This document shows positions 1 through 64,000 of a stretch of 64,000 nt of DNA, one piece after another (position 1 is the stretch's first letter; each line of letters starts with the position of its first letter). Made by a program: the position numbers and the translations under genes. Source of the DNA: Acidobacteriaceae bacterium. GTDB taxonomy: Bacteria; Acidobacteriota; Terriglobia; Terriglobales; Acidobacteriaceae. The stretch covers positions 23,406 to 87,405 of the forward strand of contig PLGG01000058.1 of the NCBI GenBank assembly GCA_003138515.1, given 5' to 3'. The notes under the pieces were generated by a model that saw only the letters and a list, made by a program, of their open reading frames with translations, did not search any database and was not told the DNA's origin.

Positions 1-1434
1 TGGACGCGCGACATGGTGCAGACAGCGACGGCACTGCTGGCGTGCGGACGGGCGGAGACGGCGCGGCGCGCGCTGGTGTACCTGGCATGCACGCAGCAGG
101 TGGACGGAGGGTTTGCGCAGAATTTCTGGATCGACGGAACGCCGTACTGGAGCGGCAAGCAACTGGACGAAGTGGCGTTTCCGGTGATTCTGGCGTGGCG
201 GCTGTGGAAGGCGGGCGGGCTGGGCGAGCTGCACATGTTTCCGTTTGTGGAGCGGGCGGCGGGGTTTCTGGTGCGTCATGCGCCGATCACGCACCAGGAG
301 CGCTGGGAGGAGAATGCGGGGTATTCGCCGTCGACGCTGGCGGCGGTGATCGGCGGGCTGATTTGCGCGGCGGAGATAGCGCGGGCGCATGAGTCGGATG
401 AGCTGGGCGAGTTTCTGGAGGAGTTTGCCGACTGGATTGAAGGGCACCTCGAAGATTGGACGGTGACGAACAACGGCGTGCTCGACAAGGATGTGAAGCG
501 GCACTACATGCGGATCAGGCCGCCGGAGTGCGGCGAGGCGTACGCGCACGAGAGCTGCGGGAAGGAGACGATTCACCTCCAGAACCGGCCGCCGGGAACG
601 AGGACGGAGTTTGAAGCGCGCGAGATTATCGATGCGGGGTTCCTGGAGCTGGTGAGGTACGGCGTGCGGCGGGCGGACGATCCACTGATTGCGGATTCGC
701 TGAAGGTGGTGGACGCGGTGCTGCAACGCGAGTTGCCACAGGGGCCCGGATGGTTGCGCTACAACTTTGACGGCTACGGGCAGCGGCCGGATGGAGGGCC
801 GTATGAGGGATGGGGGCAGGGACGCGTGTGGCCGATGCTGACAGGCGAACGAGCACACCGCGAACTGGCGGCAGGGAACGACATCAGTGCGCTGATCAAG
901 ACGTATGAGCAATTCGCGAGCTGCGGGCAGTTGTTGCCGGAGCAGGTGTGGGACGAGGACGACAGGCCGGAGCGGAGCTTGAAGAAGGGTAAGCCGGCGG
1001 GGTCGGCGGTGCCGCTGGTGTGGGCTCATGCGGAGTATTTGAAACTGTTGCGCTCGGCTGTGGACGGCAAGGTGTTCGACCGCATCGATCCGGTGTTTGA
1101 CCGGTACTGCGAGCAGGAGGGGCGGAAGAAATGCCGGCGGGGCGTGGAGATCTATAGCCACATGCGGCCGATCCAGCGGATGGATGCGGGAAGCACGCTG
1201 CGGATTCTGGACGAAGGGCTGTTTGAAGTGACGTGGAGCGACGATGGGTGGAAGACGGTGAACAGGACCATGAGCCGGGGATTGGGCAGCGCGGGATTCA
1301 GCGCCGATGTGAGGCCCGCGGACGGAAGCACAGAGCTGGAGTGGACGATGCGCTGGACGGAATCGGACACCTGGCTTGGATACAATGTGAAGGTCAAGAT
1401 TGTGTCAGAGAAGGTGGAAGCGCCTTCAACGTGA
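1..1434 (+). CDS. Glycoside hydrolase family 15 glucoamylase-like protein, C-terminal part (5' truncated by window edge)
   Basis: Frame open from base 1 ([16 protein letters not shown]...); GH15-like motifs such as [37 protein letters not shown] and [15 protein letters not shown]. Confidence 0.85.
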
Positions 1435-1483
1435 TTCAGCAAGTGCGTTGGGCACTTCAGGGAAAGGAACTTCAGGAAAAATT

Positions 1484-3487
1484 ATGGCTTCCAGCATTGC
1501 GTCACTCTCACTCGACCAGCTTTCGATCGATACATTGCGTTTGCTCGCCCTGGACACGGTAGAAAAGGCCAAGAGCGGCCATCCGGGGGCGCCGCTGGGC
1601 TGCGCGCCCATCTCTTATCTGCTGTTTCACAAGATTATGAAGCACAATCCGGCGCATTCAAAGTGGGCTGACAGGGACCGGTTTGTGCTGTCGAACGGAC
1701 ACGCGTCGGCGCTGCTTTACGGAACGCTGTTTCTCACCGGGTACAAGCTGACGCTGGATGATTTGAAGGGCTTTCGGCAGTGGGGATCGATCACGCCGGG
1801 TCATCCGGAGTACGGATTGACCGACGGCGTGGAGGCGACGACGGGGCCGCTGGGGCAGGGATTTGGGATGGCGGTGGGTATGGCCATCGCGGAGAGGCAC
1901 TTGGCGGCGACGTACAACCGCTCCGGATTCAATGTGGTGGACCATCACACGTTCGCGCTCTGCGGCGACGGCGATCTGATGGAGGGCCTTTCGCACGAGG
2001 CGGCCTCGCTGGCCGGGACGCTGGGGCTGGGAAAGCTGATTGTGCTCTATGACGACAATTTGATTTCGCTGGACGGTCCCACGAATTGGAGCTTTACGGA
2101 GAATGTGTACAAGCGCTTCGAGGCCTACAACTGGCACGTGCAGCGGGTGATAGACGGCAACGATCTGGACGGAATTGAAGCGGCGATTACGGCGGCGAAG
2201 GAGGAGACGGGCAGACCTTCGCTGATCGCGGTACGGACAGTGATCGGGTACGGCAGCCCGAAAGCGGGGACGAACAAGGTGCACGGGGAGGCGATGGGCC
2301 CTGCGGATACGGCGGCGACGAAGAAGTTCTTCGGCTTCCCGGAGGACCAGAGCTTCTATGTGCCGGAGGACGCGCTGGCCAATTGGCGCGAGGCGGTGAA
2401 GCGCGGCGCGGGCCAGGAGGTGGAGTGGAACAAGCTGTTTGCCGGCTACAAGGCGGAGTTTCCCGAACTGGCGGCGGAGTTCGAGCGCACGCAGGCGGGC
2501 AAGCTGAAGGCCGACTGGGAGAAGGTGATTCCCAGCTTCCCTGTGGACAAGCCGGTGGCCACGCGCAACGCGGGCCAGGTGGTGATGAACGCGATCTACG
2601 ACAGTGTGCCGGAGTTGTTCGGCGGGGCGGCGGATCTGACGGCGTCGACGAAGACGATCTTCAAGGCGAGCAAGCACTTTGCCGAAGATCCGGCGGGGCG
2701 CAATGTGTTTTTCGGCGTGCGCGAGCTGGGCATGTGCGCAGCGGTGAATGGAATGGCGGTTCACGGCGGATTGCGGCCATTCGGGTCTACATTTTTTGTC
2801 TTTTCTGACTACGCCAAACCTGCGCTGCGGATTGCTGCCATCATGGAAGCTCCGTCGCTGTTCGTCTTCACGCACGACTCGGTCGGGGTGGGCGAGGATG
2901 GACCGACACACGAGCCGATCGAGCACCTGATGGCGCTACGCGCGGTGCCGCACATGACGGACTTTCGCCCGGCCGATGCGAATGAAACAGCGGCGGTGTG
3001 GCGGCTGGCGCTGGAGCGTAAAAGGCCATGCTTCTTTGCACTGACACGGCAAGACGTGCCGGTGATCGATGCGGCCACACACGATGTGTTTGCGGGCGTA
3101 AGCAAGGGGGCGTACGTGCTCGAAAACGCGGCGAATCCGCAGGTCGTGATCATCGGGACCGGTTCAGAAGTTCAACTGGCGCTGGGCGCGGCCAAGCTGC
3201 TTGCGGCGGAGGGAATCAGGGCGCGCGTGGTGAGCTTCCCGAGCTGGAGGATTTTCGAGGAGCAATCGGCCGCATACAAGTCGAGCGTGCTGCCTGCAAA
3301 CGTGCCCAAGCTGGCGGTTGAAGCGGGCGCAACGCTGGGGTGGTGGAAGTATGTTGGCACTGACGGCGACGTCGTTGGGCTGGACCGATTTGGCGCCTCT
3401 GCGCCGGGGCCGGTAGTGATGAAGGAATTGGGATTCACTGCGGAGAATGTGGCGGGAAGAGCGAAAGCTCTTCTCAAGCGGGGTTAG
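1484..3487 (+). CDS. tkt: Transketolase
   Basis: [87 protein letters not shown] at 1484 preferred over upstream 1400. Confidence 0.95.
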
Positions 3488-3573
3488 CGGAGCTAGCGGC
3501 GTTAGCGGAGCCAAATAAACCGCCTTGAGATTCTCCTAACTCCGCTAACTCCGCCGACACCGCTAACTCCGCT
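3477..3573. repeat. Long imperfect inverted repeat built from ~9-10 nt gttagcgga(g) units, between tkt and rpiB
   Basis: Left arm agcggggttagcggagctagcggcgttagcggag; right arm ctaactccgctaactccgccgacaccgctaactccgct is its imperfect reverse complement; loop contains aaataaaccgccttgagattc. Confidence 0.8.
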
Positions 3574-3588
3574 ATTGAAAGGACGATC

Positions 3589-4047
3589 TTGAAATTAGTT
3601 ATCGCGTCGGATCATGCGGGATTTGCGTTGAAGGAAGAGGTGCGCGCGAATCTGTCGGCGGCAGGGCACGAGGTCATCGACCTGGGGGCGTTCAAGTGCG
3701 AACCCGAAGACGATTATCCCGACTTTGCGGAGAAGGTGGGCGAGGCGATCAAGGCGGGCGTGGCGCCACGGGGAGTTTTGATCTGCGGGTCGGGCGTGGG
3801 TGTGTGCGTGGCGGCGAACAAGATTCCAGGAATCCGTGCGGGGATTTGCCACGACACTTATTCGGCGCACCAGGGCGTGGAGCACGACGACATGAACGTG
3901 CTGGTCCTGGGCGCGCGGATCATCGGATCGGCGCTGGCGTTCGAGCTGGCGCACGCGTTCGTCGGCGCAAAGTTTCAGGCCCAGGAAGGGCGCTTTGAAC
4001 GGCGGTTCAAGAAGGTGCTCGCCATCGAGGCCAAGTGCTGCCGCTGA
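3589..4047 (+). CDS. rpiB: Ribose 5-phosphate isomerase B
   Basis: MKLVIASDHAGFALKEEV, LICGSGVGVCVAANKIPGIRAGICHDTYSAHQGVEHDDMNVLVLGARIIG; TTG start. Confidence 0.92.
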   Translation: MKLVIASDHAGFALKEEVRANLSAAGHEVIDLGAFKCEPEDDYPDFAEKVGEAIKAGVAPRGVLICGSGVGVCVAANKIPGIRAGICHDTYSAHQGVEHDDMNVLVLGARIIGSALAFELAHAFVGAKFQAQEGRFERRFKKVLAIEAKCCR

Positions 4048-4257
4048 GGTGGTTCCTCTAACCCGAAGTTGCGACACGACAGGATTTCTGGCTTCTGGGT
4101 TTTCATCGCACTGCGATCGAAATGATTTCAGATGCGGGGTACATTGACGTGTTCGCGGATCGAGATTGACTCGTTTCTCCGGACGCTGCAAAGGGCATAC
4201 CATTTTCCCCTTCGATTTGTTGAATAAGAACGCGCGCAGCGCGGGAAAGAGTCGCCG

Positions 4258-4869
4258 ATGCTCCCCTTCGACGTGATCCTGTTCGATGTGGGCGGTGTGC
4301 TGCTGACCAATGGATGGGACCACGCCGAGCGCGCGGCCGCGGTGGAGCGCTTCGGGCTGGACGCGGCGGCATTCGAGGCCAGGCACCTTGCTGCTTACGA
4401 TGCATGGGAGCGGAGCGCGATCACGGGCAAGGCCTACCTGAACGAGACTGTTTTTTATGAGCCGCGCGGGTTTTCCCGCGGCGATTTTTTTTCCTTCATG
4501 CTGGCGCAGTCGAAGCTGCTGCCGGACGGGGCGCTTGAAATCCTGAAGGAGCTTTCCGCATCGAACCGCTATTTGCTGGGCGCGCTGAACAATGAAGCGC
4601 GGGAGACGAACGATTTTCGCTTTGGCAAATTCGAACTGCGCCGGTATTTCAAGGTGGCGCTGAGCTCGTGTTACGTGGGCCTGCGCAAGCCGGAGCCGGC
4701 GATGTACCGGCGGGCGCTGGACATTCTCGGCTCCGCACCCGAACGGACGCTGTTCATTGACGACCGGCAGGAGAATGTAGACGGCGCGGTGGAAGCGCGG
4801 ATCAAGGCGATTCGGTTTACGGGCGCGGAAGCGTTGAGAGGCGAGTTGGAGAAGCTGGGAGTCCTGTAG
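4258..4869 (+). CDS. HAD-superfamily hydrolase (subfamily IA-like)
   Basis: MLPFDVILFDVGGVLLTNGWD..., LRKPEPAMYRRALDILG, LFIDDRQENVDGA. Confidence 0.85.
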   Translation: MLPFDVILFDVGGVLLTNGWDHAERAAAVERFGLDAAAFEARHLAAYDAWERSAITGKAYLNETVFYEPRGFSRGDFFSFMLAQSKLLPDGALEILKELSASNRYLLGALNNEARETNDFRFGKFELRRYFKVALSSCYVGLRKPEPAMYRRALDILGSAPERTLFIDDRQENVDGAVEARIKAIRFTGAEALRGELEKLGVL

Positions 4870-4902
4870 ATTCATCGACTGAATGATCGTGGTTCGTGCT
4901 TT

Positions 4903-4942
4903 CCCACCCTTGGCGCAAAGACAAAGACGCGCCAAGGATGGG
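4903..4942. repeat. REP-like hairpin
   Basis: CCTTGGCGC (4908-4916) pairs perfectly with GCGCCAAGG (4929-4937), extended by ccca/tggg. Confidence 0.6.
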
Positions 4943-5136
4943 GCACCCACTTCTCGAATGTGCTCCAAGCTCAGTCGCATGAAGATTCTTGGGCGCACCC
5001 TCAGATTTTTGTGCTAGTTCTGTGCTATACCGTCAGGGGCAATTCTGTTTGCTGCGGAGTGACTTCCGAATAGGCGACCAACCGCCCAGAGCTAGAACGA
5101 TCGGGCGTATTATTAGTTCATACGCAGAGCACGAAC

Positions 5137-5421
5137 ATGTCTAGATTGTGGTTATTTCTAGCCGGAGCACTCGGCCCCTTCCCGATCTGGGTGGCCATTT
5201 ACCTAGCTGCGCGACAGAACACATTTACGCTAGATTCGATGTTCCGCATTCTGCGGGTTTGGCGGTGGATCACGTGGATTGCAGGAGTCGTATTGTGGCT
5301 ACTTTTTCTTTTGCCCCCTCACATTCGCTGGCAATACGGCGCTTGTGTGAGCACGTTTTCCCTCGGCCTTTCCTTTCCTGAGTCCTGGCTAAAGGCACGC
5401 GTCAGCCCAGCTCCCCGATAA
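5137..5421 (+). CDS. Small hypothetical membrane protein
   Basis: ORF with hydrophobic segments (LWLFLAGALGPFPIWVAIYLA; ITWIAGVVLWLLFLLPP). Confidence 0.4.
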   Translation: MSRLWLFLAGALGPFPIWVAIYLAARQNTFTLDSMFRILRVWRWITWIAGVVLWLLFLLPPHIRWQYGACVSTFSLGLSFPESWLKARVSPAPR

Positions 5422-5706
5422 ACGGCTATGCTCCAGTAGGAATTTCGTTAACAGTCTGCTCAGCCTACGCAAAGGATCATGCTGGTCGACTTTGTCGGAA
5501 GAACTTGTGCTAATTTGTGCTAGTCATGCAATCATTTGGGCTGTCTTGGCTATTTGGGCTATTTTAGAATCAATAGCTTATTTGTTTTCAATTCATGCTG
5601 ACGTGGGGCACCCACAAGTCAGCGAATCAGCAAGTGAGCGGGTCAGCGAGCTTCGTAACTCTTTTCGCCGATGCGTGTCTAATCCAGTGGGGAGTTCGAA
5701 ATTCAC

Positions 5707-6468
5707 GTGCGTCGATTGAATCTGTTCCCGCTTGCGGGAATTCTTTTCTCGGTTTTGGTTCTGAATGTCGCGGCGGTTGACGCCGCAGCGCAGTCCGGCG
5801 ACTTCGAAATCGCGCAGCACGGTCAAGCGGTCGGCTCGGCCAGCTTCCAATTCGCTGCGACGAAGGATGGATACGATTCGACGTCGCTGGTGAAGGTGGC
5901 CATGCAGGAGCTGGACTACGCGCTCTCAAAGAACGAGGAGCTCGGCGCGGCCAATCAACTGAAACACGTGATGTTGAGCGCTACGGTGAACGGGGAGGCG
6001 GTGAGCGTGGTGGCGGCGCCCGATTCAGCGCAGTTTCTCTTGAATATCTCAGCGAACGGCAAGAGCTCGACGACGCGGCTGGCCCCGCACCCCGGCGCAG
6101 TGTTTCTGCCGGACTTCGACGCGGGTGCGCTGGAGACGCTGCTGGCGCTTGCAGTGACCCAGAATAATCGCGACCTTTGGGCGATTTTGCCGAAGGGGGC
6201 CGGGTCCATTGAGCCGGTGCAACTGGCTACCTATCCGGATCAGGAGGGCACGCTCGACGGAAAGGCCGTCACGGTGCACCACCTGGTGGCCACAATCGCC
6301 GGGGCAAACACTGAGTTGTTTTCCGGGCCGGAGAATCAACTGCTGCAGGCGGAACTGCCGCAGGAGGGGTTTGCGCTGGTCAGGAAGGGTTTCGTGCTGA
6401 GCCCCGCGGCCAAACCGATTGCGCCGACTGGCGATTCGGGGGCCGTTCCGGCAGCGCCGGCAAATTGA
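5707..6468 (+). CDS. Hypothetical exported protein
   Basis: Signal-peptide-like N-terminus MRRLNLFPLAGILFSVLVLNVAAVDAAAQ; continuous 253-aa ORF. Confidence 0.6.
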   Translation: MRRLNLFPLAGILFSVLVLNVAAVDAAAQSGDFEIAQHGQAVGSASFQFAATKDGYDSTSLVKVAMQELDYALSKNEELGAANQLKHVMLSATVNGEAVSVVAAPDSAQFLLNISANGKSSTTRLAPHPGAVFLPDFDAGALETLLALAVTQNNRDLWAILPKGAGSIEPVQLATYPDQEGTLDGKAVTVHHLVATIAGANTELFSGPENQLLQAELPQEGFALVRKGFVLSPAAKPIAPTGDSGAVPAAPAN

Positions 6469-6610
6469 GACCGGTCAGGCCGGGCCGGTAAACCCGAAAG
6501 AGCGCCTGGCGCGTCTAATTATCAGACAAATCCGAATCCGCGAAGGCACTCGGAGAAAGCTGCGGATCGACGTAGACTGGAGAAGCTCTCGATTGTCCGC
6601 ACTCCTTCCT

Positions 6611-8026
6611 ATGTGCCGCTCCGCATTCGCGGCGTTTGCGCTGGCTGTGCTTGCGATGGCCGGCGTTGAAAGCGCCCAGGCAACGCAACAGGCCAAGACG
6701 CAGCAGAGGCCTGGCGCGGTGACTGGCTCACGGACGGCGAAGCGCCCGGCGCTCAATCGCAGCGAGCGGGTCTCGCGCGGCGCGCATCAGACCCCGCTCA
6801 TCCATTCAAATGCTCATCCCGGCAGCCGTGCGAACTTGAGCGCGACGGGTAGTAAGCGCACTCCAGATGAGGTAGGGCGCGCGGCGGGGCTCGCGATCCG
6901 GCGGCAACTTGCACGAGGGCAGATGGAACGTGACGCCGCTTCGGCTCGCGCAGGGCGTGCACGCAACGCTCGGCGGCCGAGGCTGGAGCGAATCGCACTT
7001 CGATCGACGGAGAGCAGCGCCCGGCGGGAGTCCGAACCGGATGAGGCGCGGACGGCCGAACCGGTTCCAGACACAAGACAGCCGGAGACCGTCGAGAATG
7101 CGCCGGATGGGGACCAGGCCGCGGTATCACGGCCGATGGATGAGGCGCGCGAACGAAAGCCGGTAGCAAGCGCCACTGAAGAGAAGGAGAGCGCGGACGG
7201 TTCGGACACGGTGCCGGCGCCGGTTAGACGGATAGCGCCGAGCGACGGCGGAGCAGAAAACAGAGCGGCAGAGAGAAACAACGATGCGGCGGCGCAGGCC
7301 GGCGATGAGACCAGCGCGACAACGCCGATCGAAACCGGAGAGGAAGCGGGGTTCGCGGGAGCGAAAACGAGGGGCGCTATCGCTTCGCTAGTAATGCCGA
7401 GGCACGGAATGCCGGCGTCGCTGCGCGGGTCGCTCGCATCACTCCAGCGGCAAAACGATCGGCTCGATGCGGAGGGGCTGGAGCGGATTGAGAACGAAGC
7501 CGATCTGGCGGCGCGCATCGCCGACAAGCTGCTTGTGCCGATTCCGGCGTCGAGTGCGCTAGCGGTGAACGCGGAGCTCGAGGAGAATCACCGTTATTGC
7601 CGGCCTTGGACGGCGAAGTTCCTGGCCGATCTGGCGCGGGCGCATGAGGCGGCGTTTCATCGGTCGATCAAAGTCAGCTCGGCAGTGCGGACCGTGGAGT
7701 ACCAGAAGCGGCTGATGGAGACCAACGGCAATGCGGCTCCGGCCGAGGGCGATCTGGTCAGTCCGCATCTGACGGGCGCGACAATCGACATCGCCAAGAA
7801 AGGCCTGACCCGGGCGGAAATGGCCTGGATGCGGAAGCAACTGGCGGGACTCGAGGCGGCCGGGAAGATCGATGTGGAAGAGGAATTCAAGCAGGCGTGT
7901 TTCCACATTACTGTGTACAAGAACTATGCGGCGGTGAAGGCCGGTCCGGCGACCCCTTCGAAGCCCGCGACGCATAGCACCCCGCGGCAGACGGCCGCAC
8001 AGGCTGACGAGGCGCAGGGAACGTAG
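6611..8026 (+). CDS. DUF5715-like exported protein (M15-peptidase-like C-terminal domain)
   Basis: Internal ATG gives signal peptide MCRSAFAAFALAVLAMAGVESAQA; C-terminus KVSSAVRTVEYQKRLMETNGNAAPAEGDLVSPHLTGATIDIAKKGL...CFHITVYKNY. Confidence 0.7.
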   Translation: MCRSAFAAFALAVLAMAGVESAQATQQAKTQQRPGAVTGSRTAKRPALNRSERVSRGAHQTPLIHSNAHPGSRANLSATGSKRTPDEVGRAAGLAIRRQLARGQMERDAASARAGRARNARRPRLERIALRSTESSARRESEPDEARTAEPVPDTRQPETVENAPDGDQAAVSRPMDEARERKPVASATEEKESADGSDTVPAPVRRIAPSDGGAENRAAERNNDAAAQAGDETSATTPIETGEEAGFAGAKTRGAIASLVMPRHGMPASLRGSLASLQRQNDRLDAEGLERIENEADLAARIADKLLVPIPASSALAVNAELEENHRYCRPWTAKFLADLARAHEAAFHRSIKVSSAVRTVEYQKRLMETNGNAAPAEGDLVSPHLTGATIDIAKKGLTRAEMAWMRKQLAGLEAAGKIDVEEEFKQACFHITVYKNYAAVKAGPATPSKPATHSTPRQTAAQADEAQGT

Positions 8027-8254
8027 AGCGGAAACGGCGCCTGGCCGCGCCAACCACCACCAGAAAATTCATTCGATTGCGGATGCCCGCCCAGAGTACA
8101 ATCGCGGGCAAATGCAAGTTGCTCCACAAAGGCGAGATGGAATTTCCGTGACCGATCGCGTGTGCGAGATGGCTGGGGCCACTCGCAAGGCGGATGGTAT
8201 GCGCCAGAGAGCATTTTCGCAGGAATTCCAAGTTTGCATCCGAAAGGCGAAATC

Positions 8255-9025
8255 ATGAGCGATATGGGAGTTCAACCTGTGGCCGAAGCGGCGCCAGGGG
8301 GCGGTGGATTGACGCAATGGCAGCGCGTGACGAACACGTTTGCGGCGCCATCGAAGACGTTTGAAGACATCAAGCACGGGAACAGGAGTTGGTGGCTGCC
8401 GCTGATCATTGGCGCATTGTTTACCTACATTCTGTTCGGCGCCATTGTTCAGAAGATCGGGATCCAACAGGCGATAGACAATCAGGTCCGGATGGATCCG
8501 AAATCGCAGGAACGGATGGCGGAGGCAAATCCGCAGCAGCGCGAGATGGGCAACAAGATCGCGCTTTATGCCACGGAGGGAGCATTTATTGGCGGGCCTG
8601 TAATTGCGATGGGGGTTGTAGCAGTTATGTCGCTCGTGCTGATGGCGACGATCAACTTTGGGTTTGGGGGCAGGGCGAAGTTCAGCGAAATCTTTGCCGT
8701 TAGTTACTACGCATGGCTACCGGAGATTTTCAGGGCGATTCTGGGGACAATTGTGATTTATTCGGGGATGGCGCCGGAGTCCTTCAACATCAAAAACTTT
8801 GCCCCGACGAATCTGGGCGCATTCCTCGATCCGGTAGAGACGAACAAGGCGCTGTACACGCTGGCGACCTGGTTGGACGCGGTGACTATCTGGAGACTGG
8901 TATTGCTTGGCATGGGCATCGCCATCGTAGCCGGCACGAAGCGCAGCTCGGGCTACATTGCGGTGTTTGGATGGTGGGTGCTGATGCTGCTGATCGCCGT
9001 GGGCTGGGCCGCGGTGATGGGATGA
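8255..9025 (+). CDS. YIP1-family-like integral membrane protein
   Basis: MSDMGVQPVAEAAPGGGGLTQWQRVTNTFAAPSKTFEDIKHGNRSWWLPLIIGALFTYILF plus several predicted TM segments. Confidence 0.65.
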   Translation: MSDMGVQPVAEAAPGGGGLTQWQRVTNTFAAPSKTFEDIKHGNRSWWLPLIIGALFTYILFGAIVQKIGIQQAIDNQVRMDPKSQERMAEANPQQREMGNKIALYATEGAFIGGPVIAMGVVAVMSLVLMATINFGFGGRAKFSEIFAVSYYAWLPEIFRAILGTIVIYSGMAPESFNIKNFAPTNLGAFLDPVETNKALYTLATWLDAVTIWRLVLLGMGIAIVAGTKRSSGYIAVFGWWVLMLLIAVGWAAVMG

Positions 9026-9052
9026 TTCCGGCTTCGTTTTGAAGGCCAAGTT

Positions 9053-9078
9053 GCGCGGGTTCGAGCGAGAACCCGCGC
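9053..9078. terminator. Perfect 10-bp GC-rich hairpin (possible terminator, no U-tract)
   Basis: GCGCGGGTTC (9053-9062), loop gagcga, GAACCCGCGC (9069-9078). Confidence 0.5.
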
Positions 9079-9188
9079 TGCTACAATCGAGTAGGCTGCT
9101 AAGGCAACATGTACGCGCGTGATGAGCGGGTCAAGAGAGACTCAACGCGCGCTTGCACGAGCCGAGCAGTGCACGAGCCGCCGAAGCG

Positions 9189-10667
9189 ATGACCCTCCGC
9201 CTTTTCAATACCCTAACGGGACAACTTGATCCGCTGGAGCCTGCCGATGGCAAGGCGCTGCGGATGTACGCCTGCGGGCCGACGGTCTACGACTACGGCC
9301 ACATCGGGAACTTCCGCACGTTTTTGCAGGTCGACGTTCTTCGCCGCTTCCTTCTGCTCAGCGGGATGCGAGTGCGTCACGTGATGAACATTACCGACGT
9401 GGACGACAAGATCATCCGCAACTCTCTCGAGGCGGGAATTCCCATCGGCGAGTACACGGCGCGTTACGTGAAGGCGTTTTTCGAAGACATGGAAGCGCTG
9501 AGGATCCAGCGGCCGGAGGAGATTGCGCGCGCGACGGAAAATATTCCGCAGATGGTGGCGCTGGTAGAGAAGCTGGCCGCGGCGGGGGCGGCGTACAAAA
9601 CCGAAGACGGGTCGTGGTACTTCCGGCTGGCGGCGTTTCCGGAGTACGGCAAGTTGAGCAAAAAAGATTTGAGCGGCATGGAAGACGGCGCGCGCGTGGA
9701 CGTGGACGAATACGAGAAGGATTCGGCGCGCGACTTTGCGCTATGGAAGGCCGCCAAGCCGGGAGAGACTTCGTGGGAGACGGCGATCGGAAACGGGCGG
9801 CCGGGCTGGCACATCGAGTGCTCGGCGATGGCGATGGAGTATCTGGGCGAGAGCCTGGACCTGCACGCGGGCGGCGAAGACCTGATGTTTCCGCACCACG
9901 AAAACGAGATTGCGCAGAGCGAGACGGCGACGCACAAACAGTTCGCGCGGCACTGGATGCATGTGCGGTTTCTGCTGGTGGACGGGCGCAAGATGTCGAA
10001 GAGCGAGGGGAATTTCTACACGCCGCGCGATCTGCTGCTGAGGGGCTTTAAGGCGTCGGCGATCCGGCTGGCGTTGATTGCGGTTCCGTACCGAAGGCAG
10101 TTCAACTTCACCTTCGACAGCCTTACCGACGCGACGAACGCCATCGACCGGTTGCGGACGTTTCGGGCACGGCTGACTGCGGGCAATTTCGCAACGGGCG
10201 AGAACTCCGCCATACAGGAGGCCGCGAAGAAGACTGCAGGCGAGTTCAGAGACGCGCTGGACGACGATTTGAATACTGCCGAAGCACTGGCGCCGGTCTT
10301 TGAGCTGGTCCGCGCGGGAAATACCGCCATTGACCAGGGGCAGTTTTTTGCGGGGGACCGCGATGCGATTCTGCCGTTGCTCGAGGACTTCGACGCGGTG
10401 TTCGATGTGCTGGAGGACCGTGACGCAGAAGCGACGCGCCGCGCGCTCGAGTGGGCGAAGGAGACCGGCAGGATGGCGGATGTGGCGCCGGAACTGCTGG
10501 CCGCGCAGTCGTTGACCGATGAGGCGATCGAGACGCTCGTGGCGGAGCGCACCGCGGCCAAGAAGGCCCGCAACTTTGCCCGTGCCGACCAGATTCGCAA
10601 CGAGCTGGCGGAGAAGGGCGTGGTCATCGAGGACTCGAAGGATGGGGTGCGGTGGAAGCGGAAGTGA
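9189..10667 (+). CDS. cysS: Cysteine--tRNA ligase
   Basis: MTLRLFNTLTGQLDPLEPADGKALRMYACGPTVYDYGHIGNFRTF, GWHIECSAMAMEYLGESLDLHAGGEDLMFPHHENEIAQSE, KMSKSEGNF. Confidence 0.96.
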   Translation: MTLRLFNTLTGQLDPLEPADGKALRMYACGPTVYDYGHIGNFRTFLQVDVLRRFLLLSGMRVRHVMNITDVDDKIIRNSLEAGIPIGEYTARYVKAFFEDMEALRIQRPEEIARATENIPQMVALVEKLAAAGAAYKTEDGSWYFRLAAFPEYGKLSKKDLSGMEDGARVDVDEYEKDSARDFALWKAAKPGETSWETAIGNGRPGWHIECSAMAMEYLGESLDLHAGGEDLMFPHHENEIAQSETATHKQFARHWMHVRFLLVDGRKMSKSEGNFYTPRDLLLRGFKASAIRLALIAVPYRRQFNFTFDSLTDATNAIDRLRTFRARLTAGNFATGENSAIQEAAKKTAGEFRDALDDDLNTAEALAPVFELVRAGNTAIDQGQFFAGDRDAILPLLEDFDAVFDVLEDRDAEATRRALEWAKETGRMADVAPELLAAQSLTDEAIETLVAERTAAKKARNFARADQIRNELAEKGVVIEDSKDGVRWKRK

Positions 10668-10860
10668 GTGAAGCAGCTCTTAGCTGCTAGCTCCTAGCTG
10701 CTAGCCTCATCGTGCTGGGCCGCCGGACGCGCTCACCTGGGCTTCACAAAGATTTAAACGACCCCGTTGCACAACTGATGCAGCGCACTGCTGCGTGGGA
10801 TCGTATGATGAGTGCAGGTTTCAAAGCTGCAGGTTTCCCCGAAAGCCCCCAATCCAACAA

Positions 10861-11424
10861 ATGAGAAGGCTCAAACTTATGGACGCGAGCGATGTGCAGG
10901 ACCTGAAAGAGAATGTTCAGCAGGCAGCGAACGAAGAGCCACTGCGGCCTGTCGCCTTTACGATGAGCGTGCTGGCCGTGCTGCTTGCCGTGACCACGGT
11001 GTTGGGCGGGCGTACGCACGAGGATGCGGTGCTCAACCAAAACAAGGCGACCGACCAGTGGAATGAGTATCAGGCGCAAAAGATTCGCGCCAACGATACG
11101 CAGTTGGCGGCCGATCTGATGAGTGTTGTTGCGCTCGACAATAAAGATGCAACCGCCAAGTTGGTCAAGGCCTACGCCGACCACGAGAAGAAGTGGGCGG
11201 AAGAGGTGAAGCAGGATCAGGCAACGGCCACGGCGCTGCAGACCAGCGTTGACCAGGGAGAAGCCAAGGCAGATCGCTTCGATCTGGGCGAGGTGTTGCT
11301 GGAGATTGGCCTGGTGATCGTGTCGATCACGCTGCTGACGCGGAGCCGCGTCTACTGGCACATAGGTCTTGCAGTTTCGGCGCTGGGAGTGGTGGCGTCA
11401 GCCTCGGCGTTTTTCCTCAAGTAG
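10861..11424 (+). CDS. DUF4337-like membrane protein
   Basis: Two-TM architecture, AFTMSVLAVLLAVTTVLGGRTHEDAVLNQNKATDQWNEYQAQKIR; start may be 10861 or 10879. Confidence 0.65.
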   Translation: MRRLKLMDASDVQDLKENVQQAANEEPLRPVAFTMSVLAVLLAVTTVLGGRTHEDAVLNQNKATDQWNEYQAQKIRANDTQLAADLMSVVALDNKDATAKLVKAYADHEKKWAEEVKQDQATATALQTSVDQGEAKADRFDLGEVLLEIGLVIVSITLLTRSRVYWHIGLAVSALGVVASASAFFLK

Positions 11425-11498
11425 GGAAGTTTTGCGTGAGGATCCATTTGGCGCCGGCTGGCCAGCTATAGACTGACCGGCAAACAAGAGGCAACCGG

Positions 11499-12248
11499 AT
11501 GCGAACTCTCGTTGCAGCTGCAATTGTTGCGTTTGGTTGGGCGCCGCTCTTTGCGCAGGAGCCGGGGCCCCCGGCAACACCCGCGGGCAAGGCTGCGAAC
11601 GGGGCCGCAACTCCTGCAATCCCTGCTTCGAGTTCTGTTCCAGCGGCCACGCAGGCTGTTGCGCCCGCAACTCCGTTGGCTCCCGCGTTGCCGCCTCAAG
11701 TGCAAAGGGACGATGTCGGCTTCAGCTACAGCCTTCCCGCGGATTGGGAGTTTGTGGCTCCGCCTACGGCTCCCAAGGCCGCGATGCCTTACCCGACAGT
11801 CGCCGCTCCCAGGAAGGGAGATGCGTGCGTGGAAGTGGCTTTGACCGCCAAACATGGGACTCCAGTGTCAGTGGTCGTGGTGCTGGCGCTGCCTTTTGCG
11901 TGCTATGGGCAGACCATGACCGCGAAGGATTTGGCGAACTTCGGCGCGGGCGCGGCGGGGGGAATGAAGCAGAGCTTCGAAATTACCGAGCCGGTTGAGG
12001 CGAACTACTCGCTGGGAAGCCACACCATGTGGATTGAGCGTGCCAAAGGAACCGTGAAACACCTTCCCGAAAGCCCGTTCACCTTCGAGATTGCGTGCAC
12101 GGTGCTCAAGAAGGGCGCTGCGTGCTGGATGACGATGGCCGCCGATGCAGCGAGCTTAGAGACATTCGAGCAGAGCGCGGTGTCGCTCGAAGGCGAAGCT
12201 CCGGCTGCGCTGGTTCCGGCATCAGCGTTTCTTCCCAACAAGCCTTAG
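11499..12248 (+). CDS. Hypothetical exported protein with Pro/Ala-rich linker
   Basis: Signal peptide MRTLVAAAIVAFGWAPLFAQ followed by low-complexity P/A region and a globular domain. Confidence 0.6.
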   Translation: MRTLVAAAIVAFGWAPLFAQEPGPPATPAGKAANGAATPAIPASSSVPAATQAVAPATPLAPALPPQVQRDDVGFSYSLPADWEFVAPPTAPKAAMPYPTVAAPRKGDACVEVALTAKHGTPVSVVVVLALPFACYGQTMTAKDLANFGAGAAGGMKQSFEITEPVEANYSLGSHTMWIERAKGTVKHLPESPFTFEIACTVLKKGAACWMTMAADAASLETFEQSAVSLEGEAPAALVPASAFLPNKP

Positions 12249-12269
12249 TGGTTCGCGGGCGGGACGAAC

Positions 12270-13271
12270 TCATTCGTTCACCGTGATGCGCTCTGGTTGA
12301 GTGGGGGGCCCGGCTGCGCGCCTGGCTTCGAACTGCGAGGTAGTGAGAAGAAACACCGCGAGCAAAACTGCAGCCATGCCCACGAATTCCTCTACCGGCG
12401 GCCGCTCATGAAGCAGGAAGATGCCGAGCAGCACCGCGACAACAGGGTTGACATATGCGTACGAGGCGACCTTGCCGACAGGGACATGTTCCAGAAGATA
12501 GATGTACCCGGTATAGCCGAGCAGCGAGCCGCAACCGATGAGATAGGCCTGAGACCAAAGGGCTAAGGGGTTGACATGGAACCGTGGCCATTGACCGAGA
12601 AATGTGCCCAGGAGGGTGCTGCAAGCTCCGGCAGCAAGCATTTGCCAGGCGGCAGCCACAAAGCTGTTGACGCGGAGGCGCGCGCGGCGGGAAACGATGC
12701 TGCCGATCGTCCAACAAAGCGCACCGGCCAAGAGCGCGGTTACGGCCCAAAGGCGGGCTCGATCGCCGGCGAAGCCATGACGGAGCGAAGGCCACAAGAG
12801 GGCAACCAGCCCAGCGAAGCCGAGGGCCATGCCCAGCCATCCTCGCGTGGGGAGCGGCTCGCCGCCGGGCAGGAACATCTCAATGAGCGCGACGTAGAGG
12901 GGGATGACCGCGTAAATCAGCGAAGCGAGGCCGCTGGGGACCGCTTGCTCCGCGTAGACGAGGCCGACATTACCTGCGCCCAGAAGCATGAGGCCGATGA
13001 GGACGAGAAGGAACATGTCTTTGGGCGGCCAAACCAGGCGAAGGCCACGCCCGCGGCACCAGGCCAGCAGGATTGCGCCAGCGATAAGGAAGCGCGTACC
13101 GGCGAGCAGAAGTGGCGGCATTTGCGCGACGCCAACGCGGATGGCCGTATAGGTCGAGCCCCAGAAGATGTAGACGCTGGCGAAGGCGAGAACAATCCGC
13201 GCAGTGGTTGCGGCAGGATGTTTCGCGGCGCCGGAATGGAGCGAGGCTGCGGACATGGAACCTGATTCCAT
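12270..13271 (-). CDS. EamA/DMT-family drug/metabolite exporter
   Basis: YIFWGSTYTAIRVGVAQMPPLLLAGTRFLIAGAILL and ~10 hydrophobic helices; C-terminal EamA repeat HVPVGKVASYAYVNPVVAVLLGIFLLHE. Confidence 0.88.
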   Translation of the reverse strand: MESGSMSAASLHSGAAKHPAATTARIVLAFASVYIFWGSTYTAIRVGVAQMPPLLLAGTRFLIAGAILLAWCRGRGLRLVWPPKDMFLLVLIGLMLLGAGNVGLVYAEQAVPSGLASLIYAVIPLYVALIEMFLPGGEPLPTRGWLGMALGFAGLVALLWPSLRHGFAGDRARLWAVTALLAGALCWTIGSIVSRRARLRVNSFVAAAWQMLAAGACSTLLGTFLGQWPRFHVNPLALWSQAYLIGCGSLLGYTGYIYLLEHVPVGKVASYAYVNPVVAVLLGIFLLHERPPVEEFVGMAAVLLAVFLLTTSQFEARRAAGPPTQPERITVNE

Positions 13272-13651
13272 CGTAGCCCGGGATCAAGTACTGGCGTGGC
13301 AGCGGCGATCCGGGGCGTGATATTCTCGACTTTAGCGGAGAATCCATGCAAATGCGCGCCAACCGGGAGTTGCCGCAAGCACCAGCCACTAAACGCTGGT
13401 CGCGGTCGCGCGCTCAGCGCATGTGCCCGCGGAAACACCTGCGCGTGCTGCCCACCCGCACTCGACCTAGCCTCTTCGGCGGCGATTAGCAACACTCCGC
13501 CGAAGACCCTCGCCTGCGTTGGACCCCGAGAGGTCCGCAGAAATGAGCGAACCCTTCGCCGGGATCCGTGGCCGTGCCGCATCCGGAGCGCCATGCGCGG
13601 AGCGAATAGGCGCCAGGCCGCCCAAACCGAATCCGCCGAGGAGAATGTGCG

Positions 13652-15058
13652 ATGAGTCAACATGCGATGAACAGGCAAGAGATGCATGCGCAATTTGGAC
13701 CGAAACTGGTTTGTCCGCTGCCGGGACCGAAGGCCATGGCCGCTGTTGAAGCCGACCGGCGATTGATCTCACCGAGCTATACGCGGTCCTATCCACTCGT
13801 CGCCAAGCGCGGCCGGGGAGTTCGCATAGAAGACCCGGATGGAAACGAGTTTCTCGACTTCGCGGCGGGAATCGCCGTGGTTTCGACGGGCCACTGTCAT
13901 CCCGAGGTGGTGGCGGCGATCCAGAAGCAGGCGGCGGAGCTGATCCACATTTCAGGCACGGATTTCTATGATGAGCATCTGACGGATCTTGCGGAGCGTT
14001 TGTCAGCGGTGGCGCCGATGCCGGGACCGCACCGGTTCTTCTACGGCAATTCCGGGGCAGAGGCAATCGAGTGCGCACTGAAGGTGGCGCGCTACCATAC
14101 GGGACGCCAGCAGATCATCTCGTTCTTCGGTGCGTTCCATGGGCGCACGATGGGCGCGCTGTCGCTGACCGGCTCAAAGCCGCAGCAGAAGCGCAGATTC
14201 TCTCCGCTGATGCCGGGCGTGACGCACGTGCGGTATCCCTACGTGTATCGCGGCTGCACGGGTGGCCCAAAGGAGCAGGAGGAGTTCAGCCTGGGGTGTG
14301 CACGATACATCGAGGAGAAGCTTTTCAAGACGATTTTGCCGCCGGAAGAGGTGGCCGCAATCTTCGTTGAGCCGATCCAGGGCGAAGGGGGATTTGTGCC
14401 TGCGCCGGCGAATTTTCTGCGCGAGCTGCGGGCGATCTGCGACCGGCATGGCATTTTATTGGTTTCGGACGAAGTTCAATCGGGTTGCGGGCGCACCGGA
14501 AAGTGGTGGGCCATCGAGGACTCGGGCGTGGAGCCGGACATTGTGTGCATCGCCAAGGGCATTGCGAGCGGGATGCCGCTGGGCATTTGCATGACGCGCG
14601 CAGAGATTATGGATTGGGCGCCGGGATCGCACGCGTCGACATTCGGCGGCAATCCGGTGTCGATTGCGGCTGCGCTGGCGACGATGAAGATTATCGAGCG
14701 CGAGGGAATTGCGAACGCCGCGAGCGTGGGCGAGTTCATGCTGGAGCGCGTACGCGGTTGGGTGAAGAGCCATCCACTGGTAGGTGACGTGCGCGGGCGG
14801 GGCCTGATGATCGGCATCGAGATCGTGAAGGACAAGGCGACGCGAGAGCCAGCGGTGGAGCTGCGCAATCGCATCGAGACTCTGGCCTTCGAGCGCGGAT
14901 TGATCATGCTGGGCTGCGGCGAAACGTCGCTGCGGCTTTCGCCTCCGCTCATCGTGAGCAAAGAGGAAGCCACCGTTGCGCTCGACATTCTGGAAGATGC
15001 GCTGACCATCGCGGAGAAGGAACATGAGCAAAGCGCGGTGGCGGCGGTGACGGCGTAA
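13652..15058 (+). CDS. Class-III PLP-dependent aminotransferase (4-aminobutyrate/acetylornithine-type)
   Basis: DPDGNEFLDFAAGIAVVSTGHCHPEVV, FGAFHGRTMGALSLTGSK, LLVSDEVQSGCGRTGKWWA, STFGGNPVS. Confidence 0.9.
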   Translation: MSQHAMNRQEMHAQFGPKLVCPLPGPKAMAAVEADRRLISPSYTRSYPLVAKRGRGVRIEDPDGNEFLDFAAGIAVVSTGHCHPEVVAAIQKQAAELIHISGTDFYDEHLTDLAERLSAVAPMPGPHRFFYGNSGAEAIECALKVARYHTGRQQIISFFGAFHGRTMGALSLTGSKPQQKRRFSPLMPGVTHVRYPYVYRGCTGGPKEQEEFSLGCARYIEEKLFKTILPPEEVAAIFVEPIQGEGGFVPAPANFLRELRAICDRHGILLVSDEVQSGCGRTGKWWAIEDSGVEPDIVCIAKGIASGMPLGICMTRAEIMDWAPGSHASTFGGNPVSIAAALATMKIIEREGIANAASVGEFMLERVRGWVKSHPLVGDVRGRGLMIGIEIVKDKATREPAVELRNRIETLAFERGLIMLGCGETSLRLSPPLIVSKEEATVALDILEDALTIAEKEHEQSAVAAVTA

Positions 15059-15160
15059 GCACGGCCGTTTGTTCGCCGAGGTTCCTTGCCTGGGCGGTCG
15101 TGGCCCCATTTTTGCGAAGCGATTTGCCTGGAGCGAAATTCGGGCAGACAATGGTTGCCG

Positions 15161-15661
15161 ATGGAACGAGCGGCACACATGCGAGCGGGAATATTTGACC
15201 GAGTGCTGGCGGGCCTGGACTGGATCGCCGAGCGCAGAGGCCGAACCGCGGCGAGCCCCGCCCATTTACGAACCGGGATTACAGGTGAGGATGCGGCTTG
15301 TTCGTACCTGCGACGCAAGGGCTACGTTGTGGTGGCGCGCCGGTGGTCGAGCGGAAACCTGCGCGGCGATCTGGATTTGATCGCGTGGCGGGGATCGCTG
15401 CTTTGTTTTGTCGAGGTGAAGACGCGGACAGCGCACGATATGGCGCCCGCCGAAGCCATGGTCGACACTCACAAGCGCAATGTGCTGCGGCGGCTGGCGC
15501 GGCAATATGTACGTCAGCTACCCGGTGAGACCTTCCCAAACGCGCGCTTCGACGTGATCAGCGTGTATCTCTTGCCGGGTGCGGCGCCCGAATTCTTCCA
15601 TTTCGAGAGCGCATTTGGCTGGAGCGAGCGGCCCTGGGAAGAGCGTTCGGGCTGGCGATGA
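15161..15661 (+). CDS. YraN/UPF0102 family endonuclease-like protein
   Basis: GEDAACSYLRRKGYVVVARRWSSGNLRGDLDLIAWRGSLLCFVEVKTRT, motif GDLDLIA...FVEVKTR. Confidence 0.85.
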   Translation: MERAAHMRAGIFDRVLAGLDWIAERRGRTAASPAHLRTGITGEDAACSYLRRKGYVVVARRWSSGNLRGDLDLIAWRGSLLCFVEVKTRTAHDMAPAEAMVDTHKRNVLRRLARQYVRQLPGETFPNARFDVISVYLLPGAAPEFFHFESAFGWSERPWEERSGWR

Positions 15662-15864
15662 ATTCGACCCAAGAAGGCCTCGATTACCCGATTTGGTTGC
15701 CTCGCGATCTCTCCGCGATTCACGTCACTGTCGAGCAGCCCGAGGGTAATCCTGTGATCAGCATCGGCGAAGATGGAGCTGTTCATGCGCTCCGCAAGGG
15801 GAAGGCGACAATCACAGGGGAATTCGGCGGGATGACCGATCAGGTTATTGTGCTTGTCGAGTGA
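15658..15864 (+). CDS. Small hypothetical protein resembling a BIG2 Ig-like fold
   Basis: Start overlaps preceding stop (ATGA); VISIGEDGAVHALRKGKATITGEFGGMTDQVIVLVE. Confidence 0.45.
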   Translation: MNSTQEGLDYPIWLPRDLSAIHVTVEQPEGNPVISIGEDGAVHALRKGKATITGEFGGMTDQVIVLVE

Positions 15865-15939
15865 CTGTGACAAGCCTTCATCGATCAAGTTCGCGGGGAT
15901 GCGCTATACTCCAGGGCAGTGCGAAACAGGAGGATCACA

Positions 15940-16461
15940 ATGCGTTTACAGGCAATGACTCGAGTTCTGGCTGGCGCGGCAATCATGGTCGCGATGGGAA
16001 GCTCAGGGTGGGTGGCGGCACAGTCCGGGACCACGACTGTCCTGCAACCGGCCGACCTGGAAAAACTATTTCCGGCCACAGTGTTTTACAGTGGGCAGAG
16101 CGCGCCAACGCAATTGCGAAACTCCGGCGGCGTGAAGTTCGCCGACGGCCATTACGTGCTGGCCAGCATGGTGGACACGAGCGGGTACTCGACGGGAGTG
16201 GCGGCGAAGTACCAGGGGTACCTGATCGCCGAAGTTCCGCTGAAGATTGAAGGGAAGCTTTTGCCTGCGGGAGCGTATGGCTTTGGCTTCCTGGACGGCG
16301 ATCGGTTTGTGGTGACCGATCTGGGGGGCCACGACGTGCTTACGGCTCACTCGGCGAAGGACACTGACAAGGCTCGGCCCCGCCCCTTAGAAGTGAGCGA
16401 TGATCCAGCCGGCGGCTTCCGCCTTTATGCCGGGCGGAACTACGTGCACTTCGGCCGGTAA
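15940..16461 (+). CDS. Hypothetical exported protein (paralog of 20110-20643)
   Basis: Signal peptide MRLQAMTRVLAGAAIMVAMGSSGWVAAQ; shared GYS..KY..YLI...P..I.G..L..G.Y.FG core. Confidence 0.6.
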   Translation: MRLQAMTRVLAGAAIMVAMGSSGWVAAQSGTTTVLQPADLEKLFPATVFYSGQSAPTQLRNSGGVKFADGHYVLASMVDTSGYSTGVAAKYQGYLIAEVPLKIEGKLLPAGAYGFGFLDGDRFVVTDLGGHDVLTAHSAKDTDKARPRPLEVSDDPAGGFRLYAGRNYVHFGR

Positions 16462-16472
16462 GGCGAAGAGCC

Positions 16473-19466
16473 GTGGGCTTGCGAGAGCCGAATCTCCGCG
16501 ACAAACGTCATCTGCGGGCCGCCGCGAGCAGAAAGCTGCTCCCGGAAATCATTTGGTGCACCGCCGCTCTGTTGCTCCTAAGCGGGGCGGCGTTCGCTGC
16601 CGCGCTTGAGCCCTCTACACCGCCCGCCAATTTTGGGCGGCAGGCCTGGGCCATGGAGAATGGCCTGCCGCAAAACACTGTCCAGGCGCTGGCACAAACC
16701 AAGGATGGATTCCTCTGGTTAGGCACAGAGGCCGGCTTGGTGCGCTTTGACGGCGTTGAATTCGAAACATACGACCGTAATTCCACTCCTGCGTTGCCGG
16801 GAAGCGACATCCGCTGCCTGCTGGTAGCCCGGGACGGAGCGTTGTGGATTGGGACGAACGCGGGACTGGCGCGGTGGAAGGACGGAGGAGCAAGGACGTT
16901 CACGACGCAGGATGGGCTGCCGAGTAATGGAATTCTGGCGCTCAAAGAAATGGGTGAAGGAAAGGTCTCGGCGTGGACGGAGCAGGGGCCGGCGCAGCAG
17001 GAGGGTGACCGATTCGAGACGGTGAGAAATGTCGATGCGTTTCCGCACACCGCGCTGCCTTCGCCGGGAGAATACCCTGGTGCGATCGCATTTGAGGATG
17101 AATTGCCCAACGGCCTGCTAGTGACTGGCAGTAGAACAGCCATGAACCTTGATCCCCGTTTGGCTGTGGGCAAGGAACTGCCCGGTAGCCGGATTCAAGT
17201 CGTATTCGCCGACCAGGAGGGAACGCTGTGGATCGGCACCAATGCCGGGCTGGTGCGCTGGGTCAAGGGCAACGTGGAGCGCTTTCCGATTACCGATCCT
17301 CTTTCGACGGCGTCGATTCTGGCGGTCACGGAGGACAGCGAGGGCAATCTGTGGGTCGGGACCGAAACCGGCGGGCTGGATATTCTGCGCGATCAGCGGT
17401 TCCACACGATCGACACACGAGACGGGTTGACCTCAGACCGCATCACAACCGTGGTGGAAGACGCAGCCGGCACGCTGTGGGTGGGGACGCAGGACGACGG
17501 GCTGAACGCGCTTCGCCGTGAAGCAGGCTCTGCCGGCATGCATGCCGCGCGCAGCCTTACCGTGAACAACGGCCTCGCGAGCAATGTGATTCTGTCGCTG
17601 GCCGCGGCGCCGAACGGCGATCTTTGGGTGGGCACACCGGACGGGCTGAGCCGCGTTCGCGGAAACAAGGTGGACACCTTTACCTCAGCCGACGGGCTGC
17701 CTGACGATTTTGTGCGCTCATTGCTGATCGACTTGGATGGGACGCTTTGGATCGGCACCAGGCGCGGGTTGACGCACTGGGCGGTGGGCAAGAGCGAGCT
17801 GAGCCGGTCAATTTCCGGCGCAGCAATGGAGACCTATACGCATGCGAGCGGATTGGGCAGCGACCTGGTGGGCGCGATGGCTCGCGACAAGAGCGGCGAC
17901 CTTTGGGTGGCGACGCTGGCCGGGTTATCGCGGCTGCACGGCAAAACAATCTCAAATTTCACGGCTGCGAATGGGCTTTCGAGCAATGTCATAACGGCAC
18001 TGCTGCCACGCGCGGACGGGACACTGCTGATTGGCACGCAGGGCCACGGCTGGGACGAGTGGGATGGAAGCAAATTCTCCAAGGCGATGAGCAACGGTCT
18101 TGAGGAGACGACAATTCACGCCATTTTGGACGATCGCGATGGACACCTTTGGTTTGCAACGGGCGACGGCATTGCGCGCTGCGATTGCAATGGGATGGCC
18201 GGCGCAGGCCCCGCGGGGAGTTGTTCGCACTGGATAGAGTTTGGGACAGCCGACGGTCTGCACAGCCGGGAGACGGCGAACAACAGCCATCCTTCGGCGT
18301 GGCGCTCGCGTGACGGACGATTGTGGTTTGCCACGGCAAAAGGGCTGGTGGAAGTGGACCCGGCGCACTTTCCCGTAAACGAAGTGCCGCCTCCAGTGTC
18401 TTTGGAGCGCTTTCAGGTGGACGATGTGGCGCAGCCACTCCGTGGAACGGACTCTCGGTTGAGAGTTGCGGCGGGTCGCGTTCATTTTGAGTTCGACTAC
18501 GCCGGGTTGAGTTTTGTGGCGCCGCAAAAGGTGCGCTACCGCTATATGCTCGAAGGTTTTGACCGAGGCTGGACCGATGCCGGAACGCGCCGGACCGCTT
18601 ATTACACGAATATTCCGCCGGGCCGGTACACGTTCCGCGTGCAGGCGGCAAACAATGACGGCCTTTGGAACACGACCGGCGCGGCGCTGAGCTTCGAACT
18701 CCGGCCGCATTTCTATCAGACCCTGTGGTTTTATGCGCTGTTGTTGTTGGCGCTGGCGGGCACGGTCTTGCTCGTGCTCAAGCGGAGATTGTACGTGGCA
18801 GAGCGCGAGTTCAAGGCGGTGCTGGGCGAGCGCAGCCGGATTGCGCGCGAAATTCACGATACGCTGGCCCAGGGATACGTGGGCGTTTCAGTCCAACTGG
18901 AGGTTCTGGCGGAGCTGTTGCGCCAGCAAAAAACGGACGATGCGGGCAAACAACTGGACCAGACACGCGACTATGTGCGCCACGGGCTGGCCGACGCGCG
19001 ACAATCCATCTGGGCCCTGCGCACTCAGGATACGGGCGAGACGACGATGCCGGTGAAGTTGCGGCGCATGGCGGAAGGGGCCGGAGGTGATGGACTAACA
19101 GCGCGGTTCAGCGTCTTTGGAGCCTATCGCCCGCTGCCGGTGGAGACGGAGCGTGAGGTTGCACGCATCGCTCAGGAAGCAATCCAGAATGTGAAGAAGC
19201 ATGCCGGGGCCAGTGAACTTTCGGTTCAATTGGAGTACGGACCTGAAGCGGTTACGCTCGAGGTCACGGACGATGGACGTGGAGGCGCATTGGAGCGTGC
19301 GGCGGCGGCTTCTCCGGGTCACTTTGGCTTGACCGGTATGAGAGAACGCGCGGTTGAAATCGGCGCAACACTCAAAGTGAGTAGCACGCTGGGTGAGGGG
19401 ACTACGATACGGTTGAGTGTACCGGCGCGAAATGAAGCGCGCGAACAGGCGGGGGTACAAAAGTGA
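16473..19466 (+). CDS. Sensor histidine kinase with periplasmic two-component regulator propeller, Y_Y_Y domain and HisKA_3/HATPase
   Basis: Repeated LWIGT/GLVR/DGLPSN propeller motifs; YRYMLEGFDRGWTDAGTRRTAYYTNIPPGRYTFRVQAANNDG; RSRIAREIHDTLAQGYVGVSVQLE; HFGLTGMRERA. Confidence 0.93.
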   Translation: MGLREPNLRDKRHLRAAASRKLLPEIIWCTAALLLLSGAAFAAALEPSTPPANFGRQAWAMENGLPQNTVQALAQTKDGFLWLGTEAGLVRFDGVEFETYDRNSTPALPGSDIRCLLVARDGALWIGTNAGLARWKDGGARTFTTQDGLPSNGILALKEMGEGKVSAWTEQGPAQQEGDRFETVRNVDAFPHTALPSPGEYPGAIAFEDELPNGLLVTGSRTAMNLDPRLAVGKELPGSRIQVVFADQEGTLWIGTNAGLVRWVKGNVERFPITDPLSTASILAVTEDSEGNLWVGTETGGLDILRDQRFHTIDTRDGLTSDRITTVVEDAAGTLWVGTQDDGLNALRREAGSAGMHAARSLTVNNGLASNVILSLAAAPNGDLWVGTPDGLSRVRGNKVDTFTSADGLPDDFVRSLLIDLDGTLWIGTRRGLTHWAVGKSELSRSISGAAMETYTHASGLGSDLVGAMARDKSGDLWVATLAGLSRLHGKTISNFTAANGLSSNVITALLPRADGTLLIGTQGHGWDEWDGSKFSKAMSNGLEETTIHAILDDRDGHLWFATGDGIARCDCNGMAGAGPAGSCSHWIEFGTADGLHSRETANNSHPSAWRSRDGRLWFATAKGLVEVDPAHFPVNEVPPPVSLERFQVDDVAQPLRGTDSRLRVAAGRVHFEFDYAGLSFVAPQKVRYRYMLEGFDRGWTDAGTRRTAYYTNIPPGRYTFRVQAANNDGLWNTTGAALSFELRPHFYQTLWFYALLLLALAGTVLLVLKRRLYVAEREFKAVLGERSRIAREIHDTLAQGYVGVSVQLEVLAELLRQQKTDDAGKQLDQTRDYVRHGLADARQSIWALRTQDTGETTMPVKLRRMAEGAGGDGLTARFSVFGAYRPLPVETEREVARIAQEAIQNVKKHAGASELSVQLEYGPEAVTLEVTDDGRGGALERAAAASPGHFGLTGMRERAVEIGATLKVSSTLGEGTTIRLSVPARNEAREQAGVQK

Positions 19467-20113
19467 CTGCGGAACCGATCCGAGTGCTGGTTGTCGAAGA
19501 TCACAACGTGGTGCGCCAGGGGCTGGTGGCGCTGCTGAATGTGGCAGGGGGCCTGGAGGTGGTGGGCGAGGCCGCGGATGGCGTGGAAGCCATCGCACAG
19601 TATCGCAAGCTGCAGCCGGATATCACGCTGATCGACCTGCGGATGCCAAGGATGAGCGGCGTCGACGTCATCGAGCGAATCCGAATGGAGACGCCCCAGG
19701 CGCGGTTCATCGTACTGACGACCTACGACGGCGATGAAGACATTTACCGCGCCCTGAAGGCCGGCGCACGGGCGTACCTGCTGAAGGGGATGACCAGCGA
19801 GGAACTGATCAGCACGATTCGAACGGTGCATGAAGGGAAGTCGCATATACCGCCGGCGATCGCCGAGAGGCTCGCCGAACGCATGGGCGCACAGGATCTG
19901 ACTCCGCGCGAGTTCGATGTGCTGGAGCAGATTGTCTACGGCAAGAGCAATCGGGAGATTGCGGCCGAGTTGGAGGTTTCAGAGGCGACGGTAAAAACGC
20001 ACATCAACAGTCTGCTGGGCAAGCTGGGCGTGACTGACCGTACGCAGGCGGCAACGGCCGCGATCCAGAGGGGAATTGTTCCGCTGGAATCACTTAAAAG
20101 GCCGAAATCATGA
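19463..20113 (+). CDS. NarL/FixJ (LuxR)-family response regulator
   Basis: ATP/ATGA-type overlap with kinase; RVLVVEDHNVVRQGLVALL, DITLIDLRMPRMSGVDVIERI, LTPREFDVLEQIVYGKSNREIAAELEVSEATVKTHINSLLGKLGV. Confidence 0.95.
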   Translation: MTAEPIRVLVVEDHNVVRQGLVALLNVAGGLEVVGEAADGVEAIAQYRKLQPDITLIDLRMPRMSGVDVIERIRMETPQARFIVLTTYDGDEDIYRALKAGARAYLLKGMTSEELISTIRTVHEGKSHIPPAIAERLAERMGAQDLTPREFDVLEQIVYGKSNREIAAELEVSEATVKTHINSLLGKLGVTDRTQAATAAIQRGIVPLESLKRPKS

Positions 20114-20643
20114 CGACAAAAACTTTAGCGGTCGCGGTTTTTTGCGGTGTTTTTCTGTCCTTGCTGGCGCTTGCAGCCGCGGCGGAGAAACCAGCCTGGC
20201 GGCAGGCAACGCCGTCTGAGCTGGCGGCGGTTCTGCCGTCGCGGGCGCCGGTCGAAAGCGAGCACATTGAGACGGAGATGCGCACCGCATCGGGGATCGT
20301 GGATGAGCGCGGGCGATTCATCGCGGGCGTCGTGCTGATTACAGCCGGCTATTCGGCGGAAGGGAAGTACTCGCACTACCTGATCGTGCAAGCGCCGGTA
20401 GAAATAGGCGGCGTTAAGCTGAGGCCCGGCGAGTACGCCTTTGGATGGAGCCGCGAGGACGGCGGAGATACGCTGACCGTTCATTTCAACCAGGCGGCAA
20501 CGGGAGCGCTGGTGGGGACCGCGAATGCGCATAGGATTCCCGGCGCAAGCAGGGTAGAGAGCCTGCACATCTGGCCGCCGGGCGACAAGTCGCTGATCCA
20601 GATTGGGCGGTTCGAGATTCCTTATAAAGTGGGTGACCGATAG
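20110..20643 (+). CDS. Hypothetical exported protein (paralog of 15940-16461)
   Basis: Overlaps response-regulator stop (ATGA); signal peptide; GYSAEGKYSHYLIVQAPVEIGGVKLRPGEYAFGW. Confidence 0.6.
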   Translation: MTTKTLAVAVFCGVFLSLLALAAAAEKPAWRQATPSELAAVLPSRAPVESEHIETEMRTASGIVDERGRFIAGVVLITAGYSAEGKYSHYLIVQAPVEIGGVKLRPGEYAFGWSREDGGDTLTVHFNQAATGALVGTANAHRIPGASRVESLHIWPPGDKSLIQIGRFEIPYKVGDR

Positions 20644-20797
20644 ACGAGGTTTGAGGGGCTCCCCACGGGAGTTTTGCGAACGGAGCTTGAGCTTTCGCAA
20701 ATGGTTTCTGAAATGAGCGTTTGACGGGCCCGGCTCGGAGACGCCTTCCAACTTTTGGTCGATACTTCCCTCGATCCCGCCCCGTATACTTGCAGCC

Positions 20798-22657
20798 ATG
20801 TTCGAGACCCTGCGCATAGCCACACTCTGCGGATTGCTGGCGGGAGGGATTCCCGCGTTGGTTTCCGCTCAAGTCACAAATCCTGCCACTCTTCCCTCAG
20901 GCCAGCAGCCCCCTGCAACATCGGCGCCCGCCTCAACGCCTGCGCCGGGCGGCATGAGCGGCGGTCCTTCGCAACCGGCCCTGTTCGATGAGCAACACCG
21001 GCCGATCACTGCGGGCGGCTTTGTGGCGAGTGGGCCGGTAATCTTCGAAGATATTTCGGAGAAAGCCGGACTGACTCATTGGACCCACAAGATGGGCACC
21101 AGGGAGAAGAAATACATTATCGAGACCAAAGGCGGGGGCATTGGCCTTATCGACTACGACAACGACGGCTGGCTCGACATTTACGTAGTGAACGGCTCGA
21201 CCTTCGACGCGCTGGACGGGAAAGAGACGCCGCCCCATGCGGCGCTGTTCCATAACAATCACGACGGAACCTTTACGGATGTGGCAGCGAAGGCCGGCGT
21301 GACGAACGACCGTTGGGGCATTGGCGTGGCCATTGCAGATTATGACAACGACGGCTGGCCGGATATCTATGTGACCAACTGGGGCCAGAACCGGCTGTAT
21401 CACAATAACCACGACGGAACGTTTACCGATGTTGCGGAAAGAGCCGGCGTGCAGTTGGGGAATTGGTCAACTGGCGCCACGTGGGGCGATTATGATGGCG
21501 ACGGGCGCCTGGATTTGTTTGTTCCGGGCTACGTTCATTTCGACCGCGACCATTTGCCCTCGGGCGGCGACAATGGCGTCCCCGATACTTTCTGCACCTT
21601 CCGCGGAGTGGGTGTGATTTGCGGGCCGAGAGGCCTCAAAGGCGAGCCAGACCATTTGTTCCACAACAAAGGCGATGGAACGTTTACCGATGTGAGCGAA
21701 AAGGCCGGTGTGGCCGACAAGCCCGGCTACTACGGGCTCGCCTCACTCTTCGTTGACATGAATAATGACGGCAAGGTGGATCTGCTGGTGGCCAACGACT
21801 CCACCCCAAACTATCTCTATATCAACAAAGGGGACGGGACGTTTGAGGACGACAGCTACTCGTCGGGCTACGCGCTGGACGAGGCCGGGCGAGAGACTGC
21901 GTCGATGGGCATCGCAGCTGGGGATTTTGAAAATAACGGCAACGAGGATATCTTCAACACGACTTTCTCCGATGACTACAAAGTGCTTTACCGCAACGAT
22001 GGCGACGCGAACATGACGGATGTCAGCTACCAGATGGGGATCGCGGAGATTTCGGTGCCGTTTCTCGGATGGGGCGATGCGTTCCTCGACTACGACAACG
22101 ACGGGTGGAAAGACTTGATGATGGCCGATGGGCACGTTTATCCGCAGGTGGATCTGCACCCTTGGGGGACGAGTTGGGCAGAGCGGCCGATGCTCTTCCA
22201 CAATATCGGCGGCAAGAAGTTTGAAGCTGTGCCGGCCGTTGAGGGTTCCGGACTTGCAGACGTAATTACAGGGCGAGGGATGGCGGAGGGCGATCTCTTT
22301 AACGACGGGAAGCTGGATGTCGTGATCAACGTGATGGACGGCCACCCGGTGCTTCTGCGCAATGTGAACCCGGACCATAATCACTGGTTGGAGCTGAAGC
22401 TTGTGGGCGGCCCCAAAAGCCCGCGCGACGCGGTTGGCGCCACGGTATATGTGACGGCCAACGGAATGAAGCAGCGCGGGGACGTGCTGAGTGGCGGCAG
22501 CTACGCGTCAACGAACGATCCAAGACCGCATTTTGGGCTCGGGCAGGCGACAAAGGTCGACGACATCGAAGTGCATTGGCCGAGCGGCAAGGTCGAGCAC
22601 TTCACCGTGCCCGGCGTGGATCGGATTGTGACGATCACCGAAGGATCGGGGAAATAG
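20798..22657 (+). CDS. CRTAC1/FG-GAP (VCBS) repeat protein with C-terminal ASPIC/UnbV domain
   Basis: Signal peptide; repeated DYDNDGWLDIYVVNG-type Ca-binding loops; HNHWLELKLVGGPKSPRDAVGATVYVTANGMKQRGDVLSGGSYASTNDPRPHFGLGQATKVDDIEVHWPSG. Confidence 0.9.
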   Translation: MFETLRIATLCGLLAGGIPALVSAQVTNPATLPSGQQPPATSAPASTPAPGGMSGGPSQPALFDEQHRPITAGGFVASGPVIFEDISEKAGLTHWTHKMGTREKKYIIETKGGGIGLIDYDNDGWLDIYVVNGSTFDALDGKETPPHAALFHNNHDGTFTDVAAKAGVTNDRWGIGVAIADYDNDGWPDIYVTNWGQNRLYHNNHDGTFTDVAERAGVQLGNWSTGATWGDYDGDGRLDLFVPGYVHFDRDHLPSGGDNGVPDTFCTFRGVGVICGPRGLKGEPDHLFHNKGDGTFTDVSEKAGVADKPGYYGLASLFVDMNNDGKVDLLVANDSTPNYLYINKGDGTFEDDSYSSGYALDEAGRETASMGIAAGDFENNGNEDIFNTTFSDDYKVLYRNDGDANMTDVSYQMGIAEISVPFLGWGDAFLDYDNDGWKDLMMADGHVYPQVDLHPWGTSWAERPMLFHNIGGKKFEAVPAVEGSGLADVITGRGMAEGDLFNDGKLDVVINVMDGHPVLLRNVNPDHNHWLELKLVGGPKSPRDAVGATVYVTANGMKQRGDVLSGGSYASTNDPRPHFGLGQATKVDDIEVHWPSGKVEHFTVPGVDRIVTITEGSGK

Positions 22658-22660
22658 TGC

Positions 22661-22706
22661 GAGAGGTTTCCGGTCAAGATGTTTCTGGCAGGGAAACCTC
22701 TCTTTT
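22661..22706 (+). terminator. Probable Rho-independent terminator
   Basis: GAGAGGTTTCC (22661-22671) / GGAAACCTCTC (22692-22702) perfect 11-bp stem followed by tttt. Confidence 0.75.
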
Positions 22707-22760
22707 CGAATCCGCAGAAGGAAACAAAAACAACTTCAAGCCGTGCAGTGACGCTCGATC

Positions 22761-25700
22761 CTAGAACGACAGACGAGCGCTTAACTGGATCTCCCGTCCA
22801 GGCGTGGCAACCTCAGTGATGCTGCCAAAGCTGGACGTGTTCACGAAGCGATTTGGGGTTCCAAGGTTGGTGTGGTTGAGGGCGTTGAAGAATTCGGCGC
22901 GAGCCTCAAACCTGGCCTTCTCCGCGAGACTGAAACTGCGGTCCAACGCCAGGTCCATGGTCTGCAATCCGGGGCCATACACCGTGTTGCGGCCAACGTT
23001 GCCGAAGGTATAGGCGGGCGGCGCGGCGAATGCACTGGGGTTGAACCAGGTAGTCGCATTCCGCGTGCCCGACGGGAAAATCTTCTGGCCGGTGAGGTTG
23101 GCGCGGATGGGGTTCTCGCCCACGACGGTTCCGGCATTGGCTGTATCGCCAAAAACGGAAATGGTCATGGGGAAGCCGGTCTGTACCTGATAGACGATGG
23201 AGCCGCGCCAGTCTCGGGTCAGATCCTGAACCAGGTGGTTGGCGCCAACCGTGGGTGAATTGTAAACCGCGCTGACGGCGACGCGATGGCGGATGTCGCA
23301 GCCGGGACCTTTCTCTGCGTTCAGGTCGTAGTTATTCTGCGGAGTTGCGGCCTCGAACATGGGCGAGCGAAAGTCGGGGGCGTTTTCGAGGGCTTTGGCG
23401 AAGGTGTAGTTGGCCAGGAAGCTGAGGCGATTGGTGGCGCGGCGCCGCACGTTGACGTAGCCCGCGTCATACCAGCTCTGGGATGTGTTCTCAAGCAGGT
23501 TGATGGTGGTGGCTGGGAATGTCGAACTGGTCATTGTGCTGGCTACGGCGGCAGGAAAAACCGTGTTGCTGACAAAGCTGATTTTCGGAAACGGACGGCG
23601 GGGCTGGATCAGGCCGGCTCCGGGCTGCGCGTTGTTGATGAGATGAGAACGCTGCAAATGGAAGCCGCCCGCGCCCAGGTAACCGATCTCGACCGTGGTT
23701 TCGGCTCCCAACTGCTTTTCGATCGAAGCGCTCCATTGCTGGACGTATTGCGCCGGCGCGTGCAACTGAAGCGCGGTGAAGCTGACCGCCGTGGTGCCGA
23801 GCACGGGAGTGGGAAGATTCAGAGTGGTGATCGAGGGAATGTAGGGATCGCTCTGCGCGGTCTCAGGGAAGACATAGGGCACGTTGTGGCGCTGGTTGCA
23901 CCAGGTGTTCATATCGACCGGCGTATAGAAAATCCCGTAGGCGATGTGCGCGACAACGCCCAATCGCGGAAAGCTCTGCGCCAGTCCGAGCCGCGGAGCA
24001 AACTTGGCGAGATTTGGATACATCAGTCCGCGGGGATAGCCGTTTTGCCCGCCGATAAAGACCTGGGGCTTACCGCTGGAGAGGTCGAGGTTACTGTTTG
24101 TATAGTCGAGATCGACCAGTGGGCTCATGAACTCGTAGCGGAGGCCGTAAGTCAACGTGGTCTTATTGGTCAGTCGCCAGGCGTCTTGCGCAAAGCCGTC
24201 GGCATACCACTGGCGTAGCTGCATCTGGGGCACGCCTGCCTGGCCCTGCCGCGCCGCCGGCAGCCCAAGGAGGAAGCTGGCAAGAGACGATCCGGTGGCG
24301 TGGTCGTTGAGCGCGTATTGGGTGGTGTAGCCGTTTGTGTACTGGTAGTAGCCGCGGTTCTGGAAGAAGCCCCACATGGGCCAGATGAATCTCTGATACA
24401 CGGCGCCGAATTTAGCGCTATGCCGGCCAATCTGCCAGTTCAGCGCGTCCCGGCCTTCGATCACGGTGTCCCAGGCGTGCATCGGCGTGGCCAGGTAGTT
24501 GTCGCCAAACGGCGAATATCCCTGCACCGTGAAGTAGGGGGCGCCCCAGGCATTGGGACCGCCGAAGCCGGTTCCGGTGATGCCCAGTTGGTCTACGATG
24601 TCGTTCTTGCCGGCGCTTTCGGTGGAGTGCATCATCACCAGGCGCGAGATGGCCGCAGTCGCCAGGTTGACCATGTGCGGCGAGAGAACACGGGTCCAGG
24701 CCAGGACGCCCTGCTGCGAGAGATTGTCGTGATACAAACCGAAACCGGGGAGCCCCTCCGGCATAAAGCCGTATTCGCTTCCCGCGGAATAGCGAATGAA
24801 GGCGGTGTCGCCGTTGGCGAAGCTGTGATCGACGCGCGCAGTCCCCTGGTCGTCGGTCATGTGTTCCTTGCGCGTGTCCAGATAATTGTTCGCGTCGTTG
24901 CCCGCGCCGATGACGGTGGGCTGGCCCATCATGGTCATACTGCCCATGTCCATGGTGTTGGGCTGCGGCGTGTACTTATTCAGCATGATCGATGCAGCCT
25001 GCGTTAGCCGGTTCGGCGGAATCACGTTCAGCACTCCGTTGTAAGAAAACTGCTGGCGGATGTACTGCGGATTCGATGTGCTAGCCGGCAAGCTCGGATT
25101 GTAGCTGGGGTTCGCAGTTGTGGTATTCGGGTCGTAGATGTTCACGCCGCTCTGGCTGAAATCGCCGGAGTCTTCGGCCGTGGTCGGCACGGTGTCGACC
25201 ATGTCGTCAATCTCGACGTGCCGCAGGGCTTCATAGTTCATGAAAAAGAAGGTCTTGCCGGCAAGCTTGACGGGGCCGCCGAGCGATGCGCCAAAGTTAT
25301 TCTGCACCAGGAAATTCGAAGTGCCCATTTGGTTGAAGGAGTGGGCGTCCATGTCGCCGTTGCGCAGAAACTCGTAAGCCGTGCCGTGGAAATGGCTGGA
25401 CCCGGAACGCGTGACGATGTTGATTTGGCCGCCTCCGGCGCCGCCCATATCGGCCGAATAGCTTCCGGTCTCGACCTGGAATTCCTGCACCGCGTCGGGC
25501 GAGGGGCTCAGATTCTGAGTGCTGAATGTCGGGTCGGTGTTGGTGGCCCCGTCCAGCAGGAAATAATTCGCGTTGGGCCGGCTTCCGCCGATGCTAACCG
25601 CCGACCTCTCACCTGGTCTCCAATAGAGCGAACTCATGTCGCCGGTTGAGGCACCGTGGCTGATGTGAGCTCCGGGCACGGTGAGTACCAGGTCGATTAA

Positions 25701-26147
25701 CATACGGCCATTTAAAGGGAGGGAATCGACAGAGCGCTGATCCACTACCTCGCCAACGCTCGCATCCTGCGTTTTGAGCAATTCACCGGAGGCATGAACC
25801 GTGACGCTCTGGTTTTCGGAGCCGAGGCTCAATTGCCAGTCGAGTGTGGCCTGCTGGCCCACTTCGAGGTTGATCGACTGCGTGGCCTCCTTGAATCCGG
25901 CGTGGTCCACGGTGAGCGTGTATGCGCCCGGCTCCAGACCGGCGATCTCGTAAAGGCCTACGTCGTTGGAAACAACATCGCGCGTAGCGCCGGTTCCTCG
26001 AGTCAAAATGTGGATATGCGCCCCAGCAATCGCGCGGTGCTGCGGATCAAGAATCGATCCGTTCACGACGGCGTAATTGCTCTGGGCTTGAACGGCAAAT
26101 GCGGCCGTGAACAGGCAGGCGAGAACGAGGAAAATCTTTCTGGTCAT
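22761..26147 (-). CDS. TonB-dependent receptor, Oar-like, with N-terminal carboxypeptidase-regulatory-like domain
   Basis: Signal peptide; GSILDPQHRAIAGAHIHILTRGTGATRDVVSNDVGLYEIAGLEPGAYTLTVDHAGFKE; plug-like VEVGSYSADMGGAGGGQINIVTRSGSSHFHGTAYEFLRN; C-terminal beta-strand RLSF. Confidence 0.9.
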   Translation of the reverse strand: MTRKIFLVLACLFTAAFAVQAQSNYAVVNGSILDPQHRAIAGAHIHILTRGTGATRDVVSNDVGLYEIAGLEPGAYTLTVDHAGFKEATQSINLEVGQQATLDWQLSLGSENQSVTVHASGELLKTQDASVGEVVDQRSVDSLPLNGRMLIDLVLTVPGAHISHGASTGDMSSLYWRPGERSAVSIGGSRPNANYFLLDGATNTDPTFSTQNLSPSPDAVQEFQVETGSYSADMGGAGGGQINIVTRSGSSHFHGTAYEFLRNGDMDAHSFNQMGTSNFLVQNNFGASLGGPVKLAGKTFFFMNYEALRHVEIDDMVDTVPTTAEDSGDFSQSGVNIYDPNTTTANPSYNPSLPASTSNPQYIRQQFSYNGVLNVIPPNRLTQAASIMLNKYTPQPNTMDMGSMTMMGQPTVIGAGNDANNYLDTRKEHMTDDQGTARVDHSFANGDTAFIRYSAGSEYGFMPEGLPGFGLYHDNLSQQGVLAWTRVLSPHMVNLATAAISRLVMMHSTESAGKNDIVDQLGITGTGFGGPNAWGAPYFTVQGYSPFGDNYLATPMHAWDTVIEGRDALNWQIGRHSAKFGAVYQRFIWPMWGFFQNRGYYQYTNGYTTQYALNDHATGSSLASFLLGLPAARQGQAGVPQMQLRQWYADGFAQDAWRLTNKTTLTYGLRYEFMSPLVDLDYTNSNLDLSSGKPQVFIGGQNGYPRGLMYPNLAKFAPRLGLAQSFPRLGVVAHIAYGIFYTPVDMNTWCNQRHNVPYVFPETAQSDPYIPSITTLNLPTPVLGTTAVSFTALQLHAPAQYVQQWSASIEKQLGAETTVEIGYLGAGGFHLQRSHLINNAQPGAGLIQPRRPFPKISFVSNTVFPAAVASTMTSSTFPATTINLLENTSQSWYDAGYVNVRRRATNRLSFLANYTFAKALENAPDFRSPMFEAATPQNNYDLNAEKGPGCDIRHRVAVSAVYNSPTVGANHLVQDLTRDWRGSIVYQVQTGFPMTISVFGDTANAGTVVGENPIRANLTGQKIFPSGTRNATTWFNPSAFAAPPAYTFGNVGRNTVYGPGLQTMDLALDRSFSLAEKARFEARAEFFNALNHTNLGTPNRFVNTSSFGSITEVATPGREIQLSARLSF

Positions 26148-26357
26148 TGGCTCTCCTTAAGGTTGCAGTCATCGGCCGGACGTGTGCGAGTCGTTTCCGG
26201 CCGGATTTCGATTCATGGCGTGCGAGGCTTTCGCGTCTTGTGGTGCGCTGTTTTCGTTTTATGCAGCTTCAAAATGCTGTGACGCTGGGAAAAGCGGCGG
26301 CCGAACTGTGCTCAGCACCTAAAAGACCGCTAACCCCAACCAAAATCAGGGGAAGCA

Positions 26358-26407
26358 CTCGAATGGCGTACAGATCATCATTCTCGAATGGCGTACAGAA
26401 CATCATT
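26358..26407. repeat. 25-bp tandem direct repeat (one mismatch)
   Basis: ctcgaatggcgtacagatcatcatt followed immediately by ctcgaatggcgtacagaacatcatt. Confidence 0.9.
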
Positions 26408-26536
26408 GATGACGGATCGTAGTTTGTCTTCGTCCCATGGAAGGATTGCGGCATCATCCGTTCGGTGGAGGACACTACTCTTCGGCCCACGGACGGATGC
26501 AGGGTTCCGTCGAAAGCTTATAGAATTGTTAGCGCG

Positions 26537-28762
26537 ATGCTTCCCCGCCTCTTCGCCGATCGAACCCTGCGCGCTTTTAGCAGTGTTCTGCTGATGGCTG
26601 CGGTTGCGTGCGCCGTCATTGCGTGGCGGACACGGACGGCCTATGCGGTCGACGATCCAGCTGCGCAACGTGCGCAGTACTCGCAGAGCACCGCTTCGCA
26701 TTACAACTTCCGCTTTGGGGCGGACAAGCCGTTTTTTCCTTCCAACGCCACGACGGATACAGGAGAGTTCATTGATCCGAACAGCTTTCTCACGGCAAAA
26801 TACTGCGGCCATTGCCATCAGGCTGCATATGCGCAATGGCGGCAATCGGCCCATGCGAACTCATTCCGGGCGCCTTGGTACGTCAAGAACGTGAACCTGC
26901 TGATAAAGGGAAAAGGGATCGAGTATGCGCGCCACTGCGAAGGGTGCCACAACCCCATCGCGCTGACGTCCGGGGCGATGACCCAGAATTCTCCGGTGAA
27001 TCGGAAGTTCGACGCGGACGGAATTACCTGCACAGTATGCCATTCAATCCAGAAGGTGGATACGCGCGGGACCGGCAGCTACGTGATGGGCGTACCGGCG
27101 GTGCTGGTGGACGCAGACGGCAAACCAATCTACGGAGAAGTTTCGGATAAGGAGATCCTCGCGCATCTCGATCGGCACGCTCAAGCTGTGATGAAGGACT
27201 TCTATAGCACGAGTGAATTCTGCGGTGCTTGCCATAAGGCTGCGTTGCCCAAAATGTTGAATGACTATAAGTGGCAGCGCGCGATCTTTCTTTCCGACGA
27301 GTGGCAGCAGGCTTCATTCGGGAAGCAGTCTCCGCTCCCGTTCTACGTGAAACCACAGGTGTCCACGTGCCAGACCTGCCACATGGCCGAGGAAGATATC
27401 GAGCAGCCGGATTATGGATCGCAAACTGGCAAGCTCATGTCGCACCGCTGGCTGGGCGCGAATACGGTCCTATCCAAGTACTACGGTTACGATGAGCAAC
27501 TGCAGAAGACCATCGCCTTTCTGCAAAATGGAGTTCTCAACGTCGATCTGTTCGGAATCGAGCGCAATGGCGGCAAGCTGATTGCGCCTCTCGGAACCGA
27601 ACCCTTCGACATTGCCGCTGGGGATGTTCTGACTGTTTCCGTCGTGATCCAGAACAAGGGAATCGGCCACACACTCGTGCCTGAGCAGCGCGACTTTTAC
27701 GAATGCTGGGTGGAGTTCCAGGCCAAGGACGCGGCCGGGGACACGTTGATGGACTCTGGCGCGGTGGGGCCGGACGGTGCGCTCGATCCCACGGCACACA
27801 GCTTTACGAACCGGCTGGTGAATGTTCGCGGAACACTGAACGATCTGCATCAGGTGTGGGACACGCGGGTGATCGCCTATAACAACACCATTCAGTCGGG
27901 CCGCTCGCAGATCGTGCGCTACGAGTTCAAGGTGCCGGAGAATGCCGCCGGGCCGATCACAATCACCGCCAAGGTCAACTATCGGCGCTTCAACCAGCAT
28001 TTCATCGACTTCGGCCTGGGTAAGCACTACGAACTGCCGGAGGTGGAGATGACATCGCGTATGCGGACGCTGGCGATTGGCTCGAATCCTGCGACGCCGC
28101 CCGATCCCGCGGACAATCCGGTGTGGATGCGTTGGAATAACTACGGAATTGGGCTGCTCGATGCGCAGCAGTACGCGGAGAGCGCTCGGGCATTCGAGCA
28201 AGTGGCTCAGTTGCGTCCGGATTATGTCGACGCATACACCAATGTCGCTATCGCCGACTTCTCCTGGCAACGCTACGACAGTTCACGAACTGATCTGGAG
28301 AAGGCGCTGCAGCTCGCTCCGCACAACGCGCGCGCGCTTTACTATCTGGCATTGGTTGACCGCATTCAAGGCCATCCGGACGCAGCGATCGCCGATTTGC
28401 TCGACGTGATTACGCAATTCCCCCGCTCCCGCGATGCGCACCGGGAACTGGGCTTCTCGTTCTATCAACAGCACAAATACCAGGAGGCGCGGACCGAGTA
28501 CGAGACCGTGCAGTCGATCGATCCCGATGACCTGTCCGCGCATTACATTCTTTCGATCGTCTATCGCCGGCTGGGCCTGAAGGACGATGCGGCGCGCGAG
28601 GCAGCGGCTTTTGCCGACGAGAAAGACGATCCGACTGCGAACAGCTATGCGCTGGAGTTCCTCGGCAAGCACCCCGAGGTCACGTCGGAGAGCGTTCCCT
28701 GGCATATTCATCGCAACGTGACGGCGGACAGCAATGCGCATGGCGGCGGAACTGGTCAATGA
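26537..28762 (+). CDS. Pentaheme c-type cytochrome fused to C-terminal TPR repeats
   Basis: Five CXXCH motifs (CGHCH, CEGCH, CTVCH, CGACH, CQTCH), then TPR-like helices (AQQYAESARAFEQVAQLRPDYVDAYTNVA...); ORF opens at 26465, ATG 26537 gives signal-like N-terminus. Confidence 0.88.
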   Translation: MLPRLFADRTLRAFSSVLLMAAVACAVIAWRTRTAYAVDDPAAQRAQYSQSTASHYNFRFGADKPFFPSNATTDTGEFIDPNSFLTAKYCGHCHQAAYAQWRQSAHANSFRAPWYVKNVNLLIKGKGIEYARHCEGCHNPIALTSGAMTQNSPVNRKFDADGITCTVCHSIQKVDTRGTGSYVMGVPAVLVDADGKPIYGEVSDKEILAHLDRHAQAVMKDFYSTSEFCGACHKAALPKMLNDYKWQRAIFLSDEWQQASFGKQSPLPFYVKPQVSTCQTCHMAEEDIEQPDYGSQTGKLMSHRWLGANTVLSKYYGYDEQLQKTIAFLQNGVLNVDLFGIERNGGKLIAPLGTEPFDIAAGDVLTVSVVIQNKGIGHTLVPEQRDFYECWVEFQAKDAAGDTLMDSGAVGPDGALDPTAHSFTNRLVNVRGTLNDLHQVWDTRVIAYNNTIQSGRSQIVRYEFKVPENAAGPITITAKVNYRRFNQHFIDFGLGKHYELPEVEMTSRMRTLAIGSNPATPPDPADNPVWMRWNNYGIGLLDAQQYAESARAFEQVAQLRPDYVDAYTNVAIADFSWQRYDSSRTDLEKALQLAPHNARALYYLALVDRIQGHPDAAIADLLDVITQFPRSRDAHRELGFSFYQQHKYQEARTEYETVQSIDPDDLSAHYILSIVYRRLGLKDDAAREAAAFADEKDDPTANSYALEFLGKHPEVTSESVPWHIHRNVTADSNAHGGGTGQ

Positions 28763-29103
28763 GATTGCTGCTGTCTGTCGCTGTACTCATTCTGGCTTTT
28801 TCTTCTTTCGCGATTGCTTCCTCGCGCAGCCAGCGGGCGCACGGCGCGGCTGTCTTCAGCGCGAGCGGATGCCAGCACTGTCATAGCATAGGAGGCGTCG
28901 GCGGGCACAAGGGGCCCGATCTGTCGGGCGTGGGAAGAAGGAAATCCAAGGCCGAAATGCGACAGCAAATCGTTTTCGGCAGCAAAGTGATGCCTGCATT
29001 CGGAGACGATCTTGAGCCGGGCGAACTGAAGGATCTGATCGCCTACCTGAAATCGTGCCGTGAGAAGCCGGCAAACACCCAGCACGTCTCCACCCCAAAC
29101 TAA
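28759..29103 (+). CDS. Monoheme cytochrome c
   Basis: ATGA overlap with upstream gene; signal peptide MRLLLSVAVLILAFSSFAIASS; GCQHCHSIGGVGGHKGPDLSGVG...MPAFGDDLEPGELKDLIAYLKS. Confidence 0.9.
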   Translation: MRLLLSVAVLILAFSSFAIASSRSQRAHGAAVFSASGCQHCHSIGGVGGHKGPDLSGVGRRKSKAEMRQQIVFGSKVMPAFGDDLEPGELKDLIAYLKSCREKPANTQHVSTPN

Positions 29104-29120
29104 GGTCTAAGGCGGTCAAT

Positions 29121-30242
29121 TCAAGCAGCGCAGGAAATCGCCTCGCGCAGTGCGTCTGCTACCTCCCGCTGCTGGCCGGGCGTGATGCGGTTGAAGAATG
29201 GAAGAGCCAGCGTGCGCCATGCGATGGATTCAGTGAGAGAGAAATCGCCCAGATCGGCCGCGCTCGAAGCGCGCCATGCAGGCTGCAGATGGATGGGTGC
29301 GAAGTAGCGGCCCGTGGCTATTCCCTGCCGGAGAAGTGCGGCCTGGACTCTTTCGCGGCCGGCGCCTTCAGGCAGGCGAACGACATAGACAAACCAACTG
29401 AGCTCGCGGCGCGGAAGCAGGAGAGGCGGACGCTCGAGACCGGGCACATCCGCGAGAAGGGCATCGTAACGCCCGGCGGCCTGGCGACGGAGAGGTAGGA
29501 TCTCATCGATTCGCCGCAACTGAACGCGGCCAAGAGCGCAAGCCAGCTCCGAAAGCCGATAGTTGTAGCCGGGCTCGGCGTGGTCGAGCCAATCGATGTT
29601 CGAATCGCGGCCCTGGTTTCTGAGCCGGCGCAGGCGCGCGGCGTGCGCTGGATCGCGGGCCAGTATCGCACCGCCCTCCCCGGTGGTGATCTGTTTGTTG
29701 GGGTAGAAACCGAGAACGGCGAGATCGCCGAAGCTGCCGGCGATGCGCCCATCGAAGCGCGCACCGATTGCCTCGGATGCGTCTTCAATGAGCGCCAAAT
29801 GATGGCGATTCGCAAGATCCTTGAGCACGTCCATTTGCGCGGGAATGCCGAAGGTGTGAACTGCAAGAATGGCGCGCGTGCGCGGAGAAATGGCGTGCTC
29901 GACGGCAGCGGGGTCAAGGTTCAGCGTGACGGGATCAATCTCGACAAGGACGGGCGTGGCGCGCACCTGGAGCACTGAGTTGACCACGGCCACGAAAGTA
30001 AATGAAGGAAGGATAACCTCGTCGCCCTCGCCAATCCCGAGCGCGAGCAACGCCAGATGGAGGCCTGCGGTGCCGGAACTAACGGCTACTGCATCCTCCA
30101 CGCGGTGATAGGCGGCTAGCTTCGATTCGAAGGCGGCGAGCTCCGGCCCCAGGCTGAGATGCGGCGTGCGCAGAACGGCAGTGACTGCCGCGATCTCCGC
30201 CGAGGTAATGTCAGGCGCCGAGAGAGGAATGCGTGCGGTCAT
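29121..30242 (-). CDS. DegT/DnrJ/EryC1/StrS family sugar aminotransferase
   Basis: MTARIPLSAPDITSAEIAAVTAVLRTPHLSLGPELAAFESKLAAYHRVEDAVAVSSGTAGLHLALLALGIGEGDEVILPSFTFVA; ALIEDASEAIGA; GFYPNKQITTGEGGAI. Confidence 0.93.
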   Translation of the reverse strand: MTARIPLSAPDITSAEIAAVTAVLRTPHLSLGPELAAFESKLAAYHRVEDAVAVSSGTAGLHLALLALGIGEGDEVILPSFTFVAVVNSVLQVRATPVLVEIDPVTLNLDPAAVEHAISPRTRAILAVHTFGIPAQMDVLKDLANRHHLALIEDASEAIGARFDGRIAGSFGDLAVLGFYPNKQITTGEGGAILARDPAHAARLRRLRNQGRDSNIDWLDHAEPGYNYRLSELACALGRVQLRRIDEILPLRRQAAGRYDALLADVPGLERPPLLLPRRELSWFVYVVRLPEGAGRERVQAALLRQGIATGRYFAPIHLQPAWRASSAADLGDFSLTESIAWRTLALPFFNRITPGQQREVADALREAISCAA

Positions 30243-31465
30243 GAGCGTTCCTGTTGGGCCGATTCGGCAGGGGAGGGAAGCGGCGCAGGCTGCTTGATGA
30301 GAAGGCCGTCGAGCGGAACGGAAGCTAGCACGCGAGCGATGGTCTCAGCAGCAGTGCCATCGCCATAGGGATTAACCATATCGGCAAGACTCTCGCGGAA
30401 GGCAGGACTGAGAGCGCGATCGAGCGCAGCACGGATGGCGGAAGTTTCAGCGGGAACATCGATCACGTTTCGCGCTCGTTCACGGCCTTGCTGGCGAATG
30501 CCCGCGTTCACGACAGGTAAAGCGAAGGATGCCGCCTCCATGATGCCGCTGGAGGAGTTGCCAACGAGCGCGTCGGCGTGCTTGAGAAGACTCCAGTAGG
30601 TAACAGCGTCGAGATTGACGAAGACGTGAGTGTGCGCGCGCGCTGCCGCAAGAGATCGGGCGCGCTCAATGAGCGCGAGACCGCCGGCATCGGCATTCGG
30701 GTAAACGAAGATGATTTGCCCCGGCGCATGGGTGAGTGCGGCGAAGAACGCATCCGCTTCAGCGTTAGTGTCGCGGAGGATGGTAACGGGATGCCACGCG
30801 GCGACAAGCGTGGGCGGCCTGAGCGAAAGGCCCAGGCGCGCTTCCAGAGTCGCGCGATCGAGCAGCGTTGAGCGGCGCAGGTGATCGAGCGAGGGAGCTC
30901 CAGCGCGGTGCACGCGCCAGGGCTCTTCGCCCATAGCGATGACGCGGAGGCGCGCGGTTTCTGTGGACGTAAAGTGAACGTGCGCTAGCTTGGTCAAAGC
31001 GTTGCGCACTGCGTCGTCAATGGCGCCCTGGCTTACCTCGCCGCCTTCGATGTGGGCGATGGGAATACGCAGAGCCAGAGCCGTCGCGGCAGGGGCCAGC
31101 ATTTCGTAGCGGTCGGCGATGAGCAGCAGCAGGTCGGGCCGCCACGCGGTGAGTGCATCGGCAAGGCCCAAAATGGCCACGCCAATCGTCTTGGCCATTC
31201 CAGTGTCAGTGTCGGAGCTGAGCAGGCATTCGATGCGCGCCCGGATGGGAAAGCCATCGCGCTCGATCTCCTTGAGCGTGTTTCCGAATTGCGGCGAAAG
31301 ATGCGGTCCGAGAGCGAACACGCCCAGTTCAATTTGAGGGTGGACGGCAAGCTCGCGCAGCGGCCAATAGAGATGGCTGTAGTCAGCGCGCGAGGTGGAG
31401 ACGACGCCGATGCGGCGCCGCGCGCCAGGCGTTGCAGGCTGCCCGGGAAATCCGCGTCCGTTCAC
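30239..31465 (-). CDS. Hydrolysing UDP-N-acetylglucosamine 2-epimerase, NeuC/LegG-like
   Basis: RRIGVVSTSRADYSHLYWPLRELAVHPQIELGVFALGPHLS, ADRYEMLAPAATALALRIPIAHIEGGEVSQGAIDDAVRNALTKLAHVHF, DALVGNSSSGIMEAASFALPVVNAGIRQQGRERARNVIDV; GTG at 31465 chosen because the longer ORF overlaps the divergent gene. Confidence 0.85.
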   Translation of the reverse strand: MNGRGFPGQPATPGARRRIGVVSTSRADYSHLYWPLRELAVHPQIELGVFALGPHLSPQFGNTLKEIERDGFPIRARIECLLSSDTDTGMAKTIGVAILGLADALTAWRPDLLLLIADRYEMLAPAATALALRIPIAHIEGGEVSQGAIDDAVRNALTKLAHVHFTSTETARLRVIAMGEEPWRVHRAGAPSLDHLRRSTLLDRATLEARLGLSLRPPTLVAAWHPVTILRDTNAEADAFFAALTHAPGQIIFVYPNADAGGLALIERARSLAAARAHTHVFVNLDAVTYWSLLKHADALVGNSSSGIMEAASFALPVVNAGIRQQGRERARNVIDVPAETSAIRAALDRALSPAFRESLADMVNPYGDGTAAETIARVLASVPLDGLLIKQPAPLPSPAESAQQERS

Positions 31466-31621
31466 TTGATTTTGGGGCGCAAGCACAGGAGAAGTATAAA
31501 TTGATTGCTCGACAACGCCTGCTTGCACGGGATGCGAGCCGCTCAGCCACAGGGCCTCGCGCTCGCGTACACTGGATGGTTCCGCGATGAGGGGAGAGTT
31601 GCATCCGTGAGTGGAAGAACA

Positions 31622-34600
31622 ATGCGGGGAGTTGGGTTGTGCGCGATTGCAGTTCTTGCGGGCATGCCGGCACTCTGCGCGCCGCAGAAGCACTTCGACG
31701 CAGAGGCGATCCAGTTGAACAATCGAGGCGTGGCGCTGATGGGCCAGCAGTTCACCGAGCGTGCCGCGGAGAGCTTTGCCGATGCATTCAAGAAGGACCC
31801 GGGGCTGGCGCAGGCGGCGATCAACGAGGGTATTGCGCTGCTGTCGGAACAGAAGCTGGACCAAGCTAAAGAGTGGTTCCAGAAGGCCATTGCGGTTGAT
31901 CCAAAGAATCCGCAGGCATGGTACAACCTGGGACTGGCGCAGCACGGGGGCAATGAGCTCAAGGGTGCTCTGGCCAGCTTTCAAGAGGCGGCGAAGCTCG
32001 ATCCCCGAGATGCGGACTCTTGGTATTTTGAAGGCGCCTGCTACCAGGAAATGCGGCACTTCGACGAGGCCATCGTGACCTTCGAGAAGACCCTGGAAAT
32101 CAACCCGCTGCATGCGTCGGCGGAGTTCGGACTTGCGCGGTTGCTGCAACGCACGGGTCGCACAGCAGAGGCGAAGGAGCACTTTGCGCGTTTTCAACAT
32201 TTGACGAGCACCAAGATTTCATCCGCATTGGGGCTGTCTTACGGCGAGCAGGGGCATTATTCGACAGTGACGGCAGTCGAAGAGCCGGAAACGATCCAGC
32301 ACGCGATGATTCCGGTGCGGCTTGTGGCGCAGCCAATAGTCGCGCCTCGCTCTGCAGGGGCTTCGTCGTGGACCACGACCGGCGGGGCATGCATGATCGA
32401 TGCGATGGGCTCGGGGCAGATGGACCTTGTGCTGATGCAAGCGGGCGCACAGGCCATACGCATCCTGCACAATCGTGGCGGCGGCAGCTTTGAGGAACTG
32501 GATACGGCGACAATGGGTCTGGCGGCGCACGGCCATGCAGTGGCATGCGCCGTTGGCGATTACGACGGCGATGGATTGAACGACCTGGCTGTGGCTCTGG
32601 AGGATCGAGTACTGCTATTTCACAATCTCGGTCACGGGCAATTCAAAGACGTCACGGCCCAATCGGCACTTTTGCCGCGCAACCGCCCATCGGGCATTAC
32701 GTTTGTGGATTATGACCACGATGGCGATCTGGATCTTCTTCTGACTGGTGCGCCGTTGAAGCCGGGCGATGCGTCCAATGTTCTGTGGCGCAACAATGGC
32801 GACGGGACGTTCACCGAGCAAACGGAGCCGACCGGGCTGGGCGGAAGCGGCAAGACCGCGGCAGCAATCCTGACCGATTTCAATAACGATCGCGCCGTGG
32901 ACCTTGCGGTGACCGGCGATGGACCTTCGCCTCTGATCTACGTGAATCCGCGCGAAGGCAAGTATCCCCAGCAGCCGCTGTACGCGAATGTGAAGCTTCC
33001 GCCAACAGTTGGCATTGCGGTCCTCGACTACAACAAAGATGGCTGGATGGACATTGCGGTGACGCACGCCGGTGCGCCGGGGCTCACGCTGTGGCGAAAC
33101 GTTGAAGGGCCGGATCACATTGGGCGGCGCTTTGAGCGCGTTGCGTTGCCACTCATTGGAGCAGTGCGCGGATGGGGCCTGACGCCGGTCGACATCGACA
33201 ACGATGGCTGGATTGACCTGGCAGCGATTGTGGAGACAAAGGCCGGCCCGCGGCTGAAGGTCTTCCGCAATCGCGGCGATGGCAGTTTCGAGGACGTGAG
33301 CCATGCGCTTGGACTGGACAGCGTGCGGCTGGCGGCGCCGCGCGGACTGATTGCCGCCGATCTTGACGGCGATGGCGCGCCCGATTTGATCGTGACCCAG
33401 GAAAATGCGCCTCCTGTCCTGCTGCGCAACGAAGGCGCAAACAAGAATCACGTTCTGCGCCTCGACCTGACCGGCTTTGCCGACAACAAGACGGCGCTGG
33501 GAGTGAAGGTGGAGGTATTTGCCAACGGACTTTGGCAGAAGTGGGAGCTTGCCGGCGCGTCGGGCTACCAAACGCAGGCGCCGCCGCAGATTCTTGTGGG
33601 CCTCGGCGACGCGCCAGGCGTCGACTTGCTGAGAATTCTGTGGCCCACTGGCGTGTTGCAGGACGAGATCGACCTGCCTCATCAGCAGGTGATCGCGATG
33701 AAAGAGGCGGACCGTCGCGGCAGCTCGTGTCCCGTACTGTTCGCGTGGGACGGCCATCGCTACAGATTCGTGACCGACGTGATTGGAGCGTCTGTGGTGG
33801 GGCACTGGTTCACGCCCACGCGGCGGAACACGCCGAATCCCGGCGAGTGGGTGAAGATCGACGGTGCGAATGCCGCGCTGGTGAACGGCAAGGTCAGTGT
33901 GCGCTTTATGGAGCCGATGGAGGAGGTGAACTACATCGACCAATTGCGCATGGTCGCGGTCGATCATCCGGAAGATGTGGAGGTGAATCCCGACGAGCGA
34001 TTCCTCGACGATCCGCCCTTTGCTTCGGGCCACGTTGTGGCGAGTGAAGCGACCCGTTTGCCAGTAGGCGCGTGGGATGGCGACGGGCGCGATGCACTCG
34101 ACCACCTAAGCCGCCGCGATCACGTGTTTGCCAGCGGATTTACGGCGCTGCCTTACGACGGATTTGCCAACCTGCACGCGCTGACGCTTGACCTTGGTCA
34201 AATCAAACCGGAATCACCGCTGCGGCTTCTGATGACCGGCTATGTGAACTATTTCAGTGCGACTTCGCTCTATGCCGCGTGGCAGGCGGGGTTGAAGGAA
34301 ATTCCGCCGTACGTCGAAGCGCAGCTCCCCAACGGCACCTGGCAGCGAATCCCGGGCGATGCGGGATTTCCGGCCGGGTTGGAGCGGACGATCGTGGTGG
34401 ACCTGACGGGCAAACTGCCGGCGGGAACGCGGCGCATTCGGCTGATGACGAATCTGCAGATTTTCTGGGACCAGGTGCTGATCGACCAAAGCTCGGGCGC
34501 GCAGACGCGGACAACGGAGATTCCGCTGGCAAGCGCCATACTGCGCTTCCGCGGCTATCCAAAGCAGATTGAAGCCGCGAGCCCGGGCGATCTGGACTAC

Positions 34601-35068
34601 GACTACAATCTCGTGAGCTTGACGGGACCCTTTCAGCGAGAGCGTGGCGACTACACGCACTTTGGCGACGTGACCCCGCTGCTCAAGACCATCGACGACA
34701 GGTTTGTTGTGTTCGGCAGTGGCGAGGAGATTGCAGCGGAATTCGACGCAGAGAAGCTGCCCGCTTTGCCAGCACATTGGAAACGCGATTACTTTTTCTA
34801 CGCCAATGGGTTCGTGAAAGACATGGATTGGTGGGATGCGTCGCCCTTCACAGTGGCACAAATGCCGTTTCACGGCATGAGCACGTATCCGTATCCGGCG
34901 GGCGAGAAGTATCCCGACGATTCGGCCTCGCTCGACTACCGGTTGAACTGGAACGACCGATTTGAGTCGGGGAATCCTGTGCGATCGTATCGATTCAACT
35001 ATCAACTGCTGCCGTCGGCTCCTCCAGGAATCGGAACGCCGCAATCGCCACCTGGAACGCAGCGATGA
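31622..35068 (+). CDS. TPR + FG-GAP/VCBS (CRTAC1-like) + ASPIC protein with additional conserved-looking C-terminal domain
   Basis: Signal peptide MRGVGLCAIAVLAGMPALC; TPR helices; DYDGDGLNDLAV, DYDHDGDLDLLLTG, DIDNDGWIDLAA loops; long C-terminal region from SSCPVLFAWDGHRYRFVTDVIGASVVGHW. Confidence 0.85.
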   Translation: MRGVGLCAIAVLAGMPALCAPQKHFDAEAIQLNNRGVALMGQQFTERAAESFADAFKKDPGLAQAAINEGIALLSEQKLDQAKEWFQKAIAVDPKNPQAWYNLGLAQHGGNELKGALASFQEAAKLDPRDADSWYFEGACYQEMRHFDEAIVTFEKTLEINPLHASAEFGLARLLQRTGRTAEAKEHFARFQHLTSTKISSALGLSYGEQGHYSTVTAVEEPETIQHAMIPVRLVAQPIVAPRSAGASSWTTTGGACMIDAMGSGQMDLVLMQAGAQAIRILHNRGGGSFEELDTATMGLAAHGHAVACAVGDYDGDGLNDLAVALEDRVLLFHNLGHGQFKDVTAQSALLPRNRPSGITFVDYDHDGDLDLLLTGAPLKPGDASNVLWRNNGDGTFTEQTEPTGLGGSGKTAAAILTDFNNDRAVDLAVTGDGPSPLIYVNPREGKYPQQPLYANVKLPPTVGIAVLDYNKDGWMDIAVTHAGAPGLTLWRNVEGPDHIGRRFERVALPLIGAVRGWGLTPVDIDNDGWIDLAAIVETKAGPRLKVFRNRGDGSFEDVSHALGLDSVRLAAPRGLIAADLDGDGAPDLIVTQENAPPVLLRNEGANKNHVLRLDLTGFADNKTALGVKVEVFANGLWQKWELAGASGYQTQAPPQILVGLGDAPGVDLLRILWPTGVLQDEIDLPHQQVIAMKEADRRGSSCPVLFAWDGHRYRFVTDVIGASVVGHWFTPTRRNTPNPGEWVKIDGANAALVNGKVSVRFMEPMEEVNYIDQLRMVAVDHPEDVEVNPDERFLDDPPFASGHVVASEATRLPVGAWDGDGRDALDHLSRRDHVFASGFTALPYDGFANLHALTLDLGQIKPESPLRLLMTGYVNYFSATSLYAAWQAGLKEIPPYVEAQLPNGTWQRIPGDAGFPAGLERTIVVDLTGKLPAGTRRIRLMTNLQIFWDQVLIDQSSGAQTRTTEIPLASAILRFRGYPKQIEAASPGDLDYDYNLVSLTGPFQRERGDYTHFGDVTPLLKTIDDRFVVFGSGEEIAAEFDAEKLPALPAHWKRDYFFYANGFVKDMDWWDASPFTVAQMPFHGMSTYPYPAGEKYPDDSASLDYRLNWNDRFESGNPVRSYRFNYQLLPSAPPGIGTPQSPPGTQR

Positions 35069-36474
35069 ACGATCTGGTGCTGGCCCCTGCGGCGCGACAA
35101 CTTGAGCTGGTTCGCACGGGCGAACTGTCCGTGACTGAGCTCGCTGAAGCGCATCTCCAGCAGATCGAGCGGCTGAATCCGGAACTGAACGCATTTGCTG
35201 ACTTCGACGCAGACCGTGTGCGCGCACAGGCCCGGCAGCTCGACGCGGCACGAGAGACGCGCGGCGCACTACATGGTCTGCCGGTGACCATCAAGTCGTC
35301 GATTGCGACCGCGGGTTACCGATGCGAGATTGGCAGCCTGCTGCACAAGGGCGAGGTTCCTGTTGAGGACGCCGTGGTCGTGGCGCGGCTGCGCGCGGCG
35401 GGAGCGTTGATTCTGGGCACGACCAACTGCCCGGAGTTTCTGATGGCGTATGAGACCGCGAACCTGCTCCATGGGCGCACGCGCAATCCCTGGGACCTTG
35501 ACCGAACGCCGGGCGGATCGAGTGGCGGCGAGTCGGCCGCCATCGCGGCGGGAATGTCCGCAGCGGGCTTAGGCAGCGACAGCGGAGGGTCGGTGCGAGT
35601 TCCCGCGCACTTCACGGGCATCTGCTCACTGAAACCCACGCCGGGACGAATACCTGGAAGAGGGCATCTGCCGCCATGTGTGGGTCCGTTTTCGATCCTC
35701 GGTGCAATCGGACCGATGGCCCGCACAATTGGCGACGTTACGCTGCTGTTTCGAGAGCTCTGCGGCCATGATTCGCTGGATCCGGTGAGTCCGCCGGTGG
35801 CTCTGACAGACCCGAGCCCCGTTGAATTGCGAGCGAAAGCGATCGGATTCTTCGAGGACGATGGCCTTGTTCCGGTGACTCCAGAGACGCGCGCGGCAGT
35901 GAACGATGCTGCGCGAGCGTTGCGCGAAGCGGGCTTCCGAGTGGAGCCATTCCGCCCGCGGACCCTGGAGCAATTGCGCAAACTTTGGTGGAAGTTCTTT
36001 GTGCAGTGCGGGGCCATGTTCTACGAGCCGGAGATTCGCGGCAAGCGCGGGAAGCTCAGCTCCATCTTCAATGAGTTTTTGGGAATCGCGGAAGCAGCCG
36101 GGCCGCTAAGCGCGTCGGAGTTACTCAACGCGTGGGCCGAGTTGGATCTGCTGCGCGCGAAGACTCTGGCAGAGATGAGCGAATATCCGGTTTTGCTTTG
36201 CCCGGTGGCCAGCATTCCCGCATTTCGCCACAATGAGCGCGCGTGGACGATCGACGGCAGATCCGTCGAATACCTTGATGCCATGCGGTACACGCAGTGG
36301 TTCAACGCGCTGGCTTGTCCGGCCGCAGTGATTCCTGTGGGCACATCGCCCGAAGGGTTGCCGATCGGCGTGCAGATTGTCTCGCGGCCCTTCGAGGACG
36401 AGGTTGCGCTGGGCGTTGCGGCGGTCGTAGACGCGGCATTCGGCTATCGTCCGCCCCCGATGGCGCGAGCGTAA
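35065..36474 (+). CDS. Amidase (amidase-signature family)
   Basis: ATGA overlap with upstream gene; GLPVTIKSSIATAG, RTPGGSSGGESAAIAAGMSAAGLGSDSGGSVRVPAHFTGICSLKPTPGRIP. Confidence 0.93.
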   Translation: MNDLVLAPAARQLELVRTGELSVTELAEAHLQQIERLNPELNAFADFDADRVRAQARQLDAARETRGALHGLPVTIKSSIATAGYRCEIGSLLHKGEVPVEDAVVVARLRAAGALILGTTNCPEFLMAYETANLLHGRTRNPWDLDRTPGGSSGGESAAIAAGMSAAGLGSDSGGSVRVPAHFTGICSLKPTPGRIPGRGHLPPCVGPFSILGAIGPMARTIGDVTLLFRELCGHDSLDPVSPPVALTDPSPVELRAKAIGFFEDDGLVPVTPETRAAVNDAARALREAGFRVEPFRPRTLEQLRKLWWKFFVQCGAMFYEPEIRGKRGKLSSIFNEFLGIAEAAGPLSASELLNAWAELDLLRAKTLAEMSEYPVLLCPVASIPAFRHNERAWTIDGRSVEYLDAMRYTQWFNALACPAAVIPVGTSPEGLPIGVQIVSRPFEDEVALGVAAVVDAAFGYRPPPMARA

Positions 36475-36648
36475 CTCGGGTCAGGCTGTCCAAGTCTATT
36501 GGGCACAATCGTTTGCGAGCCCCACAGAATGCAGCATCGGACGCCCCGGCGCACCTGCGCGCATCCACCTTTCGATTGAGGCGGATCCCCAACGATCGCA
36601 GTACACTTAGGCTTCCCCGAGAACTGGAGGCCGGATGGAGCGCTCGGT

Positions 36649-37551
36649 GTGCGCGAAAACTGGCAGGAACACTTTGCTGAAGCCCCCGATGTTCTGCTAG
36701 GCGCAGGGCGCCAGCGGACGATTGTGCGGGTGCGCGATCTTGCTGTCGGCGGAGACGAGTTCGTCACCATGGCGGGACCGTGCTCAGTGGAAACCGAGCA
36801 CCAGCTTATGGCCACCGCCTATCGCGTGCGCAACGCAGGGGCGCGCGTTCTGCGTGGCGGCGCGTTCAAGCCGCGCAGTTCTCCTTATTCATTTCAAGGG
36901 CTGGGCCTCAATGGTCTTAAGTTGCTCGCCGCGGCGCGCGAAGAGACAGGGCTGGCCATCGTGACCGAAGTGATGACGGAGGACGACGTCCCGTTGGTCG
37001 CCGAATATGCAGATATCCTCCAGATCGGATCTCGCAGCATGGAGAATTACACGCTGCTGGAAGCGGCAGCGCGATCGGGACGGCCGATTCTGCTTAAGCG
37101 CGGCATGATGGCGACGATTGCAGATCTTCTGCGCTCGGCTCAAGTGATCCTGAGCAACGGCAACCCTAACGTGATTCTGTGCGAGCGTGGCATTCGCACC
37201 TTTGAAACGGCGATGCGCAACACCTTCGATTCCGCCGGTATTGCGCTGCTCAAGCAGGTCACACACCTGCCGGTGATTGCCGATCCCAGCCATGCGGCCG
37301 GACATCGCGAACTGGTTCCGGCACTCGCGCGTATCGGAATCGCCGCCGGTGCGGACGGCCTTCTGGTCGAAGTGCACCCCGATCCCGACCACGCATGGAG
37401 CGACGGCGAACAGTCGCTGGACTTTGACGGGTTTGCTGCCATGATGACGGCGCTCGAGCCTTGGATTGCTCTGCGCGGAACGTCGCTGCACGAAGAAAAG
37501 CTGGAACAGCGCGAAAATGCCGGCACTCGTCTCGCGGAGGCCGTGGCATGA
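36649..37551 (+). CDS. aroF: 3-deoxy-7-phosphoheptulonate (DAHP) synthase, KDO8P-synthase-like class
   Basis: [119 protein letters not shown] start. Confidence 0.93.
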
Positions 37552-38948
37552 GGTTTCCCCTTGCGGCGCTGTCGATTGCGGCGCCGGTTGCGTTGATGCT
37601 TTGTCCAGTCTGTGGGCTCACCCAAAATGCGGAGCGCGCCGCTCCTCCGGATTTTATTGTGACCGCCGCTCCCGCCTACGTACCACTGGCAGAGTTGCAC
37701 GGGCAGGAGCGATTCCCCAAGGGAGCGCAATTGCTGCTTGTTCACGCCGGCAAGGCGGAGCCGCTGGTGACCGGCTTTCGAGCTTCAGCGGACGCTAACG
37801 TATCGTTCAACGGCGAGACGGTGCTGTTTGCTGGCAAGCGGTCTGCAGGCGATCCTTGGCAGATTTGGGAACTTGCCCTCAAGGATCACTCCGTGCGACA
37901 GGTGATGGTGACGGCGACGGATGCGGAGCGCCCCCTCTATCTGCCGGGCGGGCGGATGGTCTGGGCGCAGCGGACGCCCGCGGGATTCCAATTGCAGTCC
38001 GGCGAAGATGGGCATCCGACCCCCGAGTTCCTGAATCCGACGGCGGGGCCCGGGATGTTGCCGCTTGCGTACACACGGTCGAGCACCTTCCCCGCGGATG
38101 TGCTGCGCGACGGGAGGATTCTGTTTGAGGCGGGCTTTCCTCTGGGCAACGGGTCGACGCCTGAGTTGTATCTGGTTTATGCCGACGGCTCGGGCGAAGA
38201 GTCGGTGCGCTGCGATCATGGGCGGCCGCGCTGGGGCGGAACGCAACTGGCTTCGGGGGATGTGGTCTTTACGCATGGAACGACGCTGGCTCGCTTCACC
38301 TCGGCGATGGCGCATGAAGAGCTGATTCAAGCGCCGCGCGGCAATTATGCCGGCGCGATTGCAGAAACCGCTTCAGGTGCGTGGTTGGTGAGTGCGCGAA
38401 CGGCGACAGATGCGAGATATGCAATCAAGATGTGGACGCCAGGCTCGGCCGGAATGGACACCGTTTTGGCGAGGAGCGGAGAGGATCTGGTCGAGCCCGT
38501 GCTGGTCGCGCCGCGCACACGGCCCAATCGGCACCCATCGGGTCTGCATCCATGGGACTACGCAAACCTGCTCGCGTTGGACGCACGCGTTAGCCGCGAC
38601 GGAGATGTAAAAGGAAAGCCCGTGTCGGTGCGCCTGGAGGCTCAGGACGCCGCGGGCCACGCGATCGCGATGGGGACCGCGCCGGTCGAGCAGGATGGAT
38701 CGTTCTTCGTGAAGGTGCCGGCCGACAGACCGATCAGGTTTGAGCTGCTCGACTTCAAAGGCACGGTTCTGCGGCAGGAGCATGGATGGCTCTGGGCTCG
38801 CGGCGGCGAGCAGCGCATTTGCGTGGGCTGCCACGCGGGGCCGGAACGAGCCTCGGAGAATCGCGTGCCGGCCGTGCTGCTGCGAACGACCGAACCTGTG
38901 GACTTGACCGGCAATAAGTCTGTTGCGGCAGCGCCGGGAGGCAATTGA
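37548..38948 (+). CDS. Exported WD40/PD40-like (possibly HzsA-like) protein with C-terminal CXXCH heme-binding motif
   Basis: ATGA overlap with aroF; signal peptide [53 protein letters not shown]-terminal [20 protein letters not shown]. Confidence 0.65.
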
Positions 38949-38949
38949 T

Positions 38950-40686
38950 ATGAAGTCTGCTGTTCTTGTTGCACTTTTCGGAGCGGTCTCGATCACGGGA
39001 TTTGCTTCCGCCGCGCAAACAGCGCCAGCCGCAACCCAAGTGCCCGCACCAGCAGCGGCTGCCAGTGCGAAGGCGCCAGTCCAATCCGCCATACGCTTTG
39101 AAGACGCGACGGATAAATCAGGAATTGAATTCACACACAGCTTCGGGTCAGCCAAGCTGGGATCGCTGCTGGAGGGCACGGGAGCGGGTTGCGTCTGGTT
39201 CGACTACAACAACTCGGGGCGGCCTTCGCTTTACGTGGTGAGCGGCAGGTCGCTCGACGATTCGATGCACCCCTATCCATTGAAGGACAAGCCGAACCCT
39301 CCCGCGCACAATCATCTCTATCGCAACGACGGCAACGGCCACTTCACCGACGTAACTGAGCAATCGGGCCTGGATCCGGATATGTATTCGATCGCAGTGA
39401 CGGCAGCGGACTACGACAACGACGGCTACGAAGACCTGCTGGTGACCGGATACGGAAAGGTTGTCCTCTACCACAACGACGGCAACGGCCACTTCACCGA
39501 CGTGTCCGAAAAGGCGGGCATCAAAGTCAACGGCTGGGCGATCAGTTCCACCTGGCTCGACTACGACAAGGACGGTTGCGCTGATTTGTTTGTTGGGCGC
39601 TACGTGAAATTCGATCCCAAATACCGCGCCTTTTACGCGGCGGACAACTATCCGGGGCCGCTCGACTATGCGGGCCAAACCAACATGCTGTTCCACAACA
39701 ACTGCGATGGAACATTTACCGATGTGACGGAGAAGTCGGGCATTGGCGCGTACGTCGGACGAACGATGGGAGTAACCGCGGCGGACTTCGACAACGATGG
39801 ATGGGACGACATTTACGTAGCCAACGATCGGACGGAAAACTTCCTCTTCCACAACAAACACGATGGAACGTTTGAAGAGATTGCCAACGAAACCGGGACG
39901 GCGTTCGGGCAGAATGGCGAGGCCACCTCGTCGATGGGGCCGGTAGCTGCCGACTTCGAGGGCAGGGGAGTGTTGGATCTCTGGGTGACCGACGGGAGCT
40001 ATAACCGATTCCTGCGAAACATCGGAGCACCGGAGAGCGGCTCGCCTGTTGCGCCGCCGGATTCCGCTAGGGCCGGATTTGAAGATGTGGGCGCGGCCAA
40101 CGGCATCTCACAGACCGACGCGCAATACGTGAGTTGGGGAAGCGGCGTATACGACTTTGACAACGACGGCCAGCTCGACATTCTCGTCTTCCATGGCGGG
40201 CTCATTCATTTAATTCCGCAAGAACACACGCTGTTTCGCGGACTGGGCAGCGGCAAATTCCAGGACGTCTCGCGCGAGTCCGGTTCCGTGTTGAGCGACA
40301 GAACCGTGGCGCGCGGGGCCTGCTTCGCCGACTACGAAAACAACGGCAAGGTGGACGCCTACGTGGTGAATCTCGGCGCTGAGGGCAAACTTCTTCACAA
40401 CGTCTCCACCGGCACAGGCCACTGGATTGAAGTAAAGCTCGTGGGCACAAAAAGCAATCGCGATGGAATTGGCGCGCGGGTGGAAGTGATGGCCGGAGGC
40501 AGGAGATGGACGGCCGAGCGCGTGGCAAGCTTAGGCTATCTTTCCGAGAACGACGGCCGCTTGCACTTCGGGCTAGGCGCGGCTGCCACGATTGACAAGC
40601 TAATTGTTCACTGGCCAAGCGGACGCGAGCAGGCGATCGGCAACGTCACTGTAGATCGCGTGCTCACTGTTGAAGAGCCGAAATGA
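38950..40686 (+). CDS. CRTAC1/FG-GAP repeat protein with ASPIC/UnbV domain
   Basis: DYDNDGYEDLLVTGYGKVVLYHNDGNGHFTDVSEKAGI and similar repeats; HWIEVKLVGTKSNRDGIGARVEVMAGGRRWTAERVASLGYLSENDGRLHFGLGAAATIDKLIVHWPSG. Confidence 0.92.
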   Translation: MKSAVLVALFGAVSITGFASAAQTAPAATQVPAPAAAASAKAPVQSAIRFEDATDKSGIEFTHSFGSAKLGSLLEGTGAGCVWFDYNNSGRPSLYVVSGRSLDDSMHPYPLKDKPNPPAHNHLYRNDGNGHFTDVTEQSGLDPDMYSIAVTAADYDNDGYEDLLVTGYGKVVLYHNDGNGHFTDVSEKAGIKVNGWAISSTWLDYDKDGCADLFVGRYVKFDPKYRAFYAADNYPGPLDYAGQTNMLFHNNCDGTFTDVTEKSGIGAYVGRTMGVTAADFDNDGWDDIYVANDRTENFLFHNKHDGTFEEIANETGTAFGQNGEATSSMGPVAADFEGRGVLDLWVTDGSYNRFLRNIGAPESGSPVAPPDSARAGFEDVGAANGISQTDAQYVSWGSGVYDFDNDGQLDILVFHGGLIHLIPQEHTLFRGLGSGKFQDVSRESGSVLSDRTVARGACFADYENNGKVDAYVVNLGAEGKLLHNVSTGTGHWIEVKLVGTKSNRDGIGARVEVMAGGRRWTAERVASLGYLSENDGRLHFGLGAAATIDKLIVHWPSGREQAIGNVTVDRVLTVEEPK

Positions 40687-42671
40687 AGAGGCAAAGGGAA
40701 GCGATGCGAGACGCGGGAGCAGACATGAGAGCGAGCAGCCGGCGAGTACGGCTCGGAGCGGCTGCGCTCGCCGCGGGAGCCGCGGCCCTGCTTTTCCTCG
40801 CGTTATTGCCGGGTCCGGAGCGGCGAGTGTACGCCGGGTCAACGCCGGCAGCCTCGCAATCGCCCGCCGACGAACAGGAATACGCGTCGCCGCTGGAGAT
40901 TCTGCTTTCGCCCGACGGCACGCGGTTGTACGTGCTCTGCCAACAGAGTGAAGATGTGCGCGTGCTCGACACGGGCAGCTACGAGGTGATCGGAACGGTC
41001 GCTGTCGGCCGTGTGCCGCGCGGGATGGCGCTCTCGCGTGCGGGCGATCGGCTCTTTGTTACGAACTCCTGGGACGACACAGTTTCCGTGATCGATACGC
41101 GCACACTGACCGTCGCTGCCACCTGGCCCGTGGGCTTAGAGCCCTCCGGAGTCGTCGAGGACGCGGCGGGCAAGCACGTCTTTGTTGCCAACCGCATCTC
41201 CAGCGACATTGCTGTTCTGGATGCGCGGACGGGCGCAGAGGAAAAGCGTCTGCTGGCCGGGCGCGGCGCGAGTTATCTGACGCTCTCGCCCGACGGCGCG
41301 CGGGTTTACGCGACACACATCTATCCAAATCTTCCTCCGCTGCGAACAGGCCTGGAAAACCGCACGCCGCCGGAGTCGGAGATCACGGTGATCGACGCAC
41401 GAAGCTCGGAGGTTGTTGATCGCATCCCGCTGCACTCGATCGCGGGCGTCTTCCACCTGGCCGTTTCCGCCAACGGCCGCCTCGGCGTCGTGGCCGAGTT
41501 TCACCCGAAGAATCTGGTGCCGCTGGCGCACCTGGAGCACGGTGGTGCGTTCGCGTACACGCTTACGCTTTTCGGAGCGGATGTGGGCAAACCGGTAGAG
41601 ATTCCGCTTGACGAACTGGATCGCTACGCTTCGCAGCCGTTCGGCGTGGCCATTGCGCCCGACGGATCCCGTCTCTACGTCACTCTTGGCGGCTCGGAGA
41701 GTGTGCTGGCCGTCGATGTGCCGCGCCTGTTGCGCTTCATTCATACGAGGCCGCGGCCAGAGTCCGGATCGTTCGCGCAGGATCTTTCGGCCAGCGGCAA
41801 TTATGGGTCCGCACGCATTCCCGTGGGTCACAACCCGCGAGGGCTCGCGCTCAGCGGAGATGGCCACAAACTGTTTGTCGCCAACCGGCTCGACGACACA
41901 ATTAGCGTGATCGATACGAGCACGCTGCGCGTGGCCACAACCATTGCTCTGGCGGGACCAAAGACCGTCAGTGCGCTACGCCGGGGCGAGCAGACATTCT
42001 ATTCGGCGCACTATTCCTTCCAGGGGCAGATCAGCTGCTCCAGTTGCCACATCGATTCGACTTTTGACGCCCTGACCTGGAACCTTGAGCCGAATGGCTT
42101 CGGTAGAGACATTGTGGACAACAAGTTGCTCGAGGACATCAAAGACACCGCGCCCTACAAGTGGAATGGGGGAAACCCGAACGTTCCCACTGAGTGTGGC
42201 CCAAGAACGGAAAAATATTTCTGGCGGTCGGAGAACTACGATGCGCGAACCCTCACGGATCTGGCCTTTTACGTTCTTAGCCTTCCCTCGCGGCCGAACC
42301 GCTGGCGGCAGCCAAGCGGTGAACTGACGGCGGCGCAAGAGCGCGGGAAGTCGCTCTTCGAGCGGACAGCGGATAAGTTCGGCAATCCGATTCCACTGGA
42401 GAATCGCTGCAACAATTGCCACAGCGGGCCCAAGGGCACCAATCAAAAGCTATTCGATGTAGGGACAAGAAAGACGACGGACAACCCGGGACCGCTGAAG
42501 TCGGCGCCGTTGACGAATATCGCGCTCACGGCGCCTTATCTGCACGATGGCTCCGCGCGTACGCTCGAAGAGATCTGGACCATTTACAACCCGGAGGACA
42601 AGCATGGGCGCACCAACGACCTGACCAAAGACGAACTGAACGACCTGATCGAATACCTGAGGACACGATGA
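40683..42671 (+). CDS. YncE/YVTN beta-propeller fused to di-heme cytochrome c peroxidase/MauG-like domain
   Basis: ATGA overlap; VIGTVAVGRVPRGMALSRAGDRLFVTNSWDDTVSVIDT repeats; two CXXCH (ISCSSCHIDSTF, RCNNCHSGPKG) and LTNIALTAPYLHDGSARTLEEIW. Confidence 0.88.
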   Translation: MKRQREAMRDAGADMRASSRRVRLGAAALAAGAAALLFLALLPGPERRVYAGSTPAASQSPADEQEYASPLEILLSPDGTRLYVLCQQSEDVRVLDTGSYEVIGTVAVGRVPRGMALSRAGDRLFVTNSWDDTVSVIDTRTLTVAATWPVGLEPSGVVEDAAGKHVFVANRISSDIAVLDARTGAEEKRLLAGRGASYLTLSPDGARVYATHIYPNLPPLRTGLENRTPPESEITVIDARSSEVVDRIPLHSIAGVFHLAVSANGRLGVVAEFHPKNLVPLAHLEHGGAFAYTLTLFGADVGKPVEIPLDELDRYASQPFGVAIAPDGSRLYVTLGGSESVLAVDVPRLLRFIHTRPRPESGSFAQDLSASGNYGSARIPVGHNPRGLALSGDGHKLFVANRLDDTISVIDTSTLRVATTIALAGPKTVSALRRGEQTFYSAHYSFQGQISCSSCHIDSTFDALTWNLEPNGFGRDIVDNKLLEDIKDTAPYKWNGGNPNVPTECGPRTEKYFWRSENYDARTLTDLAFYVLSLPSRPNRWRQPSGELTAAQERGKSLFERTADKFGNPIPLENRCNNCHSGPKGTNQKLFDVGTRKTTDNPGPLKSAPLTNIALTAPYLHDGSARTLEEIWTIYNPEDKHGRTNDLTKDELNDLIEYLRTR

Positions 42672-43801
42672 AAACAATTGCCGACGAGAGACGGTTTGCG
42701 ATGGCGCTGCTGGCAGTCGCGTTCTTTGTGGCTGGGGCGCGGTCTGGATTCGCTCAGGCAACCCAGCATCATCCTCACGTCGCGTCAACGGCGGCAGCGG
42801 TTCCACAAATGCCGCGCTTTCGTTTTGAAAACTACACCACCGCCAACGGCCTTCCCGCTAATCATGTGTATGCGGTGCTGGTGGATGGTGCCAGGATTTG
42901 GGCGGGCACGGACGATGGCTTGGGTCTATACGAAGACGGAAAGTGGAAGACCTACTCGACGAAGGACGGCCTGGCGCACCGAGCCGTGCTCTCGCTGGCT
43001 CTGGACAAACGCACGGGCGATGTGTGGGCCGGCACGATGGGCGGGCTGAGCCGGATCTCCGGCGGGCGCATCGTCAGCTATACGCAGTTGAACTCGGGGC
43101 TGAGCAACAATGTGGTGTACGGCGTATCAGTGGAAGGCGAAAATGTATGGGTGGCCACAGCCTCCGGCGCTTGCCGGCTCAATCTGCACACCGGCGAGTG
43201 GTCGCTCTATAACGAGCGCAACACGCCCATGCGCGAGATTTGGGTTTACGGGGTTTCCGCTACCGCGACCAAGGTCTACTTCGCAGTTTGGGGTAGCGGC
43301 CTGCTCGAGTTCAATCAGAAGACCGAGCGATGGGACTTGTACGACGACCCCGACGGCGAAACCGAACTGGTGCTCTTCAAAGACCAGGGCCTGATTCACG
43401 ACATCGTTTCTTCGGTAAGCTACGTTGACGGCATCGTTTGGGCGTCGACGTATTTCGGCGATAGCCGGTACGACGGCCGCTACTGGCACAATTTCCTGAC
43501 GAAAGATAGCGGACTGCCGTCGAACTTCACGAACTACGTGAAGGGCGTTGACGCCAATCACGCCTGGTTCTGCACCGATAAGGGACTAGCTTATTACGAT
43601 GGCGCAAACTGGGCCGTCTACACGCGCTCGCTCACCTCGCACAAGCCGGCGATGACGGTGCGCGATGCAAAAGGGAATGTCACGGAGATTCCCGTGACCA
43701 GCGGGCCTGCGCACAACTACATTCTTGGCATCGATTTTCAGGGTAGCGATATTTGGGTTGCTACCGCCGATGGCCTGAGCCATGGAGTTCTTCAACAGTA
43801 G
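42668..43801 (+). CDS. Exported two-component-regulator-propeller protein lacking a kinase domain
   Basis: ATGA overlap; FENYTTANGLPANHVYAVLVDGARIWAGTDDGLGLYEDGKWKTYSTKDGLAHRAVLSLAL repeats; ends after final propeller motif. Confidence 0.82.
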   Translation: MKTIADERRFAMALLAVAFFVAGARSGFAQATQHHPHVASTAAAVPQMPRFRFENYTTANGLPANHVYAVLVDGARIWAGTDDGLGLYEDGKWKTYSTKDGLAHRAVLSLALDKRTGDVWAGTMGGLSRISGGRIVSYTQLNSGLSNNVVYGVSVEGENVWVATASGACRLNLHTGEWSLYNERNTPMREIWVYGVSATATKVYFAVWGSGLLEFNQKTERWDLYDDPDGETELVLFKDQGLIHDIVSSVSYVDGIVWASTYFGDSRYDGRYWHNFLTKDSGLPSNFTNYVKGVDANHAWFCTDKGLAYYDGANWAVYTRSLTSHKPAMTVRDAKGNVTEIPVTSGPAHNYILGIDFQGSDIWVATADGLSHGVLQQ

Positions 43802-43820
43802 AGAAAAAGGAGCGAACGCT

Positions 43821-44321
43821 ATGATCGCATTTGCAGAGATTTTGGAAACAATCGGACGCGCGCCAGTGAGGAAGCGCGCCATCACTAATCACGATGTACT
43901 CAACGAAGCCCACGCTTACGCTAAGCCAAGCTCGTTCTCGCGCGGAATGAGGATCGATCTGAATGGCTTGACGATTCTTCTCATCTCCGGCACTGCGTCG
44001 ATTGACGAGAACGGCGAAAGCGTGCACATCGGCGACTTTCGCCGGCAGATGCGGCGCACGCTAGAAAACATCACCGGACTGCTGGCCAGCGAAGGCTGCA
44101 CCTGGCACGATATCGTCCGCACCAGTTGCTATCTGCGCGACATCGAGCGCGACTACGAGGCCTTCAACGAAGAGCGCACGAAGTTTTTCGATGAGCAGGG
44201 ACTCGACCCGTTGCCCGCATCGACCGGCATCCAGGCGATTCTATGCAGGCCGGAGCTGCTCGTGGAGATCGAAGCGATTGCCATGTTTCGGACGGAAAAG
44301 GCCGGCAGCGGCAAGGAGTAA
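43821..44321 (+). CDS. RidA/YjgF-family protein
   Basis: LISGTASIDENGESVHIGDFRRQMRRTLENITGLLASEGCTWHDIVRTSCYLRDIERDYEAFNEERTKFFDEQGLDPLPASTGIQAILCRPELLVEIEAIA. Confidence 0.85.
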   Translation: MIAFAEILETIGRAPVRKRAITNHDVLNEAHAYAKPSSFSRGMRIDLNGLTILLISGTASIDENGESVHIGDFRRQMRRTLENITGLLASEGCTWHDIVRTSCYLRDIERDYEAFNEERTKFFDEQGLDPLPASTGIQAILCRPELLVEIEAIAMFRTEKAGSGKE

Positions 44322-44326
44322 GCATC

Positions 44327-46294
44327 ATGCGCCACGGATTGTTACCGATTGCGCTCTGCGCGCTGGCAGCGTGCGCTGCTGTGCCTCTTTTTGCGCAGAG
44401 TGGCGGCGTGTGCGAATGCGGCAAGCATCCGCCAGGACCGCCGCGCGACCGGACTGTGGCGCCATATGCAGGTGAGCCGCAGGATTTGAGGCCATTCGCC
44501 AAGTTTGAAAAACCGTACGACGAAAACTACCTCGAACCGAATATCTACACCGGCGCCGGCCGCGATATTCCCGAACCCAAGGATATCTCCGAAGTTAGAA
44601 TCGGCTTTTTCGGCCCCGTCAGTCCCAGCCCGGATCAAGCAGACGGTTTACGCATGCTGCACGGGGCGCAAATGGCCGTGGAAGAGGCGAACGCGCGCGG
44701 CGGTTACGGTGGCAAGCCATTCAAGCTCATGGTGCACAACGACTACAACAACTGGCAGGCCAAAGCAGTTTATGGTACCGGCCGCCCAACTGACTCGACG
44801 ATCTGGGGTTCGGCGGCGGACGAAGCCGTGAAAATGATTTACGACGACCAGGACTGGGCGATCTTCGGGTCGATCAGTTCCGAGTCGACCCATATTATTC
44901 TTCGAGTTGCTCTGAAAGCTGAGATTCCGATCGTCAATTCCGCCTCGACTGACCCTACTATTCCTGAGACGTATATTCCCTGGTACTTCACGGATCTGCA
45001 GGATGATCGCGTGCAAGCCTACACCCTGGCTCGTCGTATCTACACTGAGCTTGGCCTGAAACGGATTGCGCTGCTCAGGCTGAACAACCGCTATGGCCGG
45101 CTGGGCGTTCCAAAGTTCCGGAGTGCGTCAGTCCGGCTGGGCCACCCGGTGGTGATTGAACAGAAATTTCTGCCGGGCGACACGGACTTTTCGCGCGAAC
45201 TCGAGATCATACGTGACTCGCGCGTCGACGGCATTGTGGTTTGGGCGGATGAAAGCGAGACGGCGGGCATCCTGAAGCAAATGCGCGCCATGGGAATGAA
45301 ACAACGCGTCTTCGGTTCCTACCGCACGCTGGGGCCCGATCTGCTGGCACAAGCCGGCGCCGACGCCGAGGGCTTCGAAGCCGTTTTTCCGTACGACCCG
45401 ACACGCCAGGATCCGCGCTGGCTCGACTTCAACCGCCGCTTCGAGGCTCGCTTCCATGAGCAGCCGGAGCAATTCGCTTCGCTGGCCTATGACGCCATGA
45501 ATGCGTTGCTCGACTCCATCTGTAAAGCCGGATTGAATCGCGCACGCATTCACGACGCGCTCGCGGACATCGAAGAGTATGACGGCGTGACCGGGCACAT
45601 GGTCTTCGATCCCCTGCAGAAGAATGTCGCGCCGATGTATCTGGGCTCTGTGCACAACGGTGCAATTACGTTCCGACTTGCGACGATGGAGAAACATCCA
45701 GCGGCGCAGCACGCTGCCGATGGACAAATGTCGCCGGCTTCGCCTGGGACGCCGTATGCTCGCGTAGGCGAAGATGGGGTGAGCTATGCGGGGCCGCGAT
45801 CTGCCGAACTTCCGCCGGGGCCGGTGCGCGTGATTCTTTTTGGACCGAACGCCGCGGAGATTGCGCAGTCGCCAGAGGTTTTGGCAGCTCTCCACGCTGA
45901 AATGCCAACTGGCCGGGAGTGGCTGGTGACGCCAGTGGAGAGCAAGCAGAATTGGGGCACAGCCTCAACTCAATTGGTTCACGCCTTGATGGACGAACAT
46001 GCCCTGGCGATCGTGGCGCTGGATCGGGACGCCGGCCACCTTTCGGAACAACTGGCATTGAAGTGCTTTGTCCCGGTGATGGCGTTGAGTGCCGACAAGT
46101 CGCTGACTTCAGCCAATGTGCCCTGGATTTTCCGGCTGCCGCTCGAGGCCACACCGGCTGGGGCACTTCGCTTGTTGCGTCAGGCTGCAGCGCGAGCCGG
46201 CTTCAACTCGATGAGAGTCAGGGATGAACTTGCGTCAGGAGATGCGATTGATGGAATGGCTTTTCTGCCTACAGGCGAGCCGCGCAGCCAGTAA
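44327..46294 (+). CDS. ABC-type branched-chain-amino-acid-like substrate-binding protein with two periplasmic-binding-type regions
   Basis: Signal peptide MRHGLLPIALCALAACAAVPLFAQ; EVRIGFFGPVSPSPDQADGLRMLHGAQMAVEEANARGGYGGKPFKLMVHND..., IPIVNSASTDPTIPE; second region from PVRVILFGPNAAEIAQS. Confidence 0.82.
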   Translation: MRHGLLPIALCALAACAAVPLFAQSGGVCECGKHPPGPPRDRTVAPYAGEPQDLRPFAKFEKPYDENYLEPNIYTGAGRDIPEPKDISEVRIGFFGPVSPSPDQADGLRMLHGAQMAVEEANARGGYGGKPFKLMVHNDYNNWQAKAVYGTGRPTDSTIWGSAADEAVKMIYDDQDWAIFGSISSESTHIILRVALKAEIPIVNSASTDPTIPETYIPWYFTDLQDDRVQAYTLARRIYTELGLKRIALLRLNNRYGRLGVPKFRSASVRLGHPVVIEQKFLPGDTDFSRELEIIRDSRVDGIVVWADESETAGILKQMRAMGMKQRVFGSYRTLGPDLLAQAGADAEGFEAVFPYDPTRQDPRWLDFNRRFEARFHEQPEQFASLAYDAMNALLDSICKAGLNRARIHDALADIEEYDGVTGHMVFDPLQKNVAPMYLGSVHNGAITFRLATMEKHPAAQHAADGQMSPASPGTPYARVGEDGVSYAGPRSAELPPGPVRVILFGPNAAEIAQSPEVLAALHAEMPTGREWLVTPVESKQNWGTASTQLVHALMDEHALAIVALDRDAGHLSEQLALKCFVPVMALSADKSLTSANVPWIFRLPLEATPAGALRLLRQAAARAGFNSMRVRDELASGDAIDGMAFLPTGEPRSQ

Positions 46295-46326
46295 CCTGAG
46301 GTCATTTCCACGGTGAGAGGATCTAC

Positions 46327-47853
46327 CTAGCGATCGTAGAGCGCGGTCAGGGCTCGCAGTCTGGCGCTCAATTCGCCGCTCAATGCACCTGGACGATAAC
46401 GCCACTTCCAGTTTCCGCTCACCGTGCCGGGAAGATTCATGCGCGCTTCACTGCCCAGTCCCAGCACATCCTGCAAGGGAACAATCACAACGCCGGCGAC
46501 GGAAGCCGCCACCGCGCGGATCATGATCCAGTTGATCTCCGCATCGCCATGGAAGTTGAGATAGGCGCGCGCGAATTCATGCTCCTGGCGCACATCCTCC
46601 GCAGAACGAGTGCTGTCGGCCGCCCCCGAACTCGACCACCAGCCGACCACGGTATCGTTGTCGTGGCCGCCGGTGTAGGCGACCAGATCGTGGCTGTAAT
46701 GATGCGGACGGAAGGACGCTCCCTGCGGATCTGTGCCAAAAGCAAACTGCAGGATGCTCATCCCTGGAAGGCCGAACTCTTCTCGCAGTTGCTCCACCGG
46801 CGGAGTGATCACTCCCAGGTTCTCGGCCACAATCGGCAGTTCGCCAAATTCATTTTGCAGCGCCGAGAGAAGCCTGTTTCCCGGCGCCTTGACCCAGCGA
46901 CCGTGGATGGCTGTCGCCTCGCCTGCCGGAACCTCCCAGTAGGATTCAAAGCCGCGGAAATGATCGAGCCGCACCAAATCGAAGAGGGCGAGCGAGGCGC
47001 GGAAGCGCTCAATCCACCACTTGAATCCGTCAGCCTCCAGCAAATCCCAGCGATAGATCGGATTGCCCCAAAGCTGCCCGGTGGCGCTGAAGTAGTCGGG
47101 GGGCACGCCGGAAACCACGGTCGGGTTGCCCCGATTGTCAAGATAGAAGAGTTCCGGGCGAGCCCAGACGTCCGCGCTGTCGTGCGCGACGTAGATGGGG
47201 ATGTCGCCCATCAAGCGGATGTCGCGCTGCCGGCAATAATTCTTGAGGTCATCCCACTGGCGGAAAAACTCGAATTGCCAATATTTGATGGCATTCAACT
47301 CGCGCGCAAGCCGGATCGTCCACTCCCTGACGGCGCGCGGGTCGCGGCGGCGAACCTCTTCGTCCCAAGTGGTCCAGGCTGTTCCGTTGTGTACGTCCTT
47401 CAGCGCCATGAAGAGCGCGAAGTCATCGAGCCAGAGTCTGGCGCCTTCGCAAAAGCGGTCGAAGTCCGCGCGATCCGCGCGAGACGCATCGGCAAAGAAA
47501 GTCTCTGCTGCCCGGCGCAACGCCGGTCTCTTGAACTGAATCGTCGCCCCAAAGTCGATCGAGTTCTCTGGAAAGAGCGGCGCCTGAGCCAAGTCCGATT
47601 CCTGGAGCAGTCCCTGATCCCGCAGGCGCTCAAGGCTCAGCAAAAGCGGGTTGCCGGCAAAAGCGGAGAAGCATTGATAGGGAGAATCGCCGTATCCAGT
47701 GGGATTCAGCGGCAGCACCTGCCACAACTTCTGTCCGGCAGCGTGCAGGAAGTCAGCGAATTCGTAAGCGCACGGCCCGAAATCACCGATGCCAAAGCGG
47801 CCAGGCAGAGAAGTGCAATGCAACAAAATGCCGCTGATCCGTGGTAGCTTCAA
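46327..47853 (-). CDS. malQ: 4-alpha-glucanotransferase
   Basis: RISGILLHCTSLPGRFGIGDFGPCAYEFADFLHAAGQKLWQVLPLNPTGYGDSPYQCFSAFAGNPLLLSLE, LMGDIPIYVAHDSADVWA, DLVRLDHFRGFESYWEVPAGE, YTGGHDNDTVVGWW. Confidence 0.96.
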   Translation of the reverse strand: MKLPRISGILLHCTSLPGRFGIGDFGPCAYEFADFLHAAGQKLWQVLPLNPTGYGDSPYQCFSAFAGNPLLLSLERLRDQGLLQESDLAQAPLFPENSIDFGATIQFKRPALRRAAETFFADASRADRADFDRFCEGARLWLDDFALFMALKDVHNGTAWTTWDEEVRRRDPRAVREWTIRLARELNAIKYWQFEFFRQWDDLKNYCRQRDIRLMGDIPIYVAHDSADVWARPELFYLDNRGNPTVVSGVPPDYFSATGQLWGNPIYRWDLLEADGFKWWIERFRASLALFDLVRLDHFRGFESYWEVPAGEATAIHGRWVKAPGNRLLSALQNEFGELPIVAENLGVITPPVEQLREEFGLPGMSILQFAFGTDPQGASFRPHHYSHDLVAYTGGHDNDTVVGWWSSSGAADSTRSAEDVRQEHEFARAYLNFHGDAEINWIMIRAVAASVAGVVIVPLQDVLGLGSEARMNLPGTVSGNWKWRYRPGALSGELSARLRALTALYDR

Positions 47854-48059
47854 GCCGCAAACATACGCTGGCAGCAGTTGTCAGGTCAAGCTCAGTGCGG
47901 CGCCCGTACATCCTCCGAGTTCTTTCAGCGTTCGTTCAGGTCGACTTGAAAGTGGTTGACAGCAGCGGTGCGTGCGGTAACGGCGGGTAGGTCACTTGGG
48001 GCAAGACAGATGCGTGGCCGAAGTCGGCCATCTCGCTTGAAATATCAATAAGTTGATTT

Positions 48060-48136
48060 TGGTCGGGGCGGAGGGATTCGAACCCCCGACCCTCTGCTCC
48101 CAAAGCAGATGCGCTACCAGGCTGCGCTACGCCCCG
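48060..48136 (-). tRNA. tRNA-Pro (anticodon TGG), CCA encoded
   Basis: Reverse complement CGGGGCGTAGCGCAGCCTGGTAGCGCATCTGCTTTGGGAGCAGAGGGTCGGGGGTTCGAATCCCTCCGCCCCGACCA folds as cloverleaf; acceptor CGGGGCG/CGCCCCG. Confidence 0.95.
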
Positions 48137-48229
48137 ACAACCACCTTCGATTGTAACGCGCTTCTCGCTTGTCCTGAAGCAGGTCCGCTCTCCCCTGAAG
48201 CGTGCCCGCTTCCCCCTGAAACAGATCTG

Positions 48230-48766
48230 TTATGGGTGCAGCAGCCACATCATCAGCCACACTATCAGCACCACGGGGATGGCGAAAACCAAGCCAAGAA
48301 CCGCGGCCAGGATCAGGAGAAAGGCCCAATCGCGCCAAGTATGCCGCCGCGGTTCGCCGAGGTGACGCGTGAGCAGGCGATAATTGCGGCGGTTGGCCTT
48401 CCACGCGATATCAAAGGCGTCGCCCAGGATCGGAATCGTGCCGACAAGCACGCCGATGGCGAGGTTCGCCGCCATGCGGACCAGCGTGACGTAAGGGACG
48501 CCGCGAATCCACGCAGCGAGCGGAATCACCAGCGAGGCCAGCCCCGCCAGTACGTCGCCGACGCCGGGAACCAGGCCGATGATCGCATCCAGGCCAAAGC
48601 GGACCTGAGTTCCGGGAACGCGAAAGGCCTCATCGAGCAGAATCTCAAGCTTGCGCAGCGTCTCGTCGCGGAAGATCCACGCGCCGCGATTCCAGCGGTC
48701 TGAAGCGGCCGCGCTTTGCTGCGGAGCGGCGTTTGCGTAGGGCGCATCTGGTTCGCGCTGCGGCAC
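48230..48766 (-). CDS. DUF4112-like membrane protein
   Basis: LLDEAFRVPGTQVRFGLDAIIGLVPGVGDVLAGLASLVIPLAAWIRGVPYVTLVRMAANLAIGVLVGTIPILGDAFDIAWKANRRNYRLL. Confidence 0.85.
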   Translation of the reverse strand: MPQREPDAPYANAAPQQSAAASDRWNRGAWIFRDETLRKLEILLDEAFRVPGTQVRFGLDAIIGLVPGVGDVLAGLASLVIPLAAWIRGVPYVTLVRMAANLAIGVLVGTIPILGDAFDIAWKANRRNYRLLTRHLGEPRRHTWRDWAFLLILAAVLGLVFAIPVVLIVWLMMWLLHP

Positions 48767-48828
48767 TTTCGCTCCCCTCCGGCCGGTCTTTCGAGATCTG
48801 TTTAGATGCTACAATCGAAAGGGTAGAC

Positions 48829-48904
48829 GGCGGCTATAGTTCAGCGGCAGAACGCCTGACTGTGGCTCAGGATGTCGTGGGTTCGATCCCCACTAGCCGC
48901 CCCA
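48829..48904 (+). tRNA. tRNA-His (anticodon GTG), CCA encoded
   Basis: GGCGGCTATAGTTCAGCGGCAGAACGCCTGACTGTGGCTCAGGATGTCGTGGGTTCGATCCCCACTAGCCGCCCCA; consistent with extra 5' G(-1):C73 pair then CCA. Confidence 0.95.
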
Positions 48905-48990
48905 AAGTAAAATCAATAAATTAGGGGATTCACTCCTCTACAGCGTGCAATCAGTGCCAGAATCGTTCCCAACTTTAAAGGGGAACATAC

Positions 48991-49185
48991 ATGGCGCTGC
49001 AGCTCTACCGCCGCCACCGCAAGGAGTGCAAAGCCGGGCATCCGGAGGACTCCAAAAGCGGACAATTCGAGGAGGGCCGCTTCCGCTACGCTCCAGCGCC
49101 CCTCCTCCCCCGAAAACCCTGCTCTCAGCCCTCTACTGGCTCCCTTTTGCTCCGCCACAGCGGTCTACTTTTACTCCGCCCTTGA
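48991..49185 (+). pseudogene. Probable truncated/decayed tyrosine-type integrase N-terminus
   Basis: MALQLYRRHRKECKAGHPEDSKSGQFEEGR resembles the N-terminus of phage-type integrases I recall from Acidobacteria; similarity lost afterwards; lies 86 bp past tRNA-His in the same orientation. Confidence 0.55.
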
Positions 49186-50124
49186 CAACGATCAGAACGA
49201 GGCTGCTGGTGCTGGCGAGAGGATACGCGTTCCTGGCTGGAGATCAGGCCGACATTTCCGGCTCTTGAATCCGATGATTGTGATGGTGCTGACGCATTTG
49301 GATTTCGTTACCTTTTGACAATGGCATTCATCATGTTCGGAGCGGACAGATCTATTCCGTCCTGAGCTGCCGGATGGTGCCTCATCGCAACTGAGTTTAC
49401 TGCGCTACCTGTACCGAAGTTTGGGCCACGCCACAGCCTAACGATTTCCGAAAGCATGTTTTTCTGTACTCATTTGTCCCCTGGGGTCGAATTGGTCGAA
49501 CGCATCGCGGAGTTCTTTTTCTTTCGCAACCGGGTTCCAAGAACTGTTCTGGCTTGGCGATCCTCTGGGTACAAGAAAGTGTGCATTACGCGCCCCAGCG
49601 TCGAAGCACCGTCTATTTGTACCTTGGGCACATATGGGCCTTCGAGGCCGAGAACTTCTTTGGTGGAAAGCGAAGTGCTTGATTTGACGCGTGCGGGCCG
49701 GCTCACGATGAGTCCGGATACTGTTCGGGGGGGGCGGATGTGAGTCACCGCGGCGTTTTCCATTACTGATCAGCTTTTAGGAGATAAGTCATTGTCGACG
49801 TGTGCATTGGCGCCACATGAGAGTCGCGCGCACACCTGTTCGATTTTTCAGAAGATGATTAACCGCTTTGCGAATCGAATTGCTTTGTTCGTGTTACTGT
49901 AGGCCCGCTGCTTCAGCCTTAGAGGCGGCGATTCTCTCTGGAAAACCGAAGGCGATCTCCACCTTTGGATGGATGCTCGAGAAGGTCTCGGCCACGTAGG
50001 ATGCTTGCAGAAGCACCAAGGTTCGTTCCGGTGCGACTGACCGTGGCTGTGTCTGTCGTCCCAGGTGAGCCAATCAGTCTTAGCATCAAATGCGGATACC
50101 TCCTCCCCTTGAAGGTGACCCACT

Positions 50125-50697
50125 ATGCCTCACATTGCACTACTAGAAGGATTACCCGGAATTCGTGGAGCCCTGGCTTTCCGTCCAGAGACGGCAAAAC
50201 CTTTGAATGAGCTTGTGGAAGTCTTGATGCGTGGCCCGCATACGCTTTCGCCCGGGGAGCGCGAGCTGATTGCCACTTATGTTTCCGCGCTCAATGAATG
50301 CTATTACTGCCAGACCATTCATGGAGCAATCGCCGCAGCGCATCTGAACGGCGACGAGGACTTGGTGAAGCGAGTCAAGGCCGACTTCCAGCAAGCCGAC
50401 ATATCGGGCAAATTGAAAGCTCTGTTGGTGATCGCCGCCAAGGTGCAAAAGGGCGGCAAGAATGTGACCGGGGAAGACATCTCCCATGCGCGCAGCAAAG
50501 GCGCGACCGATCTTGAAATTCACGATACGGTCCTGATCGCGGCGGCGTTCTGCATGTTCAACCGCTATGTAGATGGCCTGGGTACAACGCAGCCGCGCGA
50601 TGAAGCCCTGTACCGGGAACGCGGCAAGCAAGTGGCTCGCGAAGGATACATTGCAGTGAGCAAAACGTATATGCCCGCCAAAGCCGCGGCTCGTTGA
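50125..50697 (+). CDS. Carboxymuconolactone decarboxylase/AhpD-like peroxidase-related protein (copy 1)
   Basis: LSPGERELIATYVSALNECYYCQTIHGAIAA with AhpD-type CXXC...H motif; FCMFNRYVDGLGT. Confidence 0.85.
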   Translation: MPHIALLEGLPGIRGALAFRPETAKPLNELVEVLMRGPHTLSPGERELIATYVSALNECYYCQTIHGAIAAAHLNGDEDLVKRVKADFQQADISGKLKALLVIAAKVQKGGKNVTGEDISHARSKGATDLEIHDTVLIAAAFCMFNRYVDGLGTTQPRDEALYRERGKQVAREGYIAVSKTYMPAKAAAR

Positions 50698-50707
50698 AGG
50701 GAACCAC

Positions 50708-51247
50708 ATGGCGCACATCGCACTTCCTGAAGGGAATCCCGGCATCAGCGGCGGATTCGCGTTTCGTCCGGAGACGGCCACGCCCATGCGTGAATTGGCG
50801 GACATCCTGCTTTACCAACCGGGCAGCCTCTCACCGGGCGAGCGGGAGCTGATCGCGACCTATGTCTCTTCCCAAAACGACTGCTACTTCTGCCAGACCA
50901 GCCATGGTGCGGCGGCGGCCGCGTACTTAGGCGGCGATGCAGTGGTGAAGCAGGTGAAAGCGGATTTCCAAACCGCGTCCGTAACCCCCAAGCTCAAAGC
51001 ATTGCTTACCATCGCAGGCAAGGTGCAGCGCGGCGGAAAAAACGTGACCGGTGAAGATGTGGCCCATGCCCGCAATCTGGGCGCAACCGACGTCGAGATT
51101 CATGACACCGTGCTGATTGCCGCGGCTTTCTGCATGTACAACCGCTACGTGGATGGCCTGGGAACTTGGCAGCCTCACGACCAGACGATGTATGCCGAGA
51201 TGGGCAAGCATCTGGTTGAGCACGGCTATCTTAGGCCTTCCCGTTGA
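50708..51247 (+). CDS. Carboxymuconolactone decarboxylase/AhpD-like peroxidase-related protein (copy 2)
   Basis: LSPGERELIATYVSSQNDCYFCQTSHGAAAA; FCMYNRYVDGLGTWQP; close paralog of preceding gene. Confidence 0.85.
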   Translation: MAHIALPEGNPGISGGFAFRPETATPMRELADILLYQPGSLSPGERELIATYVSSQNDCYFCQTSHGAAAAAYLGGDAVVKQVKADFQTASVTPKLKALLTIAGKVQRGGKNVTGEDVAHARNLGATDVEIHDTVLIAAAFCMYNRYVDGLGTWQPHDQTMYAEMGKHLVEHGYLRPSR

Positions 51248-52584
51248 AGTGGCGTAACTGGAGCAGACGTTCCTTGAATCGTTCCGATCCGGCGCAAGCT
51301 TATCCCGAGGAGAGCCTGTTTTATCCGGGCTGGCGTGTGGTTCTAGTCTGCCAGCTTGGTGTATTAAGCGGTGTTGCCACCATTTTCTTCACCATCTTCA
51401 CTTTGTTTATAAAGCCGTGGCAGCATGATTTTGGATGGAGCCGGGAACAGATTTCGCAGTCGTTCAGCCTGGCCGCTATTTCGGTTGCCATCTGCTCTCC
51501 TTTCATGGGCAGGCTTTTCGATCGCTTCGAGCCGCGAAGACTCATCACCGGAATGATGGTGGCCTTCGGACTGGGACTCGCTTCGCTGGCCGGACTTACT
51601 CCGCATCTTGGGCGGCTCTGTCTCACCACAGTCTTTATCGGCATCGCCGGAACAGGGACTTACCAACTGGGTTACGCTCGCATCGTAGCCAGTTGGTTTG
51701 AGCGCCGGCTGGGCACGGCGCTTTCGGTCGTAGTGGCGGGATCAGGCCTGGGCTCGCTCTTCTTTCCGCCGCTGGTGCAGCATTCCATCACCGTCTATGG
51801 ATGGCGGCACACTTATCTGATCCTTGCTGCACTGCCGCTATTCATCGGTGCACCGCTCACATTTTTCTTCGCGCCATCGTTGCGCGTCCCATCCATCCCA
51901 AAGCCTGCCGACGCCGAACCCAATGCCGCAACTGGGCTCGGCTGGCGGCGGGCGCTCGCCACCCGCAGCTTCTGGCTGATCGCTTTAGGCGTGTGCTCGA
52001 TGTCGCTCGCCGAAAACGGCGCGCTCGTGCACCTCGCGCCGATGCTGAGCGACCGCGGTCTGAGGCTTGAAGACGCTGCGCTCATCGTTTCCGTTCTCGG
52101 CGCCGCAAGCGTGGCGGGACGCTTGTTGCTCGGTTGGATACTGGACTTTTCGGAAGGCTCGTATATTGCCGCAGGGTCGCTTTTGCTGGCGGGCGCCGGG
52201 CTTTTCCTTCTGAGCCGCAGCCAGTCCTTTCACTCGGCTGTAGCCGCTGCAACCATTGCCGGACTGGGCTTGGGTTGCGAGTTCGACCTGATGCCGTATA
52301 TGCTCAAGCGCTATTTCGGCATCCGCTCATTTGCAACCCTGTACGGCCTTGTTTACACCGTCTACGCCGCGGCCGGAGCCGTCGCTCCGCTGATCTTAGG
52401 TCACATCTACGACGTTACAGGGTCGTACATTTGGATCATGTCGATCTTCTCCGGGTTCACAGCGGCTGCGGGCTTGTGCATGTTGACGTTGCCGGCCTAC
52501 CGTTATGCCGGCTTCGCGCCCCTGTCTTCAAATTCCCGTTCTTCCTTAGAGCCAGCAGCAGAGGCAGCTATTGAAAGCATCTAA
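51244..52584 (+). CDS. Major facilitator superfamily transporter (oxalate:formate antiporter-like/MCT-like)
   Basis: ~12 hydrophobic segments; WQHDFGWSREQISQSFSLAAISVAICSPFMGRLFDRFEPRRLITGMM; start codon uncertain (TTG 51244). Confidence 0.87.
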   Translation: MKWRNWSRRSLNRSDPAQAYPEESLFYPGWRVVLVCQLGVLSGVATIFFTIFTLFIKPWQHDFGWSREQISQSFSLAAISVAICSPFMGRLFDRFEPRRLITGMMVAFGLGLASLAGLTPHLGRLCLTTVFIGIAGTGTYQLGYARIVASWFERRLGTALSVVVAGSGLGSLFFPPLVQHSITVYGWRHTYLILAALPLFIGAPLTFFFAPSLRVPSIPKPADAEPNAATGLGWRRALATRSFWLIALGVCSMSLAENGALVHLAPMLSDRGLRLEDAALIVSVLGAASVAGRLLLGWILDFSEGSYIAAGSLLLAGAGLFLLSRSQSFHSAVAAATIAGLGLGCEFDLMPYMLKRYFGIRSFATLYGLVYTVYAAAGAVAPLILGHIYDVTGSYIWIMSIFSGFTAAAGLCMLTLPAYRYAGFAPLSSNSRSSLEPAAEAAIESI

Positions 52585-53128
52585 TCTGCCAGCGTAAGGT
52601 CGGTTGTTGCTAAATCGCCTAGGCGCGAAATGAGCGCGCTTAGGTTTCGAAGTGTCTGCTACTTTTCGCTGATCACAGCAACTGCCGTTGCCCGTTGATG
52701 TTGTTCTGTATGCGAAGGTATAGGTTTTGGAACGGCTCTTTTCGTCCAAAATTACCTTTCGTTTTCAGTGAGATAGATGGCACAATTTGCGAGGGCTTTG
52801 CAAGCGGAATTGGTAGCTATTCCAGGGTCTTGGCCGTTTCAAAAGGCTATGGCGGCCGATCGATTTTCACCACCCCTTTTGAAACATGACCTCTGAGGAT
52901 GCTGCCAGAGCTTGAATTCCGGGAGTATCACCGGCTACCGCGCCAGTCCTCGACCCGACCGGCCAGTGTTTACATATCCAATCCACCTGGACGTAAAACC
53001 GGCTACCGAGAGAAGTGAATTCCCAGGCTAAGCACCGGTTCAAAACCATGTGGACGCGTAGCCGACTATTCGCCCATGTGGAATGCGCTTCCTCGATGAG
53101 TGATTAGGCGATAAATCATCAATTGACC

Positions 53129-54316
53129 CTAGTTGGCGGCAATCACCACCAGAGTTGCGTCGTCCTGGAAATGGTCTCCGCAGAAACTCGAAACACGAGC
53201 GATCAATCGGTTATTCAGTTCGCCAGCTGAGCGGATGAAGTTCGTTCGTGCAAACTCCGCAACGTTTGCTTCACCAAACTCCTGCTCGTCCGCGTCGGAT
53301 GCTTCCGTGATTCCATCCGTGAAGAGGAATAAGCGGTCTCCCGGCCGCAAGTCGACCGTCGCATCCTCATAGGTCCACGAGGGAAAGACGCCCAGGACAG
53401 CGCCACCCTCTTCGAGCATCCGGGTCTGGCCACGAGAGGAGAGGACCGGGCAAGGATTTCCGGCATTGCAAGATTGCAGGGTCCGTGCACTGCCATCGAG
53501 CACCCCATAGAAGAAGGTGACGAACTTCCCGACGGCAATGTTTTCATAAAGCAGTGCGTTTACCTTCCCGCATAGCCATGCCGCGCTCTCCGATTCACTC
53601 GCAAAGGCGTGAACGGCAGCCTGCACGTTCGCCATCAACAGTGCAGCCGAGACTCCTTTGCCAACAACATCTGCTACGCAAATGCCCAGTTTATTTCTGC
53701 CCAGCTTGAAGACGTCATAGTAGTCGCCGCTGACCGCGCGAGCCGGACGCCATATTCCCGCAACCTCGAATCCAGGCAGTTGCGGAATCTCCTTGGGCAG
53801 AAGCGATTGCTGTATCTCCCGCGCGCGTTGCAGTTCCTGCTCCTGCATTTCAAGCTGCGCTGTACCGAGATCCACCGAGCGCTGCAGTTCGGTATTACGC
53901 CGCTCAAGCTTCTCCTTTGTGGTCTGGTAAAGAAAAAACAGCACGCCCGCAACAAATGTGACCAGTACTGGAAATTTCCAGCCTGTTCTGAGCAGATGCT
54001 CCAAAGTTTGTGGCGTCGGTGGCGCAAAAATCCAAACGACCACCGACGACACGACGTAAACCGGTATCAGGAGAACGAGCAGGATCGCGAGAAAGAACAA
54101 CCAATTGTAAGGAAATGGCTTTTCAGAATAGTACCGGCGCAACCTCTGCGTTACAGGCACCACAGTATTTCCAATCGCAATCGAATAGACCAAGACGGTG
54201 AGCGGATTGATCTGCTGTCCAATGGCCCAGAAGACGGCTCCCGCGATTGCAGAGATCGCGAGGTAAACGGCTTGCTGTCTAAGGAAACGTACAAGAGAAG
54301 ACGGTGTTACCCACAT
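53129..54316 (-). CDS. Membrane-anchored SpoIIE/PP2C-type serine phosphatase
   Basis: N-terminal TM helices, coiled coil, then AGIWRPARAVSGDYYDVFKLGRNKLGICVADVVGKGVSAALLMANVQAAVHAF ... PGDRLFLFTDGITEASDADEQEFGE ... DDATLVVIAAN. Confidence 0.9.
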   Translation of the reverse strand: MWVTPSSLVRFLRQQAVYLAISAIAGAVFWAIGQQINPLTVLVYSIAIGNTVVPVTQRLRRYYSEKPFPYNWLFFLAILLVLLIPVYVVSSVVVWIFAPPTPQTLEHLLRTGWKFPVLVTFVAGVLFFLYQTTKEKLERRNTELQRSVDLGTAQLEMQEQELQRAREIQQSLLPKEIPQLPGFEVAGIWRPARAVSGDYYDVFKLGRNKLGICVADVVGKGVSAALLMANVQAAVHAFASESESAAWLCGKVNALLYENIAVGKFVTFFYGVLDGSARTLQSCNAGNPCPVLSSRGQTRMLEEGGAVLGVFPSWTYEDATVDLRPGDRLFLFTDGITEASDADEQEFGEANVAEFARTNFIRSAGELNNRLIARVSSFCGDHFQDDATLVVIAAN

Positions 54317-54328
54317 GTCGACACGCTT

Positions 54329-55063
54329 TCAAAACCTTGCGGAGGTTGACGAACTCGTTTCCAGGCTCTGCACGGCAACATATCCAAAGCAGAATAGGAG
54401 GACAGCAAACCCCAGCGGGTCTAGGATCTCGGGCGGACTCGGGAGCCTCAGTGGAAGCGACAAGTTGCCGTAAACCGCCTCCAAAGCGAATACAAGGATG
54501 CCTAGAGAAAGGACAGTGCGATTGGGCAGGATGAGGAATCTTCGACTGAGCTTTGGCACAGCCACGACAATTGCCATCGCCGTGATCGAAATTGCTGCAA
54601 GCAGATGGTTGTAAGGCATGATTTTGAACGAAGAGCCGGTGAACAGGAAAAGGGCAATGCCTATCACAGCAATCGCGAGACCCGCCAAAATCGCTCCTTG
54701 AAGGAAGAGTCGTAGTTTGTCCCGGCTTAGGTCGAGAAAGGCCAGCAAAGCAATCACCACGACCGAGAACGACAAAACATTGCCGACGTATGGAAGGCTG
54801 GCCAAAAGCCAATGCGGCAAAAGTCCGAGGTCAGCCAACGAACCAAACAGGTATTCGGTTCCTTCAATCGCACTCCAGATTCCAAGCCAGGTGAAGAATG
54901 TCCCCCCGCTCCGGCGCCGCATCACGGCGATGCCGCAGACGCACAACCCGATAAACAGAAAAACCGTACCAAACAGGATGTATGGGATTCGATCGCGAAG
55001 TACCTCAGCAGCTTGATCTGGCAGGGCCACACCTCCACAGACCGTATTAGCCTGTGCCCACAT
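54329..55063 (-). CDS. Hypothetical multi-pass membrane protein
   Basis: Seven or so hydrophobic segments; ends 12 bp before the start of the SpoIIE-type gene on the same strand. Confidence 0.65.
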   Translation of the reverse strand: MWAQANTVCGGVALPDQAAEVLRDRIPYILFGTVFLFIGLCVCGIAVMRRRSGGTFFTWLGIWSAIEGTEYLFGSLADLGLLPHWLLASLPYVGNVLSFSVVVIALLAFLDLSRDKLRLFLQGAILAGLAIAVIGIALFLFTGSSFKIMPYNHLLAAISITAMAIVVAVPKLSRRFLILPNRTVLSLGILVFALEAVYGNLSLPLRLPSPPEILDPLGFAVLLFCFGYVAVQSLETSSSTSARF

Positions 55064-55470
55064 TCGCTGTCAGTGTGCAGCGTCACGGTGTTGGAGATGC
55101 CTTGCCATGATCATCGGTTGATGACAACAGGCCAACGCACTCATTGAGCCATTCCAGTCGATCAGCGTTCTCGGCAACTGGCCGTAAAACCGGCTTCTCG
55201 GACAAGCGCCCCAGAAAACCTGTTGTGAAGCTCGCTGCCACCGGCAGTGAAGGACAAGGGAGAATATCGCCACTGCACGGCCGATCAGAATCTGAGCACA
55301 AACTCGGGCTAGCGAAATCGGAAGCAATAAGGCGCCACGCCAGCCAGTAAGTTCGGCAACCGCTTGTCCGGCACACTCTCTGCACACTAGGCAATGCACT
55401 AGCTCAGGGAATCCGGAATCAATAACACCAGGTTCGCTGATGCCGGATCAGCATATTGGGGTTTGAATTC

Positions 55471-55494
55471 CGGAGAGGGAGGGATTCGAACTCC
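55471..55494 (-). other. tRNA-Ser-like 3'-end fragment (scar)
   Basis: Reverse complement ggagTTCGAATCCCTCCCTCTCCG matches the T-arm/acceptor 3' half typical of tRNA-Ser; no cloverleaf remains. Confidence 0.5.
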
Positions 55495-55781
55495 AGAATG
55501 ACTCAAACATAATGCGAGAGAACCACTCGCGACATTGCAATCTTCACGAATCTCTAGAGATATACTGTGACGAATAGCTGCCCGACGCCGACGCCACCAT
55601 TGGTCTGCAATTGACTCGGTCAAATCGAACCCCGAAAAGGGGAATTGAAAACTCAATTGCTGCTGAGAACTTTCGGGGCCCAGCGTGCAATAGCGTGCAA
55701 TGGTCGTCTGCAACTGTGGCATTTACGGCAACTGTGGTAACCTAGATTCTGTAAGTTACAGACGGCAAAGGGGGTTTTAAC

Positions 55782-55806
55782 GTTCGATCCCAGCTAGCCG
55801 CCCCAA
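55782..55806 (+). other. Partial copy of tRNA-His 3' end (putative attachment-site scar)
   Basis: gttcgatcccagctagccgccccaa versus tRNA-His 48881-48905 gttcgatccccactagccgccccaa: 23/25 identical. Confidence 0.75.
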
Positions 55807-55868
55807 TAGTCCCCCCGAAAAAGCCAAATCGTGGTCATGGTCCGTCGTTCGCATTCAGGGGGTAATCC

Positions 55869-56981
55869 TTGGTAACGCAAGCCGACACGCTGGTTCAGGC
55901 ACAAGCGGCGCGTCCAGCCTGGCTTACTTCGTTTGAGCCTCATCCTTGGCTCGCGAACGGTCATCTCCAAACCATCGTCGGCAATTTTCTCCCTCGCCCT
56001 GCCTTTGATTTACCCGATGTGGAGGAAACCGTGGAAGTCGACCCAGCGGATGGAAGCCGCGTCCTCTGCCACTGCCATTGGCAGCCTGAAACGGTGCGGG
56101 CCGCGAGGCTGACGGCCATCCTTGTACACGGGCTCAACGGTTCCTCCAACTCGCGCTACATTTGTGGCATCGCGCAGCGAGCCTGGGACGCGGGCATGAA
56201 CGTCGTCCGCATGAACATGCGCAATTGCGGCGGCACCGATGCGCTTTCGCCTACGCTCTTTCACTCCGGCCGCTCCGCCGATGTGGGCGCGGTGGTTCGC
56301 CACTTCACCCAGCGTTTCGGCCTCGAGCGCGTGGCGCTGGTTGGCTACTCCATGGGCGGCAACATGGTGCTCAAACTGGCCGGCGAGTGGGGCGCGCGTC
56401 CACCGCTCGTTGCAGTGGCCACGGTCTGTTCGGTCATCGATCTCGCCGCCTGCTCCAATGCTCTGCACGCGCCCTCCAACTTCATCTATGAACGTCATTT
56501 TCTGCATGCACTGATGCAGCGCTTCCGCCACAAAGCTGAGCTCTTTCCCGCCATCTATCAAACCGGCGGCATCGGCCCCGTCCGCTCCATCCGCGAATTC
56601 GACCAAAAAATCGTCGCCCCCAACTGCGGCTTCCGCGATGCAGACGACTACTATTACCGCGCCGCCAGTGCGCGTGTCATCGACCGCATTACGATTCCCG
56701 CGCTTGTCCTCCTCGCGCAAGACGATCCGTTCATCCGTCTCACTCCCGAAACTCGCGAGCTTGTCCTCGCCAATCCCCATATCGACTTCATTGAGCCGCG
56801 CCACGGCGGCCACTGCGCATTCCTCAGCCGCCGAATCGGGAATGGTGCCCAAACCAAGGATGGTGCCCGTACCGGCAATGGTGTCCGCACCGGGGATGGT
56901 ATCCACTGGGCCGAAGCCATGGTTGTCCGCTACCTTCAGGCTGTCAATGATGGCAACCATCCGCACGGCCGCGCCGCCTGA
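55869..56981 (+). CDS. Alpha/beta hydrolase, YheT-like
   Basis: FEPHPWLANGHLQTIVGNFLPR, ILVHGLNGSSNSRYICGIAQRAWDAGMNVVRMNMRNCGGTDALSPTLFHSG, LVGYSMGGNMVLKLAGEWG; TTG start. Confidence 0.88.
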   Translation: MVTQADTLVQAQAARPAWLTSFEPHPWLANGHLQTIVGNFLPRPAFDLPDVEETVEVDPADGSRVLCHCHWQPETVRAARLTAILVHGLNGSSNSRYICGIAQRAWDAGMNVVRMNMRNCGGTDALSPTLFHSGRSADVGAVVRHFTQRFGLERVALVGYSMGGNMVLKLAGEWGARPPLVAVATVCSVIDLAACSNALHAPSNFIYERHFLHALMQRFRHKAELFPAIYQTGGIGPVRSIREFDQKIVAPNCGFRDADDYYYRAASARVIDRITIPALVLLAQDDPFIRLTPETRELVLANPHIDFIEPRHGGHCAFLSRRIGNGAQTKDGARTGNGVRTGDGIHWAEAMVVRYLQAVNDGNHPHGRAA

Positions 56982-57037
56982 TTCGAGCCCCGCGCCGCCC
57001 GAATTGGTCACTTCGCAGTTACAATAATGGAGAGCCT

Positions 57038-57114
57038 GGGCGAGTAGCTCAATCGGATAGAGCACCGGCCTTCTAAGCCGGGGGTTGTGGGTTCGATTCC
57101 CGCCTCGCCTACCA
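57038..57114 (+). tRNA. tRNA-Arg (anticodon TCT), CCA encoded
   Basis: GGGCGAGTAGCTCAATCGGATAGAGCACCGGCCTTCTAAGCCGGGGGTTGTGGGTTCGATTCCCGCCTCGCCTACCA. Confidence 0.95.
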
Positions 57115-57599
57115 TTTCAGAATCCAGCCAGAATTCCACCAAAGTGAATGAGCGAGCTCCCTGGGCCGGTTTGGCGGAGTACTCGCGCAGCCTTCCTTGT
57201 GTCCGCAATCGGCAAGCAGCGCCGTCTGAGCACAAAGCTTCTCATAAGCCGACATCTCGGTACTAATCCGGCTTCGGTGTGTGACCCGGCGATTTGGCAC
57301 GAATCGAGCGGGCCACTGATAAATCGCCGGTTCAAAAGATTGGGTAGTCCACGAATCCGCCTCGGGCCCTTGGCGCCAGCTTGCTGCAGCGCAACGGCCG
57401 TTTTATGCTCGCGTTTGAGCAGAACAGAACAGTCTCTTAATCCCTGTGACCGGATATTCTCAGTGAGCTGGAATCCATCCCCGAAGCCGTTTTGCTGCCG
57501 GAACACCTTTTCTATTGCGAATCTGAGTCTATCTGTCCGTGCACCACGCAATCATGAAATGACTTGAACGAGTGAAGTAGAATTGCGTCCGAGAGAGCA

Positions 57600-60293
57600 A
57601 TGACAGCGCCCGATACGAGTTCTTTACCAGAAGAATCAACCGAGAAAAGCGGCCCGGCGGTCGTTGGCCCAGCGGCAACTCCGGCGACCCCGGACAAGTC
57701 TTCGACTGTTGCGAAGGTCAAGAGCCACAACATCCGTGTTTCCTCTGCCATCCTCGACGCGGCAGCGAAGGACGGCGATGCGCTGCTTCAGTCGCTGCAC
57801 ACGACTCCCGTGGGCCTGACGCAAGCGGAGGCCGAAGCGAGAGCGAGCACCGTCGGCCCGAACGAGGTTGCGCAGGAACACCGGCGCGGCTGGTTTCTGC
57901 GGCTCTTGATCATCCTTCGCAATCCGCTGGTCATTCTTTTGGCTGCTCTCTCATCGATCTCCTTTGCCACGGGTGACATGCGCGCCGGGACGGTGATGGC
58001 ATGCATGGTGGTGCTCAGTGCCACGCTGCGCTTCGTGCAGGAAGCCCGCGCGGACGTGGCTGCGGCCAAGCTCAAAGCCATGATCCACGTGACCGCCAAT
58101 GTCGTTCGGGATGGCAAGCCGCTGGAGATGCCGCTGCGCGATCTCGTCCCTGGAGACATCATCAATCTGCACGCCGGTGACATGATCCCCGGCGATGTGC
58201 GGATTCTCACTGCGAAAGACTTGTTCGTGAGCCAGGGTACGCTCACTGGAGAGTCTTATCCGGTCGAGAAGTTCCACGATTCAGACCCCAAGGCTTCCAA
58301 TTCGCCGATCGACCTGAAGAACATTTGCTTCATGGGGACGAGCGTTGAAAGCGGCACGGCAACTGCGGTCGTGGTCGTCACCGGTGTGAACACTTATCTC
58401 GGCGCCATGGCTGGCTCCATCACGGAAGAAGCGCCGCCGACCAGTTTCGACCGCGGCCTCAGCCGCTTCACTTGGCTGATGATCCAGCTCATGGCAGTCA
58501 TGGTGCCTCTGGTCTTCCTGATCAACGGCTTCACCAAGCACGATTGGAAGAGCGCATTCTTCTTCGCGATGGCCGTGGCCGTGGGTCTGACCCCCGAGAT
58601 GCTGCCCATGATCGTCTCCGTGTGCCTCTCCAAGGGCGCCATCGCGATGAGCCGCAAGAAAGTAATCGTCAAGCGGCTCAATGCCATCCAGAACTTCGGC
58701 GGCATGGACGTACTGTGCACGGACAAGACTGGCACGCTTACTGAAGACCGTGTCGTCCTCATGCGGCACTGCAACGTAGCGGGACGAGAAACCGACGAGG
58801 TGCTGCTGGACAGTTACCTCATCAGTCACTTCCAGACCGGCCTTAAGAATCTGCTGGACACGGCGATTCTGGACTGTTCGGACTTTCACGGGAAAGCGCT
58901 GGTCGAAAAGTACAAGAAACTCGATGAGCTCCCCTTCGACTTCACGCGGCGCATGATGTCCGTCATGGTGGAAACTCCTGAAGGTAAACCAATCCTCCTC
59001 ACCAAAGGCGCCCCGGAAGAGATATTCCACCAGTGCTCTCAATTCGAGTTGGACGGGAAGCTGTCGCCTATGGATCCCGGCCTGATGAAAGGGCTGCGGG
59101 ATGAATATGCGAGCCTCAGCAACGACGGCTTCCGCGTCTTGGCCGTAGCCGTGAAGGAGTTGCCGGGGAAGCAGTCCTGCTCAAAAGAGGACGAGCGCGA
59201 CCTCGTACTGAAAGGGTATGTCGCCTTTCTCGATCCACCCAAGGGTACGGCGGCAATCGCTATCCTGGCGTTGCATAAGCACGGTGTAGGAGTGAAGATT
59301 CTCACGGGCGACAACGACCTGATCAGCCGCAAGGTGTGCCGGGACGTGGGACTTGAGCCCGATCCAATGCTCCTTGGCGAGGCCGTGGAGAAGATGTCCG
59401 ACCCGGAATTGGCAGACGCAGCGGAAAAGACGACGCTGTTCGCGCGCCTCACTCCTGCTCACAAGCAGCGGATCGTTCGCCTTCTTCGCAGCAAGGGACA
59501 TGTGGTCGGTTTCATGGGAGACGGAATCAACGATGCTCCCGCGTTGCATGCCGCGGATATCGGTATCTCGGTGGATACGGCCGTGGATATCGCCAAGGAG
59601 TCGGCGGACCTGATTCTCCTTGAGAAAGACCTGATGGTGCTCGATGGGGGCGTCATTGAAGGGCGAAAGGTTTTCGCGAACATTCTCAAGTACATCCGGA
59701 TGGGAGCGAGCTCCAACTTTGGAAATATGTTCAGCGTTTTAGGAGCGAGCGCTTTTCTGCCGTTCATCCCGATGGCGCCGATCCAGATTTTGACCAACAA
59801 CATGCTGTATGACTTCTCCCAGGTGCCGATTCCGACAGACGCGGTGGACGAAGAGCTGGTGGCGCGGCCGCGGCCCTGGAACGTCGCAGAGATCAAGCGG
59901 TTCATTCTCTGCATTGGACCCATCAGTTCGATCTTCGACTACACAACTTTCTTCGTCATGCTCTACCTGTTCAAGTGCTGGGATCCATCCCGCGCACCGC
60001 TATTTCAGACCGGCTGGTTCGTCGAGTCGCTGATGACGCAGACACTCATCATCCATATCATTCGCACGAATAAAATTCCTTTCCTGCAGAGCCGTGCAAG
60101 CTGGTCTCTGACCCTGACAACACTGGCCATCATGGCCTTCGGAGCGTGCCTTCCGTACTCTCCACTGGCCTCTTCGCTTGGCCTCGTGCACTTGCCGGGG
60201 CTTTACTGGCCGATTCTGCTCGCCACACTGCTTGCCTACTCGTGCCTTACGCAAGCGATCAAGGTGTGGTTGCTGTGGAAGAAGTGGATTTGA
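57600..60293 (+). CDS. mgtA: Magnesium-translocating P-type ATPase
   Basis: GDIINLHAGDMIPGDVRILTAKDLFVSQGTLTGES, DVLCTDKTGTLTEDRV, VVGFMGDGINDAPALHAADIGISVDTAVDIAKESADLILLEKDL. Confidence 0.92.
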   Translation: MTAPDTSSLPEESTEKSGPAVVGPAATPATPDKSSTVAKVKSHNIRVSSAILDAAAKDGDALLQSLHTTPVGLTQAEAEARASTVGPNEVAQEHRRGWFLRLLIILRNPLVILLAALSSISFATGDMRAGTVMACMVVLSATLRFVQEARADVAAAKLKAMIHVTANVVRDGKPLEMPLRDLVPGDIINLHAGDMIPGDVRILTAKDLFVSQGTLTGESYPVEKFHDSDPKASNSPIDLKNICFMGTSVESGTATAVVVVTGVNTYLGAMAGSITEEAPPTSFDRGLSRFTWLMIQLMAVMVPLVFLINGFTKHDWKSAFFFAMAVAVGLTPEMLPMIVSVCLSKGAIAMSRKKVIVKRLNAIQNFGGMDVLCTDKTGTLTEDRVVLMRHCNVAGRETDEVLLDSYLISHFQTGLKNLLDTAILDCSDFHGKALVEKYKKLDELPFDFTRRMMSVMVETPEGKPILLTKGAPEEIFHQCSQFELDGKLSPMDPGLMKGLRDEYASLSNDGFRVLAVAVKELPGKQSCSKEDERDLVLKGYVAFLDPPKGTAAIAILALHKHGVGVKILTGDNDLISRKVCRDVGLEPDPMLLGEAVEKMSDPELADAAEKTTLFARLTPAHKQRIVRLLRSKGHVVGFMGDGINDAPALHAADIGISVDTAVDIAKESADLILLEKDLMVLDGGVIEGRKVFANILKYIRMGASSNFGNMFSVLGASAFLPFIPMAPIQILTNNMLYDFSQVPIPTDAVDEELVARPRPWNVAEIKRFILCIGPISSIFDYTTFFVMLYLFKCWDPSRAPLFQTGWFVESLMTQTLIIHIIRTNKIPFLQSRASWSLTLTTLAIMAFGACLPYSPLASSLGLVHLPGLYWPILLATLLAYSCLTQAIKVWLLWKKWI

Positions 60294-60406
60294 ACGGTCA
60301 TCCCATGTTCCTGGTTTTAACCGGCTGACTGGTTTTCGGGGATGCGAGCTGGGGAAAGACAGTGTTTCCTGGCTTCCTGTGCTTCCTCGTTAGAAAGGGA
60401 CTCCAA

Positions 60407-61102
60407 ATGCCTGCAGGCAAGAAGAATCGTCATCACACCGGACGCATTGGCTGGCTGCGCGCAACTGTCCTGGGTGCAAACGACGGCATCCTTTCAACAT
60501 CGAGTCTCGTGCTGGGGGTCGCAGCTGCGCATGCGACACACCGTAACCTCTTGATCGCCGGAATGGCCGGGCTGGTGGCAGGGGCCATGTCGATGGCCGC
60601 TGGTGAGTACGTTTCTGTCCATTCGCAGCAAGACACCGAACATGCCGATCTGGATATTGAGCGCACGGAACTAAAGACAGACAATAAGGGCGAACATGAG
60701 GAGTTGGCGGCAATCTACGTCACCCGCGGGCTCGATCCTTCTCTCGCGGAAAAGGTTGCTCAGCAACTGATGGCGCACGACGCCTTGGGCGCACATGCCA
60801 GCGATGAACTTGGTATCTCCGAGACGCTTCGTCCCCGCCCTCTTCAGGCGGCGTTGTCTTCGGCCGGTGGCTTCGCAATCGGCGCATTGATGCCTCTGTT
60901 GGTCACAGCCATCGCCCCGGCAGATGGATTGATCCCCCTCGTATCTGTATCTTCTCTCGTGTTGCTGGCACTTCTCGGCGGATTGGCTGCACGCGCAGGT
61001 GGGGCTGGAGTGATGATCGGCGCATTTCGCGTAACTTTCTGGGGTGGGTTGGCCATGGCGATGACCGCAGGCATCGGATGGATATTTGGAGCAGTTGTGT
61101 GA
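60407..61102 (+). CDS. VIT1/CCC1-family Fe/Mn transporter
   Basis: GRIGWLRATVLGANDGILSTSSLVLGVAAAHATHRNLLIAGMAGLVAGAMSMAAGEYVSVHSQQDTEHADLDIER. Confidence 0.92.
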   Translation: MPAGKKNRHHTGRIGWLRATVLGANDGILSTSSLVLGVAAAHATHRNLLIAGMAGLVAGAMSMAAGEYVSVHSQQDTEHADLDIERTELKTDNKGEHEELAAIYVTRGLDPSLAEKVAQQLMAHDALGAHASDELGISETLRPRPLQAALSSAGGFAIGALMPLLVTAIAPADGLIPLVSVSSLVLLALLGGLAARAGGAGVMIGAFRVTFWGGLAMAMTAGIGWIFGAVV

Positions 61103-61302
61103 AGAGCGCCGATAGAAAGCCGCCGACCAAGAATGGGCGAGCGTTAGCGTCCACTTGGCGATGGCGCTGGAGTATAATTGCGGCGTCAATACCATGAAGG
61201 CCATTCTTTCCTAGTCCACTCAGGCTCTGTAGAGAGGAATGCGCATTCGTTGGGGTGGCATTGCCATCCTGATTCTGCTGCCAGCTCTGAATTGAGGCCA
61301 TT

Positions 61303-63999
61303 GTGATCGGCGATTCTACACCGGAACTCGCAGCTGCTCTCGAAATCAGCGCCACGGCGCATGGCTTGGAGCGACAGGCTGTCCTGTTGCGGCAACGCAT
61401 CACAGAAATTGCTGCAGATCCTGGCAATTTTGCGACCTTTAAGTCACTGTTCGACCTAACCTTCACACATATGCGAAAAGACCCGGGAATAATCTCGGCG
61501 TACTTGCCGATCTTGCAATTCGCTTGCGAACGACAGCCAAAGGCTTCAAGGCTCTTAGAAATGAGCACCACAAAACACGGGCATTGCCCACAAGCGGCGC
61601 GCCCTGCAATCCTAAGCTTCCTCAACTCGCAAGAACAGTCCCGTTTTACTAAATCTGATCTAAAGGTCATAGCTTCGCCTGCCTCGAAAGTCTCTCAATC
61701 ATCAACGGCATCGCTCGCGAGCGGCGGTGCTTTTGACGAGCTCTTCCCGAGACCCGTTCAGGCGATCCTTGGAAGCCAAGTGAGCATCGAATTCGCTGCC
61801 GCACTCGCTCAGGTGCGAAGCGATGTAGAAAAGCTTTCGGACGCTGCCCCGCCAGAACGTGAAGTGCCAAACACGATTGGCCAATTCGCGGCAAGTGTGC
61901 GTGCACATTATGGCTTGTCACTTGCCGAGCAGTCCATTTACTTTCTCTCGCTAGCACAAGTTCTTGCGCGGTCTCGAACACCAGTCCTTTTTCAAATGTC
62001 ACTTTGCCAATATGCCTTCTTGAAGGCTCGCACTGCTAACGGAAATACTCGGCAAGTTCGTCACTACTTTCAGGCTGGGCTCTTTGCATATGGCAGAGTC
62101 CCGACCGACGCCCAACATGTTTTATCGAACCACCTCTATCAAACCTTACATATCTATTTCGCAACCTATAATTTATATCTCGTCTGCAAAGAGCCGATGA
62201 CAGAGATGGCCGACCGATTCTATGGAGGCCTGAGAAATTCACTAATACATATGAGGGAAAACACAGAGAGATCAAGTCTGGGGCTTTGCCTGAGCAGTCT
62301 GGCATATCTATATCCGGCGTTTGTATTCGACTTGGTAAATCGCATCAGGACACGAGGAGACGAACGGGCGCTTTTCCCAATTCTCGTGGCCGCACTGTCT
62401 GAGCATGTTGTTTTCAGAGCTGCTCCATACGAATGCCTTCAACTGCTGTTTCGATTGGCGCCATCGAGTATCTCGGACGCGCTTTGTAAGCAGTCGTTTT
62501 CCAAAGCGGACACGCGGCGAGCAATAGCATCTGCCCTTCTTGCCTTCGCAAACGACTCGTCAGACTTTGTGTCAACAGGCCTGCTCAAGCCCTTCGGCAT
62601 CAAAGCGAATGCCGATTTGAAAAAAGACTTGGCATTCTCACTTCTTATGGAGCCGCAACAGCCTTCTCATCAACAACCCGGATCAGAGCGGAGAGCCGCC
62701 CTCGTCACCGATGCGCTCGGGATCGCGTCGGATGCGGAAGCCGCTGAATACTTTCGGGCCAGAATGACTGAGATCGGAGATCTCTTCGCGCGCCAGTCGC
62801 AGACCACTGACCCGAACCACCGCGGTAGCTACGGCTTCAATATATTGGAGAACATCCGATTATCGCGAAAATGGTTAGTATTCCACCTCCGAGGCGACTT
62901 GAAGGAAGAGATTCTGCAGTTTCTTCGTAGCGTTGAAGGTTTTGTGACAACAGAGCAGGCAAAGCTCATTCGTGACACAGAATTGGAACTTAGTCTGGCA
63001 AACTCCCGTGCTGTGTACGACCCGATAAATACTCGCATCACTCTTGAACTCCGGAATGTGGGCCACGGTTCTGCAGACGGGCTGGAACTTGAAACCATTC
63101 CAGTCGATGGGCAGTACGATGTGGAAGAACGACATCGATTCCTCAAAATCGAATCACTATCGGATAGGCTTCCCATCCAGCGTGATATTTGGATTCGCCC
63201 ACTTGTGGCAGCAAATTCAAGTATCGATCTCGTCACACGTCTTCGCTATAACACCCTCAAAGAGCGTGGCAAGACCGCTACGCTCTCCGCAACTAAACGA
63301 ACGATATCGCTATATCCCGAGGCGCAATACGTTCGGGTGACACAGCCCTACAGTATTGGTGAACCGGCCACGACTTGGTTCTACGGTCGCGAAAGTCTGC
63401 TCGATGCCATGGCGTCAAGTCTGCACTTTCCAGGTGGGTCTGACCAGTCCATGATCGTATATGGGCTCAAGAGAGCCGGAAAGACATCAGTGTTAAAGAG
63501 ATTCATAAGTCACACTCTTTCAAGCCAGAGTCTCGAAGGAGCGTACTGTCCCGTCTATGTGGATCTCCTAAGCAACCCTGCCACTGCTACTCTCAACGAG
63601 ACCGGTTTTCTTCGCTTTGTGGTGCAATTAATATGCCATGGAGTGCGGAGCCTATTACCATCAAACCATCTCGCAGCCAACGTTTCGCTATTAGACAATG
63701 ATTTCGCACGTAACCCCACTGAGGCGTTTGGGGTAGTCATGGAAGAGGTTCTGGGGTCGCTCGCGCCGCGTCGGGTTCTGCTAGCTCTAGATGAGTTTTC
63801 GACGCTGAACGAGTGGCTTTGCAGTCCCAGACTTTCAACGAGCGAAGCGGATTTGGCATTCGGCTTCTTGAGCAATTATCTCCAGTCCACTAAGGAGCTA
63901 ACGTTCATTTTTACCGGAACCTATATGCTGCTGGAAATGATGAGAGTACGTGCGTTCGATCTTGCAAAGACCTGCATTCCCTTTATGGTCGGGTTTCTT
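61303..63999 (+). CDS. Large P-loop NTPase (AAA/STAND-like), 3' truncated by window edge; absent from supplied ORF track
   Basis: Manual translation of frame +1 from GTG 61303 (in-frame stop TGA at 61288): 899 codons, no stop. Contains FYGRESLLDAMASSLHFPGGSDQSMIVYGLKRAGKTSVLKRF (Walker A), APRRVLLALDEFSTL (Walker B), KELTFIFTGTYMLLE (sensor-1-like). Confidence 0.85.
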   Translation, partial: MIGDSTPELAAALEISATAHGLERQAVLLRQRITEIAADPGNFATFKSLFDLTFTHMRKDPGIISAYLPILQFACERQPKASRLLEMSTTKHGHCPQAARPAILSFLNSQEQSRFTKSDLKVIASPASKVSQSSTASLASGGAFDELFPRPVQAILGSQVSIEFAAALAQVRSDVEKLSDAAPPEREVPNTIGQFAASVRAHYGLSLAEQSIYFLSLAQVLARSRTPVLFQMSLCQYAFLKARTANGNTRQVRHYFQAGLFAYGRVPTDAQHVLSNHLYQTLHIYFATYNLYLVCKEPMTEMADRFYGGLRNSLIHMRENTERSSLGLCLSSLAYLYPAFVFDLVNRIRTRGDERALFPILVAALSEHVVFRAAPYECLQLLFRLAPSSISDALCKQSFSKADTRRAIASALLAFANDSSDFVSTGLLKPFGIKANADLKKDLAFSLLMEPQQPSHQQPGSERRAALVTDALGIASDAEAAEYFRARMTEIGDLFARQSQTTDPNHRGSYGFNILENIRLSRKWLVFHLRGDLKEEILQFLRSVEGFVTTEQAKLIRDTELELSLANSRAVYDPINTRITLELRNVGHGSADGLELETIPVDGQYDVEERHRFLKIESLSDRLPIQRDIWIRPLVAANSSIDLVTRLRYNTLKERGKTATLSATKRTISLYPEAQYVRVTQPYSIGEPATTWFYGRESLLDAMASSLHFPGGSDQSMIVYGLKRAGKTSVLKRFISHTLSSQSLEGAYCPVYVDLLSNPATATLNETGFLRFVVQLICHGVRSLLPSNHLAANVSLLDNDFARNPTEAFGVVMEEVLGSLAPRRVLLALDEFSTLNEWLCSPRLSTSEADLAFGFLSNYLQSTKELTFIFTGTYMLLEMMRVRAFDLAKTCIPFMVGFL

Positions 64000-64000
64000 G

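Follow-up and report, generated by a model that had tools for sequence, protein, structure and literature searches.

How did the DNA that separates a tRNA-His gene from an alpha/beta hydrolase gene come to lie in this Acidobacteriaceae genome? The window analyzed here, a stretch of 64,000 nucleotides, belongs to contig 29 of a 4.23-Mb genome in 90 contigs. A sequence-only reading had described a decayed genomic island bounded by tRNA-His and a partial copy of its 3' end, a description supported by an empty site, the repeat and an integrase stump. We consider it very probable that positions 48906-55781 represent the decayed remains of an integrative element, most likely of the mobilizable type (integrative mobilizable element, IME), which entered the tRNA-His 3' end by tyrosine-integrase recombination. 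The features of the locus are listed in Table 1.

Table 1. Features of the tRNA-His island and its borders (window positions).
Feature	Position	Strand	Basis	Remarks
tRNA-His(GTG), target gene	48830..48904	+	ARAGORN	3' end is the left att core copy (attL)
Left copy of 25-nt direct repeat	48881..48905	+	Repeat search	Core of attL; GTTCGATCCCCACTAGCCGCCCCAA
Inner arm, integrase-side end	48906..48990	+		Probable arm-type repeat CAGCGTGCAAT at 48941-48951
Tyrosine integrase gene stump	48991..49079	+	Sequence match	MALQLYRRHRKECKAGHPEDSKSGQFEEGR; broken at IS21 remnant
Terminal 119 bp of IS21-family insertion sequence	49069..49187	+	91% to G003:C27	Downstream of istB
AhpD-like CMD-family protein 1	50125..50697	+	Pfam PF02627, NCBIfam TIGR01926	Cargo
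AhpD-like CMD-family protein 2	50708..51247	+	Pfam PF02627, NCBIfam TIGR01926	Cargo
MFS transporter	51244..52584	+	Pfam	Cargo; follows AhpD pair in other genera too
Membrane-anchored SpoIIE-type (PP2C) phosphatase	53129..54316	-	Pfam PF07228	Cargo
244-aa membrane-like protein	54329..55063	-		Cargo; without Pfam family
27-nt tRNA-Ser 3'-end fragment	55471..55497	-	Sequence match	20-nt exact core
Inner arm, distal end	55680..55781	+		Two tandem probable arm-type repeats AGCGTGCAAT at 55682 and 55692
Right copy of direct repeat	55782..55806	+	Repeat search, alignment	Core of attR; 2 mismatches
Ancestral right flank	55807..56981	+		Alpha/beta hydrolase gene 55869-56981; directly after tRNA-His in empty-site relatives

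The direct repeat consists of the last 24 bases of tRNA-His plus one further base, and foreign sequence begins immediately 3' of the tRNA gene. The proposed match between the two copies at 23 of 25 positions is real: no match arose in any of 100 dinucleotide-shuffled versions of the window, and no third site with up to 3 mismatches occurs in the window itself.

To the left of tRNA-His lies a DUF4112 gene (48230-48766). This gene and the hydrolase gene were searched for in 60 related genomes. In the two nearest sampled relatives by hydrolase identity, G006 (80%) and G013 (83%), the hydrolase gene follows tRNA-His directly, at distances of 62 bp and 328 bp, respectively. The predicted empty site, with 48904 joined to approximately 55806, is thus found in close relatives. 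When window positions 48701-48905 were joined to 55807-56100 and compared with G006, a single 463-bp alignment (81%, 2 gaps) was obtained, passing unbroken through the intact tRNA-His of G006 and the junction. Judged from this alignment, the distal 25-mer is the displaced original tRNA-His 3' end and not a second tRNA. That it might be an unrelated degenerate tRNA, as the sequence-only reading had cautioned, was checked and ruled out, as its flank is the flank of the intact tRNA-His in both relatives. In G013 (L104, 9674-10000), the site is otherwise empty, with about 260 additional bp separating tRNA-His from the hydrolase gene.

Site occupancy was surveyed in the 43 loci nearest by hydrolase, 42 of which were classifiable and one unjudgeable. 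About half of the classifiable loci (19/42) have an empty site. In 2 of the 43 loci, a single contig contains an insert together with both of its ends, and 7 lack a nearby tRNA while retaining a degenerate version of its end, with 1-6 mismatches over 24 positions, a level of similarity seen in none of 1560 control stretches. The remaining 14 loci show neither a nearby tRNA nor a recognizable repeat copy and may reflect rearrangements as well as insertions, indicating that the site also varies for other reasons.

Further evidence comes from elements with the same ends. Locus L131 (PLZC01000160.1, Acidobacteriaceae MAG palsa_352) carries a 7.3-kb insert at the same tRNA-His. Its left end is 85.5% identical to window positions 48802-49080 over 282 bp, tRNA included, and its right end is 84% identical to positions 55680-55806 over 127 bp. 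Genome G032 shares the distal end as well (78% over 127 bp, core included), and the ends of the island also recur, in part, in an element of genome G002. The L131 element and the window island are alike in target tRNA, in both ends and in the integrase N-terminus, but differ in cargo, that of L131 comprising HipA and HTH genes and others. Likewise, whole-insert BLAST comparisons with other occupied tRNA-His sites revealed common ends only, with no cargo shared. Elsewhere, the inserts between tRNA-His and the hydrolase gene measure approximately 5.9 kb in G002 (L052), 13 kb in G005 (L053) and 15.7 kb in G007 (L054); by eye, the insert in G002 contains ammonium-transporter-like, PII-like and two-component genes.

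These comparisons bear on the possibility that the segment is ancestral chromosomal DNA lost in relatives, the repeat being a chance match or a stray tRNA fragment. The 14 loci without nearby tRNA or recognizable repeat copy would be in line with such a history. However, the segment from 48.9 to 55.8 kb, whose ancestral presence in close relatives was checked, is absent from G006 and G013; the empty arrangement is a common one, seen even in relatives with 49-56% protein identity; and the repeat, like both element ends, is also encountered elsewhere, with zero chance matches. Empty sites and shared ends refute the ancestral segment, which we rejected as exceedingly improbable.

The left end of the island retains the start of an integrase gene. 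In agreement with the integrase-like N-terminal fragment noted previously, an ATG at 48991, 86 bp after tRNA-His, opens a frame whose first 28 codons match a 409-aa integrase (PF00589) of G002 (71%, E 1.8e-7) and which reads like the L131 integrase up to FEEGR. The adjoining IS21-family remnant, whose first bases overlap the integrase match, corresponds to the sequence just after an istB gene (PF01695) in G003. Several genomes of the genus have related IS21 ends, the majority of which terminate at an identical base; on this comparison, the integrase is broken at the point where an IS21-family element ends. The remaining parts of the IS21 element and the rest of the integrase gene are absent from the island and, as the opposite end of the IS21 element is missing, a deletion is likely. 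The integrase of L131 is also out of frame, but not through IS21, and that of L124 is an N-terminal piece only, so that integrase decay is common at the tRNA-His site. In G003 (L213, C27, 2295-3463), IS21 again accompanies a broken integrase: a truncated tyrosine integrase (SAM-like domain) near a tRNA-Pro gene directly abuts an IS21-family end.

Both inner arms carry a short repeat. The 10-bp sequence AGCGTGCAAT has a single copy about 37 bp inward of the left core and two tandem copies about 80-100 bp inward of the right core, a layout nearly identical in distance from the core in the window and L131. The G002 element has two near-identical copies of this sequence at each side. A word shared by left and right arms arose in 2 of 1000 shuffles, which is modest taken alone, yet the word recurs in sister elements; the same test alone was not significant for L124, G032 and G007. 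Given established knowledge of lambda-type integrases, the AGCGTGCAAT repeats are probable arm-type sites, to which the integrase would probably have bound. In L124, L179 and G014, repeats of the GGGCCAAT type were seen by eye at similar places, which suggests that the repeats at both element ends change together.

A fuller relative, in G002, is inserted in tRNA-Ser(GGA), with the tRNA followed by arm repeats and then by the 409-aa integrase; a similar right arm, located about 18 kb away, precedes a copy of the tRNA-Ser end. Between the two ends, close to the integrase, is a 933-aa protein with TrwC relaxase (MobF) and helicase domains. A PADLOC search of this relative returned only helicase-domain cross matches to the relaxase. 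The combination of tyrosine integrase, TrwC/MobF relaxase and matching ends is that of MobF IMEs, and the element family therefore probably moves as integrative mobilizable elements, presumably mobilized by a relaxase, which is seen only in the G002 relative. The window island shares the tyrosine integrase, as a stump, and matching ends, but unlike MobF IMEs has no remaining relaxase. Neither a relaxase nor a phage gene was found in the island, and a search of the window gave no TrwC match; the IME assignment is therefore based on the relationship of the ends and integrase stump to those of relatives.

A decayed prophage or phage satellite would likewise account for a tyrosine integrase at a tRNA end, as phages use these too, and the PF00589 model itself bears the name Phage_integrase. 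This origin is nevertheless very unlikely: no phage structural gene is present in the window interval, the searched L131 proteins or the G002 relative, the last of which instead has a TrwC relaxase beside its integrase. On these grounds the prophage reading was rejected in favor of a decayed IME.

We further examined what the island contains. The accessory cargo listed in the sequence-only reading was largely borne out by Pfam, which recognizes the two AhpD-like proteins, the MFS transporter and the SpoIIE-type phosphatase, leaving the 244-aa membrane-like protein without a family. NCBIfam TIGR01926 labels the AhpD-like pair peroxidase-related, and the transporter is nearest to lactate/monocarboxylate carriers, below their NCBIfam cut-off. 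For the second AhpD-like protein, the best matches (83%, then 79%) come from other Acidobacteriaceae genera, and those from its own genus do not exceed 77%. Several of these other genera have the AhpD-AhpD-MFS trio in contiguous order, with the same MFS gene at 66-72%; among sampled genus members the MFS gene has one counterpart at 59%, the remainder being at or below 43%. The trio is an operon also present in other genera of the family. The 244-aa protein has weak relatives only, within the genus. As a whole, the cargo pattern fits horizontal arrival. Large poorly coding gaps had also been reported and were recovered, as a Pfam search of all six frames gave no match above noise at approximately 49.2-50.1, 52.6-53.1 and 55.1-55.7 kb. 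The suggested composition check gave a GC content of 55.4% for the island interval, compared with 60.3% in the remainder of the window, and only 1 of 115 equal-sized windows was as low.

The tRNA-Ser fragment near the distal end complicates a single insertion. Its 20-nt core is exact to both tRNA-Ser(CGA) on contig C11 and tRNA-Ser(TGA) on contig C36 of the same genome, and the fragment is a possible second attachment-site remnant. Because it lies inside the island, more than one event is suggested, and the interval may be composite. At least two insertions would then have followed one another at one spot, a tRNA-His element being joined by a tRNA-Ser-type element or by other accretions; the outermost repeats alone would survive, and the cargo may belong to any insertion. 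That one integrase family uses tRNA-His and tRNA-Ser in relatives, and that the compared occupied sites are unlike in content, are consistent with this history; on the other hand, a corresponding left end for a tRNA-Ser element was not found inside the interval, and the fragment could be carried baggage. A composite origin is a serious but less probable alternative, and a decayed tRNA-His element is retained as the working interpretation below.

According to this interpretation, an integrative element would have entered the tRNA-His 3' end through tyrosine-integrase recombination, its own copy of the tRNA end restoring the gene and the original end being displaced to its present distal position. 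An IS21-family insertion sequence would subsequently have entered the integrase gene after about codon 28, immobilizing the element, and a deletion would then have removed the rest of the integrase gene and of IS21. The AhpD-AhpD-MFS operon, the SpoIIE-type phosphatase and the membrane protein are the survivors, illustrating how passenger genes become fixed once the integrase is destroyed.

tRNA-targeting islands typically measure about 10 kb or more, smaller ones being termed islets, and at 6.9 kb the present island is small. In line with the general features of tRNA-targeting genomic islands with tyrosine integrases (reviewed in PMC2704930), it combines insertion at a tRNA 3' end, an imperfect direct repeat, an integrase (here a stump) beside the tRNA, atypical GC content, sporadic distribution and empty sites. 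It differs in the 6.9 kb left, the stump integrase and a 25-nt repeat with 2 mismatches. In Candidatus Solibacter usitatus Ellin6076, candidate islands are described that resemble it in tRNA genes, integrases, low GC content and degraded genes; in the part of that account considered here, these are composition-predicted and come without reported att sites or empty sites (PMC3174227). A literature search, with subscription journals largely outside its coverage, gave no direct match for tRNA-His islands in Acidobacteria.

The window island thus illustrates a known kind well, that of decayed tRNA-targeting islands, and probably comes from an IME family. As the empty site is still seen in close relatives, the event is real but of an ordinary kind and leaves general concepts unchanged, wider interest being confined to a possibly undescribed element family. 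Whether the island belongs, as a decayed representative, to an acidobacterial MobF-type mobilizable family that is apparently undescribed is, in our estimation, an evenly balanced question. Such a family would be marked by one att geometry, in which tandem 10-bp arm repeats lie at comparable distances from the core, by target switching between tRNA-His and tRNA-Ser, and by an arm repeat of AGCGTGCAAT or GGGCCAAT type co-changing at both ends. The locus documents a recurrent tRNA-His integration site in a large, poorly cultured group of soil bacteria, for which empty sites, sister elements and a fuller relative suggesting the mode of movement are all at hand.

Finally, in the genome of the window itself, another element of this sort is suggested by the sequence after tRNA-Ser(CGA) (L100, G000:C11, 1524-1787; TATATTTAGAATCAATAATTTACG), which is similar to the left inner arm seen in tRNA-His elements from G028 and G021; the contig stops about 260 bp further on.
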